NCBI GenBank assembly: GCA_927797885.1
Contig: OV696605.1
Coordinates: 2,393,157-2,457,156, forward strand
Length of the DNA stretch: 64,000 bases
Source: Gloeomargaritales cyanobacterium VI4D9
GTDB taxonomy: Bacteria; Cyanobacteriota; Cyanobacteriia; Gloeomargaritales; Gloeomargaritaceae
Reading direction: 5' to 3'
Translations under genes and position numbers: made by a program
Shown: piece after piece, positions 1 to 64,000 of the stretch
How positions within the stretch are numbered: position 1 is the first letter of the stretch
Layout: each line of letters begins with the position of its first letter
The notes under the pieces: model-generated
What the model was told of the DNA's origin: nothing
Seen by the model: only the letters and a program-made list of their open reading frames with translations
The model's database searches: none

Positions 1-788
1 AAATCCCGTTCCGCTCGAATTTCTTTCGTATTAATTAAACTTAAAACCAAACTATCAACCAAGGGCGCACGAAACTCCTCAATCAAATCCGAAACCAAAC
101 CCAAATGCCCATGATGATCCGTGTGCAAAGTTCCCACCCTCGGATCAAGTCCTTGGAACTCCACCAAAAGCAGGACATGATTCCACAGCACCTGATAGCC
201 AAAACTCAGCAGAGCATTCACCGGATTCGCTGGGGGTTGCCGGGAACGCCCCATCAACACAAACCCCTCCCCCCGCAAACATTCCCCCAACGCCGGGAAA
301 TAGATAGCCGCCGCCGCCCCCTCGATGCCCCGCACCTGGTCGAGGGTCTGGCATCGCCCCAGCCGTTCCGCCAGCCATTGCAGGGAATCAATCACCCGTT
401 CTGTCCCCGTGACCCCATAGCGCCGGTAATGACGTAATAATACTGTACGACTATTGCGGATTTTGGCACGTACGATCACTGCCGCCATTCGCACCTGCCA
501 AGCCTGGGAAGTTTGCCTTTGCGCCAGATAGCAGACCCAAGACCCCCATCCCACTGGCAACGTCCGCCCGTAACACCAACCACTGCGGGACAGATACGCC
601 AAGGGGATGTGGTGACCTAAACACGCCCGTACCGCCTGGGTGGTGATTTGCACCATACCCAAAAGCATGACCGCTTCCAGCAGAGGCAGTTGCCCGATGC
701 ACCGCCGTTGTTCGCCCCGCTTCAGGTACAGTTGCTCTGCGGATACTCCCACAACCGCTCCCTGCTCGACCAAGTACAATGTCCGCAT
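1..788 (-). CDS. cas1: CRISPR-associated integrase Cas1 (C-terminus cut by window start)
   Basis: Cas1 integrates new spacers into CRISPR arrays as a metal-dependent integrase working with Cas2. The frame stays open from the ATG at 788 to the window edge, giving 262 residues of a protein usually near 330. The N-terminus (MRTLYLVEQGAVVGV) has the beta-rich Cas1 start. The helical domain carries RGIEGAAAAIYFPAL with the conserved Glu (about residue 156). Further on are GTLHTD with the metal-binding His (about 222) and LIEEFRAPLVDSLVL with acidic residues near 237. The ATG follows directly on the stop of the upstream small membrane-protein gene (TAG then ATG), so the two are probably translated from one message. 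cas2 and the array may lie beyond the left edge. Identity is confident; the end is not visible. Confidence 0.93.
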   Translation of the reverse strand, partial: MRTLYLVEQGAVVGVSAEQLYLKRGEQRRCIGQLPLLEAVMLLGMVQITTQAVRACLGHHIPLAYLSRSGWCYGRTLPVGWGSWVCYLAQRQTSQAWQVRMAAVIVRAKIRNSRTVLLRHYRRYGVTGTERVIDSLQWLAERLGRCQTLDQVRGIEGAAAAIYFPALGECLRGEGFVLMGRSRQPPANPVNALLSFGYQVLWNHVLLLVEFQGLDPRVGTLHTDHHGHLGLVSDLIEEFRAPLVDSLVLSLINTKEIRAERD

Positions 789-1097
789 CTACAACCAGGG
801 ATCACGCTGGCGCAGGGATTCCGAAACCCGCTCGATGTCGGAGCTAATGGGTTGCGGTTGTCCTGACGGTATAGCGGAAGAACGTGGCATTAACCAAAAA
901 CACACCCCATCCATCACTGTTGCTGTCAGCCACGTTGCCCCCGTGACCAGCAATGTATTGGTCAGCACCGCCGCCAACCCCAACGGGGCAATCAGCAAAA
1001 CAATCAGCGTAATCGTGCCGTTGACCACCGCCAATACCAAATTTCGCATCTGCAACTGCCGCACGTGCAGAACCAACCACATCCCCTTGCGAGCCAT
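789..1097 (-). CDS. Small two-helix membrane protein next to cas1 (Csx18-like, tentative)
   Basis: This 102-residue protein has a basic N-terminus, two hydrophobic segments (about residues 20-44 and 46-68) and a polar, acidic/basic tail likely to face the cytoplasm. The segment VNGTITLIVLLIAPLGLAAV resembles what I remember of Csx18, a small membrane protein found beside type III CRISPR genes in cyanobacteria; no search was possible. I chose the ATG at 1097 because GAGGTGG lies about six bases upstream; an in-frame upstream start at 1157 would add 20 residues without hydrophobic character. Its stop touches the cas1 start. Its function is unknown; a membrane effector or a partner of adaptation are both possible. 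No enzymatic motif is visible. Confidence 0.65.
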   Translation of the reverse strand: MARKGMWLVLHVRQLQMRNLVLAVVNGTITLIVLLIAPLGLAAVLTNTLLVTGATWLTATVMDGVCFWLMPRSSAIPSGQPQPISSDIERVSESLRQRDPWL

Positions 1098-1291
1098 AGC
1101 CGTCCACCTCAAGCCACTTGCCCCAGTATGACTCGCCCTGGAATCGCTCCCTTCCAAGGGTTGCCCTTACCCAAGGATCAGGACAGCGGAATTGTTTCAC
1201 CATATGAAGGACTAAGTCCCCAAATCTAAAACCTCTCTGAAATTCCTGACCTTTGCCCCGGTCAATGAATTACGCTCTTCCAACAAGTCTT

Positions 1292-1297
1292 TATACT
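1292..1297 (+). promoter_or_regulatory. Possible -10 box of the cmr operon
   Basis: TATACT lies 27 bases before the cas10/cmr2 ATG, in the 226-base gap between the divergent cas1 and cmr transcription units. A convincing -35 box is not seen, so this is a weak prediction. No palindromic operator was noticed in the gap. Confidence 0.35.
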
Positions 1298-1323
1298 CAA
1301 AACATTCCCTATCCATCCTGTCT

Positions 1324-2793
1324 ATGACCTTCACGGTGATGACCTTTGCCCCCGTCCAGGGCTTCATCGAGCGTTCCCGCAAACTGCGTGACTTGTACGG
1401 TAGCTCGTTCATTTTGTCCCACCTTGCCCGTGCCCTCTGCGAAGCGGGACAGCAGGCACTGGGGGAAAATGCTCTCGTTTCACCTGCTTTAATCAACGTC
1501 ACCCAGGGGACTCCCAACCAAATCATCCTGGCCGGAGAATTCCCGGAAGCCGAAGGACGGCAGGCACTATTAGACACTTGGAAAGAAATTGTCAATCAAT
1601 GTCGCACCTGGATTGAACAGCAAATCCCCGCCGAATATACCTGGAAACGACACTGGGATTTGTGGGGAAACCACGCCTGGGAATTTTTCTGCGGGCATGG
1701 GGATACCATCACGGAAGCAAGAAAAGCGGTTAACCGAGCGAAACGCAGTCGGGATTGGGTAGGCATCAACTGGCAGGGAGAAAGTTCAACTTTGTCTGGG
1801 GCGGATGCCATTGCCTGGCCGGGGCTAGGGCGCAAACGAGACAGCCGCAATATCCGCATGAGTGATGATGATGCAGAAATCAAAGACTTTTATAAAAAAT
1901 TACAATCCCTAACCGCCTTGGGGGAAGCCTTTGTAGATGAAACGGAACAGTTGAGTATTCCCGAACTAATCAAACGCCTCGTTACCTATCATGTGGTTGC
2001 CAAACAGATTGGGATTCAAAGCGAAGTTCCGGCAAGTTTTCGGGATATTAGCCGAGAACAAAGAACCTTTTGGTTTGCTGGCGATGGGGATAGAATCGGT
2101 GAATATTTTCGGCAACTCAAAGAAAACGGCCAAGATGAAGGCAAAGTCCTCCATGAATTCAGCCAAGCCATGTTGGAATGGGGAGAAAATAAATTAAAAC
2201 CAGCAGTAGATAACAAAATTGGCCGGATTGTTTATGCCGGTGGGGATGATTTTTTAGGGGTTTTATACGAAGCAGATGCCCACAAGTTTTCACCCCACGC
2301 ATGTCTAGAGTGGTTTGCTAAGCATTTCGATCCACTTTGGAAAGAACACAAACAGAAGATTACCGTGAGTGTGGGTGCAGTCTTAGCGGGTAAACAAGTA
2401 CCCCAGCGGGATATTTTGCAACAGGCGCGGGAAGCGGAACAATCAGCCAAAAAACAAGGCCGTGACCGTCTCGCTCTGCGGGTTTTATTCAACGGGGGCA
2501 ATCACATCGAATGGGTCTGCCCCTGGAAGTTTTTAGAACCTATATTTAGCAATTATCGTGACCGAGATGGGGGTAAAAATTGGACGCATATTTACAATGA
2601 CGTGGCGGTTTTAGAATCCCGGCGAGGGTTAGCGAGTCCCGATGTGGCTCTCGCCCTTTTTGAAGTTTATTTTGGCACCCGAAACCGGCAAACACTAGAG
2701 CAAAATCCTGGTTATTACATCGGTACAGCCAGCATTTCTGATTGGGTCAGCAACTTAGCAAAAGTAGGGTTTCAACTATGTTCCAATACCTAA
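1324..2793 (+). CDS. cmr2: Type III-B Cas10 (Cmr2) lacking the HD nuclease domain
   Basis: Large subunit of the Cmr effector. It has 489 residues against roughly 800 or more for most Cmr2. The protein opens directly with the first palm-like segment (FAPVQGFIERSRKLRDLYGS), so no N-terminal HD domain and no HD motif are present. A second cyclase-type palm begins near WFAGDGDRIGEYF (residues 250-262), followed by the intact YAGGDDFLGVL motif with GGDD at 306-309. Known role of the family: on target RNA binding the GGDD palm makes cyclic oligoadenylate; the HD domain, where present, cuts DNA. From this I infer a signalling-competent protein without DNase. It is the first gene of the cmr operon; cmr3 starts inside its last codons. 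An alternative start is the ATG at 1339. Confidence 0.9.
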   Translation: MTFTVMTFAPVQGFIERSRKLRDLYGSSFILSHLARALCEAGQQALGENALVSPALINVTQGTPNQIILAGEFPEAEGRQALLDTWKEIVNQCRTWIEQQIPAEYTWKRHWDLWGNHAWEFFCGHGDTITEARKAVNRAKRSRDWVGINWQGESSTLSGADAIAWPGLGRKRDSRNIRMSDDDAEIKDFYKKLQSLTALGEAFVDETEQLSIPELIKRLVTYHVVAKQIGIQSEVPASFRDISREQRTFWFAGDGDRIGEYFRQLKENGQDEGKVLHEFSQAMLEWGENKLKPAVDNKIGRIVYAGGDDFLGVLYEADAHKFSPHACLEWFAKHFDPLWKEHKQKITVSVGAVLAGKQVPQRDILQQAREAEQSAKKQGRDRLALRVLFNGGNHIEWVCPWKFLEPIFSNYRDRDGGKNWTHIYNDVAVLESRRGLASPDVALALFEVYFGTRNRQTLEQNPGYYIGTASISDWVSNLAKVGFQLCSNT

Positions 2794-3758
2794 TCACCTT
2801 AGAGCCGTTGGGCTTTTTGTACGGGAGTGCCGGACGCTTCCTCTCCCCTGATAATTTGGTAGGCCGTGCCGGGGTCAACTTTCCCCCCAGTGCCGCCACC
2901 TTGTCCGGTCTGTTTGCCGCCCATTACGGTGCAGAAGCCATGACCATTGATACGGGCTGGATGTTTGCCGGGCCATTTTGGAGCATGGTTCAAGACCCCC
3001 AGGATTTCTATGTACCAACCCCGATGAATTGTTTCGTAAAAGATGGTCGCATTGAACAGATTTTGCACTGGAATGGCGAAACTTGGGAACCAGAAATTGG
3101 TGGTAAATTCGACAAACGAGGTTGGCTACCCATTCGCCGGTGGCTAGAGATAAATTCAGGGCAAAAAATTGAGCCTGACCCCTGGGAATTTGCCCCGCAT
3201 TTACACCCCCGTTTGGAAATAGACCAACGCCGGGTACAAGCCAATGAAACCCAAGGCAGTTTGTTCCTAGAAAATGCAGTGATGCTCAAACCCGGAGTCT
3301 GTTTAACCTACCTGAGCAGTCACCCGTTACCCGCCGGTTGGTATCGTTTTGGGGGCGAGGGACACCTGGTGAATGTGCAATGCCATGACCTGCACGCCAA
3401 CACCCAAGAACTTCTGCAAAAACCAGCGGGTAAAAACTTTGCCACCATTACCCCTGGACTATGGGGTTCCAACCGGCTGTCCTACCGCTGGCCGATGCAG
3501 GAGCAGGATCAACCGATTTGGCCTGATCCAGTGGTGCTCACCGAGCGTCCTCAACCCTATCGCTATCGCCTGGGGGGAACCGGCACTGGTCGCCGTTTAT
3601 CCCGAGGTCGCTATGCTGTCCCGGCTGGAACCGTTTATGTCCTGAAAGAACCCCTTGACCCTTGGCACACTTGGCCTGAGGCGTGGTTCCCCAGGGAGGG
3701 CTATTCCCTCAAACGTTGGGGCTGTGGACTGTCATTACCTTTACCAGACTTGAATTAA
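2778..3758 (+). CDS. cmr3: Type III-B RAMP protein Cmr3
   Basis: Cmr3 binds the crRNA 5' tag and contacts Cas10 at the foot of the Cmr complex. The 326-residue product has the family N-terminus: a RAMP beta strand (FQYLITLEPLGFLYGSAGRF) followed by LVGRAGVNFPP and PSAATLSGLFAAHYG, which corresponds to the PSxxTLxG helix of Cmr3. The ATG at 2778 overlaps the cmr2 end by 16 bases, implying coupled translation; a longer reading from 2742 would add residues with no family resemblance. A glycine- and arginine-rich stretch (RLGGTGTGRRLSRGRYAVP, about residues 269-287) may be the G-rich loop. Order and overlap in the cmr operon support the call. Confidence 0.85.
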   Translation: MFQYLITLEPLGFLYGSAGRFLSPDNLVGRAGVNFPPSAATLSGLFAAHYGAEAMTIDTGWMFAGPFWSMVQDPQDFYVPTPMNCFVKDGRIEQILHWNGETWEPEIGGKFDKRGWLPIRRWLEINSGQKIEPDPWEFAPHLHPRLEIDQRRVQANETQGSLFLENAVMLKPGVCLTYLSSHPLPAGWYRFGGEGHLVNVQCHDLHANTQELLQKPAGKNFATITPGLWGSNRLSYRWPMQEQDQPIWPDPVVLTERPQPYRYRLGGTGTGRRLSRGRYAVPAGTVYVLKEPLDPWHTWPEAWFPREGYSLKRWGCGLSLPLPDLN

Positions 3759-3776
3759 CTTGCATTAGGAGGATGT

Positions 3777-4601
3777 ATGTATCACAAAGCCTACGGCATC
3801 ATTGAAACCCTGGCACCGCTTCATGTAGGAGCTAGTGCTGGCGAAGAAACGGGCAATTTGAATTTGATTTTTCGGGATCAATTTACCCAAACGGGCATCA
3901 TTCCTGGTAGCTCGATTCGGGGGCGATTTCGTGCCGATATGCGCTCTGGGCAAAACAAGGGCGATGTGAATAAATGGTATGGACATGAAGCCGTAGCAGG
4001 GCAAACTGATGGTGGGACTACGGAAGCCTTGGTAAAATTTGAGTATGCTTCGCTGGTGTGGTTCCCAGTATTTTGTCCAGGGCAGCCGGTCGTTTGGGTT
4101 TCTTGCCCCCGTTTACTCCAACGTTATCAGATGATTACGGGTCTCAAGGAAAAAATTCCCCAACCCTATACGGCGGATAATAGCCTGCAAGCCAAGCAAT
4201 TTAGTGACCAAAAAACCACTCGTAAAATTCTATTTTTCAACCTGGGTTTTATGGAAATTGAACACAACCAAGATATGCAACCTTGGATTCCGGTCGGCAC
4301 CCATTTGCACAAAAATAGCCTGGTGGTGGTGGGGGATAATGATATTGCCATGTTGCACGATATGGGACTCTATCGGCAGAGCCGGGTCAAACTCCAAGAT
4401 GATATGAAGAAAGTGGCTGGAGGAGCATTTTTTAATGTGGAAGCCATCCCGGAAGGGAGCGTCTTTATTTTCCCCATTGGGCTGAAACAAACAGGGTGGG
4501 ATCCCTTTGCGGGGGCATCGGAACAGGAAATGTACTTTGGCGGTTTAGAATCCGTTGGTTTTGGTCGGTGTCGGGTGACGTTAGTAGGAGAATACAAATA
4601 A
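3777..4601 (+). CDS. cmr4: Type III-B backbone RAMP protein Cmr4, catalytic Asp position occupied by Asn
   Basis: Cmr4 forms the helical backbone of the effector and, in characterised systems, cuts target RNA at six-base steps with a loop aspartate. The 274-residue product has the usual start (YGIIETLAPLHVGASAGEE), the loop GNLNLIFRDQFTQTG and the glycine-rich helix cap IPGSSIRGRFR; a second Gly-rich segment (YFGGLESVGFGRCRV) is near the C-terminus. By my by-eye alignment to the xxDLPIxREKHT loop of family members, the catalytic Asp falls on Asn29; Asp34 lies nearby but replaces the Glu of PIxRE. A strong AGGAGG (3767-3772) precedes the ATG. The stop overlaps the cmr5 ATG in TAATG. Family membership is good; loss of slicing is inference. 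Confidence 0.84.
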   Translation: MYHKAYGIIETLAPLHVGASAGEETGNLNLIFRDQFTQTGIIPGSSIRGRFRADMRSGQNKGDVNKWYGHEAVAGQTDGGTTEALVKFEYASLVWFPVFCPGQPVVWVSCPRLLQRYQMITGLKEKIPQPYTADNSLQAKQFSDQKTTRKILFFNLGFMEIEHNQDMQPWIPVGTHLHKNSLVVVGDNDIAMLHDMGLYRQSRVKLQDDMKKVAGGAFFNVEAIPEGSVFIFPIGLKQTGWDPFAGASEQEMYFGGLESVGFGRCRVTLVGEYK

Positions 4602-4993
4602 TGGCTTGGCACACTTACGGTCTCGATCAGGAAGCCCAAAAACTGGTTTTGGCGGCAAAACGTCGGAATCCAGACTCTCTCAATCAGGGCTACAAAATGC
4701 GGATGGCAGTAGCCTACGGTTTGGAACGTTTTTGGGGTGAACATTTGCGATTGCAGGAGCGGGAAGCTGATAAATCTCGCTATTGGAAAGAGACCTGGGA
4801 TACGCTGGTTCGCATTGCCGGACAAGCTCATATCACCATTCCCAATGATGCTGTTCATCATAACAACGTCCAACAAATTCATGCTATGTCGCAAAGGTTG
4901 TGGAGCTTAAGTTTAGAAGACCAACGGATTGCTCTGGCGGTACTCACCCAACTGTGTGACTGCATTGTTTGGTGGACACAACGGTACAAGTAA
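4601..4993 (+). CDS. cmr5: Type III-B small subunit Cmr5
   Basis: Cmr5 is the small alpha-helical subunit lying along the target strand in the Cmr complex. The 130-residue product is helical and basic, with conserved-looking features such as GYKMRMAVAYGLERFWGEHL near the N-terminus and a Trp-rich end (LCDCIVWWTQRYK). Position and size (usual length 120-150) fit Cmr5. The ATG shares one base with the cmr4 stop. No catalytic motif is expected. The assignment rests on operon position, size and helical character more than on strong motifs. Confidence 0.78.
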   Translation: MAWHTYGLDQEAQKLVLAAKRRNPDSLNQGYKMRMAVAYGLERFWGEHLRLQEREADKSRYWKETWDTLVRIAGQAHITIPNDAVHHNNVQQIHAMSQRLWSLSLEDQRIALAVLTQLCDCIVWWTQRYK

Positions 4994-5029
4994 TTAACGC
5001 TTTATTTATCCTTAACTTTGGAGCCAATC

Positions 5030-6712
5030 ATGCCCCCCATTCCTGATGTGATCAACAAAGTCCCCATGATGTACCGGGCGCAGGTTGATGGAAGGTGTCA
5101 ATTACAACGTTTGGTGCCTAAAGCCGATGAGCAACACGCCCAACGGTGGACAAAAGAATGGACGGAACGCACCTACCCCCACGCACCGCAGTTCGGCAAA
5201 GACGTTCAAACTCGTACTTATCAAATCAGTTGGCGATTTGTGACCAATGCGGGTCAAGATGATGGGATTATCCGCCCGGTGATGGGGGCAAAGGGATGGC
5301 CTTTTTATCCGGGCAGTAGTATGAAAGGTTTATTTCGTAGTGCCTGCAATTCCCAACAAAAAAAACGCTACTGCGGTTATGAATTATCCAATGGGGACAT
5401 GGCTCCGGGAATTTTGCGCTTTCACGGTGGTTATCCTACCAATAAAAAATGGGTGGAGAAACTTCTGGATTTAGTTCATCCCCAACAGGATTATCAAGTC
5501 AAAAAAGGGAATGCTAATCATTCAGCCTTTATGATGATCTCTTTATACCAGCCGGAATTGCAATTTGGTATCTCCAGCACTGAGGATTTATCAGAGCAAG
5601 AGTGGGCAGAAATTTGGCAGATTTGGGAAAAAGCGATGGCGAAAGGACTCGGTAGCCGGGTCTGTGCCGGGTATGGACATCCCAGTAGTATCAGTGGTGA
5701 TGAATTGTATTCCCCGCACCAGATTCATGGACGGGGTATGGCTTCCAAAACCCTCAGTGGAGCCGAATTTCGCCCTAATATGTTCCGAGCCGCCATCCGA
5801 GGTCATGCCCTAAGAATTTTTGGGGGTTTAGTCCCGGCCAATATCGCTGAGAGGGAAGTAGATAAACTCTTTGGCGGACTAGGGCACGGAGAACCCATTG
5901 TTGGTTTAATTGGGATGAAATTTGTTGCGGATAATTTAACACTTGGCAGACATGGTCATGGTCGTTTTGAAGTCCGCACCTATGATGTCACTGGAAAACT
6001 CAGTTGGTTATTGACTCGCCCTTTACCGGATGTTCAGCGGGAAGCCTTGAAAAACCTGATTTTGAGGTTAAATCAATTTGCCATGATTTTGGGGGGATTT
6101 GGCAAGTCCTGGCGACGCATTGACCATCCTTTGTTTTTCCCAGAATACTACAATAAACCTAATAAATCCTACATCGGCTGTCATTGGGAATGGATGGATA
6201 AATTCCAACGGGATGTACAAATTGCCGCACCGAAACATTTACAACAATTTATGGATACCCGCTTGCTCCCAGCAGCCAAAGAGTGGCTAAGACTCCAAGG
6301 GGTTACTCTAAACAACCAATATGCCCAGGAGTGGCGGGAATCTTGGCATCCAACTAAAGTTCAAGTATGGGGGCGAATTGCTCAAGATGAAGAAGATTCG
6401 ATTGCCGTCCACTGGTTTCATCAGCCCTACTACAGCGATAATAGACAGGGCATTAAAAAAAGTATCAAAAACACTTCTTTGACTGGAAGATTAGGAACTA
6501 TTGGCCGCATCTGGCATCGGATGTACCCCAAATTCAACTTTTCTCAAGGGGATACCCCAAAAAGAACAAAGGGATATGTTGAATTGATCACGATCTTCCC
6601 AGACCAATCGCCTGAGTGCAGACAGTTTTTAACCTTCTTACAACAAGAACAACAGGACTTCCAGAAAGTTTGGCCGGTAGATACAGTAAAACCCTCTGCC
6701 GGAAAGGAATAG
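5030..6712 (+). CDS. Double-RAMP Cmr protein: Cmr6-like unit fused to a Cmr1-like unit
   Basis: At 560 residues this is about twice the length of Cmr6. The first RAMP unit has WPFYPGSSMKGLFRSAC (RAMP helix cap) and ends with the Gly-rich loop KGLGSRVCAGYGHP, both typical of Cmr6. A second unit follows: SGAEFRPNMFRAAIRGHALR, which matches the Cmr1-type 'RP..IRG..R' motif, then KLFGGLGHGEP and a second Gly-rich loop (ILGGFGKSWRRIDHP), then a C-terminal region of about 170 residues of unclear fold. No separate cmr1 is present, so one polypeptide probably supplies both head subunits. I chose the ATG at 5030; a TTG at 5018 is less likely. It is the last gene of the operon. Fusion is read from two complete RAMP cores; the Cmr1 label is inference. 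Confidence 0.8.
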   Translation: MPPIPDVINKVPMMYRAQVDGRCQLQRLVPKADEQHAQRWTKEWTERTYPHAPQFGKDVQTRTYQISWRFVTNAGQDDGIIRPVMGAKGWPFYPGSSMKGLFRSACNSQQKKRYCGYELSNGDMAPGILRFHGGYPTNKKWVEKLLDLVHPQQDYQVKKGNANHSAFMMISLYQPELQFGISSTEDLSEQEWAEIWQIWEKAMAKGLGSRVCAGYGHPSSISGDELYSPHQIHGRGMASKTLSGAEFRPNMFRAAIRGHALRIFGGLVPANIAEREVDKLFGGLGHGEPIVGLIGMKFVADNLTLGRHGHGRFEVRTYDVTGKLSWLLTRPLPDVQREALKNLILRLNQFAMILGGFGKSWRRIDHPLFFPEYYNKPNKSYIGCHWEWMDKFQRDVQIAAPKHLQQFMDTRLLPAAKEWLRLQGVTLNNQYAQEWRESWHPTKVQVWGRIAQDEEDSIAVHWFHQPYYSDNRQGIKKSIKNTSLTGRLGTIGRIWHRMYPKFNFSQGDTPKRTKGYVELITIFPDQSPECRQFLTFLQQEQQDFQKVWPVDTVKPSAGKE

Positions 6713-6817
6713 AGCGATTGCAAATACCTAAAAAGTGTCGCATTCTAAAACAGAATGACTAGAACGGTTATGTATACTCCATATCGTAAAAGTCTTGTAT
6801 AGCCTAAAGAATAGTCT

Positions 6818-7738
6818 CTATCTTCCACGACGTAGCCCCTTTTGATGCTCTCTAGCCTCCCTCCAGGGCATGACTTGATAGCCCTCAGAACGGCTCTTAT
6901 CCACGACCTTGACCAAAGGCTCCGTTCCCATCGTGCTTAGGTAGCGGCGGGGGATGTCAAGGCAGAATCCCTGAGCAATGGCCTCAGCGTACCAGCGGTC
7001 AAACTCATCCATCTCAGGTACGGGTGCCTCCAAGGGTACATTCGGTTCCGCCCCATCTCGAATCATCTGTAGGAGGCAACCCGCAGGGTTCTCCACCACA
7101 TGTTGCGAGCGGTACTGTTCAAAGGCTGCAATCGCCAGCATGACCTTTTCGGGCTTGTGTTGTTTAATCTCACACTGGAGGCGCACACCTAGCTTTACAC
7201 CCAAAGTTTCCAGCTTCTGTACAATGTCTGGATCAATGTCTGAGGCGGTGCTGGGGGCTACCGCTTGGAGTGCCACAACCTTGGAGGTGGGGCGAGGTTC
7301 AGTGAACTGCCGCAACAACTCCCGCAAGCGTTCTATCTCATCGCGTAACTCGAAGACCTCAGCGACATGCCCTCGGTACTGTTCGTTCTGGCGTTTTAGC
7401 TCTTGAATCTCAGCCTCTAGCTCCTTGATGCGCTTACGGGCAACCTCATGCAGGGTCTTGAGGCTGTAAGACCCAGGCTCAGGCTCTGGTGGTAAAGGCG
7501 CAAGCTGCCGGGATTGTTCCTCGCGGAGGGACTGAATGTAGTCCTTGACCTCCGGCCATTTGTAGAGATAGCTGATAGAGACTTGCGCCACACGAGCAAC
7601 CGCTGTAAAGGTGATAGGTTTACCCTGTTGTTGGAGCGCCCGTACCGCCGCAAACACCTGCTGCTGCTTCTGCTCTTTGCGGTGCTGTTGTGCCTGGCGG
7701 AGCGTTTCCGTCTGCTTCTCACGATTGGCTCTAACCAT
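6818..7738 (-). CDS. Helix-turn-helix/coiled-coil accessory protein of the recombinase module (TnpC/DUF6262-like)
   Basis: The 306-residue protein starts with a basic Gln/Lys-rich helix, then a probable HTH (ITFTAVARVAQVSISYLYKW, about residues 42-61), then a long heptad-like coiled coil (about 95-150). This layout matches the small TnpC/DUF6262 proteins that accompany Tn554-type recombinases and influence orientation and efficiency of insertion. Those are usually 120-150 residues; here an extra 150-residue C-terminal part contains VENPAGCLLQMIRDGAEPN, reminiscent of a motif in some replication-initiator or DnaD-like proteins. It is the last gene of a four-gene leftward set; its ATG overlaps the preceding stop by 8 bases. 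The accessory role is inferred from context and architecture. Confidence 0.68.
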   Translation of the reverse strand: MVRANREKQTETLRQAQQHRKEQKQQQVFAAVRALQQQGKPITFTAVARVAQVSISYLYKWPEVKDYIQSLREEQSRQLAPLPPEPEPGSYSLKTLHEVARKRIKELEAEIQELKRQNEQYRGHVAEVFELRDEIERLRELLRQFTEPRPTSKVVALQAVAPSTASDIDPDIVQKLETLGVKLGVRLQCEIKQHKPEKVMLAIAAFEQYRSQHVVENPAGCLLQMIRDGAEPNVPLEAPVPEMDEFDRWYAEAIAQGFCLDIPRRYLSTMGTEPLVKVVDKSRSEGYQVMPWREAREHQKGLRRGR

Positions 7739-9542
7739 TGGCCACCTCCCTGAGTTGTGGTAGCCACTGCTTCATCGCTTCCACAGTCGCTTTAGCCTCC
7801 TCGTAGGCCAGCTCCGCGCCTGCCATCTGTGCTTGTTCCATACGCTGTACTTCGTTTTGGTACTGCCGCTCGTAAAGGGACAGCTTGCCAGTGCTGGGTC
7901 GGAAACTACTACAGCCGTAGCACTTGGGGTAAAGGTTGTGAGGGCAGGGGGTCTTGGGGTCAAGGGCGCAATGGCCGTAGACCGTAAGACGCGGGTTTAT
8001 CTCAATGTCTAACTCGTGGGCTTTAGGGTTTTTCAGCAGGCTCTCGGGCAGGGATTGCCAGGGCAGGAACTTGTTGTCGGGGTTAAGAAGTAGCTCTTGG
8101 AAGGGGAGGTCAGCCGTTGCAACCTGCTCACGAGTGGGTGGGGCGTAGTGCTGAAAGGTTGTTGTGCTGGAAACGTGGTCGGCGTAGAGCTGAGCTGCTT
8201 CTATCCCGTGCTTGACCCGTATCTCTTGGAGGCGACTAGGGCGGGTGATTCGACCCGTGAAGTGGGGCTGTTGTCCGTTGCTGTCGCGGATGTCCTCTGC
8301 TTCAATGAGGTAGCGAATCGCTCGTACCATTGGGTTATCATCAGCGTCCGGCTTAGGTGGTTCTGGGAGAGGTTTAATGCTTATGAATTTGGGGTAAGAG
8401 TCCTTTCTGAAAGACCTGAAGTGGCAGAACAAGTAATTGTAGTTTGTGCCTAGAGTCTCCTGTATCCAGGTTTGTTGGGCTTCGATTGTGCGCCGGATTT
8501 CCCGTGTAGCAGGTAACCGATGCCAACGCTTGGTTTTCTGCTGAAAGAAACGGATGTACCACTTACCGTTTTCCTCAACGAGGCAGTCGAATTGCATCTG
8601 GCAGACATCACCAGGCCGAGCAGCCGTATACTCCTGTATTAAGTAATGCCTTGCTAGTGGCTCAGGTAGTTTGTGCAGGTGTGTCTTGATAGCAGAACGA
8701 GTGGGTTCATCCAACCATACGGGGTCATCATGGCGGATTTTAGGTAAGTCTCTTCGTTTGACTAAGGTTTCAGCCTCAAGTCCAGCCCAACTCAAAAACT
8801 CCTTCAGTAAATAGAGTTTTGTGTATACTGTCTGCCCCTTCATGCCTTTCCAAACATCAATCAGGCTCAGAATATCACTACGCTTGATGTCTTGCAGTGA
8901 TGAACATTTTCTTTGCTTAAGCACTTCGCCCAACTGTCCCAGCACAGCACGGATGGCACGGATTTGGGATGTTGAAGAATACACTTGAGCTTTGAGTAGG
9001 TAGTGTAAATACTGTTTTGCCTGCAAGCAGAACCAATCAGGTTCAATGCCATCGAAGGTAAGGAGTCGGTTGTAGGGTCTGTCGTAGAAGTGCCGTAAGT
9101 CCCAGGTACTAGCGTCAAAGTCAAAAGGAAGCAGTTCTTGCGACTTCTGCCTACCCTGCCAGCTTGTTTGAGCGTTACATGAAGGCTTAAAAATTGTATT
9201 GCAATAGCGACATCTGCCGTACCCTAAATCGTTACATTTGTAAATCCATCCCCTTTGACCTCTTGGACCAATGCCAGTACAAAGAGGGTTAGGGCATTCC
9301 AAGTCTGCTTGATAGTTGTAGATGTAAGTAGGATTTTCACATGAAAGGAAAGTGTGCTGACTGCAGGAGTCGCATCCAAGACGGACACCATTACTATGAA
9401 CTGAGAAATAAGCCTTAGTAAGTCTTCCTTGATTGCACTGTGGGCAGGTAAACTCGCCTTTGTAGTCTTGAAGCCAATTCACTTCAAGAATCCCGTTGAG
9501 TGTTTGATGCCTTGAAATTGGTAGGTGTTTACGCTGACTCAT
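7731..9542 (-). CDS. Zinc-ribbon tyrosine recombinase, third of three
   Basis: The 603-residue protein has N-terminal zinc-ribbon pairs (FTCPQCNQGRL...CDSC and ECPNPLC...CNDLGYGRCRYC), an SAM-like core-binding region, then a tyrosine-recombinase domain: TAARPGDVCQMQF (box I Arg), QKTKRWHRLP (Lys hairpin), a box II reading GRITRPSRLQEIR, and ADHVSSTTTFQHYAPP with the final His and the nucleophile Tyr. The expected His of HxxR in box II is not evident. A Cys/His cluster (CALDPKTPCPHNLYPKCYGC) and a coiled coil close the protein. Tn554 TnpB is similarly large. The ATG overlaps the upstream recombinase stop by 14 bases, so the set is translationally coupled. DNA target and activity are unknown. 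Confidence 0.75.
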   Translation of the reverse strand: MSQRKHLPISRHQTLNGILEVNWLQDYKGEFTCPQCNQGRLTKAYFSVHSNGVRLGCDSCSQHTFLSCENPTYIYNYQADLECPNPLCTGIGPRGQRGWIYKCNDLGYGRCRYCNTIFKPSCNAQTSWQGRQKSQELLPFDFDASTWDLRHFYDRPYNRLLTFDGIEPDWFCLQAKQYLHYLLKAQVYSSTSQIRAIRAVLGQLGEVLKQRKCSSLQDIKRSDILSLIDVWKGMKGQTVYTKLYLLKEFLSWAGLEAETLVKRRDLPKIRHDDPVWLDEPTRSAIKTHLHKLPEPLARHYLIQEYTAARPGDVCQMQFDCLVEENGKWYIRFFQQKTKRWHRLPATREIRRTIEAQQTWIQETLGTNYNYLFCHFRSFRKDSYPKFISIKPLPEPPKPDADDNPMVRAIRYLIEAEDIRDSNGQQPHFTGRITRPSRLQEIRVKHGIEAAQLYADHVSSTTTFQHYAPPTREQVATADLPFQELLLNPDNKFLPWQSLPESLLKNPKAHELDIEINPRLTVYGHCALDPKTPCPHNLYPKCYGCSSFRPSTGKLSLYERQYQNEVQRMEQAQMAGAELAYEEAKATVEAMKQWLPQLREVANG

Positions 9543-10968
9543 GCTGATTTTCCTCCCGCATTTTTTGTAGCTCAGCCAATCCCCGCAGACGATTGTTCAC
9601 ATGAATCTCGGTTACGCGCCGCTCTTGTTGAGCTATTTGGGCACGTTCAAGGTCAAGCTCCATTTGTTGCTTATCTGCCTCTAGTTGTGGAATGTCTGCT
9701 TCTGTAACTCGGTGATGGGTGCAACTTAGGCAGGCGTAGCGGTACTGGCAATCGCCCAACATACTGGGGCGATGGCACTCACCAAGGGGAGTCGTAACCT
9801 TCATCAGGTCAGCTAACTTTTCGTAGCGTTGCTTGCGGGGCTGCCCGTACATATCCACGTAGCCCTTGGTTTCTGCCTGTTTCTCTAGCCGCTCCAACGA
9901 CCGCTTACGGTAGTGAGGCAACATGTCGAGAGAGCCATGCCCTAAAACCGCAGCAATGTACTCGTCTTTAACTTCGCAGTACGCCATCACACTAGCCTTG
10001 GTACGACGAAACATGTGGCTGGTGAGAGGAAAAGGCTTGCCCTGCTTGTCCTTGAGATTGGCAACTTCCCTGAACGCTTTGAGCCATAAGTGAATTACCG
10101 TAAACGACAAGGGGCTAGGCTCATAAACAGGCTCAACTTGAAAACGCCCTCCCACGACTGCCCCGTCCCTAAGTGCTGTGGATGCTTTACAGAAAAGTCT
10201 GTTGAACTTAGAGTCCTTGCCAAACTGTTCGTCCAAAAAACGTTGTTGCTCTTGCACTAACTCGGCAACCAGAGGATGCACCTGGAAATAACGCCAGTGT
10301 TTACGTTTGGCTACCCAGCGTAGTAAAAACCAGTGCTCTCCTTCCTGCTTGAGGCAATGGCGTGGCATGAGTAGCATTTCGTTGATGCGGCACCCTAAAG
10401 CAGTTTGTAACCGAAACAAGCGTTCCAAGGGCGCAGGAAAAAGGTCAAGTTGCTCGTAGATTTGGTGCAACACCTCTTCAGGAATAGTCTCAACCTTGGG
10501 TGTCGGCTTCCTCATTCGCATAGGAGTGAATGGCAGCGTCAACCAGCCCTCCTCTGTCCAAAGGCGTGTTGCAAATACCAAGGTGCTGTGCCGATGCCCC
10601 TTGTTAGCCTCTGAGATGAACGTTTTCAGGAGACTGTCTGTGATGCCTATGGGTTGGCTGTAACCATGAGCTAGCAAAAACTCATTGAGGTGGGCTAAGC
10701 AGAGGGTATCGGTAATGATTCGGCTGGCTGAACACTTCTCTCGCACCCGCGCCTTCGCCGTAAGTTTGGCTAAATAATTCAGCCAAGGAAGCGTAATGCG
10801 CGTGAAATGGACGTTCTTTGCGCCGTGAACACAACACTGTTCCTCGTCAAATCCCAAGGCTGTGAGCGGCCAAACATCTTGTTGCATCAGCGGGTCATTG
10901 CACCACTGACTACCTAGCTCTGATTGCTTAACTCGCTCATGCAGGTCAGCTAAGGGTAAAGCACTCAC
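9529..10968 (-). CDS. Tyrosine recombinase with C-terminal zinc finger/coiled coil, second of three (TnpB-like)
   Basis: Site-specific recombinase of 479 residues. Catalytic residues are all visible: Arg194 (LGCRINEMLL), Lys near 221-223, His318 and Arg321 (SHMFRRTKAS), His344 (VLGHGS) and Tyr353 (PHYRKRS). After the catalytic domain comes a Cys/His-rich segment (GECHRPSMLGDCQYRYACLSC) and an acidic coiled coil (about 425-475), a tail also seen in Tn554 TnpB proteins. The start is GTG, overlapping the upstream TGA in GTGA. It belongs to a four-gene cassette with two other recombinases and an accessory protein, the composition expected of Tn554- or RIT-like elements. Confidence 0.85.
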   Translation of the reverse strand: MSALPLADLHERVKQSELGSQWCNDPLMQQDVWPLTALGFDEEQCCVHGAKNVHFTRITLPWLNYLAKLTAKARVREKCSASRIITDTLCLAHLNEFLLAHGYSQPIGITDSLLKTFISEANKGHRHSTLVFATRLWTEEGWLTLPFTPMRMRKPTPKVETIPEEVLHQIYEQLDLFPAPLERLFRLQTALGCRINEMLLMPRHCLKQEGEHWFLLRWVAKRKHWRYFQVHPLVAELVQEQQRFLDEQFGKDSKFNRLFCKASTALRDGAVVGGRFQVEPVYEPSPLSFTVIHLWLKAFREVANLKDKQGKPFPLTSHMFRRTKASVMAYCEVKDEYIAAVLGHGSLDMLPHYRKRSLERLEKQAETKGYVDMYGQPRKQRYEKLADLMKVTTPLGECHRPSMLGDCQYRYACLSCTHHRVTEADIPQLEADKQQMELDLERAQIAQQERRVTEIHVNNRLRGLAELQKMREENQHESA

Positions 10969-12077
10969 TGGTCTTCCTCCTCATCCATAAAACTTTCTAA
11001 ACTCATCTCATCGAGAACATGGCTGTAGATGTCTTTGGTGGTGCTGATGGAACGATGGCCAAGCAATTGCTGCACATACTGGTCGGGGTAGCCTTTCTGG
11101 AGCATTCGTGTGGCAAAAGTGTGGCGGAACAGATGTGGGTGCGCTTTGATGCCAGTACGACTGTGCAATTCTTCAAAGAGCTTGTTCAGTCGCACAAGGC
11201 TCATGGGCTGGCCGCGTTGCTCCCCCTCTAAGGAGACAAACAGCATGCCATGACCAAGCTGTTCTGCTTCGGGCGGATACTCCTCTAGCAGGTAAGAACG
11301 CAACACCTCTTGCACAGTGCGACGGTTGTGCAGGATAGGCACAACTCGCTCAGTTCCTTTCGCCCAAGCACCGTTGGGATTATCACGCCGGACAACACGC
11401 AACCGCCCTGTCACATCCACATCCTGAACATCAATCAGATGCAACCCCAGTAGCTCTCCACGGCGCAGACCCGTCTCACGTAAGAGCATCACAATCAGCT
11501 TGTCGCGGTAGCAGAGGCAACCTTCAACCAGGCGCACGACATCCGCATCACTGAGGCAACCAGGAAAGACCTTGGGTTCTTTGAGCTTGAGCCGCTTACG
11601 ACGCTCCGGCCCGCTCTTGACGATGCCCCGCAGAAAACCACCACGTTTGCCCCAGCCGTGAGCTAGCTTGATAAATCGCTTATCATCAATCCGCCCCTCC
11701 GCCGCATGAAACTCATACAACCCTTGAATGGCGGTCATCGCCTGGTTGACTGTCTTGGGGCTACGCTTGGAAACTCGCTCCCTTGAGGACTCGTGGATAA
11801 CCTCTACATCACCCCCGAGCAAATACCAGTTTACGAAGTCGGCCAACTCATCTAGTCCAACACCATCCCAGCTCAAGGCTTTGTACTCCAGCCACCGCCA
11901 GTAATCCACCAAGCGGTAAGCGTAGGTTTCGACCGTGTTGGCCGCTAACCCTCGCTTCCGGCAGTAGTTCAGAAATCTCTGAATTGGTTCAACGGGCAAA
12001 CAGGTCTTGGAGTCAAACACGCAACGAAAGTGCTCACCTGTGGCGGGGTCAATCGCTGTCTCTACGGTCACACTCAT
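10965..12077 (-). CDS. Tyrosine recombinase/integrase, first of three (TnpA-like)
   Basis: A 370-residue XerC/D-type recombinase. The N-terminal SAM-like domain (about 30-130) binds the core site, and the catalytic domain has the full set Arg205 (TGLRRGELLGL), Lys240 (WAKGTERVVPI), His315 and Arg318 (HPHLFRHTFA), His341 (LLGHRS) and nucleophile Tyr351 (DIYSHV). Size and motifs match Tn554 TnpA. It starts with ATG at 12077 and leads the leftward cassette; its stop overlaps the next GTG start by four bases. Likely role: strand exchange to insert or excise the element; the attachment site is not identified. Confidence 0.88.
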   Translation of the reverse strand: MSVTVETAIDPATGEHFRCVFDSKTCLPVEPIQRFLNYCRKRGLAANTVETYAYRLVDYWRWLEYKALSWDGVGLDELADFVNWYLLGGDVEVIHESSRERVSKRSPKTVNQAMTAIQGLYEFHAAEGRIDDKRFIKLAHGWGKRGGFLRGIVKSGPERRKRLKLKEPKVFPGCLSDADVVRLVEGCLCYRDKLIVMLLRETGLRRGELLGLHLIDVQDVDVTGRLRVVRRDNPNGAWAKGTERVVPILHNRRTVQEVLRSYLLEEYPPEAEQLGHGMLFVSLEGEQRGQPMSLVRLNKLFEELHSRTGIKAHPHLFRHTFATRMLQKGYPDQYVQQLLGHRSISTTKDIYSHVLDEMSLESFMDEEEDQ

Positions 12078-12335
12078 TACACGTCAAAGAATCTAAGACA
12101 CATATAACTTAGCACATAAAACCCCGTTGTTGTTGTTCTTTTTTCTTTGTTGTGGAGTAAGATATAGGGGTCTATAGAATAGGGCATCTCTAAAAATAGG
12201 TCGCAGGGGCGTAGCCCCCGTCTGTGGTTCTCAATAACATGGGTATCTCAGTGAAATAATCTTCCAGTGGTGACATTAAAAAAATGACAAAAAATTACTT
12301 GGATAGCACTACTCAACAACGTTGGAATGTTGGCA
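12078..12335. other. Gap with family D repeat end and GC hairpin module
   Basis: This gap holds a GC-rich hairpin (12201-12221, GGGGC...GCCCC core preceded by GGTCGCA) also found inside other repeats in the window, and a right end of repeat family D (about 12291-12313, ending GGATAGCACTAC). No open frame or RNA gene is apparent. Confidence 0.5.
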
Positions 12336-13352
12336 TTAAGGAGAACACTTTAGCAATTCTTGGACAGCATCCCGGATAAACGCCGCATCTATCGGATTTT
12401 GATAGGGGTTACCGGCTCGATGCCCCCAAAGAGAAGGAATCTCTTTGTAAACGGCATTGGGGATAGATTCTGCCTCAGCCCGACAGTCTGCCGGAGTGAA
12501 GTAGAGGTCGGTTTGCCCAGCCATGACCAACGTATGGGCACGAATGCTCCTGAGAGCCGCCTGGTAATCGCCCTGGTACATGGGGTTATCACTAACATCA
12601 CAGCGAATCCAGGTTTCGATCATCGCCAGCAAATCATGGGGATCACGGCGACGATAATTGGCCTCCCAACCTCGGACGAGGTAATCTTCCAAGGACGCAT
12701 ACCCCAACCCCTCATAAAGCCTTTGGTTAAAAAACGGCTGGGATGCCGCCCAACTGGCGTAAATGTACGCAAAAGCCCGAAATCCCCGCTCTGGCACCCC
12801 CACAAATCGCCGCCCATTCCAAGCTACATCTGCCGTCAGCGCCGCCCGTAAACTTTCCAAAAACAGCCGGTTGTGAACCGTAGTCTTAGCCGTACCGCAC
12901 AGAGCTACAATCCGTTCCACCCGATCCGGAAATAACGCCCCCCAGTGATAAGCCTGCTGCGCCCCCATAGACCAGCCGTAGATGAGGGCAATCCGCTCCA
13001 CCCCGAAATGCTGACGAACCAGACGCTCTTGTAGCCGCACATTGTCCCAATGGCTAAACCAAAAGCCATCCTCCCGCAGTCCGCAGTCGGGGTCATTACT
13101 AGGCGAGGTCGAACGGCCATTGCCCAGCATATTGGGGATGACAATAAACCAGCGTTCCGGGTCGAGAATGCCATCGGGAGCAATGAGCCAATCCATGTCT
13201 GAATGGTGCGCTCCGTAGGACGTGGGGTACAGCACCAAATTATCCTGCCGGGGAGCAAGCTGACCGTAAGTGGCATAGGCCAACGTCACTTTGGGCAAAC
13301 AAACACCACACTGTAGCTCAAAGTTTTCCAGGCTCCAGAAGTGGGTTCTCAT
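12336..13352 (-). CDS. MetX-like alpha/beta hydrolase
   Basis: The 338-residue protein belongs to the homoserine acetyltransferase branch of alpha/beta hydrolases. Visible features are the nucleophile elbow GWSMGAQQ (Ser128), the acid in AGQTDLYF (Asp272) and the base in LWGHRAGNP (His301), plus the N-terminal strand set (KVTLAYATYGQL, NLVLYPTSYG). Many members annotated as MetX are hydrolases of other esters or amides, so the substrate is not assigned. Its start overlaps the desaturase stop in ATGA (13349-13352), and it is the last gene of the glutamine synthetase-desaturase-hydrolase run. That context points to a pathway making or degrading an amide or ester of a fatty chain, which is inference. 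Confidence 0.82.
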   Translation of the reverse strand: MRTHFWSLENFELQCGVCLPKVTLAYATYGQLAPRQDNLVLYPTSYGAHHSDMDWLIAPDGILDPERWFIVIPNMLGNGRSTSPSNDPDCGLREDGFWFSHWDNVRLQERLVRQHFGVERIALIYGWSMGAQQAYHWGALFPDRVERIVALCGTAKTTVHNRLFLESLRAALTADVAWNGRRFVGVPERGFRAFAYIYASWAASQPFFNQRLYEGLGYASLEDYLVRGWEANYRRRDPHDLLAMIETWIRCDVSDNPMYQGDYQAALRSIRAHTLVMAGQTDLYFTPADCRAEAESIPNAVYKEIPSLWGHRAGNPYQNPIDAAFIRDAVQELLKCSP

Positions 13353-14281
13353 CCTGGAAAGGATTTGATGATCTGATAATTCACCCTCAGGTATCCCGCC
13401 TCCACGTGCGCCAGATGGGGTCGCAGGTACGCATGGGCTTTAGCAAGCGCATGAAAAGGCAACGCAGGGTACAGATGGTGCTCAGCGTGATAGGGCATAT
13501 TCCACATAAGCAACCGCACCGGCCACAGGGTAAGGGTAGTGCGGGTGTTGGTCAAAGGATTATCATTTTGGCTACAGCCTGTATGCTCCGCCAGCAACAT
13601 AAACCGCAAAATCGGTTGCCCTACGGCCAAAGGCAACAACCACAGTACCAGAAACCAAGCCCAGCCCGTCCCCACTGAGATAGCCATCCCCAGCGCATAG
13701 ACAGCCAACTGCCACCGCACCGAGCGGATCACTTCCGCCCGTGCCGACTCAGGAACGTAGGGGTATCTCTGAAGTTGCCCTGTCGCCAGGTAAAAGTAGG
13801 TTCTGAACTTGCCGATCCACCAGGGAATACCGCTGATCTCCAGTAGGTACTGCCGCCAATGTTGGGGCTTGACATCCTCTAGCTCCGGGTCCTTGCCCGG
13901 AATTTGCGTGTAACGATGATGCCATGTGTGGTAATGGCGGTAAAAGGTACTGTTATAAAACGACAGCAACCCCGCTACCCAAGCCACACCATCGTTAATT
14001 TTGGGGCTGGCAAACGCCGTGCGATGGACGCATTCATGCAACGCCGCAAACATCGTCGCCAAACTGGTTCCGTAAACCACCAATGCAGGCAGGGCAACCC
14101 ACCAGCGCCATCCCATCTGGGTCAACCACAGGCTCCCACTGACTCCAATCACGGCCAGATGCATCAGCAATTGCACCCATCCCGCCCGGTTGGAGCGCCC
14201 ATGGAGTTGCTTGAGCACTTCCACTGGAATCAGACGGTGGGGATCACCTGGCAACGTTTCGGCAGTAAAATTAGCTGACAT
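13349..14281 (-). CDS. Membrane fatty-acid desaturase family protein
   Basis: Di-iron membrane desaturase or hydroxylase. Three His boxes are present: HECVH (in ALHECVHRTAF), HTWHH (HYHTWHHRYTQIPG) and HAEHH (MPYHAEHHLYPALPFH), with hydrophobic pairs before the first box and between boxes two and three. Length with the ATG at 14281 is 310 residues; an upstream ATG at 14305 is possible. The third box type (HAEHHLYP) and short length are like a cyanobacterial group separate from DesA/B/C acyl-lipid desaturases, so substrate could be a fatty acid, carotenoid or alkylamine. It overlaps the following hydrolase by four bases and follows the glutamine synthetase gene after about 90 bases. Confidence 0.85.
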   Translation of the reverse strand: MSANFTAETLPGDPHRLIPVEVLKQLHGRSNRAGWVQLLMHLAVIGVSGSLWLTQMGWRWWVALPALVVYGTSLATMFAALHECVHRTAFASPKINDGVAWVAGLLSFYNSTFYRHYHTWHHRYTQIPGKDPELEDVKPQHWRQYLLEISGIPWWIGKFRTYFYLATGQLQRYPYVPESARAEVIRSVRWQLAVYALGMAISVGTGWAWFLVLWLLPLAVGQPILRFMLLAEHTGCSQNDNPLTNTRTTLTLWPVRLLMWNMPYHAEHHLYPALPFHALAKAHAYLRPHLAHVEAGYLRVNYQIIKSFPG

Positions 14282-14369
14282 ACCAGACACAAAACCCTTT
14301 TGCATCAGCACATTTCTCAATAATTTTAGTACAAAAATTCTCAGTTGCAATCCTATCCCGGGCAACCCT

Positions 14370-15674
14370 TTAACAGTCCAGGGTTGTTTCTCGCTCCCAG
14401 GGGGTAATTTGGCGGCTATATTCCTGCCATTGCTGTTTTTTCAACTTCACATAAGCATCAACAAAAACATCCCCCAAAGCCGCCCGAAACATCGAACTTT
14501 GATGCAGATTTTCCAACGCCTCAATCAGGGATGTGGGCAAGGTTGGCAGTCCAGGCATGGGGTCGGTGTAGGTATTGTTGTCGTAACGAGTGCCGGGGTG
14601 ATGTTGATGGCAAATCCCATCTAGCCCCGCCGCAATCAGACCCGCCGCCAGGAGATAGGGGTTGGCAGCACCATCAGCCAAACGCAACTCAAACCGACCC
14701 GGCTCAGGGATGCGAATCAGGTGGGTGCGGTTGTTGCCGCTGTAGCTAATCGTCGCAGGTGCCCAGGTTGCCCCCGAAGCAGTAGGCGGCGCATGGAGAC
14801 GGCGATAGGAATTCACCGTTGGATTGGTCAGGGCACACAGCGCTGGCGCATGGTACAGCACCCCGCCAATGAAGTAATACGCCAGGGGCGAGAGACCCAG
14901 TTCCCCTTGGGCATCGGCAAACAAATTGGTCGTCCCGGCCACATCCCAAACCGACAGATGAGTATGGCAACCATTGCCCGTCAGATGGGGGAACGGCTTA
15001 GGCATAAACGTCGCCCGATAGCCGTGCTGTTCCGCAATACTTTTCACCATGTATTTGAAAAAGGCATGACGGTCGGCAGTGACCAGCGCATCGTCAAACA
15101 GCCAATTCATTTCAAACTGCCCGTTAGCGTCCTCGTGGTCGCTCTGGTAAGGATGCCAACCCAGCTTTTGCATACCATCGCAGATACCCCGAATCACCGC
15201 AAAACGACGCATTAGGCTTTGCTGGTCATAACAGGGCTTGGCTTGCCGATCCTGCCCATCCGCAATTGCCCACTCCGTAGGGGATAGGAGCATAAACTCA
15301 CATTCCACCCCCGTCTTGACCCGGAAACCCATACGCTCCGCCTGCGCCAACACCTTTTTCAGCACCCAGCGCGGCGTTTGTGCCAAAGGCTCCCCGTTGG
15401 CCTGAATCAAATCCGCAGGCATCCACCCTAGCTCCGGTTGCCAAGGTAATTGGAACAGCCGCTGGCGATCCGGCTGAGCAAACAGGTCCGCATCCGCAGG
15501 GGTCAAATCCAACCAAGCGGCAAATCCGGCAAACCCCGCCTGCCCATCGGCCATGTGGTCAATCACCGAGGCGGGCACCAACTTAGACCGCTGTATGCCA
15601 AACAAATCCGTAAACGAGATGAGGAAATAATTAATACCCTGAGTGCGGGCAAGTTCCGAAAGTACCGGCATCAT
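14370..15674 (-). CDS. glnT: GlnT-type (short type III) glutamine synthetase family protein
   Basis: ATP-dependent gamma-glutamyl ligase of 434 residues. GlnA fold motifs: the N-terminal beta-grasp with FTDLFGIQRSKLVPAS, the metal-binding VECEFMLLSP, the NGQFEMNW segment, GNGCHTHLSVWD with the ATP/metal His, and RIPEPGRFELRLADGAANPYL with the catalytic Arg/Glu. Length and sequence style fit the GlnT group rather than the GlnA (about 470) or GlnN (about 720) types. GlnT relatives include gamma-glutamylmethylamide synthetases, so the amine accepted may not be ammonia. The first gene of a leftward run with a desaturase and an alpha/beta hydrolase. Two adjacent ATGs are available as start. Confidence 0.85.
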   Translation of the reverse strand: MMPVLSELARTQGINYFLISFTDLFGIQRSKLVPASVIDHMADGQAGFAGFAAWLDLTPADADLFAQPDRQRLFQLPWQPELGWMPADLIQANGEPLAQTPRWVLKKVLAQAERMGFRVKTGVECEFMLLSPTEWAIADGQDRQAKPCYDQQSLMRRFAVIRGICDGMQKLGWHPYQSDHEDANGQFEMNWLFDDALVTADRHAFFKYMVKSIAEQHGYRATFMPKPFPHLTGNGCHTHLSVWDVAGTTNLFADAQGELGLSPLAYYFIGGVLYHAPALCALTNPTVNSYRRLHAPPTASGATWAPATISYSGNNRTHLIRIPEPGRFELRLADGAANPYLLAAGLIAAGLDGICHQHHPGTRYDNNTYTDPMPGLPTLPTSLIEALENLHQSSMFRAALGDVFVDAYVKLKKQQWQEYSRQITPWERETTLDC

Positions 15675-15759
15675 TGCAATTACTAGGGTTAGGGCTATGG
15701 AGTCAGTTTAGGTACTCAACCCCGGCAAAAGTGTAATTTCAGATACAAACAACCTATGA

Positions 15760-15978
15760 TCAAGCGGGAACCTCCTTCATTTGCGATCTGTGATTCGGCA
15801 TATCGATTTTCCCAATCACTTCCCGCCCGACTTGCACATTGATCTTAATTGTTGTTTTGCCCTGATTCTTAACATCTCGCTCAATAGAGAATACTTCACC
15901 TTCCTTCTCCGAATCTGCTGCGATCTCGAGGATTTGTTCAAATGGGATCAGGTATGCTTTATCGAAGAATACCTGCAA
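15760..15978 (-). pseudogene. Hypothetical 72-residue frame, probably cut at its 5' end by an IS
   Basis: The frame encodes a mixed beta-strand polypeptide (EVFSIERDVKN, TTIKINVQVG, IGKIDMPNH) ending in KEVPA. It has no ATG; the only start is a TTG at 15978, lying a few bases from the left flank of an IS630-type remnant (about 15980 onward). The likely reading is the 3' part of a gene interrupted by the IS. I do not recognise the family. Confidence 0.35.
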
Positions 15979-16039
15979 GTAATATAGTCAAGCAGGGTAA
16001 GGTCGTCCTATTATAGAATAGATGTTTAGGAGAAAAGCG

Positions 16040-16106
16040 ATGGCAAGACCATACAGTTACGATTTGCGTCAAAAAGCAGTCGAAGCAGTCTTAAATGGGG
16101 CAAAAC
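16040..16106 (+). pseudogene. N-terminal fragment of an IS630-type transposase
   Basis: Translation from the ATG at 16040 gives MARPYSYDLRQKAVEAVLNG, the standard N-terminal HTH start of cyanobacterial IS630/Tc1-type transposases. It ends after 22 codons where a family A repeat begins at 16107; the remainder of the transposase is absent. A short purine-rich RBS precedes it. This is a dead remnant. Confidence 0.75.
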
Positions 16107-16207
16107 TATAGCAATCCTATTTGATTAACGAACACAAATTTCCCAGAACCAACGACGGGGGCGGTGCCCCTGCGACCCCTGTTCCATTCTCATTTAGGAT
16201 TGCTATA
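16107..16207. repeat. Inverted-repeat element family A, copy 1 (MITE-like)
   Basis: A 101-base element bounded by TATAGCAATCCTA and its complement TAGGATTGCTATA. The interior carries the GC hairpin module (GGGGGCGGTGCCCC TGCGACCCC). It has no coding capacity and sits inside an IS630-type remnant. A longer copy is at 42497-42636 and a solitary right end at 32550-32569. TA at both ends fits the TA target choice of IS630/Tc1 elements. Confidence 0.75.
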
Positions 16208-16254
16208 TGTCTATAACGTCCTTTTGGAAGCGCCCTAGCCATTGCTGAAGGTTA

Positions 16255-19050
16255 CTAAACCATATCCCGGCGTTTTTGCAAGAAGGGCACCGCCACCAAC
16301 ATGACCAGGATCAATAGACCGAGATTGCGCCAACTGCTTAACACATTCGCATTAAACAAAGGCCCATGATCCTTGCGAAAGGTATCGAGCAATCCCTCCG
16401 CTTCATTGATGGAACGACTACGCCGCTGTTGCCAATCCGTAAATTTATCCTGCCAAGCGGTGATTTGTTGCTGGTAGATTTTCATTTTGTCCTGATAGAC
16501 CCGCAGGGTATCCCGGAAGGTGGCAAAGGCCGCCGGGTCGTCCGGCACCTCCCCTGGCTCCGCGGGTTTGGTGGGTTTGACCGGCTCCGGCTCATCCACC
16601 GCCGAGTTGTACCGACTGCGAATCCCCGGAAATTCACATTGGCGAAACACATTGGCACCCAGGCATTGACAGGTTTGCAATTCCGCCGCCGTCAAGGCTT
16701 TGCGAGCCTCCGCATCCTTCTGCCAACAGGGGTCTTGGATCAAATCCCGCCCCATCCCGGATAGGCTCACCAGAGCCTCGTAGGGCCAGCGGATCACCGA
16801 CACCTGGGAAAACAATTTTGCGCCGCCCCCCATGCCACTCACCGGTTGAATGCCCCCACTGAAGATAATCATCGGCACCAAAAATAAAATACTCAATAGG
16901 GGCGCCATATTCTGGTTAGGAGCCAGGGCGGAAACAAACAGCCCCATTACCATCCCCCCAAAGGTCGCCAGGGCGAAGGTAACGTACATTTGCAGGACTA
17001 CGTCCCAACCGCCAGGGATGTCCACCGCTAATTTTTTCACGAGTAAAAATACCGCCCCCTGATAAGCGGCAAATAGCACCGCCAACGACACCTTGGAGGC
17101 GATGTAGGGAAGCAATTGCAAACCCACCATCCGTTCCCGACGGTAAACCTCCACCTCCTTCACCAGGTCCCGCATGGTGGTCAATTCCCCGATTAACACC
17201 GCAATTAACGCACTCACAAACAGCATGGTCATGGCCTGAGCCGCATTGCCCGTGTCCGTGTTAAAAATATGCCGGTTCCAAGCAATAAAATCCAACAGCC
17301 CCAGCAACACCGGGGTGAGTAAAATCAAGGCAAAACTGCCCACATCCCGTTGCAAAATCGCCACATTCCGGCGCAGTAAAATCAAAAACTGCCGCCAAGG
17401 GGAAATCCCCGGACTCATCACCCGCTTTTTGGGGGTTTGGGGCCGCAGACCAGAGGTTTTGGGTTTCGCCATCTCCTGCAGGGATTGTTGCCGCTCCAGC
17501 ACATATTTACGGTATTGGGGCGAGGCTAGGTAGGCTTCCTGGAGTTGGATGGCCGTGGGTGCCTGGGGGTTCTTTTCCCGGTCTAACGCCCGATAAATGC
17601 CGGTGATGTCCCGAATCTGAAATGGTGCCAAGGCTGTGGCAAAATTTTCCAGAAAGTAGGGTACCAATTCCTCCGGTGGACCAAAATAGGCGACCCGCCC
17701 CCCTTCGGCCATATAAATCACCAAATCGCACAGGGCGACGTTTTGGGTGGCATGGGTAATCAGGAGTATAGTGCGCCCCTGATCCGCCAACTGGCGCAGG
17801 AGTTCCATCATATCGGTTTCCGTGCCGGGGTCGAGACCGGACGTGGCCTCATCCAGGAAAAATAAACTGGGCTTGGTGAGCAATTCCACCCCGATACAAA
17901 CCCGCCGCTGTTGCCCGCCACTGAGGCTTTTGACTGGCACATCCCGCCGCTGGGTGAGACCCAATTCCGCCAGCACCTCGCTAATCCGCCGTTGCCGTTC
18001 CTCCGGGCGGGTATCGGCAGGCATCCGCAACTGGGCGGCAAAATCCAAAGACTGGGCAACAGTCAATTCCTCATGGATGATATTTTTCTGGGGCACATAG
18101 CCGATTTCACTGTGGTAGGCGTTGAAATTCCGGTACAAATCCACCCCATTCACCAGCACCGTACCGCCAGTAGCCGGGCGCAGACCATTCAGGGCATCCA
18201 ACAGGGTTGATTTGCCGGAACCGGAAGGCCCCAAAATCGCCACAAATTCCCGGGGCATGATGGAAACCGATACCCCATTCAGCACCTTGGCACCGGATTT
18301 GACCACCTTGCTCAGATTCAGGGCATCCAGCCGCAGGTTCCCCACCTCGTTGGTCTGAACCAGGGTTTCGTTAATATTTAGTACTAATAGATGCGACCCA
18401 ATCCGAATCGTATCCCCCGTCCTCAGGGTAAAGGGGGCGGTAATTTGCTTGCCGTTGACGTAGGTGCCGTTGGTGGAACCCAAATCCGTCAGGACAAAGG
18501 AACCCTCTTTCCGTTCGACCCGGGCGTGACAACGGGACACGGTGGGGTGGTCAATCACCAAATCATTTTGGGGATCCCGGCCAATGGTGAGCGTCTGGCG
18601 TCCCCGCAGGTCCAAAATCGCCGGTTGGGTATTGGCCAGGGGCAGGGGGTCATCCCCTAGGAGAACCGTTTTGCCACTGTCCCCCGGACTGGTTTGGCGG
18701 GTGGCGGGCTGGTCTGGCACCACCACTTGGTAGCCCAGGGTGACCCGGTTGCCAATACTCAACACATCCCCGTTCCGCAGTTCGTGCTGTTGCACCCGTT
18801 GCCCGTCATAGACCAGGCCATTGCTACTATTTAGGTCAATGATTTCATAGCCTACGGGACGACGCTCCAACCGGGCATGGCGACCGGAAACCACGCTCTC
18901 TTCAATAACAATATCGCACGTGGGGTGCCGCCCCAACAACAATGATTCCCCCGTCAATGGCACCTTGCGGGTGGCTTCAGGGGTGGTAATGACCAAGAAG
19001 GACAGGCCGGTTTGGGTGGGAATGTCGGGGGGGGACGACATAGGGGTCAT
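16255..19050 (-). CDS. FHA-domain ABC transporter (ABCG-type half transporter)
   Basis: A 931-residue fusion. Two FHA phosphopeptide-binding domains come first (about 37-105 with GRHPTCDIVIEESVVSGRHAR; about 157-215 with GRDPQNDLVIDHPTVSRCHAR and GSTNGTYVNG). An ABC ATPase follows: Walker A GPSGSGKST (274-282), signature LSGGQQRRVCIG and Walker B FFLDEATSGLD. The C-terminal half is an ABC-2 type membrane domain with about six helices and a long periplasmic or cytosolic loop rich in Pro/Lys/Gln that includes several Cys. Cyanobacteria carry several such FHA-ABCG proteins; export of lipid or polysaccharide and control by Ser/Thr kinases are family-level inference. The start could also be the ATG at 19038. 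It stands alone. Confidence 0.88.
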   Translation of the reverse strand: MTPMSSPPDIPTQTGLSFLVITTPEATRKVPLTGESLLLGRHPTCDIVIEESVVSGRHARLERRPVGYEIIDLNSSNGLVYDGQRVQQHELRNGDVLSIGNRVTLGYQVVVPDQPATRQTSPGDSGKTVLLGDDPLPLANTQPAILDLRGRQTLTIGRDPQNDLVIDHPTVSRCHARVERKEGSFVLTDLGSTNGTYVNGKQITAPFTLRTGDTIRIGSHLLVLNINETLVQTNEVGNLRLDALNLSKVVKSGAKVLNGVSVSIMPREFVAILGPSGSGKSTLLDALNGLRPATGGTVLVNGVDLYRNFNAYHSEIGYVPQKNIIHEELTVAQSLDFAAQLRMPADTRPEERQRRISEVLAELGLTQRRDVPVKSLSGGQQRRVCIGVELLTKPSLFFLDEATSGLDPGTETDMMELLRQLADQGRTILLITHATQNVALCDLVIYMAEGGRVAYFGPPEELVPYFLENFATALAPFQIRDITGIYRALDREKNPQAPTAIQLQEAYLASPQYRKYVLERQQSLQEMAKPKTSGLRPQTPKKRVMSPGISPWRQFLILLRRNVAILQRDVGSFALILLTPVLLGLLDFIAWNRHIFNTDTGNAAQAMTMLFVSALIAVLIGELTTMRDLVKEVEVYRRERMVGLQLLPYIASKVSLAVLFAAYQGAVFLLVKKLAVDIPGGWDVVLQMYVTFALATFGGMVMGLFVSALAPNQNMAPLLSILFLVPMIIFSGGIQPVSGMGGGAKLFSQVSVIRWPYEALVSLSGMGRDLIQDPCWQKDAEARKALTAAELQTCQCLGANVFRQCEFPGIRSRYNSAVDEPEPVKPTKPAEPGEVPDDPAAFATFRDTLRVYQDKMKIYQQQITAWQDKFTDWQQRRSRSINEAEGLLDTFRKDHGPLFNANVLSSWRNLGLLILVMLVAVPFLQKRRDMV

Positions 19051-19231
19051 GAAGGATTATGCAACAGCGGTCTATCACTCCTCACACTCCCTCTAAGTTA
19101 TAACGAATTTAAGGTTTTTGGCAAAGTTCTGCGACCCGCTCCCAAAAACTACAGGGATTCCAGAAGCTTCATGGGAACACCCAGATCACCTAGAATTCGA
19201 AGGTGTTGCATTTTTTTGTGAAATGACTATC

Positions 19232-19352
19232 AGGCACCTCCATCTCTAGATTTTTGTACTTACACGGCAGGCTCGGAAGCCCCATTCTCTCCTTGGGAAT
19301 TATCAATAACCTGGGGGTCATTCTCAATAGCCATGAATCAATAGAGATGCTG
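19232..19352. repeat. Inverted-repeat element family C, copy 1
   Basis: About 120 bases bounded by AGGCACCTC...TCTAG and the complementary AATCAATAGAGATGC. The interior (CGGCAGGCTCGGAAGCCCC and TTATCAATAACC) is shared with copies at 33634, 57151 and 61278, some in opposite orientation. Non-coding. Confidence 0.65.
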
Positions 19353-19358
19353 TATAGT
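19353..19358 (+). promoter_or_regulatory. Possible -10 box of the SDR gene at the repeat edge
   Basis: TATAGT immediately follows the right end of the family C element, 22 bases before the first SDR ATG. No clear -35 is visible. If used, the repeat end would supply part of the promoter. Confidence 0.3.
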
Positions 19359-19379
19359 GAAAAGGCTCTATCCCCATCC

Positions 19380-20186
19380 ATGACCAAACGCTCCATGAAA
19401 TTTACCTATGTTGCTAAAACTGCCTTGGTTACAGGAGCCTCCACAGGCATCGGTGCGGTTTTTGCGAAAGAATTAGCACAACGGGGGTGTTCCCTGATCC
19501 TCACCGCCCGCTCCCAAGAACGATTAAATCTCCTGGCTAATCAATTACAAAAGCAATATAAAATTAATACATTAGTTATCCCAGCGGATTTACAACAGCC
19601 CACTGCCGTTGCTGATTTAGTCCGAGCGATTGACCAACAGCCTATAGATATTTTGGTCAACAATGCGGGATTTAGTACCCACGGCGCGTTTCACACCATT
19701 GCTCCAGAGCAGGAAGCGGCTTTGATTCAAGTGAATGTGGCGGCGTTGGTGGCTTTGACCCACGCTTTTTTGCCGGGGATGGTAGAACGGCGTTCTGGTT
19801 TGGTGGTCAATGTCGCTTCGGTGTTGGGATTTTACCCACTCCCCTATCAGGCGGTGTACTCCGCAAGTAAAGCGTTTGTCCGGTCATTGACTGAGGCTCT
19901 CTGGGCAGAATACCAGGGTTCGGGGGTGCAGTTTTTTGCCCTCTGTCCTGGTCCGACGGCAACGGAGTTTTTTCAACGGATGGGCAAAGACCTGCGGATG
20001 CAAAAAATGTCCCCGGAAGCGGTGGTGCGCTTTGCCTTTCGAGCGATGGAACGGGGGGTGCCTTGGGGGATTCCGGGGTGGCAAAACCGTTTGCTGAGTG
20101 GTCTATTACCGGCGATTACCCCCCGCCCGTGGTTATTGCAACAGTTGGCTAAAGTCAGTCGCCGCCTCTACGGAATCAGCGGTTAA
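19380..20186 (+). CDS. Short-chain dehydrogenase/reductase
   Basis: Classical SDR, about 268 residues. It has the cofactor motif TGASTGIGAVF, NNAGF with the structural Asn, Ser in NVASVLG, and the catalytic YSASKAF (Tyr/Lys), followed by the GPTATEFF segment that closes the active site. An Arg after the Gly-rich loop (TARSQERL) suggests NADP preference. The substrate cannot be read from sequence; similar cyanobacterial proteins are annotated as DltE or acyl reductases without proof. Starts at 19380 (MTKRSM) or 19395 (MKFTYV) are both possible; an upstream ATG lies in the repeat and is unlikely. Confidence 0.88.
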   Translation: MTKRSMKFTYVAKTALVTGASTGIGAVFAKELAQRGCSLILTARSQERLNLLANQLQKQYKINTLVIPADLQQPTAVADLVRAIDQQPIDILVNNAGFSTHGAFHTIAPEQEAALIQVNVAALVALTHAFLPGMVERRSGLVVNVASVLGFYPLPYQAVYSASKAFVRSLTEALWAEYQGSGVQFFALCPGPTATEFFQRMGKDLRMQKMSPEAVVRFAFRAMERGVPWGIPGWQNRLLSGLLPAITPRPWLLQQLAKVSRRLYGISG

Positions 20187-20527
20187 TGCCAACGGCTAAA
20201 CTCACCTGCTACCGCTAACTTGGGGTGATGCAATATATTTTATTTGTGTAGATTTCAAGGTTACAGTCTATTTATCAATTAAAGGATGCAAAAAGCCTCG
20301 ATTATTCCAAAGGCTTACGATGATTGACCTACAGCAAGTGGGGTTCAACTGTATCCCATAACCACTCCAAAGACTGTAAAATGCTACATTCTAAATAGTT
20401 CTCCTGAGTATTTGGTGATAAGCAGAGCTTATGCTTAAGCCTGACAAGGGTTTCAGCCCCCTTAGCGAGAAAAAATCGTATCGTTCTATACAATTCCAAC
20501 GACAAATCCAGGAGAGCCTTCCAAAAT
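20187..20527. other. Gap with family B repeat
   Basis: Holds the family B element at 20262-20378 and a small hairpin near 20445-20462 (AAGGG...CCCTT) without a T-run. No gene is seen. The two flanking genes are convergent. Confidence 0.5.
20262..20378. repeat. Inverted-repeat element family B, copy 1 (IS630-derived MITE)
   Basis: A 117-base element with ends TACAGTCTATTTATC and CTCCAAAGACTGTA. Near-identical copies are at 36936-37052 and 37511-37628. The right 30 bases match the right end of the IS630-type element at 36672-37937, indicating a non-autonomous derivative mobilised by that transposase family. Confidence 0.8.
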
Positions 20528-21799
20528 TTAATCAGGGTCGCTCTGTACGTTGCCCAAAATTTCCCTAAAAAAGTTCACCGAGTCCTGCAATACTTGGATA
20601 AAACGGTCAATTTCCTGCCGGGTATTGTAGAAATATAAACTCGCCCGGGCGGTGGCGGATACCTGCAAATAACGATGCAAGGGCTGGGTACAGTGATGAC
20701 CGGCACGAATAGCGATTCCCGACTCGTCCAAAAGTGTAGATAAATCCTGGGGATGAATATCCGCAAAACTAAAGGTCACCAAGCCTGCCCGCTGGGGGGG
20801 AGCCGGTCCAAATAAACGAATACCCGGAATGTTACGGAGTTGTTCCCATAAATAAGCCACCAATTCCTGTTCGTAATCATGGATAGCTTCCAAACCAAGA
20901 TGCTGCACATAATCCACCGCCGCCCCTAACATAATGGCTTCCGCAATTGCAGGGGTACCAGCTTCAAATTTGTGGGGAATATCCGCATAGGTACTGTGGT
21001 CTAAAAACACATCGGCAATCATTTCGCCCCCGCCCAAAAACGGCGACATTTGACGTAATAATTCGGGCTTGCCGTAGAGAAAACCCGCCCCGGTGGGACC
21101 ACACATCTTATGCCCGGAAGCCACCAGCCAATCACAATCCAAAGCTTGTACATCCACCACCATGTGGGGTACCGCTTGACAGGCATCCAGCAATACCTTT
21201 GCCCCCCAATGATGCGCCCATTGGATAATTTCGGTAACCGGATTCACACAGCCCAAGGTATTGGAAACATAAGCGCAAGCCACCAATTTCGTGCGATCCG
21301 AAAGCAGGGATTGGTAATGTTCTAAATCAAAGGTTTCTTGGGGCGTTAAATACACATATTTCAGCACAGCCCCCGTGCGTTGTGCCACCCATTGCCAGGG
21401 GACTAAATTGCTGTGGTGTTCCATCACCGTCAGGATGATTTCATCCCCCGCTTTTAGCTCATTCATCCCCCAACTATAGGCGACTAAATTAATCGCTTCC
21501 GAGGCATTGCGGGTGAAAACGAGGGACTCCACCTGGGGCGCATGGATCAAATGGGCGCATTTGGCACGGGCTTCCTCATAGGCTTGGGTGGCTCGATTGC
21601 TGAGCGTATGTACGCCCCGATGCACATTGGCATTGGCGAATTCATAATACTCCTGCAAACATTGCAAAACCTGCCGGGGCTTTTGGGACGTGGCGGCATT
21701 GTCAAAATAGATTAAAGGATGCCCATGAATTTCCTGCCCGAGGATCGGAAAATCCCCCCGGGTTACCTCAGCTAAATTCCGCACGGTGGTCATGGTCAT
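20528..21799 (-). CDS. sufS: Cysteine desulfurase SufS
   Basis: PLP enzyme releasing sulfur from cysteine for Fe-S cluster assembly. The 423-residue product has the class V aminotransferase fold: [12 protein letters not shown] at the N-terminus, the His of [12 protein letters not shown] that stacks on [11 protein letters not shown], the PLP-binding Lys in [12 protein letters not shown], and the mobile catalytic Cys in [12 protein letters not shown], as in type II desulfurases. The ATG at 21799 overlaps the sufD stop in ATGA; upstream in-frame ATGs would lie inside sufD. It is the last gene of sufCDS. SufE, its usual sulfur acceptor, is not in the window. Confidence 0.95.
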
Positions 21800-23058
21800 G
21801 GGGTCACCTCCGGACATCCGGTTAATTTTTCCAGCCAAACCTGACAGCGGTGCCGCAGGGTGGGAAAGGGAATCTCCCGCAGGAGTTCCTGGGTGAATCC
21901 GGTCACCAGCAGCAACCGAGCCGCCAGCTCATCCACCCCCCGGCTTTGCAGATAAAATAGGGCTTCCGGGTCTAAATCACTCACCGTCGCCCCGTGGGTA
22001 CATTTCACATTATCCGCCTGGATCGCCAACTGGGGGCGGGTGTCCACCCTCGCCTGTTTGGACAACAGCAAATTTTGATTAAGTTGCCCCGCATCGGTCA
22101 ATTGAGCAACTGCGGCGACCCGTACCATGCCCTGAAACACCGCCTGACCCTGGTTCGCCACCACGCATTTGTGGAGCTGACGACTGGTGCCCTGGGGATG
22201 GTCATGGGTAATGACACTGTGCATATCCGTATGCTGCTGACCCCCCACCAAGCTCAACCCCCGCAGTTGGGTGAATGCCCCCGTCCCCTCCTGGTAAATC
22301 AGCGGCTCACAGCGACTCCACCCGGCGCCCGCACTGACCGAGCGCAGGGTGTAATGGCTATCCTGGGCTTGATGCACCGCCAGCCGCAGGAGATGGCAGG
22401 ATTGTAAGGATTCCCGCTGGACAAGGTAATGCTCCAAATGGCTTCCTGACCCCAGGTAAATCTCCGTCACCCCATTGGTCCAGCCGGTGCCCGTACTGAC
22501 ATATTCCTCCACCAGGGTCACATGGGTTCCCGGTGCCACCACCACCACCCAGCGGGGACAAGCCAATACCGGGTGATCCGCCCCCTGGCTCTGGTGCATC
22601 AGGTGCAAAGGGGCAATGGGATTTCCCACCACCCGTACCACCGTAATCCCCGGCACTGTTGCTTGGTTCAGGGCGGTCAAGCCATCCGCAGGCAGTCCCC
22701 GCCCCAAGCCCTCCTGTTCGATGGGCGATAAATCCTGCCAATCCCCCAACGTGACACCGGGGGGCAGTTCCCCGTGATCCAGGATGTGACCATTCACCAG
22801 GGCAACGTGGCAGGGCAATTCCGGGAGCAATTCCGTTGTTAACCCGACCCTTAACGCTTCTAAATCCTTGCGCTCTGCCAACCGAAAGGGGGTACGCAAC
22901 AGGGGTTGCAGGTCTGTTCCCCGCCACGCCTCCCGGTCCACCCGGGGGGGGTCTTGCACCTGGGTTAACGCCCGATCCCGCCACGCCAAAAACCCCGATT
23001 CCCCTTGGGTTGTCCGCCCAATCAGCCAGCCGCTCCCGACCGCCCCCTCAGTTGCCAT
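21796..23058 (-). CDS. sufD: Fe-S cluster assembly scaffold subunit SufD
   Basis: Partner of SufB and SufC in the SufBCD scaffold. About 420 residues with the right-handed beta-helix core of the SufB/D family ([64 protein letters not shown], the last being the family hallmark). I chose the ATG at 23058, which overlaps the sufC end by 11 bases; the longer reading runs back into sufC. The N-terminal 150 residues are less conserved, as usual for SufD. Confidence 0.92.
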
Positions 23059-23842
23059 CCCCGTCCCCACGCAACCAATCATAGCCCCGGGCTTCCAGTT
23101 CCTGCGCCAAATCCTGTCCACCAGTGCGGACGATCCGCCCCCCCTCCATGACATGGACAAATTGGGGGGTAATATAATTCAACAACCGCTGGTAGTGGGT
23201 AATTAAAATCACCGCATTGTGCGGGTTAATCAACTGATTAATGCCCCCGGCAACAATCCGCAACGCATCAATATCCAAACCCGAATCCGTCTCATCCAAA
23301 ATCGCTAATTCCGGTTCTAACAAAGCCATTTGCAAAATTTCATTGCGCTTCTTTTCCCCGCCCGAAAATCCCTCGTTTACACTCCGGGATAAAAAGGCAC
23401 TGTCCATCTGCACAATCGCTAACTTTTCCTGGATCAAATCATCAAAATCCAAGACATCCAGTTCCGGCAAATTTTGGGCTTTGCGGCGGGCATTGTAAGC
23501 CAACCGGAGAAAATCCCCGTTGGTCACCCCCGGAATTTCCAAAGGGTATTGAAACCCCAAAAATACCCCCAAATGCGCCCGTTCCTCCGGGGCTAAACTT
23601 AGCAAATCCTGCCCCCGATACCACACTTCCCCACCCGTAACCGTGTAATCGGGATGCCCCGCCAACACCTTAGAAAGGGTGCTTTTGCCCGAACCATTCG
23701 GTCCCATGATCGCATGGACTTCGCCGGTTTTGACCGTTAAATTCACCCCTTTCAAAATGGGCGTGCCGTCAATTTCTGCGGTCAATTCCCTGATGGTCAA
23801 CAGGGCTTGGGTGGTTACTTCTGGCGCAACAGCAACGGTCAT
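23048..23842 (-). CDS. sufC: Fe-S assembly ATPase SufC
   Basis: ABC-type ATPase of the SufBCD complex, 264 residues. Walker A is [10 protein letters not shown], the signature is [12 protein letters not shown] and Walker B is [16 protein letters not shown], the SufC-specific form; the Q-loop [12 protein letters not shown] is also typical. It is the first gene of the leftward sufCDS run. In most cyanobacteria sufB sits directly upstream; here the upstream neighbour is an M16 protease gene 110 bases away, so sufB must be elsewhere. Confidence 0.95.
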
Positions 23843-23952
23843 TTATTTTGATCAACCTAAATAACAACACGATGAATTATCTAGGAAATGGCAGATATTG
23901 CCCCCCTATTTCCTTAAGCTAACACCTCCAGGGGTGGGTCGCAAGGAATCCC

Positions 23953-25242
23953 CTAGCTCCGGGGACGCATCACCACCTGACCCATCAACGCTGGGGTGAG
24001 ATAGGTTTGGGCAGTCTGTTGCAGGACACTGGCTTGCAGGCTGGCGACGGTGCCGGGATACCCCAACCCTGGGCTAATATCCCCCAACACGGTTTGGTAA
24101 TAGCCATAGAGTCCCGCCCGTTCCGCCGGGGTTTCGTTGGCAAAGATAAACCGACTGGCGACCCGCCGCCGCAGATGCGCCAATTCCTCCGCCCCAATCG
24201 GTTCTGATGCCAAACGGGCTATATGTTCCTCGATCACCCCCAGCACGGAGGCTAAATGGCTCGCCGGGGCTTGCACCCCAATCCAAAACAAGCCCTGATG
24301 GACAAAGCTCATATTTTGTACTGTAACGCCCGTTACCCAGCCCCGCTCATGGCGCAGTTCCCACACCAAACGGGCGGTGCGTCCCTGTCCCAGGATCATG
24401 GCGAGGGCATCCAGGGCACAGACCGTATTAAAATCCGTCAAACCGGGTACCCGCCAGGAGAGTACCAACCGAGCCTGTTGCACGTCATCCACCAATTCTT
24501 CCCGATGCAAAAAGGTGCAGACCGGGTTGGGAAAGGGACAACTGGGCGCCGGGTCACCCCCCTGGCACGCCTGCACACTGGGCACCACCACCTCCAACAG
24601 CCGCTCCACCGCCAAATCCCCCACCACCACCGCCGTCAACCGTTCCGGACCGTACCATTGCTGGTGAAATGCCCGCATGGCTTGGGGTGTGATCTGGGCA
24701 ACCACCTCCGCCGACCCTAACACGGGACGGGCATAGGGCAGACCCGCAAAAGCCAGAGCCAGTACCCGTTGCATCAACCGCCGCTGGGGGACATCCTGCG
24801 CCCGGCGAATTTCCTCCAAGACCACCTGCCGTTCCCGGTGAAATTCCTCCTCAGCCAACCCCGGTGCCATCACCAAATCCATCAGCAGGGGAGCGACCTC
24901 GGGAAAATCCTGGGGGGCGGTGGTGACGAAAAACTGGGTATATTCCTGACTGGTGGTTGCATTGGTCAGCCCCCCCACCCGTTCCACCCGTTGCTCAAAC
25001 AGCCCCAGGGGAACCCGGTCGTTGCCCTTGAAGACCATGTGTTCCAAAAAATGCGCCATGCCGTTGTGGACATCCAGTTCGTGCTGGGAACCACACCCCA
25101 TCCACAGGGAGAAATTCACCGTTGCCCCGGGCATCCGTTGGGCAATCACCGTCGCCCCGTTGGCTAAAACCTGAACCGTGGGGGGCTGGGTCACCGCCAG
25201 GGACTCGCCTTCTACCCTCACCAACGGACTGGGTGCAAACAT
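23953..25242 (-). CDS. M16 family zinc processing peptidase
   Basis: Pitrilysin/processing-peptidase family, about 429 residues. The inverted zinc motif HFLEH (in GMAHFLEHMVFKG) lies in the N-terminal lobe, followed about 75 residues later by the third ligand region (ERQVVLEEIRRAQD). The C-terminal lobe has the R/Y-type pair seen as FANETPAERAGLYGYY. Cyanobacteria often carry two adjacent M16 genes, one catalytic; only the catalytic type is present here. I chose the ATG at 25242 (MFAPSPLVRV); a longer frame would run into the glycosyltransferase gene. Substrates are unknown. Confidence 0.88.
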   Translation of the reverse strand: MFAPSPLVRVEGESLAVTQPPTVQVLANGATVIAQRMPGATVNFSLWMGCGSQHELDVHNGMAHFLEHMVFKGNDRVPLGLFEQRVERVGGLTNATTSQEYTQFFVTTAPQDFPEVAPLLMDLVMAPGLAEEEFHRERQVVLEEIRRAQDVPQRRLMQRVLALAFAGLPYARPVLGSAEVVAQITPQAMRAFHQQWYGPERLTAVVVGDLAVERLLEVVVPSVQACQGGDPAPSCPFPNPVCTFLHREELVDDVQQARLVLSWRVPGLTDFNTVCALDALAMILGQGRTARLVWELRHERGWVTGVTVQNMSFVHQGLFWIGVQAPASHLASVLGVIEEHIARLASEPIGAEELAHLRRRVASRFIFANETPAERAGLYGYYQTVLGDISPGLGYPGTVASLQASVLQQTAQTYLTPALMGQVVMRPRS

Positions 25243-25310
25243 CGCAACCCTCTGTGTAGTACCTGATCTATCATAACCTGTGCGTTCGCCGCTGGCATCC
25301 CGATTCTGGG

Positions 25311-26366
25311 TCAAGACCGGTTGCGCCCCAGCCATTGTTCCACCCGTGCCCCAAACGCCGCCAGGGAAAATTCCTGCTCTGCCACCCGGCGACAGTGCTG
25401 ACGGTCAATTTGGTCAATTCGGGTCACCGCCTGCGCCAAACCCGCCACATCCCCCGGGGCGACCAACCAGCCCGTTTCCCCCGCGCGCACCAATTCCCCC
25501 GGCCCACCCAGGTCATAGCCCAGCACCGGCACCCCACAGGCGAGGGCTTCCATCACCACATTGCCAAAGGCTTCCACCCAGTGGGGCGTGACCAGGAGAG
25601 CGGCACATTCCCCCAACTGCTTTTGTAATTCATCCGTACTTAAAAATCCCCGGTAGTAATCGGTGGCTTCCGGGAATTGGGTGCAGATGTGTCGCCAGTA
25701 GTCCGGGTCGTGGATTTTCCCCATGATCCGCAGGGGGTACCCGGTCTGCCGGGCGACGGTCAGGGCATCCCCCAGTCCTTTTTCCGGGGCAATCCGTCCC
25801 ACCCAGGCCAGCACTGGTGCCGGTTGGGGGCAAAAGTCATACCGGCGCACATCCAGCCCATTGCCGATGATGGTCGTGGCTTGGGCAATGGCTGAGCCAA
25901 AGGTCAGAGCCTGCGCCCGGGTGTGCATGGCGAGCCGGTGGGGGTAGGTTTGGGTAATCTGGGCGAGCATTTCGTCCAGGTAATCCACCAGGGAACCCAT
26001 GCTGACCAGATGTACCACCGGGCGGTCAAAAAACGGCGTGAGGTACAGGGGGAGCCAATCATAGGCAAAATTAATCGCCACATCCCAGGGTTGGGAGCGC
26101 ACCGCCTGCCACATCCGCCCCAACACCCCCCCGGCGGGCATGGTGATGGGGTCTTGACGGCTTTGGTTTTGGGCAATGGGTTGCGGCACTCCTGGAACCG
26201 TGATGACCGGTACCCCCGGCAAAGTGGAACCGGCAGGCGCAATCACCGTCACCTCATGCCCCCGCTGTTGGAGGGCGACAGCCAGATTCGCCAGGGTCAA
26301 TTCCACGCCCCCGCCGAGGCCGGAACCTAGGGCACCCACCGGCGTAGAAACACACAAAACCCGCAT
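25311..26366 (-). CDS. GT4-type glycosyltransferase
   Basis: A 351-residue GT-B protein. The N-terminus MRVLCVSTPVGALGSGLGG is the sugar-nucleotide transferase start with a Gly-rich loop for the donor, and the C-terminal domain has WVGRIAPEKGL and the EX7E-like segment VEAFGNVVMEALACGVPVLG typical of GT4. The donor and acceptor cannot be told. I chose the ATG at 26366. It lies upstream of and co-directional with the M16 protease gene with a gap of about 70 bases. Confidence 0.87.
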   Translation of the reverse strand: MRVLCVSTPVGALGSGLGGGVELTLANLAVALQQRGHEVTVIAPAGSTLPGVPVITVPGVPQPIAQNQSRQDPITMPAGGVLGRMWQAVRSQPWDVAINFAYDWLPLYLTPFFDRPVVHLVSMGSLVDYLDEMLAQITQTYPHRLAMHTRAQALTFGSAIAQATTIIGNGLDVRRYDFCPQPAPVLAWVGRIAPEKGLGDALTVARQTGYPLRIMGKIHDPDYWRHICTQFPEATDYYRGFLSTDELQKQLGECAALLVTPHWVEAFGNVVMEALACGVPVLGYDLGGPGELVRAGETGWLVAPGDVAGLAQAVTRIDQIDRQHCRRVAEQEFSLAAFGARVEQWLGRNRS

Positions 26367-26474
26367 GGGGGAGGGGCAAGGGGACACTTTTTTACCCAAA
26401 CCGGGGACAAAATCCAGGGCTTGCTGTCACAATAAGGTAAAGTATGCATCATCTGTAATGTCTGACCCCCCGGC

Positions 26475-28328
26475 ATGACCCAAACCCCCGACCCCAAGCT
26501 CATGACCCCAGAAACCCAGCCGGTGACGGTGGCTCCCGCCGTTTCCTGGTTGGACCGCTGGCCGGTGCTGATGGCGGGAACGGCATTGGTATCCGGTTTG
26601 GTGGGCTTTGGGGCGGTGATGTTACTCCTGCGCCTGCCCAGTTTTCCCAAATGTAACCACCTGTTTTTACCCACCGCTTCGGTGGCCAACCGCCTGTACT
26701 GTGCCCAGGAAGCGGCCAAGAGCAAGGATGTGGCGGGCTTGGAACGGGCGATCACTTTACTGGCGGATTTGCCCCCGGAACATCCCCAGCGGGCGGAAAT
26801 TGACCGATTTATCAATACTTGGGGGATGGATTTGCTGGCCTTAGCCAATGAACAGGTGCAGGCGGGCAACCTGGAGGCGGCTCTTGGGATTACGCAGAAA
26901 ATTCCCCCCGGTACGGCGGCGGCGCAGTTAGCCCAGGAGGAACTCCGCAAGTGGCAGATGGGCTGGACGGAGGTGACCCGCATTTACGAGGAAGCGGAGG
27001 CCGCCCTGCGGAAAGGGGACTGGCGCACGGCGATGGCCCAGGCCAGCCTGCTCCCCACCATCAATGAATCCTACGCCCAGACCGCCCGCTATCAGGAATT
27101 GAGCCGGATGATTTTGCGTACCCGCCAGGAGGCAACCATCCTGGAACAGGCCGAGGGCTTGGCGCAACAGGGGCAGGTGACCCAACTCCTGGAGGCGATG
27201 GCCAAAACCAAAACCATTCCCAAGGACAGTTACCTGTTTGACCAGGCGCAAGCCAAATACCAGCGGTGGGCACGGGATATTCTCGATGTGGCCGCCCTGC
27301 GGGAGTTGCGGGCTCGGAATCTGGCAGGGGCATTGGCGGCGGCACGGCAGGTACCGGCGGATGCCAATTTACAGGAGGAAGTGGCCGATTTCATGGTGCT
27401 GGCGGAAGCGGAATCCCAAACCTGGAATGAGACGGTGGCGGGCTACCAGGCGGCCATTACCAAGGCCAAAACCCTCGACCCCAGCCGTCCCCTCTATAAT
27501 CAGGCACAAATTCAAATTGAAACCTGGCAACAGACCATCGTGGCTTTGAATATCCTCAATCAGGCGCGGCAGGTGGCCGGGGGGCGCACGGTGGCCGCTT
27601 GGAATCAGGCCATTGCCCTGGTGCGGCAAATTCCCAGCAATAATCCCTTGTGGAACCGGGCGCAGGCGGAGGCGGACGGCTGGATCAATCAAATTCAAAT
27701 CGCCGAAGACAGCCCAATTTTAACCCGAGCGGAGGGGTTGGCTGCTCCCGCCACCATTGCCGCCTACACCAGTGCCATCGCCGAAGCCCAGCAGATTCGC
27801 CCCAGCCGGGCCCTCTACCCCCGGGCGCAGGAGCGGGTGCGGGAATGGCAAACCCGTTTGGAAACCCTGCAGGATCAACCCTACCTGGAGGCGGCGCAGC
27901 AGGCGGCTGACCGGGGGGATTGGCAGGGGGCGATCAACGAAGCCCGGCGGGTGAATGCGGGTCGTGCCCTCTACAACCAGGCGCAGAATCAGATTAAGCA
28001 ATGGCAGGGGCGGGTACAGTTCCAGGATGCGGAAAAACAGGCCGCCCTGAATACCCCCAGCGGTTGGGTGCGGGCGATCCAACTGGCACTGCCCCTGCGT
28101 AATCAGGGGGATATTAAACCCCAGGTGGAGCAACTGTTAATCCAAAGTAGCAACAAATTACTGGAGCAAGCCCGTCAAAACGAAACCAGCAACCCCACGG
28201 AAGCCCTCAACTGGGCCAAGCAAATTCCCCCCGGCACCCCCGCCCACGCCCCGGCGCAGGAATTGATCCGCAAATTAACTCCCAACCCTAGCCCCAGTCC
28301 TGCTCCCCAAGCCAGCCCCACTCCTTAA
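26475..28328 (+). CDS. Membrane-anchored alpha-helical repeat protein (cyanobacterial family)
   Basis: The 617-residue protein has one N-terminal membrane helix (about 33-54, VLMAGTALVSGLVGFGAVML) and then a long series of helical hairpins. A unit of roughly 50 residues recurs: 'A...G.W..AI..AR.V....LYNQAQ.QI..WQ', for example around SRPLYNQAQIQIETWQ, NPLWNRAQAEADGW, SRALYPRAQERVREWQ and GRALYNQAQNQIKQWQ. The C-terminus is Pro/Ser-rich. It resembles TPR or Sel1-like solenoids and similar cyanobacterial proteins are often annotated loosely as chromosome segregation ATPases, but no ATPase motif is present. Function unknown; a scaffold anchored in the membrane is likely. The HAD-like gene follows after 15 bases. 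Confidence 0.75.
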   Translation: MTQTPDPKLMTPETQPVTVAPAVSWLDRWPVLMAGTALVSGLVGFGAVMLLLRLPSFPKCNHLFLPTASVANRLYCAQEAAKSKDVAGLERAITLLADLPPEHPQRAEIDRFINTWGMDLLALANEQVQAGNLEAALGITQKIPPGTAAAQLAQEELRKWQMGWTEVTRIYEEAEAALRKGDWRTAMAQASLLPTINESYAQTARYQELSRMILRTRQEATILEQAEGLAQQGQVTQLLEAMAKTKTIPKDSYLFDQAQAKYQRWARDILDVAALRELRARNLAGALAAARQVPADANLQEEVADFMVLAEAESQTWNETVAGYQAAITKAKTLDPSRPLYNQAQIQIETWQQTIVALNILNQARQVAGGRTVAAWNQAIALVRQIPSNNPLWNRAQAEADGWINQIQIAEDSPILTRAEGLAAPATIAAYTSAIAEAQQIRPSRALYPRAQERVREWQTRLETLQDQPYLEAAQQAADRGDWQGAINEARRVNAGRALYNQAQNQIKQWQGRVQFQDAEKQAALNTPSGWVRAIQLALPLRNQGDIKPQVEQLLIQSSNKLLEQARQNETSNPTEALNWAKQIPPGTPAHAPAQELIRKLTPNPSPSPAPQASPTP

Positions 28329-28343
28329 AAAATTGATGAACTG

Positions 28344-28970
28344 ATGGGTTGTCGCCTCACCACGGTGGTTTGTCCCCTGTCCGGGGTACTGTTCCGTGAC
28401 CAAGCCCTGCGGGAAAAGGTATTACAGGAACTGCTGATTCGGGAAAATATTGCCCCCCGCAAGCGGCATCCCTGGTATCGGGGCGGGGCGGATCGGGAGT
28501 TTTTGCAGTACATTTGGCAGAGCTATCGCCGCTCCGTGAGTGATGACTATTTAACCCAATTAGTCCAGCGTTACCACAAGCAATACCGACAGGCACTAGG
28601 GTCATTACCGGATTTGCCCTGGTATGAGGAAACCCCAGCCTTTTTACAACAAGTCCAGGCTCATGGCTACAAGTTAGGGTTACAAACGGAGCAAAAAGGT
28701 GAAGATTTACTGCCCTTGCTCCAGGGTCACATTCCCCAGGATTTTACCGTGGCGGATTACGGGGACGTGGCGGAGCCGGAAGCGACCCTGGTGTTTGACA
28801 GCACGCGCCTGGGCATCCAACGGGCGCGGGCGGTGGGGTGTTGGGTGGTGGGGGTCGCCCAGCAAATGCCCTATCACTGGGTGCAACGCCATGCCCACTG
28901 GGCGGTGGACCACCTGGGGGAATGGGATTGGCACGCCCTTAAGCTGGAGGTGGCCCCCCTTCCCGATTGA
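28344..28970 (+). CDS. HAD-like protein lacking the catalytic aspartate motif
   Basis: The 208-residue product has the cap/core layout of small HAD phosphatases: an N-terminal strand (LTTVVCPLSGVLF), helical cap, the motif II-like strand GYKLGLQTEQK and the C-terminal EPEATLVFDSTRLGIQRARAVGCWVVGV, which corresponds to the usual 'EDSPNGIQAAxxAGM' region. Motif I, normally DxDGTL, reads CPLSGVL, so both aspartates are absent, and motif II has Thr in TEQK. It is therefore probably not an active phosphatase. It follows the repeat protein gene by 15 bases and may be co-transcribed. Its 3' end overlaps lpxD convergently by about 30 bases. Confidence 0.68.
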   Translation: MGCRLTTVVCPLSGVLFRDQALREKVLQELLIRENIAPRKRHPWYRGGADREFLQYIWQSYRRSVSDDYLTQLVQRYHKQYRQALGSLPDLPWYEETPAFLQQVQAHGYKLGLQTEQKGEDLLPLLQGHIPQDFTVADYGDVAEPEATLVFDSTRLGIQRARAVGCWVVGVAQQMPYHWVQRHAHWAVDHLGEWDWHALKLEVAPLPD

Positions 28971-29976
28971 GTTTGCGCCAGGTTTGGTAAATTTCCGGGA
29001 GCCGTTGCACCACCGCCATCGCCTTGCGCCACAGGGGCAAAGGAATCGCCGGATAGCCCGCCATCACCGCCCCCGCAGGCACGTCCTGATGTAACCCGCT
29101 CTTGGCCGCCACCTGCGCCCGACTGCCCACCCGCAGTTGATTGGCCGCCCCCACCTGCCCCCCAAAAATCACCCAGTCCTCCAACACCACGCCCCCCGCC
29201 AACCCCACCTGCGCCGCCAAAGCACAATGAGCCCCCAAGCGACAGCCATGCCCGATGTGAATCAAATTGTCCAACTTACTCCCTTGACCGATGCGGGTTT
29301 CCCCCACCGCTGGCCGGTCAATACAGGTATTGGCACCAATTTCCACCCCCGCTTCCACCACCACCCGTCCCGATTGGGGCATCTTCACCCAGCCCTCCGG
29401 GGTCGGCACAAACCCAAACCCATCGCTCCCCACCACCGCCCCGCTGTGGATCACGCAATTTTCCCCGATTTCCGTGCGTTCATAAATCGTACAATTCGCA
29501 TATAAAATACTGCCATTGCCCACCTTGACTTGGTTCCCAATCACTACGCCAGCGCCAATTTGCACCCCATCCCCCACTATTGCCCCGGACTGGATGACCG
29601 CTCTGGCGCCCACCCGCACTGCCTCTCCCAGGGTCGCCGTTGGGTCAATCACCGCCGTGGGATGGATGCCAGGGGGCAGTGCCGCCGGTTGATAAAAATA
29701 ATGAATCGCCAGGGCAAACCCCAAGCGGGGGTCGGGCAGGGACACCCAGGCCAAACCCCGGGCCTCTGCCGCCGACTGGAGTGCCGTATCCAAGGGGAGA
29801 ATGACCGCTGAAGCTTGCGTGGCTTGGAGTTGGGGCAATAGGCGGCTGTGTTCCACAAAGGTCAATTCCCCTGGACGGGCTTCGGTAATGCTGGCTACGC
29901 CGGTCAAAGTCGGGTTGCCCCCACCGTGGGAGCCGCTCGGTAAATGCGCCAAAAGGTCGTGGAAGGTCATCATCAT
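28939..29976 (-). CDS. lpxD: UDP-3-O-acylglucosamine N-acyltransferase LpxD
   Basis: Third step of lipid A synthesis: N-acylation of UDP-3-O-acyl-glucosamine using acyl-ACP. The 345-residue protein has the N-terminal uridine-binding domain (TFVEHSRLLPQL, AVILPLDTAL) and the left-handed beta-helix of hexapeptide repeats from about residue 100 to 320, with the catalytic His in NLIHIGHGCRLG and the conserved GSDGFGFVP. Cyanobacteria may use this enzyme for a simplified lipid A. It stands alone here, not beside lpxA/lpxC/fabZ. Confidence 0.93.
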   Translation of the reverse strand: MMMTFHDLLAHLPSGSHGGGNPTLTGVASITEARPGELTFVEHSRLLPQLQATQASAVILPLDTALQSAAEARGLAWVSLPDPRLGFALAIHYFYQPAALPPGIHPTAVIDPTATLGEAVRVGARAVIQSGAIVGDGVQIGAGVVIGNQVKVGNGSILYANCTIYERTEIGENCVIHSGAVVGSDGFGFVPTPEGWVKMPQSGRVVVEAGVEIGANTCIDRPAVGETRIGQGSKLDNLIHIGHGCRLGAHCALAAQVGLAGGVVLEDWVIFGGQVGAANQLRVGSRAQVAAKSGLHQDVPAGAVMAGYPAIPLPLWRKAMAVVQRLPEIYQTWRKLNREGGPPPA

Positions 29977-30146
29977 GAATGGGCACCCTATTCCTAATCA
30001 TTCATCCAGAATAGGCGGTCGCAGGGCATTGCCCCATCTTTGATTCCCATCGCCTGCGTGGCGTAGCCATAATCCCCTCAATGACTTAATTCTGTCCTTG
30101 TGAAATCGCCTACCCATGAGGAATGCCAAATCCTTGAACCCTGGGG
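29977..30146. other. Gap with GC hairpin modules
   Basis: Contains GGTCGCAGGGCATTGCCCC (30017-30035), a degenerate copy of the hairpin module seen elsewhere, and a GCGTGGCGTAGCCATA palindrome-like repeat (30055-30070). No gene recognised. Confidence 0.45.
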
Positions 30147-32195
30147 TTAGGACTGATAGCGAGCCAATTGTTCTAAGGCCATTTCTAGGGAAGTCGCTGG
30201 TTCCTGGCACGTCAAGCCTTGGCATACTAACGCCACCCCGGGGAGGTCTGCGGCTGGTTGCAGTACGGTGGTTGGGAAAAAGTGGGAGGCAATCTGTGCC
30301 AAAATCTCCGGCCTCGCCTTCACCTGCACCGGGTAAAACCAGGCATCCAGGGCAGTGACCAAACTTGGGCAACTTTGGGGAGCTTCCTTTAGGATTTGCC
30401 CAAACGCCTGTAGTCCCCGTTCCGCCCGCTCTAGGTAGGTCAAATCCCCAGTTAACAGGGACAACCGCACCAAACTGGTCAGCGCAACCCCATTGGCCGC
30501 AGGCATGGCATTGTCCTCACAGGGGCGTTCCCGCACCAGCAAATCCCCACTCGCTCCCGCCGCCGTACCGTAATAACCTGGTGATGTACTACTCCAATAA
30601 TGTTGATCAAAATTAGCCTGAAATTCCCTCGCTTTAATTAACCAAAATTCTGCATTGATTTCCCTGCCTAAACCAACTACCATTTGGTGCAAATCCAGCA
30701 GAGCTTTGATCCATAAAGCATAATCTTCCGCCTGGGCGATCACTGCCACCTGACCATCATAATTCAGGCGATAAAACTGTCCATTGACCCATTGAGATTG
30801 GAGAATAAATTCAGCGCATCGGCTCGCCAATTCCCCATAATAAGGTTGCTGAAAGACCACCGCCGCCCGTGCCAAACCGGAAATCATCAAACTATTCCAA
30901 GCCACGATCATTTTGGTATCCGTGACAGGGGGAATCCGCCCCGGCCAATGGGTTGTTTTAGCGTGCTGGGCATCCACGGCCGGTGGGAATTTTAAGCATT
31001 TCTCAGGAGCAGCGCCATAGCGGTAGGTAAATAATTTATCTAATGCGGATTCTACCACCGGGGATAAAGCCCCCCCCTGTAACCGTTGCAGAACAATCAA
31101 GCCCTCAAAATTACCGCCGGGTTCAATATCAAACGCCGATTTTAAGCCCTGGAATTCCGGTTCTGTTAATAATTCTTGTAATTCCTGATAAGCCCATACA
31201 TAAAATCGCCCTTCCTCTGGTTCTGGGTCTTCAGGATGTACAAAACTATCCGCATCCTGGGCGGCATAAAAGTAACCCGCTTCCGAACACATTTCCCGTT
31301 CCAACCAAGCCACGGTTTTTTGCACCGCCCGCCGCAGAGCATCATCCTGAATCCCCGCACTCCACAGATTACTGATGTATTCCAAAATCAAGCCATTGTC
31401 ATACAACATCTTTTCAAAGTGGGGCACTGTCCAGGTGGGGTCAACCGTGTAACGATGCCAGCCCCCCGCCACATGGTCAAAAATGCCCCCCAACACCAGA
31501 TTGATCCCCCTCTGTAGGGCAGGATGTTCCGTACTCAAGGGCGCACCCCGGCGACTCGATTGCAGTACCGCCTGGGCGTAGGGAATCATAGGAAAAGAAT
31601 TCCCCGGCCCTTGGTACGCTAAAATACTGGTGGCTTTGCGATAGCCATTGTCCAGCATACTTCTATCTAATGTACTGATCATTTGCAGTTTGCCAGGGGA
31701 TTGCAGATATGCCAAAATCTGAGATTTAACCAATTCCACTTGCTCTTTGCCCTGGTCGTACCGCTGTCGTACTGCCCGCAAAAGCTCTAAAAAGCCGGGG
31801 CGACCGTAGCGGGGGGTGAGGGGGAAATAAGTGCCACCGTAGAAAGGGGCGAGATCATAGGGGTCAAGGAACACATTGAGCGGCCAACCCGCCTGCCCAA
31901 TCATCAACTGCACCGCCTGGATGTAGATATGGTCAATGTCCGGGCGTTCCTCTCGATCTACCTTGATGGGTAGAAAATACTGATTCATAACGTCCGCCAC
32001 CGCCTGATCCGAGAAGGCTTCCCCCTCCATCACGGTGCACCAGTGGCAACTGGAATAGCCAATCGAGAGAAAAATGGGTTTATTATCTTGACGGGCTTGG
32101 GCAATGGCTTCCTCGCCCCAGGGCCACCAATCAATGGGATTATGGCCGTGCTTACGCAGGTATAGACTTTGGGCATGGACGAGACGGTTAGCCAT
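30147..32195 (-). CDS. Thioredoxin-domain/DUF255 protein (YyaL/spermatogenesis-associated 20 family)
   Basis: A 682-residue protein. The N-terminal thioredoxin-like domain (DUF255) has HNPIDWWPWGEEA, the CxxC pair in SSCHWCTVME and the following DREERPDIDHIY; the rest is an (alpha/alpha)6 barrel resembling sugar epimerases and glycosidases (WHRYTVDPTWTVPHFEKMLYDN, ADSFVHPEDPEPEEGRFYVW). The family is widespread and its biochemical role is not settled. It stands alone; the downstream gap holds repeats. Confidence 0.88.
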   Translation of the reverse strand: MANRLVHAQSLYLRKHGHNPIDWWPWGEEAIAQARQDNKPIFLSIGYSSCHWCTVMEGEAFSDQAVADVMNQYFLPIKVDREERPDIDHIYIQAVQLMIGQAGWPLNVFLDPYDLAPFYGGTYFPLTPRYGRPGFLELLRAVRQRYDQGKEQVELVKSQILAYLQSPGKLQMISTLDRSMLDNGYRKATSILAYQGPGNSFPMIPYAQAVLQSSRRGAPLSTEHPALQRGINLVLGGIFDHVAGGWHRYTVDPTWTVPHFEKMLYDNGLILEYISNLWSAGIQDDALRRAVQKTVAWLEREMCSEAGYFYAAQDADSFVHPEDPEPEEGRFYVWAYQELQELLTEPEFQGLKSAFDIEPGGNFEGLIVLQRLQGGALSPVVESALDKLFTYRYGAAPEKCLKFPPAVDAQHAKTTHWPGRIPPVTDTKMIVAWNSLMISGLARAAVVFQQPYYGELASRCAEFILQSQWVNGQFYRLNYDGQVAVIAQAEDYALWIKALLDLHQMVVGLGREINAEFWLIKAREFQANFDQHYWSSTSPGYYGTAAGASGDLLVRERPCEDNAMPAANGVALTSLVRLSLLTGDLTYLERAERGLQAFGQILKEAPQSCPSLVTALDAWFYPVQVKARPEILAQIASHFFPTTVLQPAADLPGVALVCQGLTCQEPATSLEMALEQLARYQS

Positions 32196-32308
32196 GGGTG
32201 CGTTAGGGGGGTGACTTCTCCTTCACAGTGTAAGGCTCTTGCGGGTATGGAGCCATCCCCACCACAAAGTTCGAGAACCCAATAATCTTCAAGGCACCTC
32301 CAGCACGG

Positions 32309-32485
32309 AAGTGCTATCTTTGTCATGCTCAAGAAGGGGTAGGGTTAGACATTGCTCAAATATCCATGAGATAAGGCTTGGCGGGAATTTACTACCGAGA
32401 AGTTAGAGAGCCTACTCCGTTGGGAAGGCATGGTGCTGATTGTGGTTATATTTTAATAACAAACAATTACTTGAATGGCACTACC
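32309..32485. repeat. Inverted-repeat element family D, copy 1
   Basis: About 177 bases beginning AAGTGCTATCTTTGTCATGC and ending TTACTTGAATGGCACTACC, so the two ends are inverted copies (GTAGTGC(C/T)AT). The interior is over 90% like copy 2 at 33397-33634 by eye except for a block of about 58 bases missing here. Confidence 0.7.
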
Positions 32486-32493
32486 TTACGATT

Positions 32494-32569
32494 GTACCCC
32501 ATAATAAAAGAAAAGACTGTATCACCCTAAATCTAGGAGAGCCTTTGATTCTCATTTAGGATTGCTATA
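32494..32569. repeat. Solitary ends of families B and A
   Basis: GTACCCCATAATAAAAGAAA followed by AGACTGTA (32494-32521) matches the left-type end of the IS630 element, and TTCTCATTTAGGATTGCTATA (32549-32569) is the right end of family A. Partner ends are missing, so these are deletion remnants. Confidence 0.5.
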
Positions 32570-32600
32570 GCCTTATTGTTGCTTTCATTCTGTCTAACCC

Positions 32601-33374
32601 ATGTCCATTCGTTCTCTTTTACTGACGCTTGTACTGGCGCTGGGAGCCGTGGTACTGCTCTGGCCGGGGGTGGTCGTACTGCAAACTTCTCTCACACCTG
32701 GGTGGCACTGGCAAAACTACGTCCTAGCTTGGCAACAAGCGCAACTTTTGCCCGCCTTGTTCATTTCCCTGGCGGTGGCGGCAGGGGTTGTGCTGACCCA
32801 GGGGTTCACGGCAGTACTGGCAGGTTATGCCTTGGCACGGGGAGAATTTAGCGGCAAAAAGTTGATTTTATCGTTAATCATTGCCAGTATTGTGGTGCCT
32901 TTACCTGTGCTAGTAATTCCCGTATTTTTGGTGTTGAAAACCGGACATTTACTTAACACTTTGGGAGCATTAATTTTACCTAGTAGCGCCAGTGGTTTTA
33001 GTATTTTTTTATTGCGCCAGTATTTTCTCACTATTCCCACAGAATTGGAAGCTCAAGCACTCTTAGACGGGGCAAAGACCTGGCAAATTCTTTGGGAAAT
33101 CATTCTGCCTCTGTCCCGGCCGGCTTTAGTTACCGTAGGATTATTGGCTTTTATTGGGGAGTGGAATGACCTGTTCAAACCCCTAGTATTTACTACTCGA
33201 CCGGAATTGCGAACGGTGCAACTTGCTCTTGCTGGATTGCAGGAACAATTTACCAGTAATTGGGGGGTGCTGATGGCGGCAATTGTTTTAACAACTTTGC
33301 CGATTATGGGGTTATTTTTTTGGGGGCAAAACGCCCTAATTCAAGGTATCGCTACCAGTGGTATGAAAAATTAG
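32601..33374 (+). CDS. Sugar ABC transporter permease (MalG/UgpE type), orphan
   Basis: A 257-residue inner-membrane permease with about six hydrophobic segments. The cytoplasmic EAA loop that docks the ATPase is clear (LEAQALLDGAKTWQILWEII, then LPLSRPAL), as is the FAEWND-like FIGEWNDLFKPL of MalG-type carbohydrate permeases. In this class the permease pairs with a MalF-type subunit, an ATPase and a binding protein, none of which is nearby. The gene is bracketed on both sides by same-orientation family D repeats. Substrate unknown. Start ATG at 32601; whether it is still functional depends on partners elsewhere. Confidence 0.85.
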   Translation: MSIRSLLLTLVLALGAVVLLWPGVVVLQTSLTPGWHWQNYVLAWQQAQLLPALFISLAVAAGVVLTQGFTAVLAGYALARGEFSGKKLILSLIIASIVVPLPVLVIPVFLVLKTGHLLNTLGALILPSSASGFSIFLLRQYFLTIPTELEAQALLDGAKTWQILWEIILPLSRPALVTVGLLAFIGEWNDLFKPLVFTTRPELRTVQLALAGLQEQFTSNWGVLMAAIVLTTLPIMGLFFWGQNALIQGIATSGMKN

Positions 33375-33396
33375 AATACAGCTAACTAGGTCGTGG

Positions 33397-33634
33397 GGTA
33401 GTGCTATCTTTGTAATGCTCAAGAAATGGTAACAAGGACTCTGGGGCGGCCAGGTAGCTTTACTTCTCTAGGGAGAAGCGTCACGAGGTAGGGTTAGACA
33501 TTGCTCAAATATCCATGAGATAAGGCTTGGCGGGAATTTAGCACCTAGAAGTTAGAGAGCCTACTCCGTTGGGAAAGCATGGTGTTGATTGTAGCAAGAT
33601 TGTAATAACAAAAATCATTTGGATAGCACTACCT
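33397..33634. repeat. Inverted-repeat element family D, copy 2
   Basis: About 238 bases from GGTAGTGCTATCTTTGTAAT to ATTTGGATAGCACTACC. It includes roughly 58 extra bases (33430-33487 region) relative to copy 1. It is in the same orientation as copy 1 on the other side of the permease gene. Confidence 0.7.
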
Positions 33635-33743
33635 TAATTCACAGCTATTGAGAATGAACCCTGGGTTATTGATAATTGCCAAGGCGAGAATCGGGCTTCC
33701 GAGCCTGCTGTGTAAGGACAAAAATCCATAAGTGGGGGTTCCC
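33634..33743. repeat. Inverted-repeat element family C, copy 2 (incomplete)
   Basis: Interior strings ATTGAGAATGAACCC, TTATTGATAATTGCCAA and GGGCTTCCGAGCCTG match the other C copies; the left terminal repeat is missing, replaced by the family D end. Confidence 0.6.
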
Positions 33744-33934
33744 AGGGTATCCTGCAAAGGCTGGGGAGGGGAACACTGGCTGTGACCTACTTCACATTGG
33801 TCTGGTTCGTCCCGGAAATGGTCTGCCCCCGCAACTATCGCTTGTAATGCAAATGTATTTTCTATGCCCCTCTGGTTGGTGCGAATAAATTTAAGGATTC
33901 AACAAGGTTAAAGACTCACTGATTCCAACCTGGT

Positions 33935-34114
33935 TCAACGGTAACGACGTTTGCGACGGGCATTTTTCGCCTTGCGTTTGCGTTTTTCCTGGGGGGTTTC
34001 AAAGTACTGCCGGTGCTTGACCGTCGCCAAAATCCCTGCCTTCGAAACTTGCCGCTTGAAGCGGCGCAGAGCGGACTCAATATTTTCGTTTTCGCCGAGA
34101 ACCACTTGCGTCAT
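33935..34114 (-). CDS. rpsU: 30S ribosomal protein bS21
   Basis: A 59-residue basic protein: it starts [20 protein letters not shown], continues [20 protein letters not shown] and ends in [16 protein letters not shown]. bS21 helps the 30S subunit select mRNA. Length and the [15 protein letters not shown] motif are diagnostic. The start is the ATG at 34114; AGGAGGTT lies a few bases upstream on the reverse strand, a strong RBS. Monocistronic here, divergent from cyabrB with a 356-base gap. Confidence 0.96.
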
Positions 34115-34470
34115 GCGGACGTCTAACCTCCTAAAAGTAATTTAGACCGGATTAATATCATACTCTGCTCCAGGGATTTTGACTAGGGATTGTCGCCATC
34201 TCCCTTGAATTGTGAGCAAAAATTTATACTTTTGGGCAGAGAAGTGTCCTCACAAATCGTCTGACGTTGCTGTAGCAATGCGGATGGAAAACAGTGGTCG
34301 TCGGGGCATGACCCGCGAACCGATTTCTATGACTACGTCACGCAGGCTATCTGAACATTGGTTCGTCCACTGAGTAGCATGGGGATCGTGATAGTTGATT
34401 CAGGGAATTTTGTACCAATTGGACACGGTGAGACTTATGATGAAGTCATGCAATTTACCCCCCTACGGAT
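34115..34470. other. Long gap between rpsU and cyabrB
   Basis: The divergent promoters should lie here. The middle part (34292-34372) can fold into a branched RNA, listed separately. No open frame is visible. Confidence 0.5.
34292..34372. ncRNA. Candidate structured RNA or leader upstream of cyabrB
   Basis: Three nested pairings enclose a junction: CAGTGG (34292-34297) with CCACTG (34367-34372); CGGG (34302-34305) with CCCG (34312-34315); CGAACC (34316-34321) with GGTTCG (34360-34365). Inside the last is a hairpin TGAC-TAC-GTCA (34330-34340). Stems of six perfect pairs at two levels are unlikely in random AT-rich spacer, but no family is recognised and the transcribed strand is not certain. 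It ends about 100 bases before the cyabrB start. Confidence 0.4.
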
Positions 34471-34884
34471 ATGCCCGATAAACTTGACAAACCGCAACCA
34501 TTAACTGGAGAAGCTCTGCTAGATAAGTTTGCGGAACTGAGTCACTTGAGCGATAAGGAAAAGGCCAGAGCCTGTGGTTATTATACAGTGATGAAAAATG
34601 GCACGGAACGGGTCAATATCCTGAAGTTCCGCAATGCGTTGATCGAAGCCCACGGCATTCAACTCGACGGCAAAGGGCGCAAACCCAAACGTTCCCGGGG
34701 TGGCCGGGAAGCCAGTTATCGGGTGCGGGTACAATCCAATGGCAACCTGCTGATCGGGGCGGCCTACACCAAGCAAATGAATTTGCAACCGGGGGAAGAA
34801 TTTGAAATCACCCTGGGACGCAAACAAATTCGCCTCAGTCAAGTCAATCCCACCGGGGGTAGGGATACGGGAGAGACGGACTAA
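34471..34884 (+). CDS. cyAbrB-type transcriptional regulator
   Basis: A 137-residue member of the cyanobacterial AbrB family, global regulators of carbon/nitrogen balance and hydrogenase genes in model strains. The N-terminal part (LTGEALLDKFAELSHLSDKEKARACGYY) and the C-terminal swapped-hairpin DNA-binding domain (YRVRVQSNGNLLIGAAYTKQ then MNLQPGEEFEITLGRK) are both typical; in this family, unlike Bacillus AbrB, the DNA-binding domain is at the C-terminus. The tail is Asp/Thr-rich. Which of the two usual paralogues this is cannot be decided. Confidence 0.93.
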   Translation: MPDKLDKPQPLTGEALLDKFAELSHLSDKEKARACGYYTVMKNGTERVNILKFRNALIEAHGIQLDGKGRKPKRSRGGREASYRVRVQSNGNLLIGAAYTKQMNLQPGEEFEITLGRKQIRLSQVNPTGGRDTGETD

Positions 34885-34892
34885 CGTGGGGC

Positions 34893-35330
34893 TTAAAGTT
34901 GTTTATGGGTGTGGGGGTGCTGGCGGATATTATCGCTATCCCGCACCAAGCGGCGGCTATTCAAAATCCGCTTGCGTTCCAAACTGAAATTCAAATCTCG
35001 CCGTTCCTGTCCAACCGCTAAATAGGTCGTGGCCTGTGGCTCCCGTTGGTAGGTGCGGGCGGCAGCAATGGCTCGTTCCCAAAAATCTGAGCAGGGCTGG
35101 GCATCGGGAAAATATTCTGCCATCACCTGGGTGGCTTCCCCCAAGGTAGTGGCTCGCAGGACGGCGTAGGAGGTAGGTATCCCCTGGAGCAAAGGGCCAA
35201 GGGCAGCGGTGGGGATAGGTTCAATGATGGGCAGTTCGGTCAAGTCCCCTTCTTCTTTCCAAAAGCAATGGGCAAGCCCTAAAAGTAGATAGGACTGGGG
35301 GCTCAGGTCAGGGGGAAGGGGCGGTACCAT
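34893..35330 (-). CDS. Hypothetical protein, cyanobacterial
   Basis: A 145-residue protein I do not recognise. It has a hydrophobic but not clearly membrane-spanning N-terminal half (SYLLLGLAHCFWKEEGDL), a middle helical part (ATQVMAEYFPDAQPCSDFWERAIAAARTYQ) and a basic C-terminus. It overlaps nothing and lies 9 bases after the coiled-coil membrane protein gene on the same strand, so the pair is probably one operon. Codon usage and composition are like its neighbours. Confidence 0.65.
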   Translation of the reverse strand: MVPPLPPDLSPQSYLLLGLAHCFWKEEGDLTELPIIEPIPTAALGPLLQGIPTSYAVLRATTLGEATQVMAEYFPDAQPCSDFWERAIAAARTYQREPQATTYLAVGQERRDLNFSLERKRILNSRRLVRDSDNIRQHPHTHKQL

Positions 35331-35339
35331 GGATAATCC

Positions 35340-35663
35340 CTAGGGCTGGGTAAGCCAAGTGACCTGCCGTTGGTGCGGTTGCAGGCGATGGGTCGCTTTT
35401 TGCTGTAAACGGGGTTGCTGTTGGGGGTCAAAGGTGCGTTGAAACTGGGTCTGCAATTCCCGCACTTGAGCCTCGGTGCGTTGCAATTCCGTTTGTAAAA
35501 ATTGAGAGCGTTGTTGTTGTTGCTGGTGGTAGGGAAGCAAACGTACCAGAGCCACGACCATCCCGGTACAGACCAATCCCTGGATGGCAAAACCCCAGAA
35601 TAACTCCTGCTTGAGGGGAACCTGGGCAGGTCGCTGAACGACTGAAGGACGGGGGGCTGGCAT
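35340..35663 (-). CDS. Small membrane protein with Gln-rich coiled coil
   Basis: The 107-residue product has a basic N-terminus, one membrane helix (about 22-42, FWGFAIQGLVCTGMVVALVRL) and a Gln-rich coiled coil after it (about 46-95). Similar N-terminally anchored coiled-coil proteins occur in many cyanobacteria without known function. It is upstream of the 145-residue hypothetical gene and probably co-transcribed; the divergent neighbour is the M48 protease gene. Confidence 0.65.
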   Translation of the reverse strand: MPAPRPSVVQRPAQVPLKQELFWGFAIQGLVCTGMVVALVRLLPYHQQQQQRSQFLQTELQRTEAQVRELQTQFQRTFDPQQQPRLQQKATHRLQPHQRQVTWLTQP

Positions 35664-35760
35664 TGAATGAAAAAAAGTTAGAGTTTGAACCTGAATGTCT
35701 GAATATATATTAATCGTAATGTCAAAAGCGTGTTCACCACCTATGCTGCCAAAGAAATTG

Positions 35761-36615
35761 ATGAGAAAGGCATCCCTCTTCCTGTCCCGAGTTGGCCATT
35801 GGCCAAAACGTTGGGGCGTATTTGTCCTGCTGTTGGTTTTGAGTTTGGGCTTGGTGGTGGCACCGGTGCAGGCTCAACGGAGTGGGGTGCCGTGGCCGGT
35901 ACTGCTCCAACGGGGGTTAGAAATTCTCCAATGGAGCAATCTCTCTGACCGGCAGGAGGTGCAGTTGGGGCGGCAAATCCATCAACAACTCCTGGGGCGG
36001 GAGTTTCAGGTGTACCATGACCCGGAATTGGAACGGTATATCACCGAGATTGGTCAACGGCTGGTGGGGGTGAGCGAACGCCCCAATTTGCCCTACGAAT
36101 TTACCCTGGTTCGCAGTCCCCAGGTGAATGCCTTTGCCACCATGGGCGGGTTTGTGTATGTGACGACGGGGTTACTCAAAAATGTGGAACACGAGGCGCA
36201 ATTGGCGGGGGTGATCGGGCATGAGATTGGACACATTACCAACCGTCATGTGGTGCGGCAGTTACAACAGTTGGCGGTTGCCCAGGGGATTAGCACCCTA
36301 TTGGGGACGGATGGGAGCCGTTTGAATGCGGTGGTGATTGAATTGGCCTTGCGTCGCCCCCGCAGTCGGGAGCATGAATTGGAGGCGGATCGCAGTGGCT
36401 TGAACTATTTGCTCCGCTCCGGGTATGATGCCCGGGGGTTGTTGGAATTTTTGGCAAAACTCCAGGGGCAGGGCACGCCGCCCACCTTTCTCAGTACCCA
36501 CCCGGCTCCCCAAACTCGCATCGTGGCACTACGGGAGCAAATGCCTGCTAACCAATCCGGTGGGGGCACCGACCCCCAAGCCTACCAACAAAGGGTGCTC
36601 AGCCGTTTGCCCTAG
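35761..36615 (+). CDS. Exported M48 family zinc metallopeptidase
   Basis: About 285 residues. A signal peptide or anchor (MRKASLFLSRVGHWPKRW, GVFVLLLVLSLGLVVAPVQA) is followed by the zinc motif HEIGHITNRH and the downstream ligand Glu in EHELEADRSGLNYL. These are the Loiw/BepA-type periplasmic proteases that deal with outer-membrane proteins. I chose the ATG at 35761 for the signal peptide; ATG at 35743 or an earlier start at 35695 are possible. The C-terminus lacks the TPR domain of BepA. Monocistronic. Confidence 0.88.
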   Translation: MRKASLFLSRVGHWPKRWGVFVLLLVLSLGLVVAPVQAQRSGVPWPVLLQRGLEILQWSNLSDRQEVQLGRQIHQQLLGREFQVYHDPELERYITEIGQRLVGVSERPNLPYEFTLVRSPQVNAFATMGGFVYVTTGLLKNVEHEAQLAGVIGHEIGHITNRHVVRQLQQLAVAQGISTLLGTDGSRLNAVVIELALRRPRSREHELEADRSGLNYLLRSGYDARGLLEFLAKLQGQGTPPTFLSTHPAPQTRIVALREQMPANQSGGGTDPQAYQQRVLSRLP

Positions 36616-36935
36616 GTCGTGTTGCTCTTTTATTTAACAGGACTTACGCTAAGGACATGGCAAACAGGGGATACAGTCTTTTCTCTTATCATAGTGTACA
36701 ATAACAACATTTAGGAAACCAATTTGCAAAATGAGGAAGGATTAATTAATAACAAACATACTGCGATGATTGACCGTCTTTTACTGGTGAATCATGACAC
36801 TGTCGAATAAGATTCTTTAAGACTGACCACATCATTTCAATTGGATTAAATTCTGGTGAGTAAACAGGGAGATATAACAGACGAGCACCAGTCTGCCTAA
36901 TCATTTCTTGTACTTCTGGGGCTGACTATTCAAGT

Positions 36936-37052
36936 TACAGTCTATTTATGAATTAAAGGATACAAAAAGCCTCGATTATCCTAAGGGCTTAGCATGATTG
37001 ACCTACAGCAACTAGGGTTCAATTGTATCCCATAACTACTCAAAAGACTGTA
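36936..37052. repeat. Inverted-repeat element family B, copy 2
   Basis: A 117-base copy from TACAGTCTATTTATGAATT to CTCAAAAGACTGTA, inserted between the catalytic-domain pieces of the IS630-type transposase. Almost identical to copies 1 and 3. Confidence 0.8.
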
Positions 37053-37510
37053 TCCATAATGACTACCTTCCTTGCGTTCAATTTTTGGCATAATTCTGTT
37101 TTTACAAATTCTAAAAAATTCTGTTTCTTTATTGAACCTTGAACCTTTGATGATTTTATAACAAACAATACCATCCACAGATATAGCACCAATTAATGTG
37201 TGTTTTTGACCCTTGTATCTGGCGATAACTATGAACTTTTTCCCGCGTAAACCCTGCACAACTTGCCTCTCTATACCCTCCTGGGTAGCTGTTTCATCCA
37301 CAGAAATTATATCCTCTGCTGGAATGTTTCCAATCTTATACAAGTATTCTAAATGTTGTTCTTGCACAACTTCACTTTTTGACTTTTTCACTGCGGAATG
37401 TCTTTTTTTAGAGTAATTTTATGCTTTTTCAAGAAAGTATGTAACGTGCTAATACTCACATGAAATTCCTAGTCTTTCTGCAATGATCTTAAGATATTGC
37501 CACAAACACT

Positions 37511-37628
37511 TACAGTCTATTTATCAATTAAAGGATACAAAAAGTTGCGATTATCCTAAAGGTTTACCATGATTGACCTAGGGCAAGTGGGGGTTCAGCT
37601 GTATCCCATAACCACTCAAAAGACTGTA
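37511..37628. repeat. Inverted-repeat element family B, copy 3
   Basis: A 118-base copy from TACAGTCTATTTATCAATT to CTCAAAAGACTGTA, inserted in the N-terminal part of the transposase. Same orientation as copies 1 and 2. Confidence 0.8.
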
Positions 37629-38062
37629 TCTGGATACTCTTCAACAATACCCAAAATTTCCACTTGATTTTGTTCTAAAATTCCTACTCTTTTCGTCCCT
37701 ACTTTTTTGGGTGTTAAGCCTTGGGTCTGTTTATACTATTGTAGGAAGCAATGTACCATCCCCTTCGTTACCAATGGCTTCGCCACGCTTCGCTATAAAC
37801 CGCTTAGCTACTTCTCGGATTATTCTCCCGCTTGGTATGCGGCTACAATTCTTTGACGCAAATCTGAGGAATGTGTAGCCATCTCTTTGTCCTCTCATTT
37901 CAATGGTCTGTATCCTATAATAATTCAAAAGACTGTATGCGCTGTACCTACAGCCCCCGTTGCCTCGGTGCATGGGCGGGCGATCGGTTGTGGGATAGGT
38001 TGACTGAAAAGATTTTTTTATCATTCCCCCATGGATTAAATGTAAAGTTTTATAAATGAATC

Positions 38063-38205
38063 GGGGGTAGCAATTGTTACTTAATATGGAGATAGGCAGA
38101 TTTCAGTTAGCTGGAAGCGAAGGCTGAGGCTGAACTGGGATTGTCCAACTCTGAGAAATCTTGGTGACGTTTGGCCGGTTCTGGAGGGAATCCGGCTCTT
38201 TTTTT
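38063..38205 (+). ncRNA. Candidate small RNA ending at a strong terminator
   Basis: Paired blocks are visible: GATTTC (38099-38104) with GAAATC (38155-38160), CAGTT (38104-38108) with AACTG (38133-38137), and GGA/TCC (38138-38146), followed by an intrinsic terminator at 38174-38205. TATAAAT near 38050 could be a -10. No + strand gene lies upstream for this terminator to serve. The 5' end is a guess. The 3' end touches the tail of the convergent kinase gene, so a 3'-end antisense effect is also possible. Confidence 0.4.
38174..38205 (+). terminator. Rho-independent terminator, plus strand
   Basis: Stem GCCGG-TTC / GAA-T-CCGGC with one bulge and a six-base loop, followed by TCTTTTTTT. Only the plus strand has the T-run; read on the minus strand the A-run precedes the hairpin. 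Confidence 0.75.
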
Positions 38206-39697
38206 AGGGACATTCCCCCCAAAGTACGGTGCTACAGTCTTTGATGCGGGTTTCCAGTTGGGCGATTTCCCGTTGGGATTGGGCTTTGAGTTGGGCGATT
38301 TCGTTGGCGGCGGCACCGGGATTGCTGATGGTATCCAGTTCAGCCAAGACCTTTTGCCATTGGGCTTTGGCGGTTTGCAGTTCCTCCAGGGTTTTGGCTT
38401 GGGCAGTGCTTTGGCTGGCTTGGGTGACCAGGGTACGGGCGGTGGTCAAGGCCGCAGGCGTGGGTTTGGGTGCCAGTTGTTGCCAGCCGAACCAGCCCCC
38501 TGCCCCCAAGACCACTAGGGCGGCGATCCCTCCGGCTACCCAGGGGAGTGGCTTAGGCGGGGATGGGGTCGAACTAGGTAATGGGTTGGCGGTGGCGGGC
38601 TGGGGTGTGGGCATCATGACTGTGGGAGTGCCCAGGGGAGCGGGTTCCGTCCGGTCCATATCCCCGATTTTGGCAGTGCGATCACCAAGGGTTGGGGTGG
38701 CCGCCGGTACAGTTGACTCTGCGTAATCCGCCGGGGGAGCGACCTGGGAAACCGGGGTGGTCGGCTCAATTTCAAAGGGGGTGGTGGGAGCCTGGGGTTG
38801 GGCTTCCCGGTAGGTGGGTTCCGCCACCCGCACAGCCAGATTCACCCCCGCCGGAGGGGAGCCAGTCGCCAGTTGGGGTAAACCCGCCAAGAGGGGTTGC
38901 AAATCCTGAAACACTTCCTCCGCCCGTTGGTAGCGTTGGCTGAAGTGGTAGCGCACCATTTTGGTGAGAATCTGCGCCAATTCGGGACTCACGGTGGCTC
39001 GATTTTGCCAGAGGATTTCCCCCGTGTCCACGTCTTCGGGCAAGTCCCGGGGATGCACCCCAGTCAACGCCTGAATGGCCATCATCCCCAGGGCGTACAG
39101 GTCACTGCTAAAGCGGGGTTTGCCGCTGGATTGCTCCGTGGGCATATAGCCTTGGGTGCCGATTCCCACCGTATGGCTGGCTTCTTTCGGGGTTTCCCCT
39201 TCAATTTGCAAATGCTTCACCGCCCCAAAATCAATCAGCACCAGGTTGCCATCCCCCTGGCGGCGGATCAGATTGCTGGGTTTCAAATCCCGGTGGATCA
39301 CCCCGTGGTTGTGGATAAATTGCAGAATTTGCAGGACATCCGTGAGAAAGGTCAACACCCACCCCTCGCTAAACACCCGCCCGGGCACCAATTCCTGCGC
39401 CAGGGTATGACCGGGGACGAATTCTTCCACCAAATAAAACTCTTGATTTTGCTCAAAAAAAGCCAACAACTGGGGAATCTGGGGATGGCGCAATTTCTCT
39501 AGGGTTTCCGCTTCCTTATAAAATAACCGGCGGGCGACCTCCATCGTCTGTTGATTGTGGCTACCGTGGAGCATCTTCACCACGCACTGGGGTTGTCCCG
39601 GACGTTTGGTATCCTGGGCGACAAACGTTTTGCCAAACCCCCCCGCCGCCAGGGTTTCAATAATCCGATACCGCCCGTCCAACAGCTGGTTGATCAC
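38204..39697 (-). CDS. Ser/Thr protein kinase with C-terminal membrane helix
   Basis: A 497-residue Hanks-type kinase. The kinase domain spans about 5-270, with the Gly-loop LAAGGFGKTFVA, Lys in CVVKML, Glu in EAETLEKLRHP, catalytic loop HRDLKPSN, DFG in LIDFGAVKH, and the APE-equivalent replaced by GTQGYMPTEQ as in cyanobacterial Spk proteins. A Pro/Thr-rich linker is followed by a membrane helix (LPWVAGGIAALVVLGAGGWFGW) and an external or periplasmic helical coiled coil. I chose the GTG at 39697 because it overlaps the FIST stop in GTGA. The kinase is therefore coupled to the FIST protein upstream. Confidence 0.92.
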   Translation of the reverse strand: MINQLLDGRYRIIETLAAGGFGKTFVAQDTKRPGQPQCVVKMLHGSHNQQTMEVARRLFYKEAETLEKLRHPQIPQLLAFFEQNQEFYLVEEFVPGHTLAQELVPGRVFSEGWVLTFLTDVLQILQFIHNHGVIHRDLKPSNLIRRQGDGNLVLIDFGAVKHLQIEGETPKEASHTVGIGTQGYMPTEQSSGKPRFSSDLYALGMMAIQALTGVHPRDLPEDVDTGEILWQNRATVSPELAQILTKMVRYHFSQRYQRAEEVFQDLQPLLAGLPQLATGSPPAGVNLAVRVAEPTYREAQPQAPTTPFEIEPTTPVSQVAPPADYAESTVPAATPTLGDRTAKIGDMDRTEPAPLGTPTVMMPTPQPATANPLPSSTPSPPKPLPWVAGGIAALVVLGAGGWFGWQQLAPKPTPAALTTARTLVTQASQSTAQAKTLEELQTAKAQWQKVLAELDTISNPGAAANEIAQLKAQSQREIAQLETRIKDCSTVLWGECP

Positions 39698-40899
39698 GGT
39701 TCCCCCGCATACCACAGCACAAAGACTGAGGTGTAGCCGTGCAGGTAGGTGGTATCCCCCACCGGCCCGATCTCCCCGTTACAAAAACATCCCGCCAGCG
39801 CCGTCCCCGGCAGATAGCTTTGGAACAAATGGGAATCCACATCCGGGCGACCATAGAGGTGTTCCCCCCGCCCCAAACAGGCAAACATCAACGCCCCCAG
39901 GGGTGGTTCGGGATGGTGTCGCACATGGTTTTCCAGGAGTTGTTGCAAATCCGCCGTCGAGGTCTGGGCATCCCGCAGGTGAAACTGCACCCGCTGTCCA
40001 GGGCGTACCCGGTTCCCAATGGCAATCGCCCCATGCCAGGGGTCAATCCCCAATAAATTGCGAATCAAAAAATCCGTCTGGGTGAGTTCCTGCTTAAATT
40101 CATCCCCCACCACCCCAATATGCAAACCGGATTGCGCCAGTTCCCGGTCCTTGTCATCCAGGTTTTGGATCAGATTTTGCAAAACCTGCAACGGCGTGCG
40201 GTCTTCCAACCCCAGGATGATATTGCGCTCCCCCCGGGTCACCCGGTACGGCTCCCCAATCGGACGGCACCCCTGCGCCACAATCGCCTCCGCCCGCAGA
40301 CCCGCCAGCGCCACCCCCACCACCCCTTGGCGCACCCATTCCTCTTGATAAAACAATCCATCCCCCACCAAACCCCCAGCCTTGACACTGCGGGGGTAGG
40401 CGTAGTCCAAACCCTGGAGCACATCCGTGATTTGGCTCGTAGCTGGGTCAGCCAACAGGATAAAATGGGGTTCCTGGGCGGGGTCAATGCCAATCAAATC
40501 CACCCAAGCCTGGGGCGGGCTATCCAAATCCGGTAAATGATTAGGCGACAACACAAAAGGTTGTATCTGCACCCCCGGCAGACGGGCAACGGTCAAAGCC
40601 AGGGCGGGTTTCCCCTCCACCTCCCGCGCCACCCCATTGGGCAAGGAACCGATAATGCCATTCCCCCCACAGCCGACCAAGCATCGCACCGAGAGATATT
40701 CATGCAGTAAGGGCAAAAGCCGGGAATACTCACTGGTGAAACTTTCGCTGATAAACAAAAAGGCTAAATCCACCGTGCCCACGCTCTGCACCTGCGCCGT
40801 CACTTCCTGAATCGCCCGTTCTAGGGAGACCTGGGTGGAAAGAGCCGTCATCCATAGGGGTTGAATGGGGTTGGTTTCCGCATCCACAAAACGTTCCAT
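39694..40899 (-). CDS. FIST-domain sensory protein
   Basis: About 401 residues with FIST_N (SLERAIQEVTAQV, DLAFLFISESF, LVGCGGNGIIGS) and FIST_C (LGIDPWHGAIAIGNRVRPGQ, ALMFACLGRGEHLYGRPDVD, ALAGCFCNGEIGPVG). The family is thought to bind small ligands such as amino acids and often precedes signalling genes. Here it is immediately upstream of, and overlapping with, a Ser/Thr kinase gene, suggesting it modulates the kinase or senses the same cue. Starts at 40899 or 40851 (MTALSTQ) are both possible; a GTG at 40929 is less likely. Confidence 0.87.
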   Translation of the reverse strand: MERFVDAETNPIQPLWMTALSTQVSLERAIQEVTAQVQSVGTVDLAFLFISESFTSEYSRLLPLLHEYLSVRCLVGCGGNGIIGSLPNGVAREVEGKPALALTVARLPGVQIQPFVLSPNHLPDLDSPPQAWVDLIGIDPAQEPHFILLADPATSQITDVLQGLDYAYPRSVKAGGLVGDGLFYQEEWVRQGVVGVALAGLRAEAIVAQGCRPIGEPYRVTRGERNIILGLEDRTPLQVLQNLIQNLDDKDRELAQSGLHIGVVGDEFKQELTQTDFLIRNLLGIDPWHGAIAIGNRVRPGQRVQFHLRDAQTSTADLQQLLENHVRHHPEPPLGALMFACLGRGEHLYGRPDVDSHLFQSYLPGTALAGCFCNGEIGPVGDTTYLHGYTSVFVLWYAGEP

Positions 40900-41000
40900 T
40901 TTTGCCAGTATTATCCCCAGGGTATTCACTCAATACCAGTCAGTGTAGCCGATAGGTTGACATTTGTGGGGTTCGGCGGCGGACATGGTACAAAAGAACT

Positions 41001-41933
41001 ATGCCGTTTCCGGGATATGCCGTGTCCTATAGCGTTGGCAGTCAACCCAGTGCCCCTGGCCCGCAGGTGATCCTTCACGGTGGGGCGGGTGCCACCCTCA
41101 AAAGCAAAGGAGCCGTCCAACCCCTGCGGGAGTCTCTCCATCGGATTGTTAATAAAATTTATGACCATCTACTTCAGGGAATGCCTGCCCTAGAAGCCGT
41201 GGTCATGGGTTGTCAAATGCTCGAAGATGACCCCCAATTCAACGCCGGGACGGGGGCGGTTCTCCAATCGGATGGACAGGTGCGCCTGAGTGCCGCCTTG
41301 ATGGACGGGCGTACCCAAACCTTTAGCGGCGTGATCAATGCCCAACGGGTGCAATATCCCATTAAATTAGCGCAATTTTTGCAAACCCAAAACGACCGGG
41401 TGATCGCCGATGTAGGCACCGTAGAATTGGCGAGGGAACTACATATCCCGCTGTACAATCCGATTACGCCCAAACGTTTACATGAGTGGGTGAATGAATG
41501 CAAAGACGGGGCGTTGATGAATTTGGTCAGCGAGATGGGCACGATTGGGGTGGTGGTGCGGGACACCCAGGGACATCTGGCGGCGGGCACTTCCACTGGC
41601 GGCAAAGGGGGGGAACGCATCGGGCGGGTGAGTGATTCCGCCATGCCTGCGGGCACCTATGCCAACGATTGTGCCGCCATTAGCTGTACAGGAATTGGGG
41701 AAGATATTATCAACGAATGTCTCGCCGCCCGGATTGTGGTGCGGGTCACGGATGGCATGACCTTAGCCGAGGCGTTTGAGCGATCCTTGGCGGAATGTGC
41801 CCAACGGGGACGAGATTTAGGAGCCATTGGCTTGGATGCCCACGGGAATATCGCCTGGGGGAACACTACCGAAATTATCCTAGCGGCTTATTGTAGTAAT
41901 AATGTCATCGGGGATACCCTACCGACCGCATAG
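41001..41933 (+). CDS. Isoaspartyl peptidase/L-asparaginase (Ntn hydrolase)
   Basis: Plant-type asparaginase family, 310 residues. The precursor self-cleaves before the nucleophile Thr in MGTIGVVVRDTQGHLAAGTS, giving alpha and beta chains. Substrate-side motifs are GGAGATLKSKG near the N-terminus, NAGTGAVLQSDG, GGKGGERIGRVSDSAMPAGT (with the Arg and Asp that hold the ligand) and TGIGEDIINECLAARIV. It removes isoaspartyl dipeptides and may help recycle cyanophycin dipeptides in cyanobacteria; the latter is family knowledge. The 3' end overlaps the convergent small secreted-protein gene by 15 bases. Confidence 0.92.
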   Translation: MPFPGYAVSYSVGSQPSAPGPQVILHGGAGATLKSKGAVQPLRESLHRIVNKIYDHLLQGMPALEAVVMGCQMLEDDPQFNAGTGAVLQSDGQVRLSAALMDGRTQTFSGVINAQRVQYPIKLAQFLQTQNDRVIADVGTVELARELHIPLYNPITPKRLHEWVNECKDGALMNLVSEMGTIGVVVRDTQGHLAAGTSTGGKGGERIGRVSDSAMPAGTYANDCAAISCTGIGEDIINECLAARIVVRVTDGMTLAEAFERSLAECAQRGRDLGAIGLDAHGNIAWGNTTEIILAAYCSNNVIGDTLPTA

Positions 41934-42299
41934 TACATCGTAGTAATAGCCCATGCCCCCAGCGGCGGTGGTGTAGTTCGCCGACCAGTCTTTTTGGTTG
42001 AGGGGTTGCCAGCCCTTGCCACTGGTGAAGTCTTTGCTGGGGCTAAACGCCACCCTTTTATTGAAACATAGTGCCCAGGCATAGACCTGTTGGGGGGCAC
42101 CGGATTTTTTGCCGTTGGTGAACACTTGTTGCTGAAACGCCCCCCGTTTGATGCCATCGGCGACCATTTCCACCGACCCAACCAAACGAGCTTCTATCCC
42201 ACAGCCCGTCCCGCACCCATAGCTGAAGGTTTTAGGAGCCGCTACCGCCGTACCCCCCAGTGCCAAAACCACCGCCACCACTGACCAATTGATATTCAT
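41919..42299 (-). CDS. Small secreted protein, unknown family
   Basis: The 126-residue product has a clear signal peptide (MNINWSVVAVVLALGGTAVA with cleavage likely after AVA or AAP) and a mature part with paired Cys (YGCGTGCGIE, ALCFNK, VLCGR), suggesting disulphides and export. The mature region is rich in aromatic residues. GGGGG three bases before the ATG at 42299 serves as RBS; an earlier frame start at 42320 is unlikely. I do not recognise the family. Confidence 0.75.
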   Translation of the reverse strand: MNINWSVVAVVLALGGTAVAAPKTFSYGCGTGCGIEARLVGSVEMVADGIKRGAFQQQVFTNGKKSGAPQQVYAWALCFNKRVAFSPSKDFTSGKGWQPLNQKDWSANYTTAAGGMGYYYDVLCGR

Positions 42300-42784
42300 A
42301 TTCCCCCCTGTAAAAAACAAATTTAGCTTATCACCAATCAGTGAGCCATTACGGCCTATTAAGGGGTTACGGGATACGGTTGTAAACCCGCTTGCTTAAA
42401 GTCCATTAATGCTCAACCTTAAAAACCAGATTCTTTGCATCCTTTAATTGATGAACAGGCTACACTTTATATGCCATATGCCTATATGGGCACCTCTATG
42501 GCAATCCTACTTGATTTACATTAGCTTGCGTGCCGTAGGCATACAAAAGTTTTCCAGAACCATACACCGCAGGTGCTTCTTTTACAGGGGCGGTGCCCCT
42601 GCGACCCCTGTTCCATTCTCATTTAGGATTGCTATATTTGTTTGAATCAATTGAAGGTTATCTGGTTGGAATACTGGTCCTATCGAGAACCAAGGGCGGT
42701 GGGTGCCCCCCTGCGACTGCTAACTTTGAATTGATAGAGGTGCCCTATATGTTATATCTTTAGAATCCTTCTCTGCCTCCCAAG
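42300..42784. other. Gap with nested repeats A in C
   Basis: Holds a family A element (42497-42636) lying between family C type ends (GGGCACCTCTA near 42489 and AATTGATAGAGGTGCCC ending about 42746), plus a GC hairpin module near 42691-42716. No gene is seen. Confidence 0.55.
42497..42636. repeat. Inverted-repeat element family A, copy 2
   Basis: A 140-base copy from TATGGCAATCCTA to TAGGATTGCTATA with about 40 more internal bases than copy 1, including a GCGTGCCGTAGGCATAC palindrome-like stretch. The last 55 bases are nearly identical to copy 1. It interrupts a family C type end. Confidence 0.75.
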
Positions 42785-43684
42785 ATGCACATTGTTTTTG
42801 CAATTAACCATAGGTATCTGACACACTGTGTTGTTACCATAACATCTATTTTGGCACATCATCCCCATACCCCCTTACATATTTACATTTTAATTGACCG
42901 AATATCGCCCCAGAAAAAGGCACAACTTCAAAAGGCATTTCATCAACACGATCAAGTAAATCTGGAAGTAATATATGTTGACCTAGATTGCTTCACAGAT
43001 TTAGAAACTCGTGATCATCTGACACCAGCTGTTTACTATCGGCTTTTGATTCCTGAATTGATCACCATTCCTAAAGTTTTATACTTGGATGCCGATACAA
43101 TTGTAAATGATTCGCTACTTGAGCTATATTACACAGATTTGGCCGATGTCATCCTAGCAGGCGTAGAAAACTATCCATCAACATACCTACACCCTCAAGA
43201 GTCACCCGGTTGTTTTAATAGTGGCGTTTTACTTCTTAACCTAGAGGAATGCCGCCGCATCAATTTCAAATCCTTGGCTTTGGCTTATACCCAGGAGCAT
43301 TTAGTCTTTGATGACCAGCCGATCCTCAATGCCATTGTGGGCAAACGTTGGCGGGTGTTGCCACCCAAATATAATTTCACATCTTCTTATTTACGTTATT
43401 TGCGTCGTTTCACATCTCATCAATTGACCCAAAATCCTCCAACAGACCCTGTAGTACCAGACGAATTGGCAGAGGCTTGGCGACGTCCGGCAATTATCTA
43501 CTACACCAGTGCAAATAAACCCTGGCTTTATTTCAGTAACCACCCCTATCGCCATCTGTATTGGCAATATCTAAAAATGACCCCTTTCTATCATCCTTTG
43601 AATCCAGATATTCTTGCAGATAATCTGCGTTTGACTCGCTATTTAATTCAGCGGAATATCACAAAATTTAGATTGAACAAATAA
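42785..43684 (+). CDS. GT8 family glycosyltransferase
   Basis: A 299-residue GT-A protein of family 8 (retaining; LgtC/glycogenin-like). N-terminal strand MHIVFAINHRYLTHCVVTI, Rossmann-like half, the metal-binding DxD in VLYLDADTIVND, the acceptor-side CFNSGVLLLNLEECR with Asn and Gly, and DDQPILNAIV are all present. It probably adds galactose or glucose to an LPS or exopolysaccharide; the acceptor is not known. Its codons and AT content are higher than the neighbours, hinting at transfer, though this is subjective. Confidence 0.9.
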   Translation: MHIVFAINHRYLTHCVVTITSILAHHPHTPLHIYILIDRISPQKKAQLQKAFHQHDQVNLEVIYVDLDCFTDLETRDHLTPAVYYRLLIPELITIPKVLYLDADTIVNDSLLELYYTDLADVILAGVENYPSTYLHPQESPGCFNSGVLLLNLEECRRINFKSLALAYTQEHLVFDDQPILNAIVGKRWRVLPPKYNFTSSYLRYLRRFTSHQLTQNPPTDPVVPDELAEAWRRPAIIYYTSANKPWLYFSNHPYRHLYWQYLKMTPFYHPLNPDILADNLRLTRYLIQRNITKFRLNK

Positions 43685-43709
43685 AGAAAATAATCCTAAG
43701 GTACAAGCA

Positions 43710-46271
43710 TCAGGATGCCAACACAAAATTCAGGAGCTTGCCGGGGACGTAAATTACTTTTTTGATGGTTTGCCCCTGCAAATACCGTTGACCAACATCA
43801 GAATTTTTTGCTAATTGCTCTAAGGTGGCTTGATCCGCTTGGCTCGGTGCAATAATGGTTCCCCGGGTTTTACCCATGATCTGGATCACCAGGGTAATTT
43901 CATCCACAACTAAAGCCTGATGATCCACCTGCGGCCACGGTTGCCGGTGAATCGAATCCTCATGCCCTAATTGATGCCATAATTCTTCGGTGATATGAGG
44001 CGCAAAAGGAGCTAAAAGCGTGAGTAATACCCGGATGCCTTCATCAAAAATTCCCGAATTATCCCCCTGGTAATCGGTCAATTCATTGGTGAGTTTCATC
44101 AGACTAGCGATGGCAGTATTGAACTGGTATTCTCCCGTCGTATCCGCCGTAACCGCCTGAATCGTTTGATGAATGAACCGCCGTAAATTGCGTTCATTGG
44201 AAGTAGATTCTACAACCCTTGGTGGGGGATGTTCATGGTAATTTTGTACCAATCGCCACACCCGCTGCAAAAACCGAAATTGCCCTTCCACATCCGCATC
44301 ATCCCATTCTAAATCCTTTTCTGGGGGAGCTTTGAAGAGAATAAACATCCGGGCGGTATCGGCACCGTATTTAGCCAAAACCTGTTCGGGATCAACCCCA
44401 TTGTATTTGGACTTAGACATTTTCTCATAAAATATTGCTACGGGTTCGTTGGTTTCTTTATCACGACATTCGCCATTTTCATAAATCACTTGTTCTGAAG
44501 TTAAGTATTTGCCCGTTTGCACAGTTTTATAGGTCAATCCCTGCACCATTCCCTGGGTGAGTAATCGTTGAAATGGCTCCCCAAAATTAATCAACCCCCG
44601 ATCCCGCAATACCTTAGTAATAAAACGGGAGTAAAGTAAATGCAAAATAGCGTGTTCAATGCCCCCCACATACTGATCCACCGGGAGCCAATCATTGACT
44701 TTTTCGGATGCAAAAATGGCTTGGGAATTCTGAGCATCGGCAAACCGCAAGAAATACCAGGATGAGTCAATAAACGTGTCCATCGTATCCGTTTCCCGGC
44801 GAGCCGGACGACCACATTGGGGACAGGGTACCTGCACCCATTCAGTTAACTGTGCTAGGGGGGATAAACCTCTGCCCGTCAAGGTCACGTTTTCCGGCAA
44901 CAGGACAGGTAAATCCGCCTCCGGCACCGGCACGACCCCGCAGTGGTCGCAGTGGATCATGGGGATCGGCACCCCCCAATACCGCTGACGGGAAATTAAC
45001 CAATCCCGCAACCGGTACTGCACCCGCTGTTCCCCCCAACCCCGTTCCTGCGCCGCTTGGGTGATTTTTTCTTTAGCGGTTAGGGAATCCAAACCATCAA
45101 ATTCCCCGGAATTAACCAGGATTCCCGGCTCCGTGTATGCCTTTGGTAAGGGCGTTATCTCGACGACCCCGGGGGGTAGAATCACCTGGGTTATGGGCAA
45201 ATGGTACTGCTGGGCAAAGGCAAAATCCCGCTCATCGTGGGCGGGTACGCCCATCACCGCCCCGGTGCCATACTCATAAAGGACATAATCGGCAATCCAA
45301 ATCGGCACCGGCTGTTGGGTGAATGGGTTGACCGCCTCGGTTCCCAACGGCACCCCCCGCTTGGGCTGGTCATTGGCAGTACGTTCTTCGACGGATAGGT
45401 GCGCCAACCGCTGGCAAAATTCCTGCACCTGCGCCTGCTGGGAAAGAGCGGTTAAAGTCCCCACCAGGGGATGTTCCGGTGCCAAAACCAGATAGGAAAC
45501 CCCAAAAACCGTATCCGGCCGGGTGGTAAACACCCCAATTTTTTCCCCACGCCCCACCACCGGAAATTCCAGGTACGCCCCGGTGGAACGCCCAATCCAA
45601 TTAGCCTGCATGGTTTTCACCCGCTCCGGCCAGCCGGTTAAGGTGTCCAAATCCTGGAGGAGTTCTTCCGCATAATGGGTAATCCGTAAAAACCATTGTT
45701 TGAGCAATTTCTGCTCCACCTTGGCACCCGAACGCCAGGAACGCCCCTCGCTGTCCACCTGTTCATTCGCCAACACCGTCTGATCCACCGGGTCCCAATT
45801 CACCTGGGCGAATTTTTGGTACGCCAAACCCATCTGCCACATCTGCAAAAACAACCATTGGGTCCAGCGGTAGTACTCCGGGTGACAACTGGCAAATTCC
45901 CGTTCCCAGTCGTAACTCAGCCCCAAGGACTGCAATTGCCGCCGCATATTGGCGATGTTGCGCTCCGTCCAGCGGGCGGGGTGAATCCCCCGGTCAATGG
46001 CCGCATTTTCCGCTGGCAACCCAAAGGCATCCCAACCCATCGGGTGCAGTACCCGATACCCCTGCATCCGCCGCACCCGGGCGATCACATCCGTAATCGT
46101 ATAATTCCGCACATGACCCATGTGTAAATTTCCCGATGGATAGGGAAACATAGACAGGGCATAGTACTTGGGTTGTTCACTATTTGTACTGGTTTTATAC
46201 AGATGTGCTTCCCGCCAGACCTTTTGCCAACGGGGTTCTAATTCCGCCGGTTGATAACGGGGGCTGGTCAT
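43710..46271 (-). CDS. leuS: Leucyl-tRNA synthetase
   Basis: Class Ia aminoacyl-tRNA synthetase, 853 residues. HMGH in [11 protein letters not shown] and KMSKS in [11 protein letters not shown] form the ATP site; the CP1 editing domain (about 220-420) includes [17 protein letters not shown] with the editing Asp. Zinc-type Cys pairs (CDHCG, CPQCG) are in the expected insert. The ATG at 46271 overlaps the PH protein stop in ATGA; an in-frame upstream start would lie within that gene. Leftward run rpmH-rnpA-PH-leuS. Confidence 0.97.
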
Positions 46272-46666
46272 GTTGTCTGTCCAATGGGGCCACTGGCTTT
46301 GCGAGCCTGCGGGTCGAGCCGGTCGGTAATGTAACTCGCCAGTTCCCGAAACCGGGGCAAAGAGCGCAATTCCAGGCGATTCCCATCCTTGAGCGTGATC
46401 ACCATGTCCCCCCACAGGCCAAAACCCCTGGGAATCGTGACCACCTGGGTCATTTCACTGTAGATCACATCCGAGCGGGTCCGCCCCAGCCAGCCCCCGG
46501 TGACGGTCACCCGCCGGTTGGTAATCCGGTAGCGCACCCAGAGGGCACGGGTGATCGCCCCAATCGTCAAGGGCAACCAGATCAGGGTCACGCCCAAAAG
46601 CAAATTCAAAATCAAATCCCCCCGATGGGGGCCGCCCTCAAAAATCACCTCTTCCCGAATGCCCAT
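46268..46666 (-). CDS. PH-domain membrane protein (bPH2/DUF304 type)
   Basis: A 132-residue protein: start [14 protein letters not shown], one or two membrane helices ([19 protein letters not shown]) and the bacterial PH-like part ([43 protein letters not shown]). Similar proteins lie beside rnpA in many cyanobacteria. It overlaps the rnpA end by about 29 bases and the leuS start by four. Role unknown; possibly membrane protein insertion given the usual neighbour yidC. Confidence 0.85.
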
Positions 46667-47009
46667 GAATGATGCCCGCCTGTTGCAAAAGCTGTTCTAA
46701 TTCTCGCAGAAAATCCGCATACTGTCCCGTCAATGCCTGGGGTTGCGCCGTGACCACCATTTGCCAAGCGGGGGTACAAGCCGGGAGAAGTTGCCGGAGG
46801 GCCGCCCGCATTTGCCGTTTGAGTCGGTTGCGTTGTACTGCTTTTTTGCTCACCTTGCCACTGACCACCACTGCTACCTCTAACCCCGTACCCTTTGGAT
46901 GCGGACGATAGCGCAGGCGAAAATAGTGCCCCCGCACCTGCCGGTGATCTTGGTAGAAGGCGGCAAAAACCCGATGTCCCCGCAGACGTTGACACCGGGG
47001 TAACCCCAC
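46638..47009 (-). CDS. rnpA: Ribonuclease P protein component
   Basis: Protein subunit of RNase P that helps bind pre-tRNA leader. The 123-residue product has the family signature SGKVSKKAVQRNRLKRQMRAA (RNR motif) in the central helix and a basic N-terminus with the aromatic/beta region LRYRPHPKG. Start is GTG at 47009, one base after the rpmH stop. The RNase P RNA gene is not in the window. Confidence 0.93.
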   Translation of the reverse strand: MGLPRCQRLRGHRVFAAFYQDHRQVRGHYFRLRYRPHPKGTGLEVAVVVSGKVSKKAVQRNRLKRQMRAALRQLLPACTPAWQMVVTAQPQALTGQYADFLRELEQLLQQAGIIHGHSGRGDF

Positions 47010-47010
47010 C

Positions 47011-47151
47011 CTAGACCAGGGCTAACCGCTTGCGTCCCTTAGCCCGCCGGGCTTGCAGGACTCGCCGTCCGCCGGGAGTCGCCATCCGTGCCCGAAAACC
47101 AGAACGGCGCAGGCGTTTGCGGTTGGTGCCTTCCAAGGTGCGCTTGGTCAT
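47011..47151 (-). CDS. rpmH: 50S ribosomal protein bL34
   Basis: A 46-residue protein: [20 protein letters not shown], then [20 protein letters not shown], ending KRLALV. Complete and typical of bL34. First gene of the leftward rpmH-rnpA-PH-leuS run and divergent from dnaA with a 143-base gap. Confidence 0.97.
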
Positions 47152-47294
47152 AGGGGGTACCGTTACTAGAGTTCACAAGACCCTCAAAAATACCACACAA
47201 AGCTTAACCAAGTCAAGGGGAACGGGGGCTATTCAGCCGGGGAAAAATGGGGTAGCCTGATCCCTATCAACCTCACTCAACGCCGATACCTGCC
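47152..47294. promoter_or_regulatory. rpmH-dnaA divergent gap
   Basis: This is the place where many bacteria have oriC or DnaA boxes. I see no TTATCCACA-type box or AT-rich unwinding block here, so an origin is not supported; it should hold the two promoters. Confidence 0.4.
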
Positions 47295-48659
47295 GTGGCC
47301 GAATCCCTGGAAACACGGTGGCAGACGGTCTTGGAGCAACTCCAACTCCGTCTGAGCCGCCCTACGTTTGAAACCTGGATCAAGACCATCCGCCCGGATG
47401 CCCTGACGGAGAAGCGTTTGCGCCTGCTGGCTCCCAATCTCTTCGCCCGCAACTGGCTGGTCAAGTCCTACCTGAACACGATTAGTGGGGTGGTGGCGGA
47501 AGTGTGGGGGGAACCCCTGGAGGTGGAGATTGACAGCCTGGAAAACGACATGATCCCGGCGACGACCGCCACCCCTGCCCCGCTGGTGCCCTATCGGGAC
47601 GTGTCGAAGGACGTGGAACCGACCAGTTTGACCCTCAATAGCAAGTACACCTTTGGCCGGTTTGTGGTGGGGGCAACCAACCGGATGGCTCATGCCGCCG
47701 CTCTGGCGGTGGCGGAATCCCCGGGGCGGGAGTTTAACCCCCTGTTTTTGTGCGGCGGGGTGGGCTTGGGCAAAACCCATCTGATGCAGGCGATTGGGCA
47801 TTACCGGCTGGAGATCAATCGGGAGGCACGGGTGTTTTACGTTTCCACCGAGCAATTTACCAATGATTTAATTGAGGCAATTCGTCGGGATAATATGCAA
47901 CAATTTCGGGAAAAATATCGGGCGGCGGATTTGCTGTTGGTGGATGATATTCAATTTATTGAAGGGAAAGAATATACCCAGGAGGAATTTTTCCATACAT
48001 TTAATGCCCTACACGAGGCGGGTAAACAGGTGGTGATCGCCTCCGACCGCCCCCCGGCCTGCATTCCCCGCTTGCAAGAACGCCTCTGTTCCCGGTTTTC
48101 GATGGGGCTAATTGCCGATATTCAAGCCCCGGATTTGGAAACCCGCATGGCCATTTTGCAAAAAAAAGCTGAGCAGGAAAATGTGTATTTGCCGGTGGAG
48201 GTGATCACATATATCGCCACCCGCTATACCTCCAACATTCGGGAATTGGAAGGCGCTTTGATTCGCACCCTGGCGTACACCGCTATTTCCGGGGCGGCGA
48301 TCACGGTGGAAAATGTGGCGGATTTACTCAATTCGCCAGTGCAGATGACCAAAACCACCCCAGAATTGGTGGTGGATATGGTGGCTGCTGCCTTTGAGGT
48401 GTCTGCTCAAGATTTGATGTTCAGCACCCGCCGCCGCCAGGTGAGTTTTCCCAGGCAGGTAGCCATGTATTTGGTGCGGCAATACACCAGTCTAAGCTTG
48501 CCTCAGATCGGTCACTTTTTTGGGGGAAAAGACCATACCACGGTGCTGTATGCTTGTGAAAAAATTGCCCAGAAACGGGACAGTGACCCCAAATTTGCCC
48601 AGTTATTAGCGCAAATTAAAGACCGGATTCACCGTTCGGCTCAGGATTTGGGCAATTAG
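47295..48659 (+). CDS. dnaA: Chromosomal replication initiator DnaA
   Basis: A 454-residue AAA+ initiator. Domain I at the N-terminus ([21 protein letters not shown]), a short linker, then the ATPase: Walker [12 protein letters not shown], Walker [12 protein letters not shown], sensor I IASDRPPA, sensor II with Arg in [11 protein letters not shown]. Domain IV HTH ends with [21 protein letters not shown], the DnaA-box reading signature. Start is GTG at 47295. It overlaps the convergent ruvB by four bases. Some cyanobacteria can dispense with DnaA, so its essentiality here is not assumed. Confidence 0.97.
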
Positions 48660-49708
48660 AATAAGGGTAACTGTTGCTCCGGTGGTTGTTTGCCCAAATG
48701 CACCCAAGCGGGAGCCAAAGCCACCCGTCCCCGGGGCGTGCGCTGGAGATAACCGATTTGCATCAGGTAGGGTTCATACACATCCTCAATGGTCTGGGGG
48801 TCTTCCCCACTCATGGCCGCCAGGGTGTCCAAACCCGCCGGCCCCCCCTGAAATTGCTCGATGAGAATCGTCAATAAGGTGCGATCCAGCCCGTCCAACC
48901 CCTGGGGATCAACAGCCAATTGTTCTAAAGCGGTGGCGGCCAATTCCGGGGTAATTACGGGAGCCTGTTGCACCTGGGCATAGTCCCGCACCCGTTTCAA
49001 AAGCCGATTGGCAATCCTGGGGGTTCCCCGTGACCGTTGGGCAATGGTTTCCGCCCCGGCGGGGGTCAAACAAACCGCCAACCGTTCGGCCGTGCGGGTA
49101 ATAATTTGCGCCAATTCCGGCACGGTATAAAATCGCAGTCGTTGTACCAGCCCAAACCGGTCCCGCAAGGGGGAACTCAAGGCACCCACCCGGGTCGTCG
49201 CCCCCACCAAAGTAAATTTGGGCAACGCCAAGGAACGGGTGCGGGCACTGGCTCCCTTGCCGACCGTGACATCCACCCGAAAATCCTCCATCGCCGAGTA
49301 GAGGGTTTCCTCCGTCACCCGGGGCAGGCGGTGAATTTCATCCACAAATAAAATATCCCCGGCTTCCAGATTCACCAACAGGCCAACAATGTCCCGGGGG
49401 CGTTCCAAGGAAGGCCCGCTGGTAATGTGGCACTGGCGACCCATCTCCTGCGCCAGGATCAACGAGAGGGTGGTTTTTCCCAACCCCGGTGGGCCGTACA
49501 GCAACAGGTGATCCAGGGGTTCGCCACGACTTTTGGCGGCCCCCACCGCAATTTCCAGAATTTGCTTCAGTTCCGTTTGCCCCAGGTATTCCGCCAAGGA
49601 TTGGGGACGCAGGGAATCCTCCGGCAGAACCTGGGTCTCCTGCGCCGTCACCTGGGGCTTTAAGAGCGGATTGCGCCCCCCCTCACCCTGGGAGGAGACA
49701 ATCGCCAT
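48656..49708 (-). CDS. ruvB: Holliday junction helicase RuvB
   Basis: A 350-residue AAA+ motor that drives branch migration with RuvA. Motifs: [16 protein letters not shown], Walker [14 protein letters not shown], Walker [13 protein letters not shown], sensor [10 protein letters not shown] and the Arg finger region SSPLRDRFG, then the C-terminal winged helix ([20 protein letters not shown]). Slightly extended N-terminus with [12 protein letters not shown]. Start ATG at 49708, directly after rpsJ on the same strand. Confidence 0.97.
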
Positions 49709-49710
49709 GA

Positions 49711-50034
49711 CTAGGTGGGTAATTTAACTTCAATATCTACCCCCGCCGGTAAGTCCAGCTTCATCAGCGCATCAATGGTCTTGGACTGGGGCTGGTAAAT
49801 GTCAATGATCCGCCGGTGGGTGCGGCTCTCGAAATGCTCCCGGGAGTCCTTGTCCACGTGGGGAGAACGCAACAGGCAGTAAATCCGCCGTTTGGTGGGC
49901 AAGGGAATCGGGCCGACCGCATGGGCTTGGGTGCGGTTGACCGTATCCATGATCCGCTCACAGGAAGTATCCAACAGGCGATGGTCGTAGGCCTGCAACC
50001 GGATGCGGATTTTTTGCTTGGTCAAAGGGGTCAT
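49711..50034 (-). CDS. rpsJ: 30S ribosomal protein uS10
   Basis: A 107-residue protein: [20 protein letters not shown] and [20 protein letters not shown] are the uS10 hallmarks. Start at the ATG 50034 (MTPLTKQ). It follows tuf at the end of the str operon, an arrangement common in cyanobacteria where rpsJ has left the S10 operon. Confidence 0.97.
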
Positions 50035-50089
50035 AAAAATTACTCCCAAAAGGACAGGGAACCGCCCAACTACGGCTCCCCCACAGGAA

Positions 50090-51319
50090 CTAGGTGAGGA
50101 TTTTGGTCACCACCCCGGCACCGATGGTACGCCCACCCTCCCGGATGGCAAACCGCATCCCCTGCTCGATGGCGATGGGATGGATCAACTCCACCGTCAT
50201 TTTGATCCGGTCACCGGGCATGACCATCTCCACATTTTTGCCATCGTCGGAGGTGTAGGCCTTGATGGTGCCCGTCACATCCGTCGTCCGCACGTAGAAC
50301 TGGGGTTTGTAGCCAGAGAAAAAGGGCGTGTGCCGTCCCCCTTCCTCCTTTTTCAACACGTACACCTCGGATTCAAACTCCGTGTGGGGTTTGATACTTC
50401 CGGGCTTGGCCATCACCATCCCCCGCTCAACGTCGGTCTTTTGGATCCCCCGCAACAGCATCCCCACGTTATCCCCGGCAATCCCCTCTTCCAGGGTTTT
50501 TTGGAACATCTCCAGACCGGTGACCGTGACCGTGCGGGTTTCCCGTAAACCGACAATTTCCACGGTTTCCCCGACTTTGACCTTGCCCCGCTCAATCCGA
50601 CCCGTCGCCACCGTCCCCCGCCCGGTGATGGAGAACACATCTTCCACCGCCATCAGGAACGGCTTATCAATCTCCCGCTCTGGCGTTTTGATGTACTCGT
50701 CCACCGCATCCATCAGTTCATAGATTTTGTCCACCCAGGGGTTTTCCCCCCGCACCGTGTTGGGGTTTTTCTGCATGGCTTCCAAAGCTTGCAGTCCCGA
50801 CCCCCGGATGATGGGAATGTCATCCCCAGGGAAGTCATAGTTGGTCAGCAATTCCCGGAGTTCCAATTCCACCAACTCCAAAAGCTCTTCATCATCAGCC
50901 ATGTCCACCTTGTTCAGGAAGACCACAATGTTGGGCACCCCCACCTGTTTGGCTAGCAGAATATGCTCCCGGGTCTGGGGCATCGGCCCGTCCGTCGCCG
51001 CCACCACCAGGATCGCCCCATCCATCTGGGCGGCACCAGTGATCATATTTTTCACATAGTCGGCGTGCCCAGGGCAATCCACGTGGGCATAGTGACGCTT
51101 CTCCGTCTCGTACTCCACGTGCGCCGTGTTAATCGTGATCCCCCGCGCCTTTTCCTCGGGAGCGGCATCAATTTCATCGTATTTGCGAGCCTTCGCCTTG
51201 CCCAGCGCCGCCAAGGTCATGGTGATGGCGGCAGTCAGGGTGGTTTTGCCATGATCCACGTGGCCGATGGTGCCGATATTGACGTGGGGCTTGGTCCGTT
51301 CAAATTTTGCGCGTGCCAT
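50090..51319 (-). CDS. tuf: Elongation factor Tu
   Basis: A 409-residue translation GTPase. G1 [10 protein letters not shown], switch I region [14 protein letters not shown]3 [10 protein letters not shown]4 [10 protein letters not shown] and the domain II/III segments ([27 protein letters not shown]) are all present. Codon use is strongly biased to C/G third positions, as expected for a highly expressed gene. Follows fusA. Confidence 0.98.
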
Positions 51320-51340
51320 GGATGTCGTGTCCCTCTTTGG

Positions 51341-53458
51341 TTAAGCGTTCCCTTTTGCTTTGATGATGGTTTCGGCCACGTTGCGCGGCACCTCATCATA
51401 ATGGCTGAACTCCATCGTAAACACACCCCGTCCCTGTGTCATGGACCGGATGTCCGTAGCGTAGCCAAACATTTCCGCCAGGGGGACTTTGGCCGTAACC
51501 TTCGCCAACCCAGCTTCGGAGGACATACCCTCGATTTGACCACGGCGGGAGTTCAGATTACCCATAATATCACCTAAGAAGTTTTCTGGCACCTCCACTT
51601 CCACTTTCATCATGGGTTCCAGCAGAACCGGGGCGCACTTCATCACCCCTTCCTTGATGGCGATGGAACCGGCGAACTTGAACGCCATTTCCGAGGAGTC
51701 CACATCGTGGTAGGAACCATCCACCAGGGTCACCTTCAGGTCAATCATGGGATAACCGGCCAGAATGCCCCCCTCGCAGGCCTCCCGAATTCCCTGCTCC
51801 ACCGGCGGAATATACTCCTTGGGGATTACCCCGCCCACAATCTTGGAGACAAATTCCAGCCCAGTCCCCGGCTCCCCTGGGGCAATTTCGATCACCACAT
51901 GGCCGTACTGCCCTTTCCCGCCGCTTTGACGGATGTACTTGCCCTCCTGGGTAGTGGATTTGCGAATGGTTTCCCGGTACGCCACCTGCGGGTTGCCCAC
52001 GTTTGCTTCCACGTTAAATTCCCGCAACATCCGATCCACCAGAATCTCCAGGTGCAGTTCCCCCATGCCGGAGATGATCGTCTGGTTGGTCTCCGCATCC
52101 ACCGCCACCCGGAAGGTCGGGTCTTCCTTGGAAAGGGATTGCAGAGCCTTGGAGAGCTTGTCAATGTCGGCTTTGGTCTTCGGCTCAATCGCCACCGAGA
52201 TCACCGGTTCCGGGATAAACAAGGTTTCCAAAATCACCGGGTGGTTTTCATCGCAAAGGGTATCCCCGGTAATCGTGTCCTTTAACCCCAAGACGGCACC
52301 CAAATCCCCAGCCCGCAGTTCCTCCACCTCCTGCCGGTCATCGGCTCGCAGTACCACCAGCCGGGACAGACGTTCCTTCTTGCCCTTGGTGGAGTTGAGA
52401 ACATAGGTACCCCGTTGCATTACCCCGGAATACACCCGCACAAAGGTCAAGTCCCCAAATTTATCCGACATGATCTTAAACGCCAGCGCCGCCAGGGGTT
52501 CGTTGTCATCCGCATGGCGTTCCACCTCCTCCCCGTTGGGCAAAGTCCCCTTGATCGCCGGGATGTCAATGGGGGACGGCAAGTAGTCCAATACCGCATC
52601 CAACAGCAACTGCACGCCCTTATTTTTGAAGGCGGAACCGCAGAGCATGGGCACCATTTTCCCGGCAATCGTCGCCTTACGGATGGCGGTGCGAATTTCC
52701 TCCTCCGTGAGTTCTTCCCCTTCCAGGTACTTTTCCGTCAAAACATCATCGGTTTCCGCCGCCGCCTCCACCAATTTCGCCCGGAACTCCTCGGCTTTTT
52801 CCCGCAGTTCCGCCGGAATCTCCACCTTGCGAATGTCCTTGCCAATGTCGTCAAAATACTGGAAGGCGCACATCCGCACCAGGTCAACCACCCCTTGGAA
52901 TTGGTCTTCCGCACCGATGGGCAGTTGGATCGGCACCGCATTCGCCCGCAGGCGGTCCCGCACCTGGTCGTAAACCTTGTAAAAATTCGCCCCGGAGCGG
53001 TCCATCTTGTTCACAAAAATAATCCGGGGCACCCGGTAGCGATCCGCTTGCCGCCACACGGTTTCGGTCTGGGGTTGCACGCCCCCCACCGAGCACAAAA
53101 CCGTAATCACCCCATCCAACACCCGCATGGAGCGTTCCACTTCGATGGTGAAGTCCACGTGCCCAGGGGTATCAATAATGTTAATCGCATATTCATCGGC
53201 ACCGGGCATGGGTTGGGAGGGGTCATCCGGGTTGCGCTTCGTCCAGCGGGTACTGATGGCGGCGGCGGTAATCGTAATCCCCCGCTCCCGTTCCTGCGCC
53301 ATCCAGTCGGTAATCGCCGTGCCCTCATGCACTTCCCCCATTTTGTGCACCAGCCCGGAATAGAATAAAATCCGCTCGGTGGTGGTGGTCTTACCGGCAT
53401 CAATGTGGGCGGCAATGCCCATATTTCGCACACGTTCAATCGGGGTAGTTCGAGCCAC
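51341..53458 (-). CDS. fusA: Elongation factor G
   Basis: A 705-residue GTPase that drives translocation. G1 [15 protein letters not shown]3 DTPGHVDF, G4 [10 protein letters not shown], and the domain IV loop region ([14 protein letters not shown]) are visible, with the C-terminal domain V ending [15 protein letters not shown]. Third gene of the str operon. Confidence 0.98.
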
Positions 53459-53541
53459 GGGTTCCTCCTGGATTGCCTGTGATGGAAATGATCATGAATC
53501 CGTTACAAATTGTATCCTTTTTTGGCAAGTGCCGGGGTGCC

Positions 53542-54012
53542 CTAGTAACGGTAGTGGGCAAAGGCTTTGTTGGATTCCGCCATCCGGTGGGTTTCCTCCC
53601 GCTTTTTGATGGAGGCTCCGGTTTCATTCGCCGCATCCATGAGTTCGTTTGCCAGTTTGATCGCCATAGTTTTACCGTTGCGCTGGCGGGAATAATTGGT
53701 CAACCAGCGCATCGCCAGGGCGGTTCCCCGTTCGCTTCGCACTTCCACGGGCACCTGGTAGGTGGCTCCCCCCACCCGCCGGGCTTTCACCTCCACCAAG
53801 GGGGTGGCATTACGCACCGCTTTTTCCAGGGTTTCAATCGGGTCGTTGCCAGTCCGTTCCTGAATGGTGGCAAGCGCCTGATAGACCAAGCGGTAGGCGA
53901 GATTTTTCTTGCCACATTTGAGGATATGGGAGACCAGGATGTTCACCAGGCGGCTGTTGTACTGGGGGTCGGCTCCCACGGAACGGCGTTTGACTCGGCG
54001 ACGACGGGACAT
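53542..54012 (-). CDS. rpsG: 30S ribosomal protein uS7
   Basis: The 156-residue product shows the uS7 start [10 protein letters not shown], the [20 protein letters not shown] helix, [20 protein letters not shown] and [17 protein letters not shown]. It nucleates assembly of the 30S head. Second gene of the str operon. Confidence 0.98.
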
Positions 54013-54051
54013 AGGGTTGGAGAGGGGATAAGATAAATTAACTACAATCTC

Positions 54052-54489
54052 TTACTTTTTCTTGGCTCCGCCTTTACCGGCAGGGGCGGCGGGTTGACCG
54101 GGTTTGGGGCGTTTGACCCCATACTTGGAACGACCTTGGTTGCGGGGGGAAATCTGGTTGGGATGTTTCACCCCGGCGGCATCCAGGGTACCCCGGATGA
54201 TGTGGTAGCGCACCCCCGGTAAATCCTTGACCCGACCGCCCCGGATCAAGACCACGGAGTGTTCCTGCAGATTGTGCCCGATGCCCGGAATGTAGGAAGT
54301 CACCTCAAACCCGGAGGTCAGCCGTACCCGTGCCACCTTCCGCAGGGCGGAGTTGGGCTTTTTGGGGGTGGTGGTGTACACCCGGGTGCAAACCCCGCGC
54401 CGTTGGGGACAACTTTTCAGGGCGGGGGATTTGGTCTTGCGTTTGAGGCTTTCACGCTCCGAACGCACCAGTTGTTGAATGGTGGGCAT
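54052..54489 (-). CDS. rpsL: 30S ribosomal protein uS12, with extended C-terminus
   Basis: A 145-residue decoding-centre protein: [51 protein letters not shown], the aspartylated-loop [15 protein letters not shown]. Compared with about 124 residues usual, there is a Pro/Gly/Lys-rich tail ([18 protein letters not shown]). First gene of the str operon; the streptomycin-resistance positions look wild type (PKKPNSA). Confidence 0.97.
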
Positions 54490-54582
54490 ACAATCTGAGT
54501 TTTAAGCGGCAGTTATCAATCATGCCAAAAATCCTAGTGGCTTGTCAAATACCCCTGGGGTAGGATGGAACTAAACCGCCTA

Positions 54583-54588
54583 GGAGGG
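54583..54588 (+). promoter_or_regulatory. RBS fixing the GTG start of the KDPG aldolase gene
   Basis: AGGAGG lies seven bases before the GTG at 54596. An ATG at 54591 is in another frame, so the GTG is the start. Confidence 0.7.
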
Positions 54589-54595
54589 GAATGGG

Positions 54596-55258
54596 GTGCG
54601 GTTTGCCGATTGGCTTCACGACCTGCAACGGTATCGGGTGATCGGGGTAGTGCGGGCGGGGGAACCGCAGTTAGCCTACCAGCGGGGAGCGGTTTTGGCG
54701 CAGGCGGGAATCCGGTTGATTGAAATTACCTGGGATTGCCCGGAGGCACATACAATTATTCCCCGGTTGCAGGTGGCGTACCCGGACTGTCGGGTGGGAA
54801 CGGGCACGATTTTAACCCAGGCGGATTTGCAGGCGGCGTTGGCGGTAGGGGTGGATTTTGTATTTACGCCCCACACGGATCGGGAATTGCTCCAGACCAG
54901 TTTGGCGGCGGGGGTGCCGTTGGTACCGGGGGCGTTCACCCCCACGGAAATTGTACAGGCGTACCAGTGGGGTGCCCCAGCGGTGAAGGTGTTCCCCATC
55001 GGTAGTGTGGGGGGGGCGAGCTATCTACGGCAATTGCGGGCACCCTTGGGGCATATCCCCTTGATCCCCACCGGGGGGGTGACCCGTGCCAATGCGGGGG
55101 AAATGCTCGCCGCTGGTGCCATCGCCGTGGGGTTGAGCCGGGATTTGTTCCCGGAACCCTGGTTTTCCCAAGGGAATTGGGCAGGGCTACAGGGGGAATT
55201 GGCGGTCTGGCTGAAGAGCTTGGGGCTTACAGGGGTTGCAGGAGCGGGTTCGCCGTGA
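54596..55258 (+). CDS. eda: KDPG/KHG aldolase (Entner-Doudoroff)
   Basis: Class I aldolase of 220 residues that splits 2-keto-3-deoxy-6-phosphogluconate to pyruvate and glyceraldehyde 3-phosphate. The active site Glu is in RLIEITWDCPEA, the Schiff-base Lys in AVKVFPIGSVGG, and the phosphate site in IPTGGVTRANAGE. GTG start with a strong RBS. No edd (dehydratase) gene is nearby. Convergent with the DUF1517 gene, overlapping by about 30 bases. Other members of this family act on related keto-acids, so the substrate is probable but not proven. Confidence 0.88.
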   Translation: MRFADWLHDLQRYRVIGVVRAGEPQLAYQRGAVLAQAGIRLIEITWDCPEAHTIIPRLQVAYPDCRVGTGTILTQADLQAALAVGVDFVFTPHTDRELLQTSLAAGVPLVPGAFTPTEIVQAYQWGAPAVKVFPIGSVGGASYLRQLRAPLGHIPLIPTGGVTRANAGEMLAAGAIAVGLSRDLFPEPWFSQGNWAGLQGELAVWLKSLGLTGVAGAGSP

Positions 55259-56120
55259 CCAGTTCTTCCCGGGTGAGGGTATCCCCGTCCGCTTGGGGGA
55301 ACCAGATAATTTCCAGCGCCAGTAGGTCATCGGCACCGATACTGCCCAGGGTGGTAAGGCTGTTTTTCACATCCGTCAGGGTCTGGATCACGGGCAATTT
55401 CACCGGGGTCGTGGTTGCCACCAACAGGGTGACCAGCAGGTATTCCCCCGGCTCGGCGTGATTGAGGGTCACGGTCGGAGCTTGTACCGAGGCATTCACC
55501 AGGGTTTCCTGCTGGACTTGCGCCCGTACCCGCAGTGCCAAACGGTTAAATTCCGCTTCCGCCTGGTTGAGGGGCACCTTTTCCAGGCTGGTGTAGGCGT
55601 AACTCCAGTATTCCGGGTGGCGGAGGAGCGCCAAGGTCAACCCCTGCACCAATTCCACCCGTCCTTTGCCCGTATCCGCCCGGCTGGTTTGCGCCAATTG
55701 GTTCAGTTCCTTTTGCAAACTGCGGGCTTGGGCGAGGAGGGCGACCTGCATTTGCGCCACGGTGACGGTGGGGTTGAGGAGTGCCTGTTCCTGCCGCTGT
55801 TCCTGGAACCGTTGCACCGCTTGGACGATGAATCCCGCCACGCCCAGGAGTAAAATTATGGAAAATAAACCGCCGCCCCCGAAGAAGAAGGGGGTAACGA
55901 TGGGAAAGCCAATGCCGCCGCCCCCGTAATAGCCCCGGTTGTAGCTGTAGCTGGGGTTGGCACTGCGGCTGGGCAGACGGTAACTGCTGGTGGGCGGACG
56001 AAAGGAACCACCGCTAATGCGTCCGCCGGTACGAGCCGCCCAAGCAGGGGAGACACTGCTCAGGGTCAAAATGCCGACCAAAACCAAAAGGCATAAAATC
56101 CGTACAAAAAAGCGTTTCAC
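55227..56120 (-). CDS. DUF1517 membrane protein
   Basis: A 297-residue protein. Start GTG at 56120, chosen because AAGGTGG precedes it by about five bases. An N-terminal signal/anchor (ILCLLVLVGILTLSSVSPAWA) is followed by a Gly/Ser/Tyr-rich low-complexity stretch, a second membrane helix (FSIILLLGVAGFIVQAV) and a conserved C-terminal domain (YTSLEKVPLNQAEAEFNRLA, GEYLLVTLLVAT). The family is shared by cyanobacteria and chloroplasts; the role is not known. Confidence 0.88.
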   Translation of the reverse strand: MKRFFVRILCLLVLVGILTLSSVSPAWAARTGGRISGGSFRPPTSSYRLPSRSANPSYSYNRGYYGGGGIGFPIVTPFFFGGGGLFSIILLLGVAGFIVQAVQRFQEQRQEQALLNPTVTVAQMQVALLAQARSLQKELNQLAQTSRADTGKGRVELVQGLTLALLRHPEYWSYAYTSLEKVPLNQAEAEFNRLALRVRAQVQQETLVNASVQAPTVTLNHAEPGEYLLVTLLVATTTPVKLPVIQTLTDVKNSLTTLGSIGADDLLALEIIWFPQADGDTLTREELVTANPLLQPL

Positions 56121-56162
56121 GATAACCACCTTTATCCAGGGAATTCAGCTTCCGTATGGTTT

Positions 56163-57113
56163 CTATTGTAACGGGTCTGCCTGCCCCTGGTTTTCCTGGG
56201 CAATTTGTGCGAGTTGCCAGCGCAGGTCTTCCGAGAGGGAAATCAATTTGCCTAAACCCCGGATCAGCCGCTTCAGGTCTTCCCGGATTTGTGGGTCGCC
56301 AGTGATTTGATCCACGTCAGTGGCGACTTTGCGAAAGGCGACGAAGGTAGATTGCGCCGTATCCAGGGTTTTATTCAGACGCAATAAACTGCTCCGAATC
56401 GTCTGTTGATTGGTGCGAACCAAACCGGTCATGGTATCAGCGGCAATGCCAACTTTGTTAGCAGACCGATCTACCTCCTGGGCGGCGGCTTGCAACTCCT
56501 TGAAGGCGCTACGGGCATCCTGGGTGACCTGTTTTACATCCTTGGTCAACCCGCCCAATCCCTTGGTCACTTGCACTAAACTTTCCAGCAATTCGGAATT
56601 ATCCAATTGTTTAACAATCGCCGCAGTCGCCTGGATCAAGTCATCAAAGGTGGGGCTGGTCTGCCCTTCCAATTGGGCACCCTGGCAAACGATTTGCGCC
56701 CCATCGCAGTCCTGGCTTCGGGGACCCCCACCAATGGTCGCCACGTCCAAATCTTGTCGGGGGCTAATATCCACAAAGGTTTGACTGACCAACCCGCCGC
56801 TGAGGGCACGAAACTGGCTATTTTTGGGGATCAAAGTATTTTTATTCCCAATTTCTACCGTCACCAGCACTTGATTCACCCCCGGTTCAATCGCCACCAC
56901 CCGCCCCACATCCACCCCCCGCAGACGCACACTGGCTCCCACACTTAGCCCGCTGGCATGGCTAAATGCCAATTGAAAACGGTAGCGGTTGGCACTGAGG
57001 GAGATATTTTCCACCCACAGCACCACGCCCACCAACACGGCAATGGTCGCCACAACAAATAAACCCAACAATCCTTCCCGTTGGCGGCGTGAGGGTTTGA
57101 CGGCGGTGGTCAT
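56163..57113 (-). CDS. Mce/MlaD-family lipid transport protein
   Basis: The 316-residue product has an N-terminal membrane helix (GLLGLFVVATIAVLVGVVL) followed by an MCE domain (YRFQLAFSHASGLSVGASVR, LRGVDVGRVVAI, ALSGGLVSQTFVDISPRQD) and a long helical C-terminal region with coiled-coil character (about 160-310). It is the cyanobacterial counterpart of chloroplast TGD2, the solute-binding partner of an MlaE/MlaF ABC lipid transporter; those genes are not nearby. The ATG at 57113 is the start; an upstream frame lies in a family C repeat. Confidence 0.88.
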   Translation of the reverse strand: MTTAVKPSRRQREGLLGLFVVATIAVLVGVVLWVENISLSANRYRFQLAFSHASGLSVGASVRLRGVDVGRVVAIEPGVNQVLVTVEIGNKNTLIPKNSQFRALSGGLVSQTFVDISPRQDLDVATIGGGPRSQDCDGAQIVCQGAQLEGQTSPTFDDLIQATAAIVKQLDNSELLESLVQVTKGLGGLTKDVKQVTQDARSAFKELQAAAQEVDRSANKVGIAADTMTGLVRTNQQTIRSSLLRLNKTLDTAQSTFVAFRKVATDVDQITGDPQIREDLKRLIRGLGKLISLSEDLRWQLAQIAQENQGQADPLQ

Positions 57114-57150
57114 GGAGCGATGTTCCTCAAGTTTGTTTTCAGTATAACGG

Positions 57151-57266
57151 CATAAAGGCAATTCATGGTTATTGAGAGTAACCCCTACGTCGTTGATAAT
57201 TGCCAACGAAAGAATGGGGCTTCCGAGCCTGTCATGTAAGTGCAAAAACCAGTAAATAGAGGTTCC
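57151..57266. repeat. Inverted-repeat element family C, copy 3
   Basis: About 116 bases between the MlaD and membrane-protein genes. Shares GGTTATTGAGAGTAACCCC, GTTGATAATTGCCAACG and GGGGCTTCCGAGCCTGTC with the other copies, and ends in AATAGAGGTTCC. Confidence 0.65.
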
Positions 57267-57388
57267 TTTTTTTTCAATCTCTCTCTGTCAATTTTCTCCA
57301 ACGCCACCAATACCCTTTCCCAACTTTCTCCTAACTTTGGGGTCACATGATGGGCATCCCATTCCATAGGGGAACAGGTCGCAGTCTT

Positions 57389-58945
57389 TCATTTTCTTTG
57401 AAATAGCTGGTAAAAGGTATTATTAACGATAACTTCAAAGTTATTAAATGATTTGTTGTCATCCAGTCTGCGGGTTAGGGTATGAGGATGACGATTCGTC
57501 CGCACAGGAGTCGAGGCGTTTTGACCAATGTCAGCATTCAAAGCTTGATCAAAAATAGGTTGTATCCCCGTTTCTCGACGCACCAAAATATAGTCAACTT
57601 GCTCTTCCGGTTGACTCAAGGCAAGACTGAATTCGTATTGATGAGGTAGGATAAATATATGGGAATCTTGCAGTAGATAAATAAAGCTAAAATTCACCGC
57701 ATCATCTAACAAAACTTTCTGCCCTGGACGCAATCGCTGAAATAGGGTATTGGCGATTTCCTGCTGGTCTAATTCCCTCTGTCGCCAACGAAAGACAGCT
57801 CCAGTTTTGGGAATACTTTGACCAGTGACTTGCCGCCAAACTAAACTTTCATTGGGAATAAACCAATTGCGATTTAATGAACTTCCAGTCAGATATACAC
57901 TTAAAGTCAAACTAAAAACAATCAACAAAATAAATTTTGAATTTAGTCGGTCAAATTGTAGCAACGTGACTGGAATCAAGGTCAAAAATGCGCCGAAAAC
58001 AGCCACTTGTGGCAAAAAATTATTTTGCCAAAACATAATGATTAGCAATAAAATCGGTGAAAGCATCAGTATGATCCTGGCTACTAAAAAATTTCTGATT
58101 TTATAAAAAACCCAAAGGCATAGCACATAATAAACTGGCAGGGTTCTTCCCATCCAAACAAAACTCGCCCCGAGAGCCTGTAATCCTGGTGCTGGTTCCA
58201 GCAAAAACTCCAGACTCGACCACCGTAAACCATTACCGGAAGCATAGGTAAAATAAAACGGGTTATCACTAATTAGCCAGTTCACATAGAGAAAACCAGC
58301 GATACTCACCGCACTCATAAACCCAGTAACGATGACCAGAGTAGATTTGAGTTGTAGATGATCACTCTGAACAGAAAACCAAGATAAAATCATAAAAACT
58401 GGAAGCAAAAACCAGAATTCGTAACGCAGGAGAAATAGCGGAGCTAAGGTTAAACCCAATAATACTAAATTGACGCTCAGAGGATATTTGCGGTCACGGG
58501 GATTAATTAAATGCCAGTACAAAAGCAGACTCAATCCGAAGAATAAACCCACTGCCGTCCAGGTAGGACTTGTCATTAACATAACCCAAAAAGCAGGATT
58601 AATGATCAGCAAAATTAGGATGATTCCTCGCCATAACCAACCACATGGCAATTGACGCACCAACCAGAGGAGAAACCCGACTAAACCCGTACCGATCAAA
58701 GCTTGGGTAGAAATGGGTGAACCCAACAGCATTGTTAGATAGATTAAAAAAGGGGGAAATGCGAATCCAATTGCGCTCAAACGGGGGTCAGGGCCTTGGG
58801 CTGCAATGATTGCCTTAGCACCAATAAATTGAAATTCTAAGCCCAGCAAATTCTGGGTGTCTAAAAATATTAGGATACTTGCCAAAGTGATGCTTACGAC
58901 TGCGCCAATTCCAAAATCACGCCAGAAGACAGGCAAAGAACTCAT
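57389..58945 (-). CDS. Polytopic membrane protein of unknown function
   Basis: About 518 residues with roughly ten to twelve hydrophobic segments in the first 370 and a soluble C-terminal part (QELDQQEIANTLFQ-type helix then LLDDAVNFSFIYLLQD and HIFILPHQYEFSLAL). The layout resembles GT-C type (dolichol-linked or PMT-like) transferases or their relatives, but no diagnostic DxD/ExD in the first loop could be confirmed, although GPDPRLS lies at the first loop. GAGG eight bases upstream supports the ATG at 58945. AT-rich compared with neighbours. Confidence 0.7.
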   Translation of the reverse strand: MSSLPVFWRDFGIGAVVSITLASILIFLDTQNLLGLEFQFIGAKAIIAAQGPDPRLSAIGFAFPPFLIYLTMLLGSPISTQALIGTGLVGFLLWLVRQLPCGWLWRGIILILLIINPAFWVMLMTSPTWTAVGLFFGLSLLLYWHLINPRDRKYPLSVNLVLLGLTLAPLFLLRYEFWFLLPVFMILSWFSVQSDHLQLKSTLVIVTGFMSAVSIAGFLYVNWLISDNPFYFTYASGNGLRWSSLEFLLEPAPGLQALGASFVWMGRTLPVYYVLCLWVFYKIRNFLVARIILMLSPILLLIIMFWQNNFLPQVAVFGAFLTLIPVTLLQFDRLNSKFILLIVFSLTLSVYLTGSSLNRNWFIPNESLVWRQVTGQSIPKTGAVFRWRQRELDQQEIANTLFQRLRPGQKVLLDDAVNFSFIYLLQDSHIFILPHQYEFSLALSQPEEQVDYILVRRETGIQPIFDQALNADIGQNASTPVRTNRHPHTLTRRLDDNKSFNNFEVIVNNTFYQLFQRK

Positions 58946-59013
58946 AATCATAACCTCTAATAATGTAAAACTATTTCCTGATTTTACGAGAAAAATTCTT
59001 AAAAATCTAGGGC

Positions 59014-60867
59014 TTATGCCTTCTCCAAATCAAACCAAAAGCTACTACCGATACCCACTTCGCTGATCAAATGGATGTCCGTATGATGCTTCTGAAGAAT
59101 ATTTTGTACAATGGATAGCCCCAAGCCAGTTCCCTCCAGGGTATGAACACGATTTTCCACCCGGAAAAAACGACCAAAAATTGCCTCCTGATGCTCCGGT
59201 GGAATACCAATTCCCGTATCACTTACCTCCACCCGCACCCGACCCTCCCAGGGGTACGCCCACAGGATGACATAGCCACCAGCAGGGGTAAATTTGAGCG
59301 CATTGCCTATCAAATTCGCTAAAACCTGAAGCAGTAAATCGTAATGTCCAAGTACATCAGGCAAATCCGGTTCAACGACGGCGGCAAGATGGATTTCCTT
59401 ATCCTTAGCCGTGAGGCGATGTGCCCGCAAGGTCTGTTCAATAACGGCACTGAGGGACGTGGGGGTCAGGGGATAGGGTTTGCCAGATTCCAGACGGGAA
59501 ATGTCCAACACGTCATTCACTAAGCGGGTTAAACGGTCGGTTTCCCGGTTAGCCGTTTCCAGGAAATCTCGCTTCTGTTCTTCATTCAAACTATGGCCAT
59601 ACTCGTAAAGAGTTTCGATGAATGATTTAATATTAAACAGTGGTGTGCGTAACTCATGGGAAACATTACTGATAAAGTGGCTTTTCGCTTCGTTTAACTC
59701 CATCTCCCGGGTCACATCTTGGACGGTGATGGCAATCCCTTGTAATTGATTCCGTACCTGGTCGAAAACAGTGGTCAGTAGCACTTTAACCGTACATTTA
59801 TAAGGGGACTGAAGGTTAATACAAAACTCTGTGGGTTCCCCATTGGCTTCCCCAGATTGGGTTAGTTCCTCCAAGGGTTGAATAAGTTTTTCAGCGACTG
59901 GTTCTGGTAGGACATTAAATACAACCTGACCCAAAACGTCTTGTCCTGACCAACCAAAGATTTTCTCGGCGGTGGGGTTGACTAAAACAATTTTTAATTC
60001 CCGATCCAAAAGAATTGCTCCATCGGCAATTGTGGACATGAGGGTATCAAGTTTAGCTTTTTGGGCGGTCAACTCCTCAATATTTTGTTCTTCATAGTGG
60101 GCGAGTCGTTCTGCCATTTCATTGAAACTGACAATTAATTCCCCGAATTCTCCCCCAAACGGTAAATCAATCCGTTGACGAAAATTCCCAGAAGTTATGT
60201 TTTTTACCCCCACCAATAATTCCCGAATAGGACGGGTGATGGTGACCGCATTAAATACCCCTCCCAAAATCACTAAAATCCAGATGGAAATAAACACCGC
60301 TAAAGTGATATTGCGGGTCAGTAACGAAGCACTCAGAACCGTGGGGTTGGGATTAATCCCTAACGCTAAAATTCCTAAATATTTTTCATCCTGTACCAGC
60401 GGCACAAAGACATCGGCGATCAAACCATCTGGGGTTAAATGTTGACGCACAAAGGGTTGATCTGGTTCAGCCAATTCCGGGAGTTGGATGCGCCGCCGCA
60501 GGGTCAGGGAATTTTGCACTTCTACAGCAGAGAACGGAATCCCAAAATAAATTTCTCCCTGGGTGTCCGCATACAAAAGATAACGAATACTGGCGGTGCT
60601 GTTGTAGAATTTTTCTGATAACCGTGCCAATTCAGTGCGATTATCCTGGGCAACCAAAGGTGCTACATTCGCCGCCAATAACAGCCCCAAATCCCGCCCA
60701 AAACGGGTGTCATTCATGCGGGCATCCTGCTGGATACTGTTCACCGCCCAAAAAGTGAGCAAACTCATCAACAGCGAGACCACCAGCGTCGCCGCCGCCA
60801 TGAGCCGGGTTTGCAGGGTGAAATCAGACCACCAACGGACAATCGAAGCAGTCAGTTGCTGTAACAA
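59014..60867 (-). CDS. nblS: NblS/Hik33-type sensor histidine kinase
   Basis: A 617-residue kinase: N-terminal membrane helix (LMAAATLVVSLLMSLLTFWAV), periplasmic domain, second helix (ITLAVFISIWILVILGGVF), HAMP, PAS (ADGAILLDRELKIVLVNPTA), HisKA with phosphorylated His in SHFISNVSHELRTPL, and HATPase with N-box NLIGNALKFTP and G-boxes DTGIGIP and GTGLGLSI. The start FTLQTRLMAAATLVVS and HisKA sequence are those of the NblS/Hik33/DspA (Ycf26) family, which controls high-light, cold and nutrient responses and phycobilisome breakdown in cyanobacteria. Stands alone, as is usual; its partner RpaB is not here. Confidence 0.92.
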   Translation of the reverse strand: MLQQLTASIVRWWSDFTLQTRLMAAATLVVSLLMSLLTFWAVNSIQQDARMNDTRFGRDLGLLLAANVAPLVAQDNRTELARLSEKFYNSTASIRYLLYADTQGEIYFGIPFSAVEVQNSLTLRRRIQLPELAEPDQPFVRQHLTPDGLIADVFVPLVQDEKYLGILALGINPNPTVLSASLLTRNITLAVFISIWILVILGGVFNAVTITRPIRELLVGVKNITSGNFRQRIDLPFGGEFGELIVSFNEMAERLAHYEEQNIEELTAQKAKLDTLMSTIADGAILLDRELKIVLVNPTAEKIFGWSGQDVLGQVVFNVLPEPVAEKLIQPLEELTQSGEANGEPTEFCINLQSPYKCTVKVLLTTVFDQVRNQLQGIAITVQDVTREMELNEAKSHFISNVSHELRTPLFNIKSFIETLYEYGHSLNEEQKRDFLETANRETDRLTRLVNDVLDISRLESGKPYPLTPTSLSAVIEQTLRAHRLTAKDKEIHLAAVVEPDLPDVLGHYDLLLQVLANLIGNALKFTPAGGYVILWAYPWEGRVRVEVSDTGIGIPPEHQEAIFGRFFRVENRVHTLEGTGLGLSIVQNILQKHHTDIHLISEVGIGSSFWFDLEKA

Positions 60868-60992
60868 TGTCTTAGCAATAACGTATCAATCTTATATAAT
60901 ACGTTACAGAATTCGGTTGTGAGCATCACTGGCCTAATTCCAAGACGGCCAACCCTTTGTCATAATGGCAGTTAGCGTTATTAGGAATGCCC

Positions 60993-61253
60993 ATGCTTGC
61001 CCCTGAGACACTGACGCAATTAATTCAGACCCACCTCACCGATGCTCAGGTGGAATTACAGGATTTGACCGGTGGGGGTGACCATTGGCAAGCGGTGATT
61101 ATATCTTCCAACTTTGCGGGTAAGAATCAGGTACAACGCCACCAAATGGTCTATCAAGCTGTTCAAAGTGTATTACAAAGTAATGAGCTTCACGCCCTGA
61201 CGATGAAAACATTTACGCCGGAGGAGTGGAAGCAGAGCCTTCAGACATCCTAG
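60993..61253 (+). CDS. BolA-family protein
   Basis: An 86-residue protein (88 if the ATG at 60987 is used). LTQLIQTHLTDAQVELQDLT, then GGGDHWQAVIISSNFAGKN and RHQMVYQAV show the BolA fold with the conserved His and the Gly-rich loop. BolA proteins pair with monothiol glutaredoxins in Fe-S trafficking; grx is often adjacent in cyanobacteria but not here. Confidence 0.9.
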   Translation: MLAPETLTQLIQTHLTDAQVELQDLTGGGDHWQAVIISSNFAGKNQVQRHQMVYQAVQSVLQSNELHALTMKTFTPEEWKQSLQTS

Positions 61254-61277
61254 GAGGCTTTTCAAGAAGACAGGTTA

Positions 61278-61397
61278 AGGGTATCTCTATCAATTCACGG
61301 CGATTGAGAATGACCCCGGCGTTATTGATAATCGAGGAAGGAATGGGGCTTCTAAGCCTGTCGTGTAGGTATAAAAATCAATAAATAGAGGTGCCCT
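61278..61397. repeat. Inverted-repeat element family C, copy 4
   Basis: About 120 bases from AGGGTATCTCTATCAATT to AAATAGAGGTGCCCT, complete with terminal inverted repeats. Orientation opposite to copy 1. A degraded fifth copy follows at 61411-61490. Confidence 0.7.
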
Positions 61398-61410
61398 AAA
61401 AGTAGATGTG

Positions 61411-61490
61411 GACACCTCTATTGCTTCCTTCACAATTACCAATCATCTGGGGAGTACGCTCAATGGTCAGGAATTATTTAGGGGTGCCTT
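61411..61490. repeat. Inverted-repeat element family C, copy 5 (partial)
   Basis: Starts GACACCTCTATTGCTTCC and ends near TTTAGGGGTGCC; the interior ATTACCAATCATCTGGGGAG resembles copy 1. Shorter and more diverged than the others. Confidence 0.45.
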
Positions 61491-61510
61491 TGGGACAAAC
61501 CGCCCATGAT

Positions 61511-61520
61511 TTGCTATACT
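61511..61520 (+). promoter_or_regulatory. Extended -10 promoter of petL
   Basis: TTGCTATACT, an extended -10 element, is 29-38 bases before the petL ATG, giving a leader of about 20 bases with AAGAGA as a modest RBS. Confidence 0.55.
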
Positions 61521-61548
61521 AAATTTCGGTTGTAAAATACAAGAGATT

Positions 61549-61644
61549 ATGGCAAGCGTTCTTACCTACTTTGCCCTTTTGGGCAGCTTGGTTGCCTTTG
61601 CGGTGGGCGGTAAAATGCTCTTGAAAAAGGTGAAACTGCTTTAG
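61549..61644 (+). CDS. petL: Cytochrome b6f subunit PetL (probable)
   Basis: A 31-residue single-helix protein: MASVLTYFALLGSLVAFAVG followed by GKMLLKKVKLL. It has one membrane helix and a short basic tail ending in KVKLL. This matches PetL, the small peripheral helix that stabilises the b6f dimer: chloroplast PetL has the same pattern of Leu/Thr start, YxxLL, Gly and a final K-V-K-L-I/L. Other single-helix photosynthetic subunits (PetG, PetN, PsbM, PsaM, PsbT) do not fit. A good promoter precedes it. Short length makes the identity probable rather than certain. Confidence 0.7.
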   Translation: MASVLTYFALLGSLVAFAVGGKMLLKKVKLL

Positions 61645-62107
61645 GCAATCCCCTCTTGGGGTGGTGTAAGGCGGGTAATCCGGTGCTCCCCGATGGATCA
61701 TAGGGTTATAGGAGTGCTACGGCAACCCTAACTAAATTAAGATTAAAAATTAATAAAAATTAAAATTTAGGGTCGCAGGGCATCGCCCCGTTCTTGATTC
61801 TGAGTGGCCTTATTATTCCCATGAATTTTTTGGGGTGGTTGTGTGTTAATCCCATTTGAATTTGGCATAAGATTTTATACTTAACTTTCTTTATACTTGG
61901 AGAGCCAAGGGTCGCAGGGCATTGCCCCGTTCTTGATTCTGAGTGGCCTTATTATTCCCATGAATTTTTTGGGGTGGTTGTGTGCTAATCCCATTTGAAT
62001 TTGGCATAAGATTTTATACTTAACTTTCTTTATACTTGGAGAGCCAAGGGTCGCAGGGCATCGCCCCGTTCTTGGTTCTAAATAACTGTTTTATTCTGGC
62101 TCTTAAC
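61645..62107. other. Gap with 139-base tandem repeat
   Basis: After petL the spacer is AT-rich, then a tandem repeat (61771-62080) leads up to the convergent metallophosphoesterase gene. No gene recognised. Confidence 0.6.
61771..62080. repeat. 139-base direct tandem repeat, two full units plus part
   Basis: Units start at GGTCGCAGGGCA(T/C)(C/T)GCCCC: 61771, 61910 and 62049, exactly 139 apart. The first two are nearly identical over the full length (includes AATTTTTTGGGGTGGTTGTG and GAATTTGGCATAAG); the third is cut after about 31 bases. Each unit starts with the GC hairpin module found elsewhere. Confidence 0.85.
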
Positions 62108-63004
62108 CTAACTCCGGGAATACTCCAAAACCTGCGCTTCCGCTAGCTCCCCTGGTCTGGCTCCCACCTCATTAGTGAGGGTAATGACTGTAACTTCCGG
62201 CGGACAAAACAACCGCCCCGGCAAATAGGTGCCCAGCCCCCGATTCACATAAAGCTGATTTTGCCCCACCCGATGTAATCCCTCGCTCCATTCCCAGTGC
62301 AGAATCACCCGGTCGCAGTTTTGGTTGAACAAGGGGGAAGGAATCCGCCGCCGCAACCAACGGGGTATCCGTTGGAACCAGGTACGGGTACGGGCGGGTA
62401 AAGGCCCCAACCCCGGAATCACCACCTGCCCCCCGTGGGTGTGGCCAGACAGTTGCAAATCCACCCGCCACCGTTGCAAAACCTCGGCACTGTCGGGGTT
62501 GTGGGAAAGTACCAAGCGGGGCAATTCCGGCGGTAGGGATTGCAAGACTGGGGCGGGGCGAAATTCTTTGGACCAAAAATCCGCCAGCCCTACCACCGCC
62601 AACCCCTGACCCACCGGATAGGCCACCTGGTTCCACAATACCTGAATCCCTACCTGGGTCATGGCTTGGGTCACCACTTGGCGAGACTCCGGCCATTCAA
62701 TATCGTGGTTGCCCAGCACAGCATAGATGCCATAGGTCGCCCGCAATCGCCCCAAATGACCGCACAATTCCCCAATCGGGCTGGGGTCATCGGTGACGTA
62801 ATCCCCAGTTAATACAATCAAATCCGGTTGCTCCGCCTGGGCAGTAGCCAAAGCCTCATCCAATAGGGGTTTGCTCAAGCGCAGGCCGTCAAAATGGAAA
62901 TCGGAAAGTTGCACCAGGCGCAATCCCGCCAAAGCCAGCGGCAATCCCCGGATGGACACCGTCACCCGCTCAACCTTTAGGGAACCTGCCAAAAACCCGT
63001 GCAT
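62108..63004 (-). CDS. Calcineurin-like metallophosphoesterase (YkuE/LpxG type)
   Basis: About 298 residues. Metal motifs in order: LSDFHFD (D-x-H), LTGDYVTDD (GDxxD), VLGNHDIEW (GNHD), LSHNPD and SGHTHGGQV (GHxH), a complete dinuclear phosphoesterase site. C-terminal part is basic (RIPRWLRRRIPSP). Family members include UDP-diacylglucosamine hydrolases (LpxG) and YkuE-type enzymes; the substrate is not settled, though an lpxD gene exists in the window. I chose the ATG at 63004. Confidence 0.88.
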   Translation of the reverse strand: MHGFLAGSLKVERVTVSIRGLPLALAGLRLVQLSDFHFDGLRLSKPLLDEALATAQAEQPDLIVLTGDYVTDDPSPIGELCGHLGRLRATYGIYAVLGNHDIEWPESRQVVTQAMTQVGIQVLWNQVAYPVGQGLAVVGLADFWSKEFRPAPVLQSLPPELPRLVLSHNPDSAEVLQRWRVDLQLSGHTHGGQVVIPGLGPLPARTRTWFQRIPRWLRRRIPSPLFNQNCDRVILHWEWSEGLHRVGQNQLYVNRGLGTYLPGRLFCPPEVTVITLTNEVGARPGELAEAQVLEYSRS

Positions 63005-63213
63005 TGGCAACCCTCAGTATTACCTAGGTATCGTTACTTATTGTTAACTGATTTCCCTGGAATAAAAATTAAGGACTCTTTAATAAAAGATTGTTAAACG
63101 TTAAGCTGAGTGAGCAAACGCTCCCAATGATCCCCTGGGAATTGTTGATTGAGCGTCCATTGAGTACGGTCAGCGTCTGTACATTTTCTGGGAATTAAGA
63201 TTAAATACATTTT
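63005..63213. other. Gap upstream of ftsQ
   Basis: About 200 bases of AT-rich sequence between divergent genes. A possible imperfect hairpin (GAGCAAACGCTC, about 63112-63123) is seen, nothing else. Confidence 0.4.
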
Positions 63214-64000
63214 ATGAGAACTTCTCCGGGAGCGATAGACTTTCGCCAGCGACGGCAAACCATGCGTCGGCAGAAGCAGTGGCGTTTTTGGCTAGAGGTC
63301 TGGCAAACCCTGGCCAGTGGGGGGGTGACTTTGGGGTTGGGCTGGTTGCTGGTGCATCCCCTCTGGTGGGTCAGGGAACCAGGGCAAATCACCATCCACA
63401 CGGAAGGTCTATTGACCGAGGCGCAGGTGCGGGAATTATTATCCCTGGAAGCTCCCCAACCCCTTTGGCAACTGTCCCCCACCGTTCTGACCCAAAAACT
63501 CCAACAGCAACCGATTGTGGCGCAGGTGCGGGTGCGGCGGCAGGGGTTCCCCAGTCGGGTGGAGGTGTGGGTGCAAGAACGGCACCCGGTGGCGGTACTG
63601 GTCTGTCAACGGCATTGTACCCCCCAAAACCAGGGCTTTCTCGACCGGGAGGGGAATCAACTTGGTGCGGAGTATGCCCCTAGCCTGCGGCAGTTAAAGC
63701 GTTTTCCCCAACTGCGGGTGACAGGTTGGCATCCCACCCAAAAACCCCTGTGGCCCCAGGTGTACCAGGCGGTGATGGCTAGTCCGGTACAGGTCACAGG
63801 GATTGACTGGGAACAGGCAGGGGACATTCGTCTGCACACGGAATTGGGCTTGATCCGCCTGGGGGGGAATTTGCAACAATTGCCAGACCAACTGGCCGCC
63901 CTGGATCGGTTGCGGAATTTACCCCGCCAAGTCCCCCTGAATCGCATCGCCGCCATTGATCTCAGTGACCCACAAGCACCCCTGGTGGAACTGCGGCAGG
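63214..64000 (+). CDS. ftsQ: Cell division protein FtsQ (3' end beyond window)
   Basis: At least 262 residues. A basic cytoplasmic N-terminus, one membrane helix (about 28-48, LASGGVTLGLGWLLV), then a POTRA domain (ITIHTEGLLTEAQVRELL, LWQLSPTVLTQKLQQQP, VAQVRVRRQGFPSRVEVWV) and the start of the FtsQ/DivIB beta domain (FLDREGNQLG). It belongs to the divisome and links early and late proteins. In cyanobacteria ftsQ is typically followed by ftsZ, which would lie right of the window. Confidence 0.88.
   Translation, partial: MRTSPGAIDFRQRRQTMRRQKQWRFWLEVWQTLASGGVTLGLGWLLVHPLWWVREPGQITIHTEGLLTEAQVRELLSLEAPQPLWQLSPTVLTQKLQQQPIVAQVRVRRQGFPSRVEVWVQERHPVAVLVCQRHCTPQNQGFLDREGNQLGAEYAPSLRQLKRFPQLRVTGWHPTQKPLWPQVYQAVMASPVQVTGIDWEQAGDIRLHTELGLIRLGGNLQQLPDQLAALDRLRNLPRQVPLNRIAAIDLSDPQAPLVELRQ

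Follow-up and report, generated by a model that had tools for sequence, protein, structure and literature searches.

A Cmr6-Cmr1 fusion protein in a divergent clade of cyanobacterial type III-B CRISPR systems

The gene at positions 5030-6712 of the window (the whole 64,000-nt stretch of DNA analyzed here) encodes a protein that, according to profile comparisons and predicted structure, is a Cmr6-Cmr1 fusion with both units in one chain, as the sequence-only reading had proposed. Most likely, this protein caps the crRNA 3' end in a type III-B (III-Bv-like) effector that senses its target and signals without slicing it. The fusion itself is already known from the Microcystis 'Cmr1-6' protein and from the Synechocystis III-Bv system; the protein described here belongs to a second, shorter and very divergent clade.

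Results

The fusion gene and its conserved motifs

The reading frame is uninterrupted from ATG at 5030 to TAG at 6712 (560 aa). The mechanical frame begins with TTG at 5018, while the start favoured by the relatives is the ATG at 5030. The features of the gene are as follows.

5030..6712, plus strand: cmr6-cmr1 fusion gene, 560 aa, a single frame; 75 of 80 related loci likewise have one frame across both units
5030..5704, plus strand: Cmr6 unit, residues 1-225 (RAMP core about 61-220), assigned by profile-profile comparison, TIGR01898 matches in relatives and a PDB profile search
5300..5335, plus strand: helix-cap motif 1, PFYPGSSMKGLF, residues 91-102, core conserved in relatives
5645..5677, plus strand: Gly-rich loop 1, GLGSRVCAGYG (Cmr6), residues 206-216
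5705..6709, plus strand: Cmr1 unit, residues 226-560, with a predicted second Cmr1 domain at the C end, assigned by profile-profile comparison, PDB profile search, TIGR01894 matches in relatives, and AF2 modelling with Foldseek
5768..5803, plus strand: motif 2, FRPNMFRAAIRG, residues 247-258, aligned by hhalign with the RxxxxxxxLRFWWRA helix of T. thermophilus Cmr1
6092..6118, plus strand: Gly-rich loop 2, GGFGKSWRR, residues 355-363, aligned by hhalign with Cmr1 GGIGARTRRG

Two helix-cap motifs and two Gly-rich loops had been noticed in this order in the 560-residue protein, and all four are present where they had been placed. In 17 relatives with identity down to 36%, the invariant residues are G95, S97, K99, G100 and F102 in the core of motif 1; G206, G208, G214, Y215 and G216 in the core of loop 1; F247, R248, N250, F252, R257 and G258 in the core of motif 2; and G355, G356, F357, G358, S360, W361, R362 and R363 in loop 2. 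Because these core residues are invariant in 17 homologues, the four motifs are real features of the family and not chance occurrences.

The N-terminal half is a divergent Cmr6

The two RAMP units proposed for the protein are separated cleanly by profile comparison, with the N-terminal half leading to Cmr6 and the C-terminal half to Cmr1. The reference set comprised eleven stand-alone sequences of Cmr1, Cmr6, Cmr4 and Cmr3, taken from typical III-B operons. Residues 1-225 match stand-alone Cmr6 in hhalign with E 4.6e-12 alone and 5e-23 with the long-fusion relatives added; the match to Cmr4 is weaker, and that to Cmr1 and Cmr3 is not significant. Cmr6 chains also stand at the top when the N-half profile is compared with all PDB sequences, and the N halves of 30 of 39 relatives scanned singly match TIGR01898 (Cmr6). 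The window protein itself scores 22 bits with this model, below the curated cut-off of 51.1. Taken together, the profiles identify the N half as a divergent Cmr6.

The C-terminal half is a complete Cmr1

Residues 226-560 of the short type give no match when compared alone with the stand-alone Cmr1 profile. They match the C half of the long fusions with E 1e-16 (profile-profile), residues 61-552 being co-linear with a long fusion (hhalign E 8e-32), and with the long fusions added the C half matches stand-alone Cmr1 with E 9e-9 (hhalign). The same enlarged profile gives no hhalign match to Cmr6, Cmr4 or Cmr3, and the reversed-profile controls of both halves give no match either. Among PDB sequences, the top three for the C-half profile are all Cmr1: the Pyrococcus protein (E 4e-5), a fusion of Cmr1 with MntA, and the Archaeoglobus protein. 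In 77 C halves scanned singly, the sole family matched is TIGR01894 (Cmr1), found in 14 of them. The window protein does not match TIGR01894, its Cmr1 half is also missed by general Pfam and NCBIfam models, and its single-sequence search against the PDB gives nothing useful, so that profiles are needed. Thus, by these comparisons, it is a divergent homologue that lies outside the TIGR01898 and TIGR01894 equivalog sets.

The predicted full-chain structure is multi-domain, of moderate confidence (pLDDT 77.8, pTM 0.79), rather than the single-domain fold that would speak against a fusion. Its Foldseek search is ambiguous, as many Cas7 proteins match and multi-Cas7 chains of III-D and Cas7-11 rank first; therefore a separate model of the C half was made and used for the search. 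The AF2 model built from 77 sequences (pLDDT 94.8, pTM 0.92) has a single significant Foldseek match in the PDB, chain A of 9l7c, over 325 residues (E 8.8e-8, TM 0.55). The entry 9l7c is an A. fulgidus III-B effector, and we read its chain A as Cmr1, since the PDB profile search lists 9l7c under the Archaeoglobus Cmr1 sequence. In the predicted structure the final ~160 residues form the second Cmr1 domain; profile comparison by itself misses it. The second unit had been placed at residues 240-420; this range holds the first Cmr1 domain, while the predicted unit extends over about 226-560 and is a full Cmr1 including its second domain.

Could the C half instead be another Cas7-family unit, such as a duplicated Cmr6 or Cmr4 or a Csm5-like cap, with no Cmr1 function? 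The blank comparison of the short-family C half with the Cmr1 profile, the lack of an NCBIfam match of the window protein in this region and the III-D and Cas7-11 chains leading the whole-chain Foldseek search are what such a unit would give. However, Cmr1 is the only match once the long fusions are added, three Cmr1 chains lead the PDB profile search, and the modelled C half fits Archaeoglobus Cmr1 over its whole length with nothing else significant, which makes this alternative extremely improbable.

Operon and genome context

The fusion gene is the last one of an operon in the order cas10, cmr3, cmr4, putative cmr5, fusion.

1..788, running beyond the window, minus strand: cas1, identified by eye; divergent, upstream of the operon
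1324..2793, plus strand: small cas10/cmr2, 489 aa; GGDD at residue 306, HD motif absent; PF12469 and PF22335 over cut-off; profile-profile to Cmr2 E 1e-30
2778..3758, plus strand: cmr3, 326 aa; profile-profile to Cmr3 E 1.3e-13
3777..4601, plus strand: cmr4, 274 aa; PF03787 over cut-off, TIGR02580 match; catalytic Asp replaced
4601..4993, plus strand: putative cmr5 (Cas11 position), 130 aa; conserved at this place in 74 of 80 loci

Similarity of the 130-aa protein to Cmr5 profiles is undetectable, and its assignment is by position only. The type III-B components seen are Cas10/Cmr2, Cmr3, Cmr4, Cmr6 (residues 1-225 of the fusion) and Cmr1 (residues 226-560). The operon had been read as having no separate cmr1, and none was found there; nor does a stand-alone cmr1 appear elsewhere in the complete 3.16-Mb genome in searches with PF03787, TIGR01894 and the family profile. 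Small Cas10s that lack the HD motif occur widely, Thermus being one example (PMC8376896). Directly downstream of the operon, on the minus strand at 6818-12077, three consecutive tyrosine recombinase genes and a gene for a DUF6262 protein resemble a Tn554-type transposition module.

Beyond cas1, outside the window, lie cas2 and then an array of 128 repeats. Maturation by RNase E in III-Bv systems leaves a 5' handle of 13-14 nt. The last 13 nt of the repeat here, ATTTGTTGGAAAC, resemble the end of the Synechocystis CRISPR3 repeat, ATTGATTGGAAAC, which is the handle of its crRNA (PMC3575380). No Cas6 was found in the whole genome with PF10040 and PF01881 at E 0.1, a search that a very divergent Cas6 could escape. 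This fits III-Bv, the crRNAs of which are made by RNase E according to the title of Behler 2018 (cited in PMC12475003).

The genome has a second full III-B locus (L006, genome positions 3076000-3095000) encoding a 1009-aa Cas10, a 629-aa Cmr6-Cmr1 fusion and CARF proteins, and it has a cas1-like gene and an array of its own; several genes scattered among these look, by eye, like members of the Uma2 family. CARF-type proteins are encoded there and not beside the window operon, and thus any signal may act through shared effectors.

Distribution and history of the fusion

The genome collection yielded 164 related stretches, and the counts of loci given here cover the 80 listed of these 164. All 80 are cyanobacterial, and in 75 of them one intact frame spans both units. 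By sequence, the window protein falls into a short, very divergent fusion clade, seen only in cyanobacteria among the 80 listed loci. In the short-clade loci the median Cas10 is 580 aa long, and GGDD is retained in 62 of the 64 frames counted. No relatives of the fusion were found in viral contigs, and no phage association is seen.

The long fusion type matches both TIGR01898 and TIGR01894 in CRISPR3 of Synechocystis pSYSA and in Microcystis. Across 291 genomes of the phylum, Cyanophyceae with a Cmr1 match carry it in a frame of fused size (541-702 aa) with two exceptions, a broken fragment of 120 aa (G311) and a second match in a 386-aa frame (G306). Cyanobacterial III-B systems have the fusion as a fixed trait. 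One genome of the same phylum outside Cyanophyceae encodes Cmr1 as a stand-alone protein twice, with 473 aa (L172 1841-3259) and with 529 aa (L173 957-2543).

Three groups are distinct in the Cmr4 tree: the short type, which has support 100 and a very long stem, the long type, and the systems with separate genes. We also considered whether the window belongs to the same clade as Synechocystis CRISPR3; the tree sets it in the separate short clade, hence the label 'III-Bv-like'. In three systems (L157, L158, L159), which belong to other classes of the phylum, Cmr6 is followed by Cmr1 in one chain of 928-981 aa, and each domain scores above its curated cut-off. In the Cmr4 tree these systems group with the separate-gene systems, where branches are long, so that an independent fusion event in this group is possible. 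These large proteins carry extra N- and C-terminal regions.

Cleavage or re-initiation might also divide the joined chain into separate Cmr6 and Cmr1 proteins, in which case their stoichiometry would not be truly fixed. In a genome of the same genus (G006, locus L019) the frame shifts within a run of C near residue 233, almost precisely where the units meet, giving separate Cmr6 and Cmr1 frames; splitting may therefore be tolerated, an error of the draft assembly being equally possible. Against this, the single frame is kept in 75 of the 80 listed loci, and the tagged Microcystis fusion was purified within a five-protein complex (PMC11855584). We consider such separation very improbable and keep to a single chain.

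Two further features were observed near short fusions. In four loci (L047, L062, L064, L100) the short fusion gene is present in two tandem copies, some of them broken. Directly 3' of several short fusions there is a gene for a protein of ~500 aa (L017 3154-4647, L018 3066-4592, L020 3059-4654, L024 3151-4668), which has no Pfam or NCBIfam match and an N-terminus, WIVTVGSSDV, that looks CARF-like by eye.

The slicer residue of Cmr4

Cmr4 cleaves the target RNA via an Asp in the motif G-x-[IV]-DLPI, which by our own count we take to be Asp27 of T. thermophilus Cmr4. In the window Cmr4 the motif is replaced by GNLNL-I, and the catalytic Asp is gone. In the Cmr4 alignment the slicer Asp is present in 11 of 11 separate-gene systems vs none of 89 fused-cap systems, the latter sharing ancestry and thus representing few independent evolutionary events. 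The position is occupied by Asn in all 71 short-type proteins and by Leu, Met or Val in all 15 of the long type (including Synechocystis CRISPR3), and it is non-acidic in all three other fused systems; moreover, the aligned loop is one residue shorter in the cyanobacterial types. The fusion and the slicer loss occur together also in a third lineage, outside Cyanophyceae, which may point to a functional link. From this one residue position we infer a loss, or a strong change, of RNA cutting in fused-cap systems.

Alternatively, systems with the same fused cap may still slice their target, some other acidic residue standing in for the lost Asp. The short-type Cmr4 does have acidic residues a few positions upstream (AGEETGN), and the authors of the Microcystis study hypothesised Asp-dependent Cmr4 cleavage (PMC11855584). 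Still, every examined Cmr4 of both cyanobacterial clades combines a GNLNL- or GNLLG-like loop with the one-residue deletion, and we regard continued slicing as unlikely. The main text of the 2025 classification (PMC12669027) names neither Cmr1 nor Cmr6, and in the passages found it describes no cyanobacterial III-B system without the Cas7 Asp.

Discussion

Comparison with known systems

A study of 2025 described a fused 'Cmr1-6' protein from Microcystis (PMC11855584). Like the window operon, Cluster 4 of Microcystis aeruginosa FACHB-524 has Cmr6 and Cmr1 in one protein next to separate Cas10, Cmr3, Cmr4 and Cmr5, with no stand-alone Cmr1 (PMC11855584). That fusion is probably of the long type, as CDD finds both domains and the Cas10 is larger, whereas the window protein is of the short type. 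The latter resembles the proteins of Clusters 3 and 5 of the same study, in which only Cmr6 was recognised, an equivalence that we infer; the presence and function of Cmr1 in these clusters were left open by PMC11855584.

CRISPR3 of Synechocystis PCC 6803, a III-Bv system (pSYSA, SGL_RS01025), also has a fused Cmr6-Cmr1 and a Cmr4 without the slicer Asp. Its Cas10 is larger (979 aa), and its 649-aa fusion is 21% identical to the window protein; the true sibling of this system in the genome studied here is the second locus at 3.08 Mb, the 629-aa fusion of which is 44% identical to the Synechocystis protein.

The stand-alone Cmr1 and Cmr6 of Thermus, Pyrococcus and Archaeoglobus share with the window fusion the fold, the motifs and the presumed position at the 3'-end cap, but are encoded by separate genes. 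In such systems cmr1 lies ahead of or inside the operon and cmr6 is the last gene, hence the fusion required cmr1 to move behind cmr6. Cas7-11 (III-E) and the III-D multi-Cas7 proteins likewise join Cas7-family units in one chain; those chains unite backbone Cas7 (and Cas11) units, while here just the two cap units are fused, Cmr4 and Cmr5 remaining separate. A Cas7-11 identity, considered for this protein, was rejected, as it needs four Cas7 units and Cas11 in one chain.

Proposed role of the fused cap

The known Cmr complexes have Cmr6 and Cmr1 as their cap at the crRNA 3' end, and the two help to expose the region where target pairing starts (PMC8376896). The fused Cmr1-6 of Microcystis assembles with Cas10, Cmr3, Cmr4 and Cmr5, and E. 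coli was protected about ten-fold from T4 (PMC11855584). By analogy, the window protein most likely acts in the same way, one chain giving both cap units at 1:1. The Cmr6 unit would sit on the last Cmr4, the linked Cmr1 unit would form the tip, and each complex would receive the two at a fixed 1:1 ratio. The fused cap may then cradle the 3' end of the crRNA, where target pairing begins; binding of the target RNA would turn on the Cas10 palm and the production of a signal molecule, and the Cmr4 backbone would leave the target uncut.

More tentatively, and at somewhat less than even chances, cyanobacterial III-B systems as a whole may constitute a 'signal-only' branch of type III, with a fused cap, a slicer-less Cmr4 and a target that is sensed and not cut, the short clade having a small HD-less Cas10 whose cyclase site is intact.

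What is new here is the evidence that the divergent short clade holds a full Cmr1, the breadth over which the short-clade fusion is conserved, and the co-occurrence of the fused cap with the loss of the Cmr4 slicer residue. For the question raised by PMC11855584, whether 'Cmr6-only' cyanobacterial proteins contain Cmr1, sequence and predicted fold answer yes, assuming that those proteins are of the short type. As the Cmr4 of CRISPR3 in the laboratory strain Synechocystis 6803 lacks the slicer Asp, the complex of this system is predicted to bind its target RNA and to signal while leaving the RNA uncut. Elsewhere in type III, cleavage of the target helps to turn the signal off, and signal-only systems would thus need another off-switch. 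Finally, a permanently joined cap would be a simple means of probing how the guide's 3' end determines the length of the complex and the seeding of the target.
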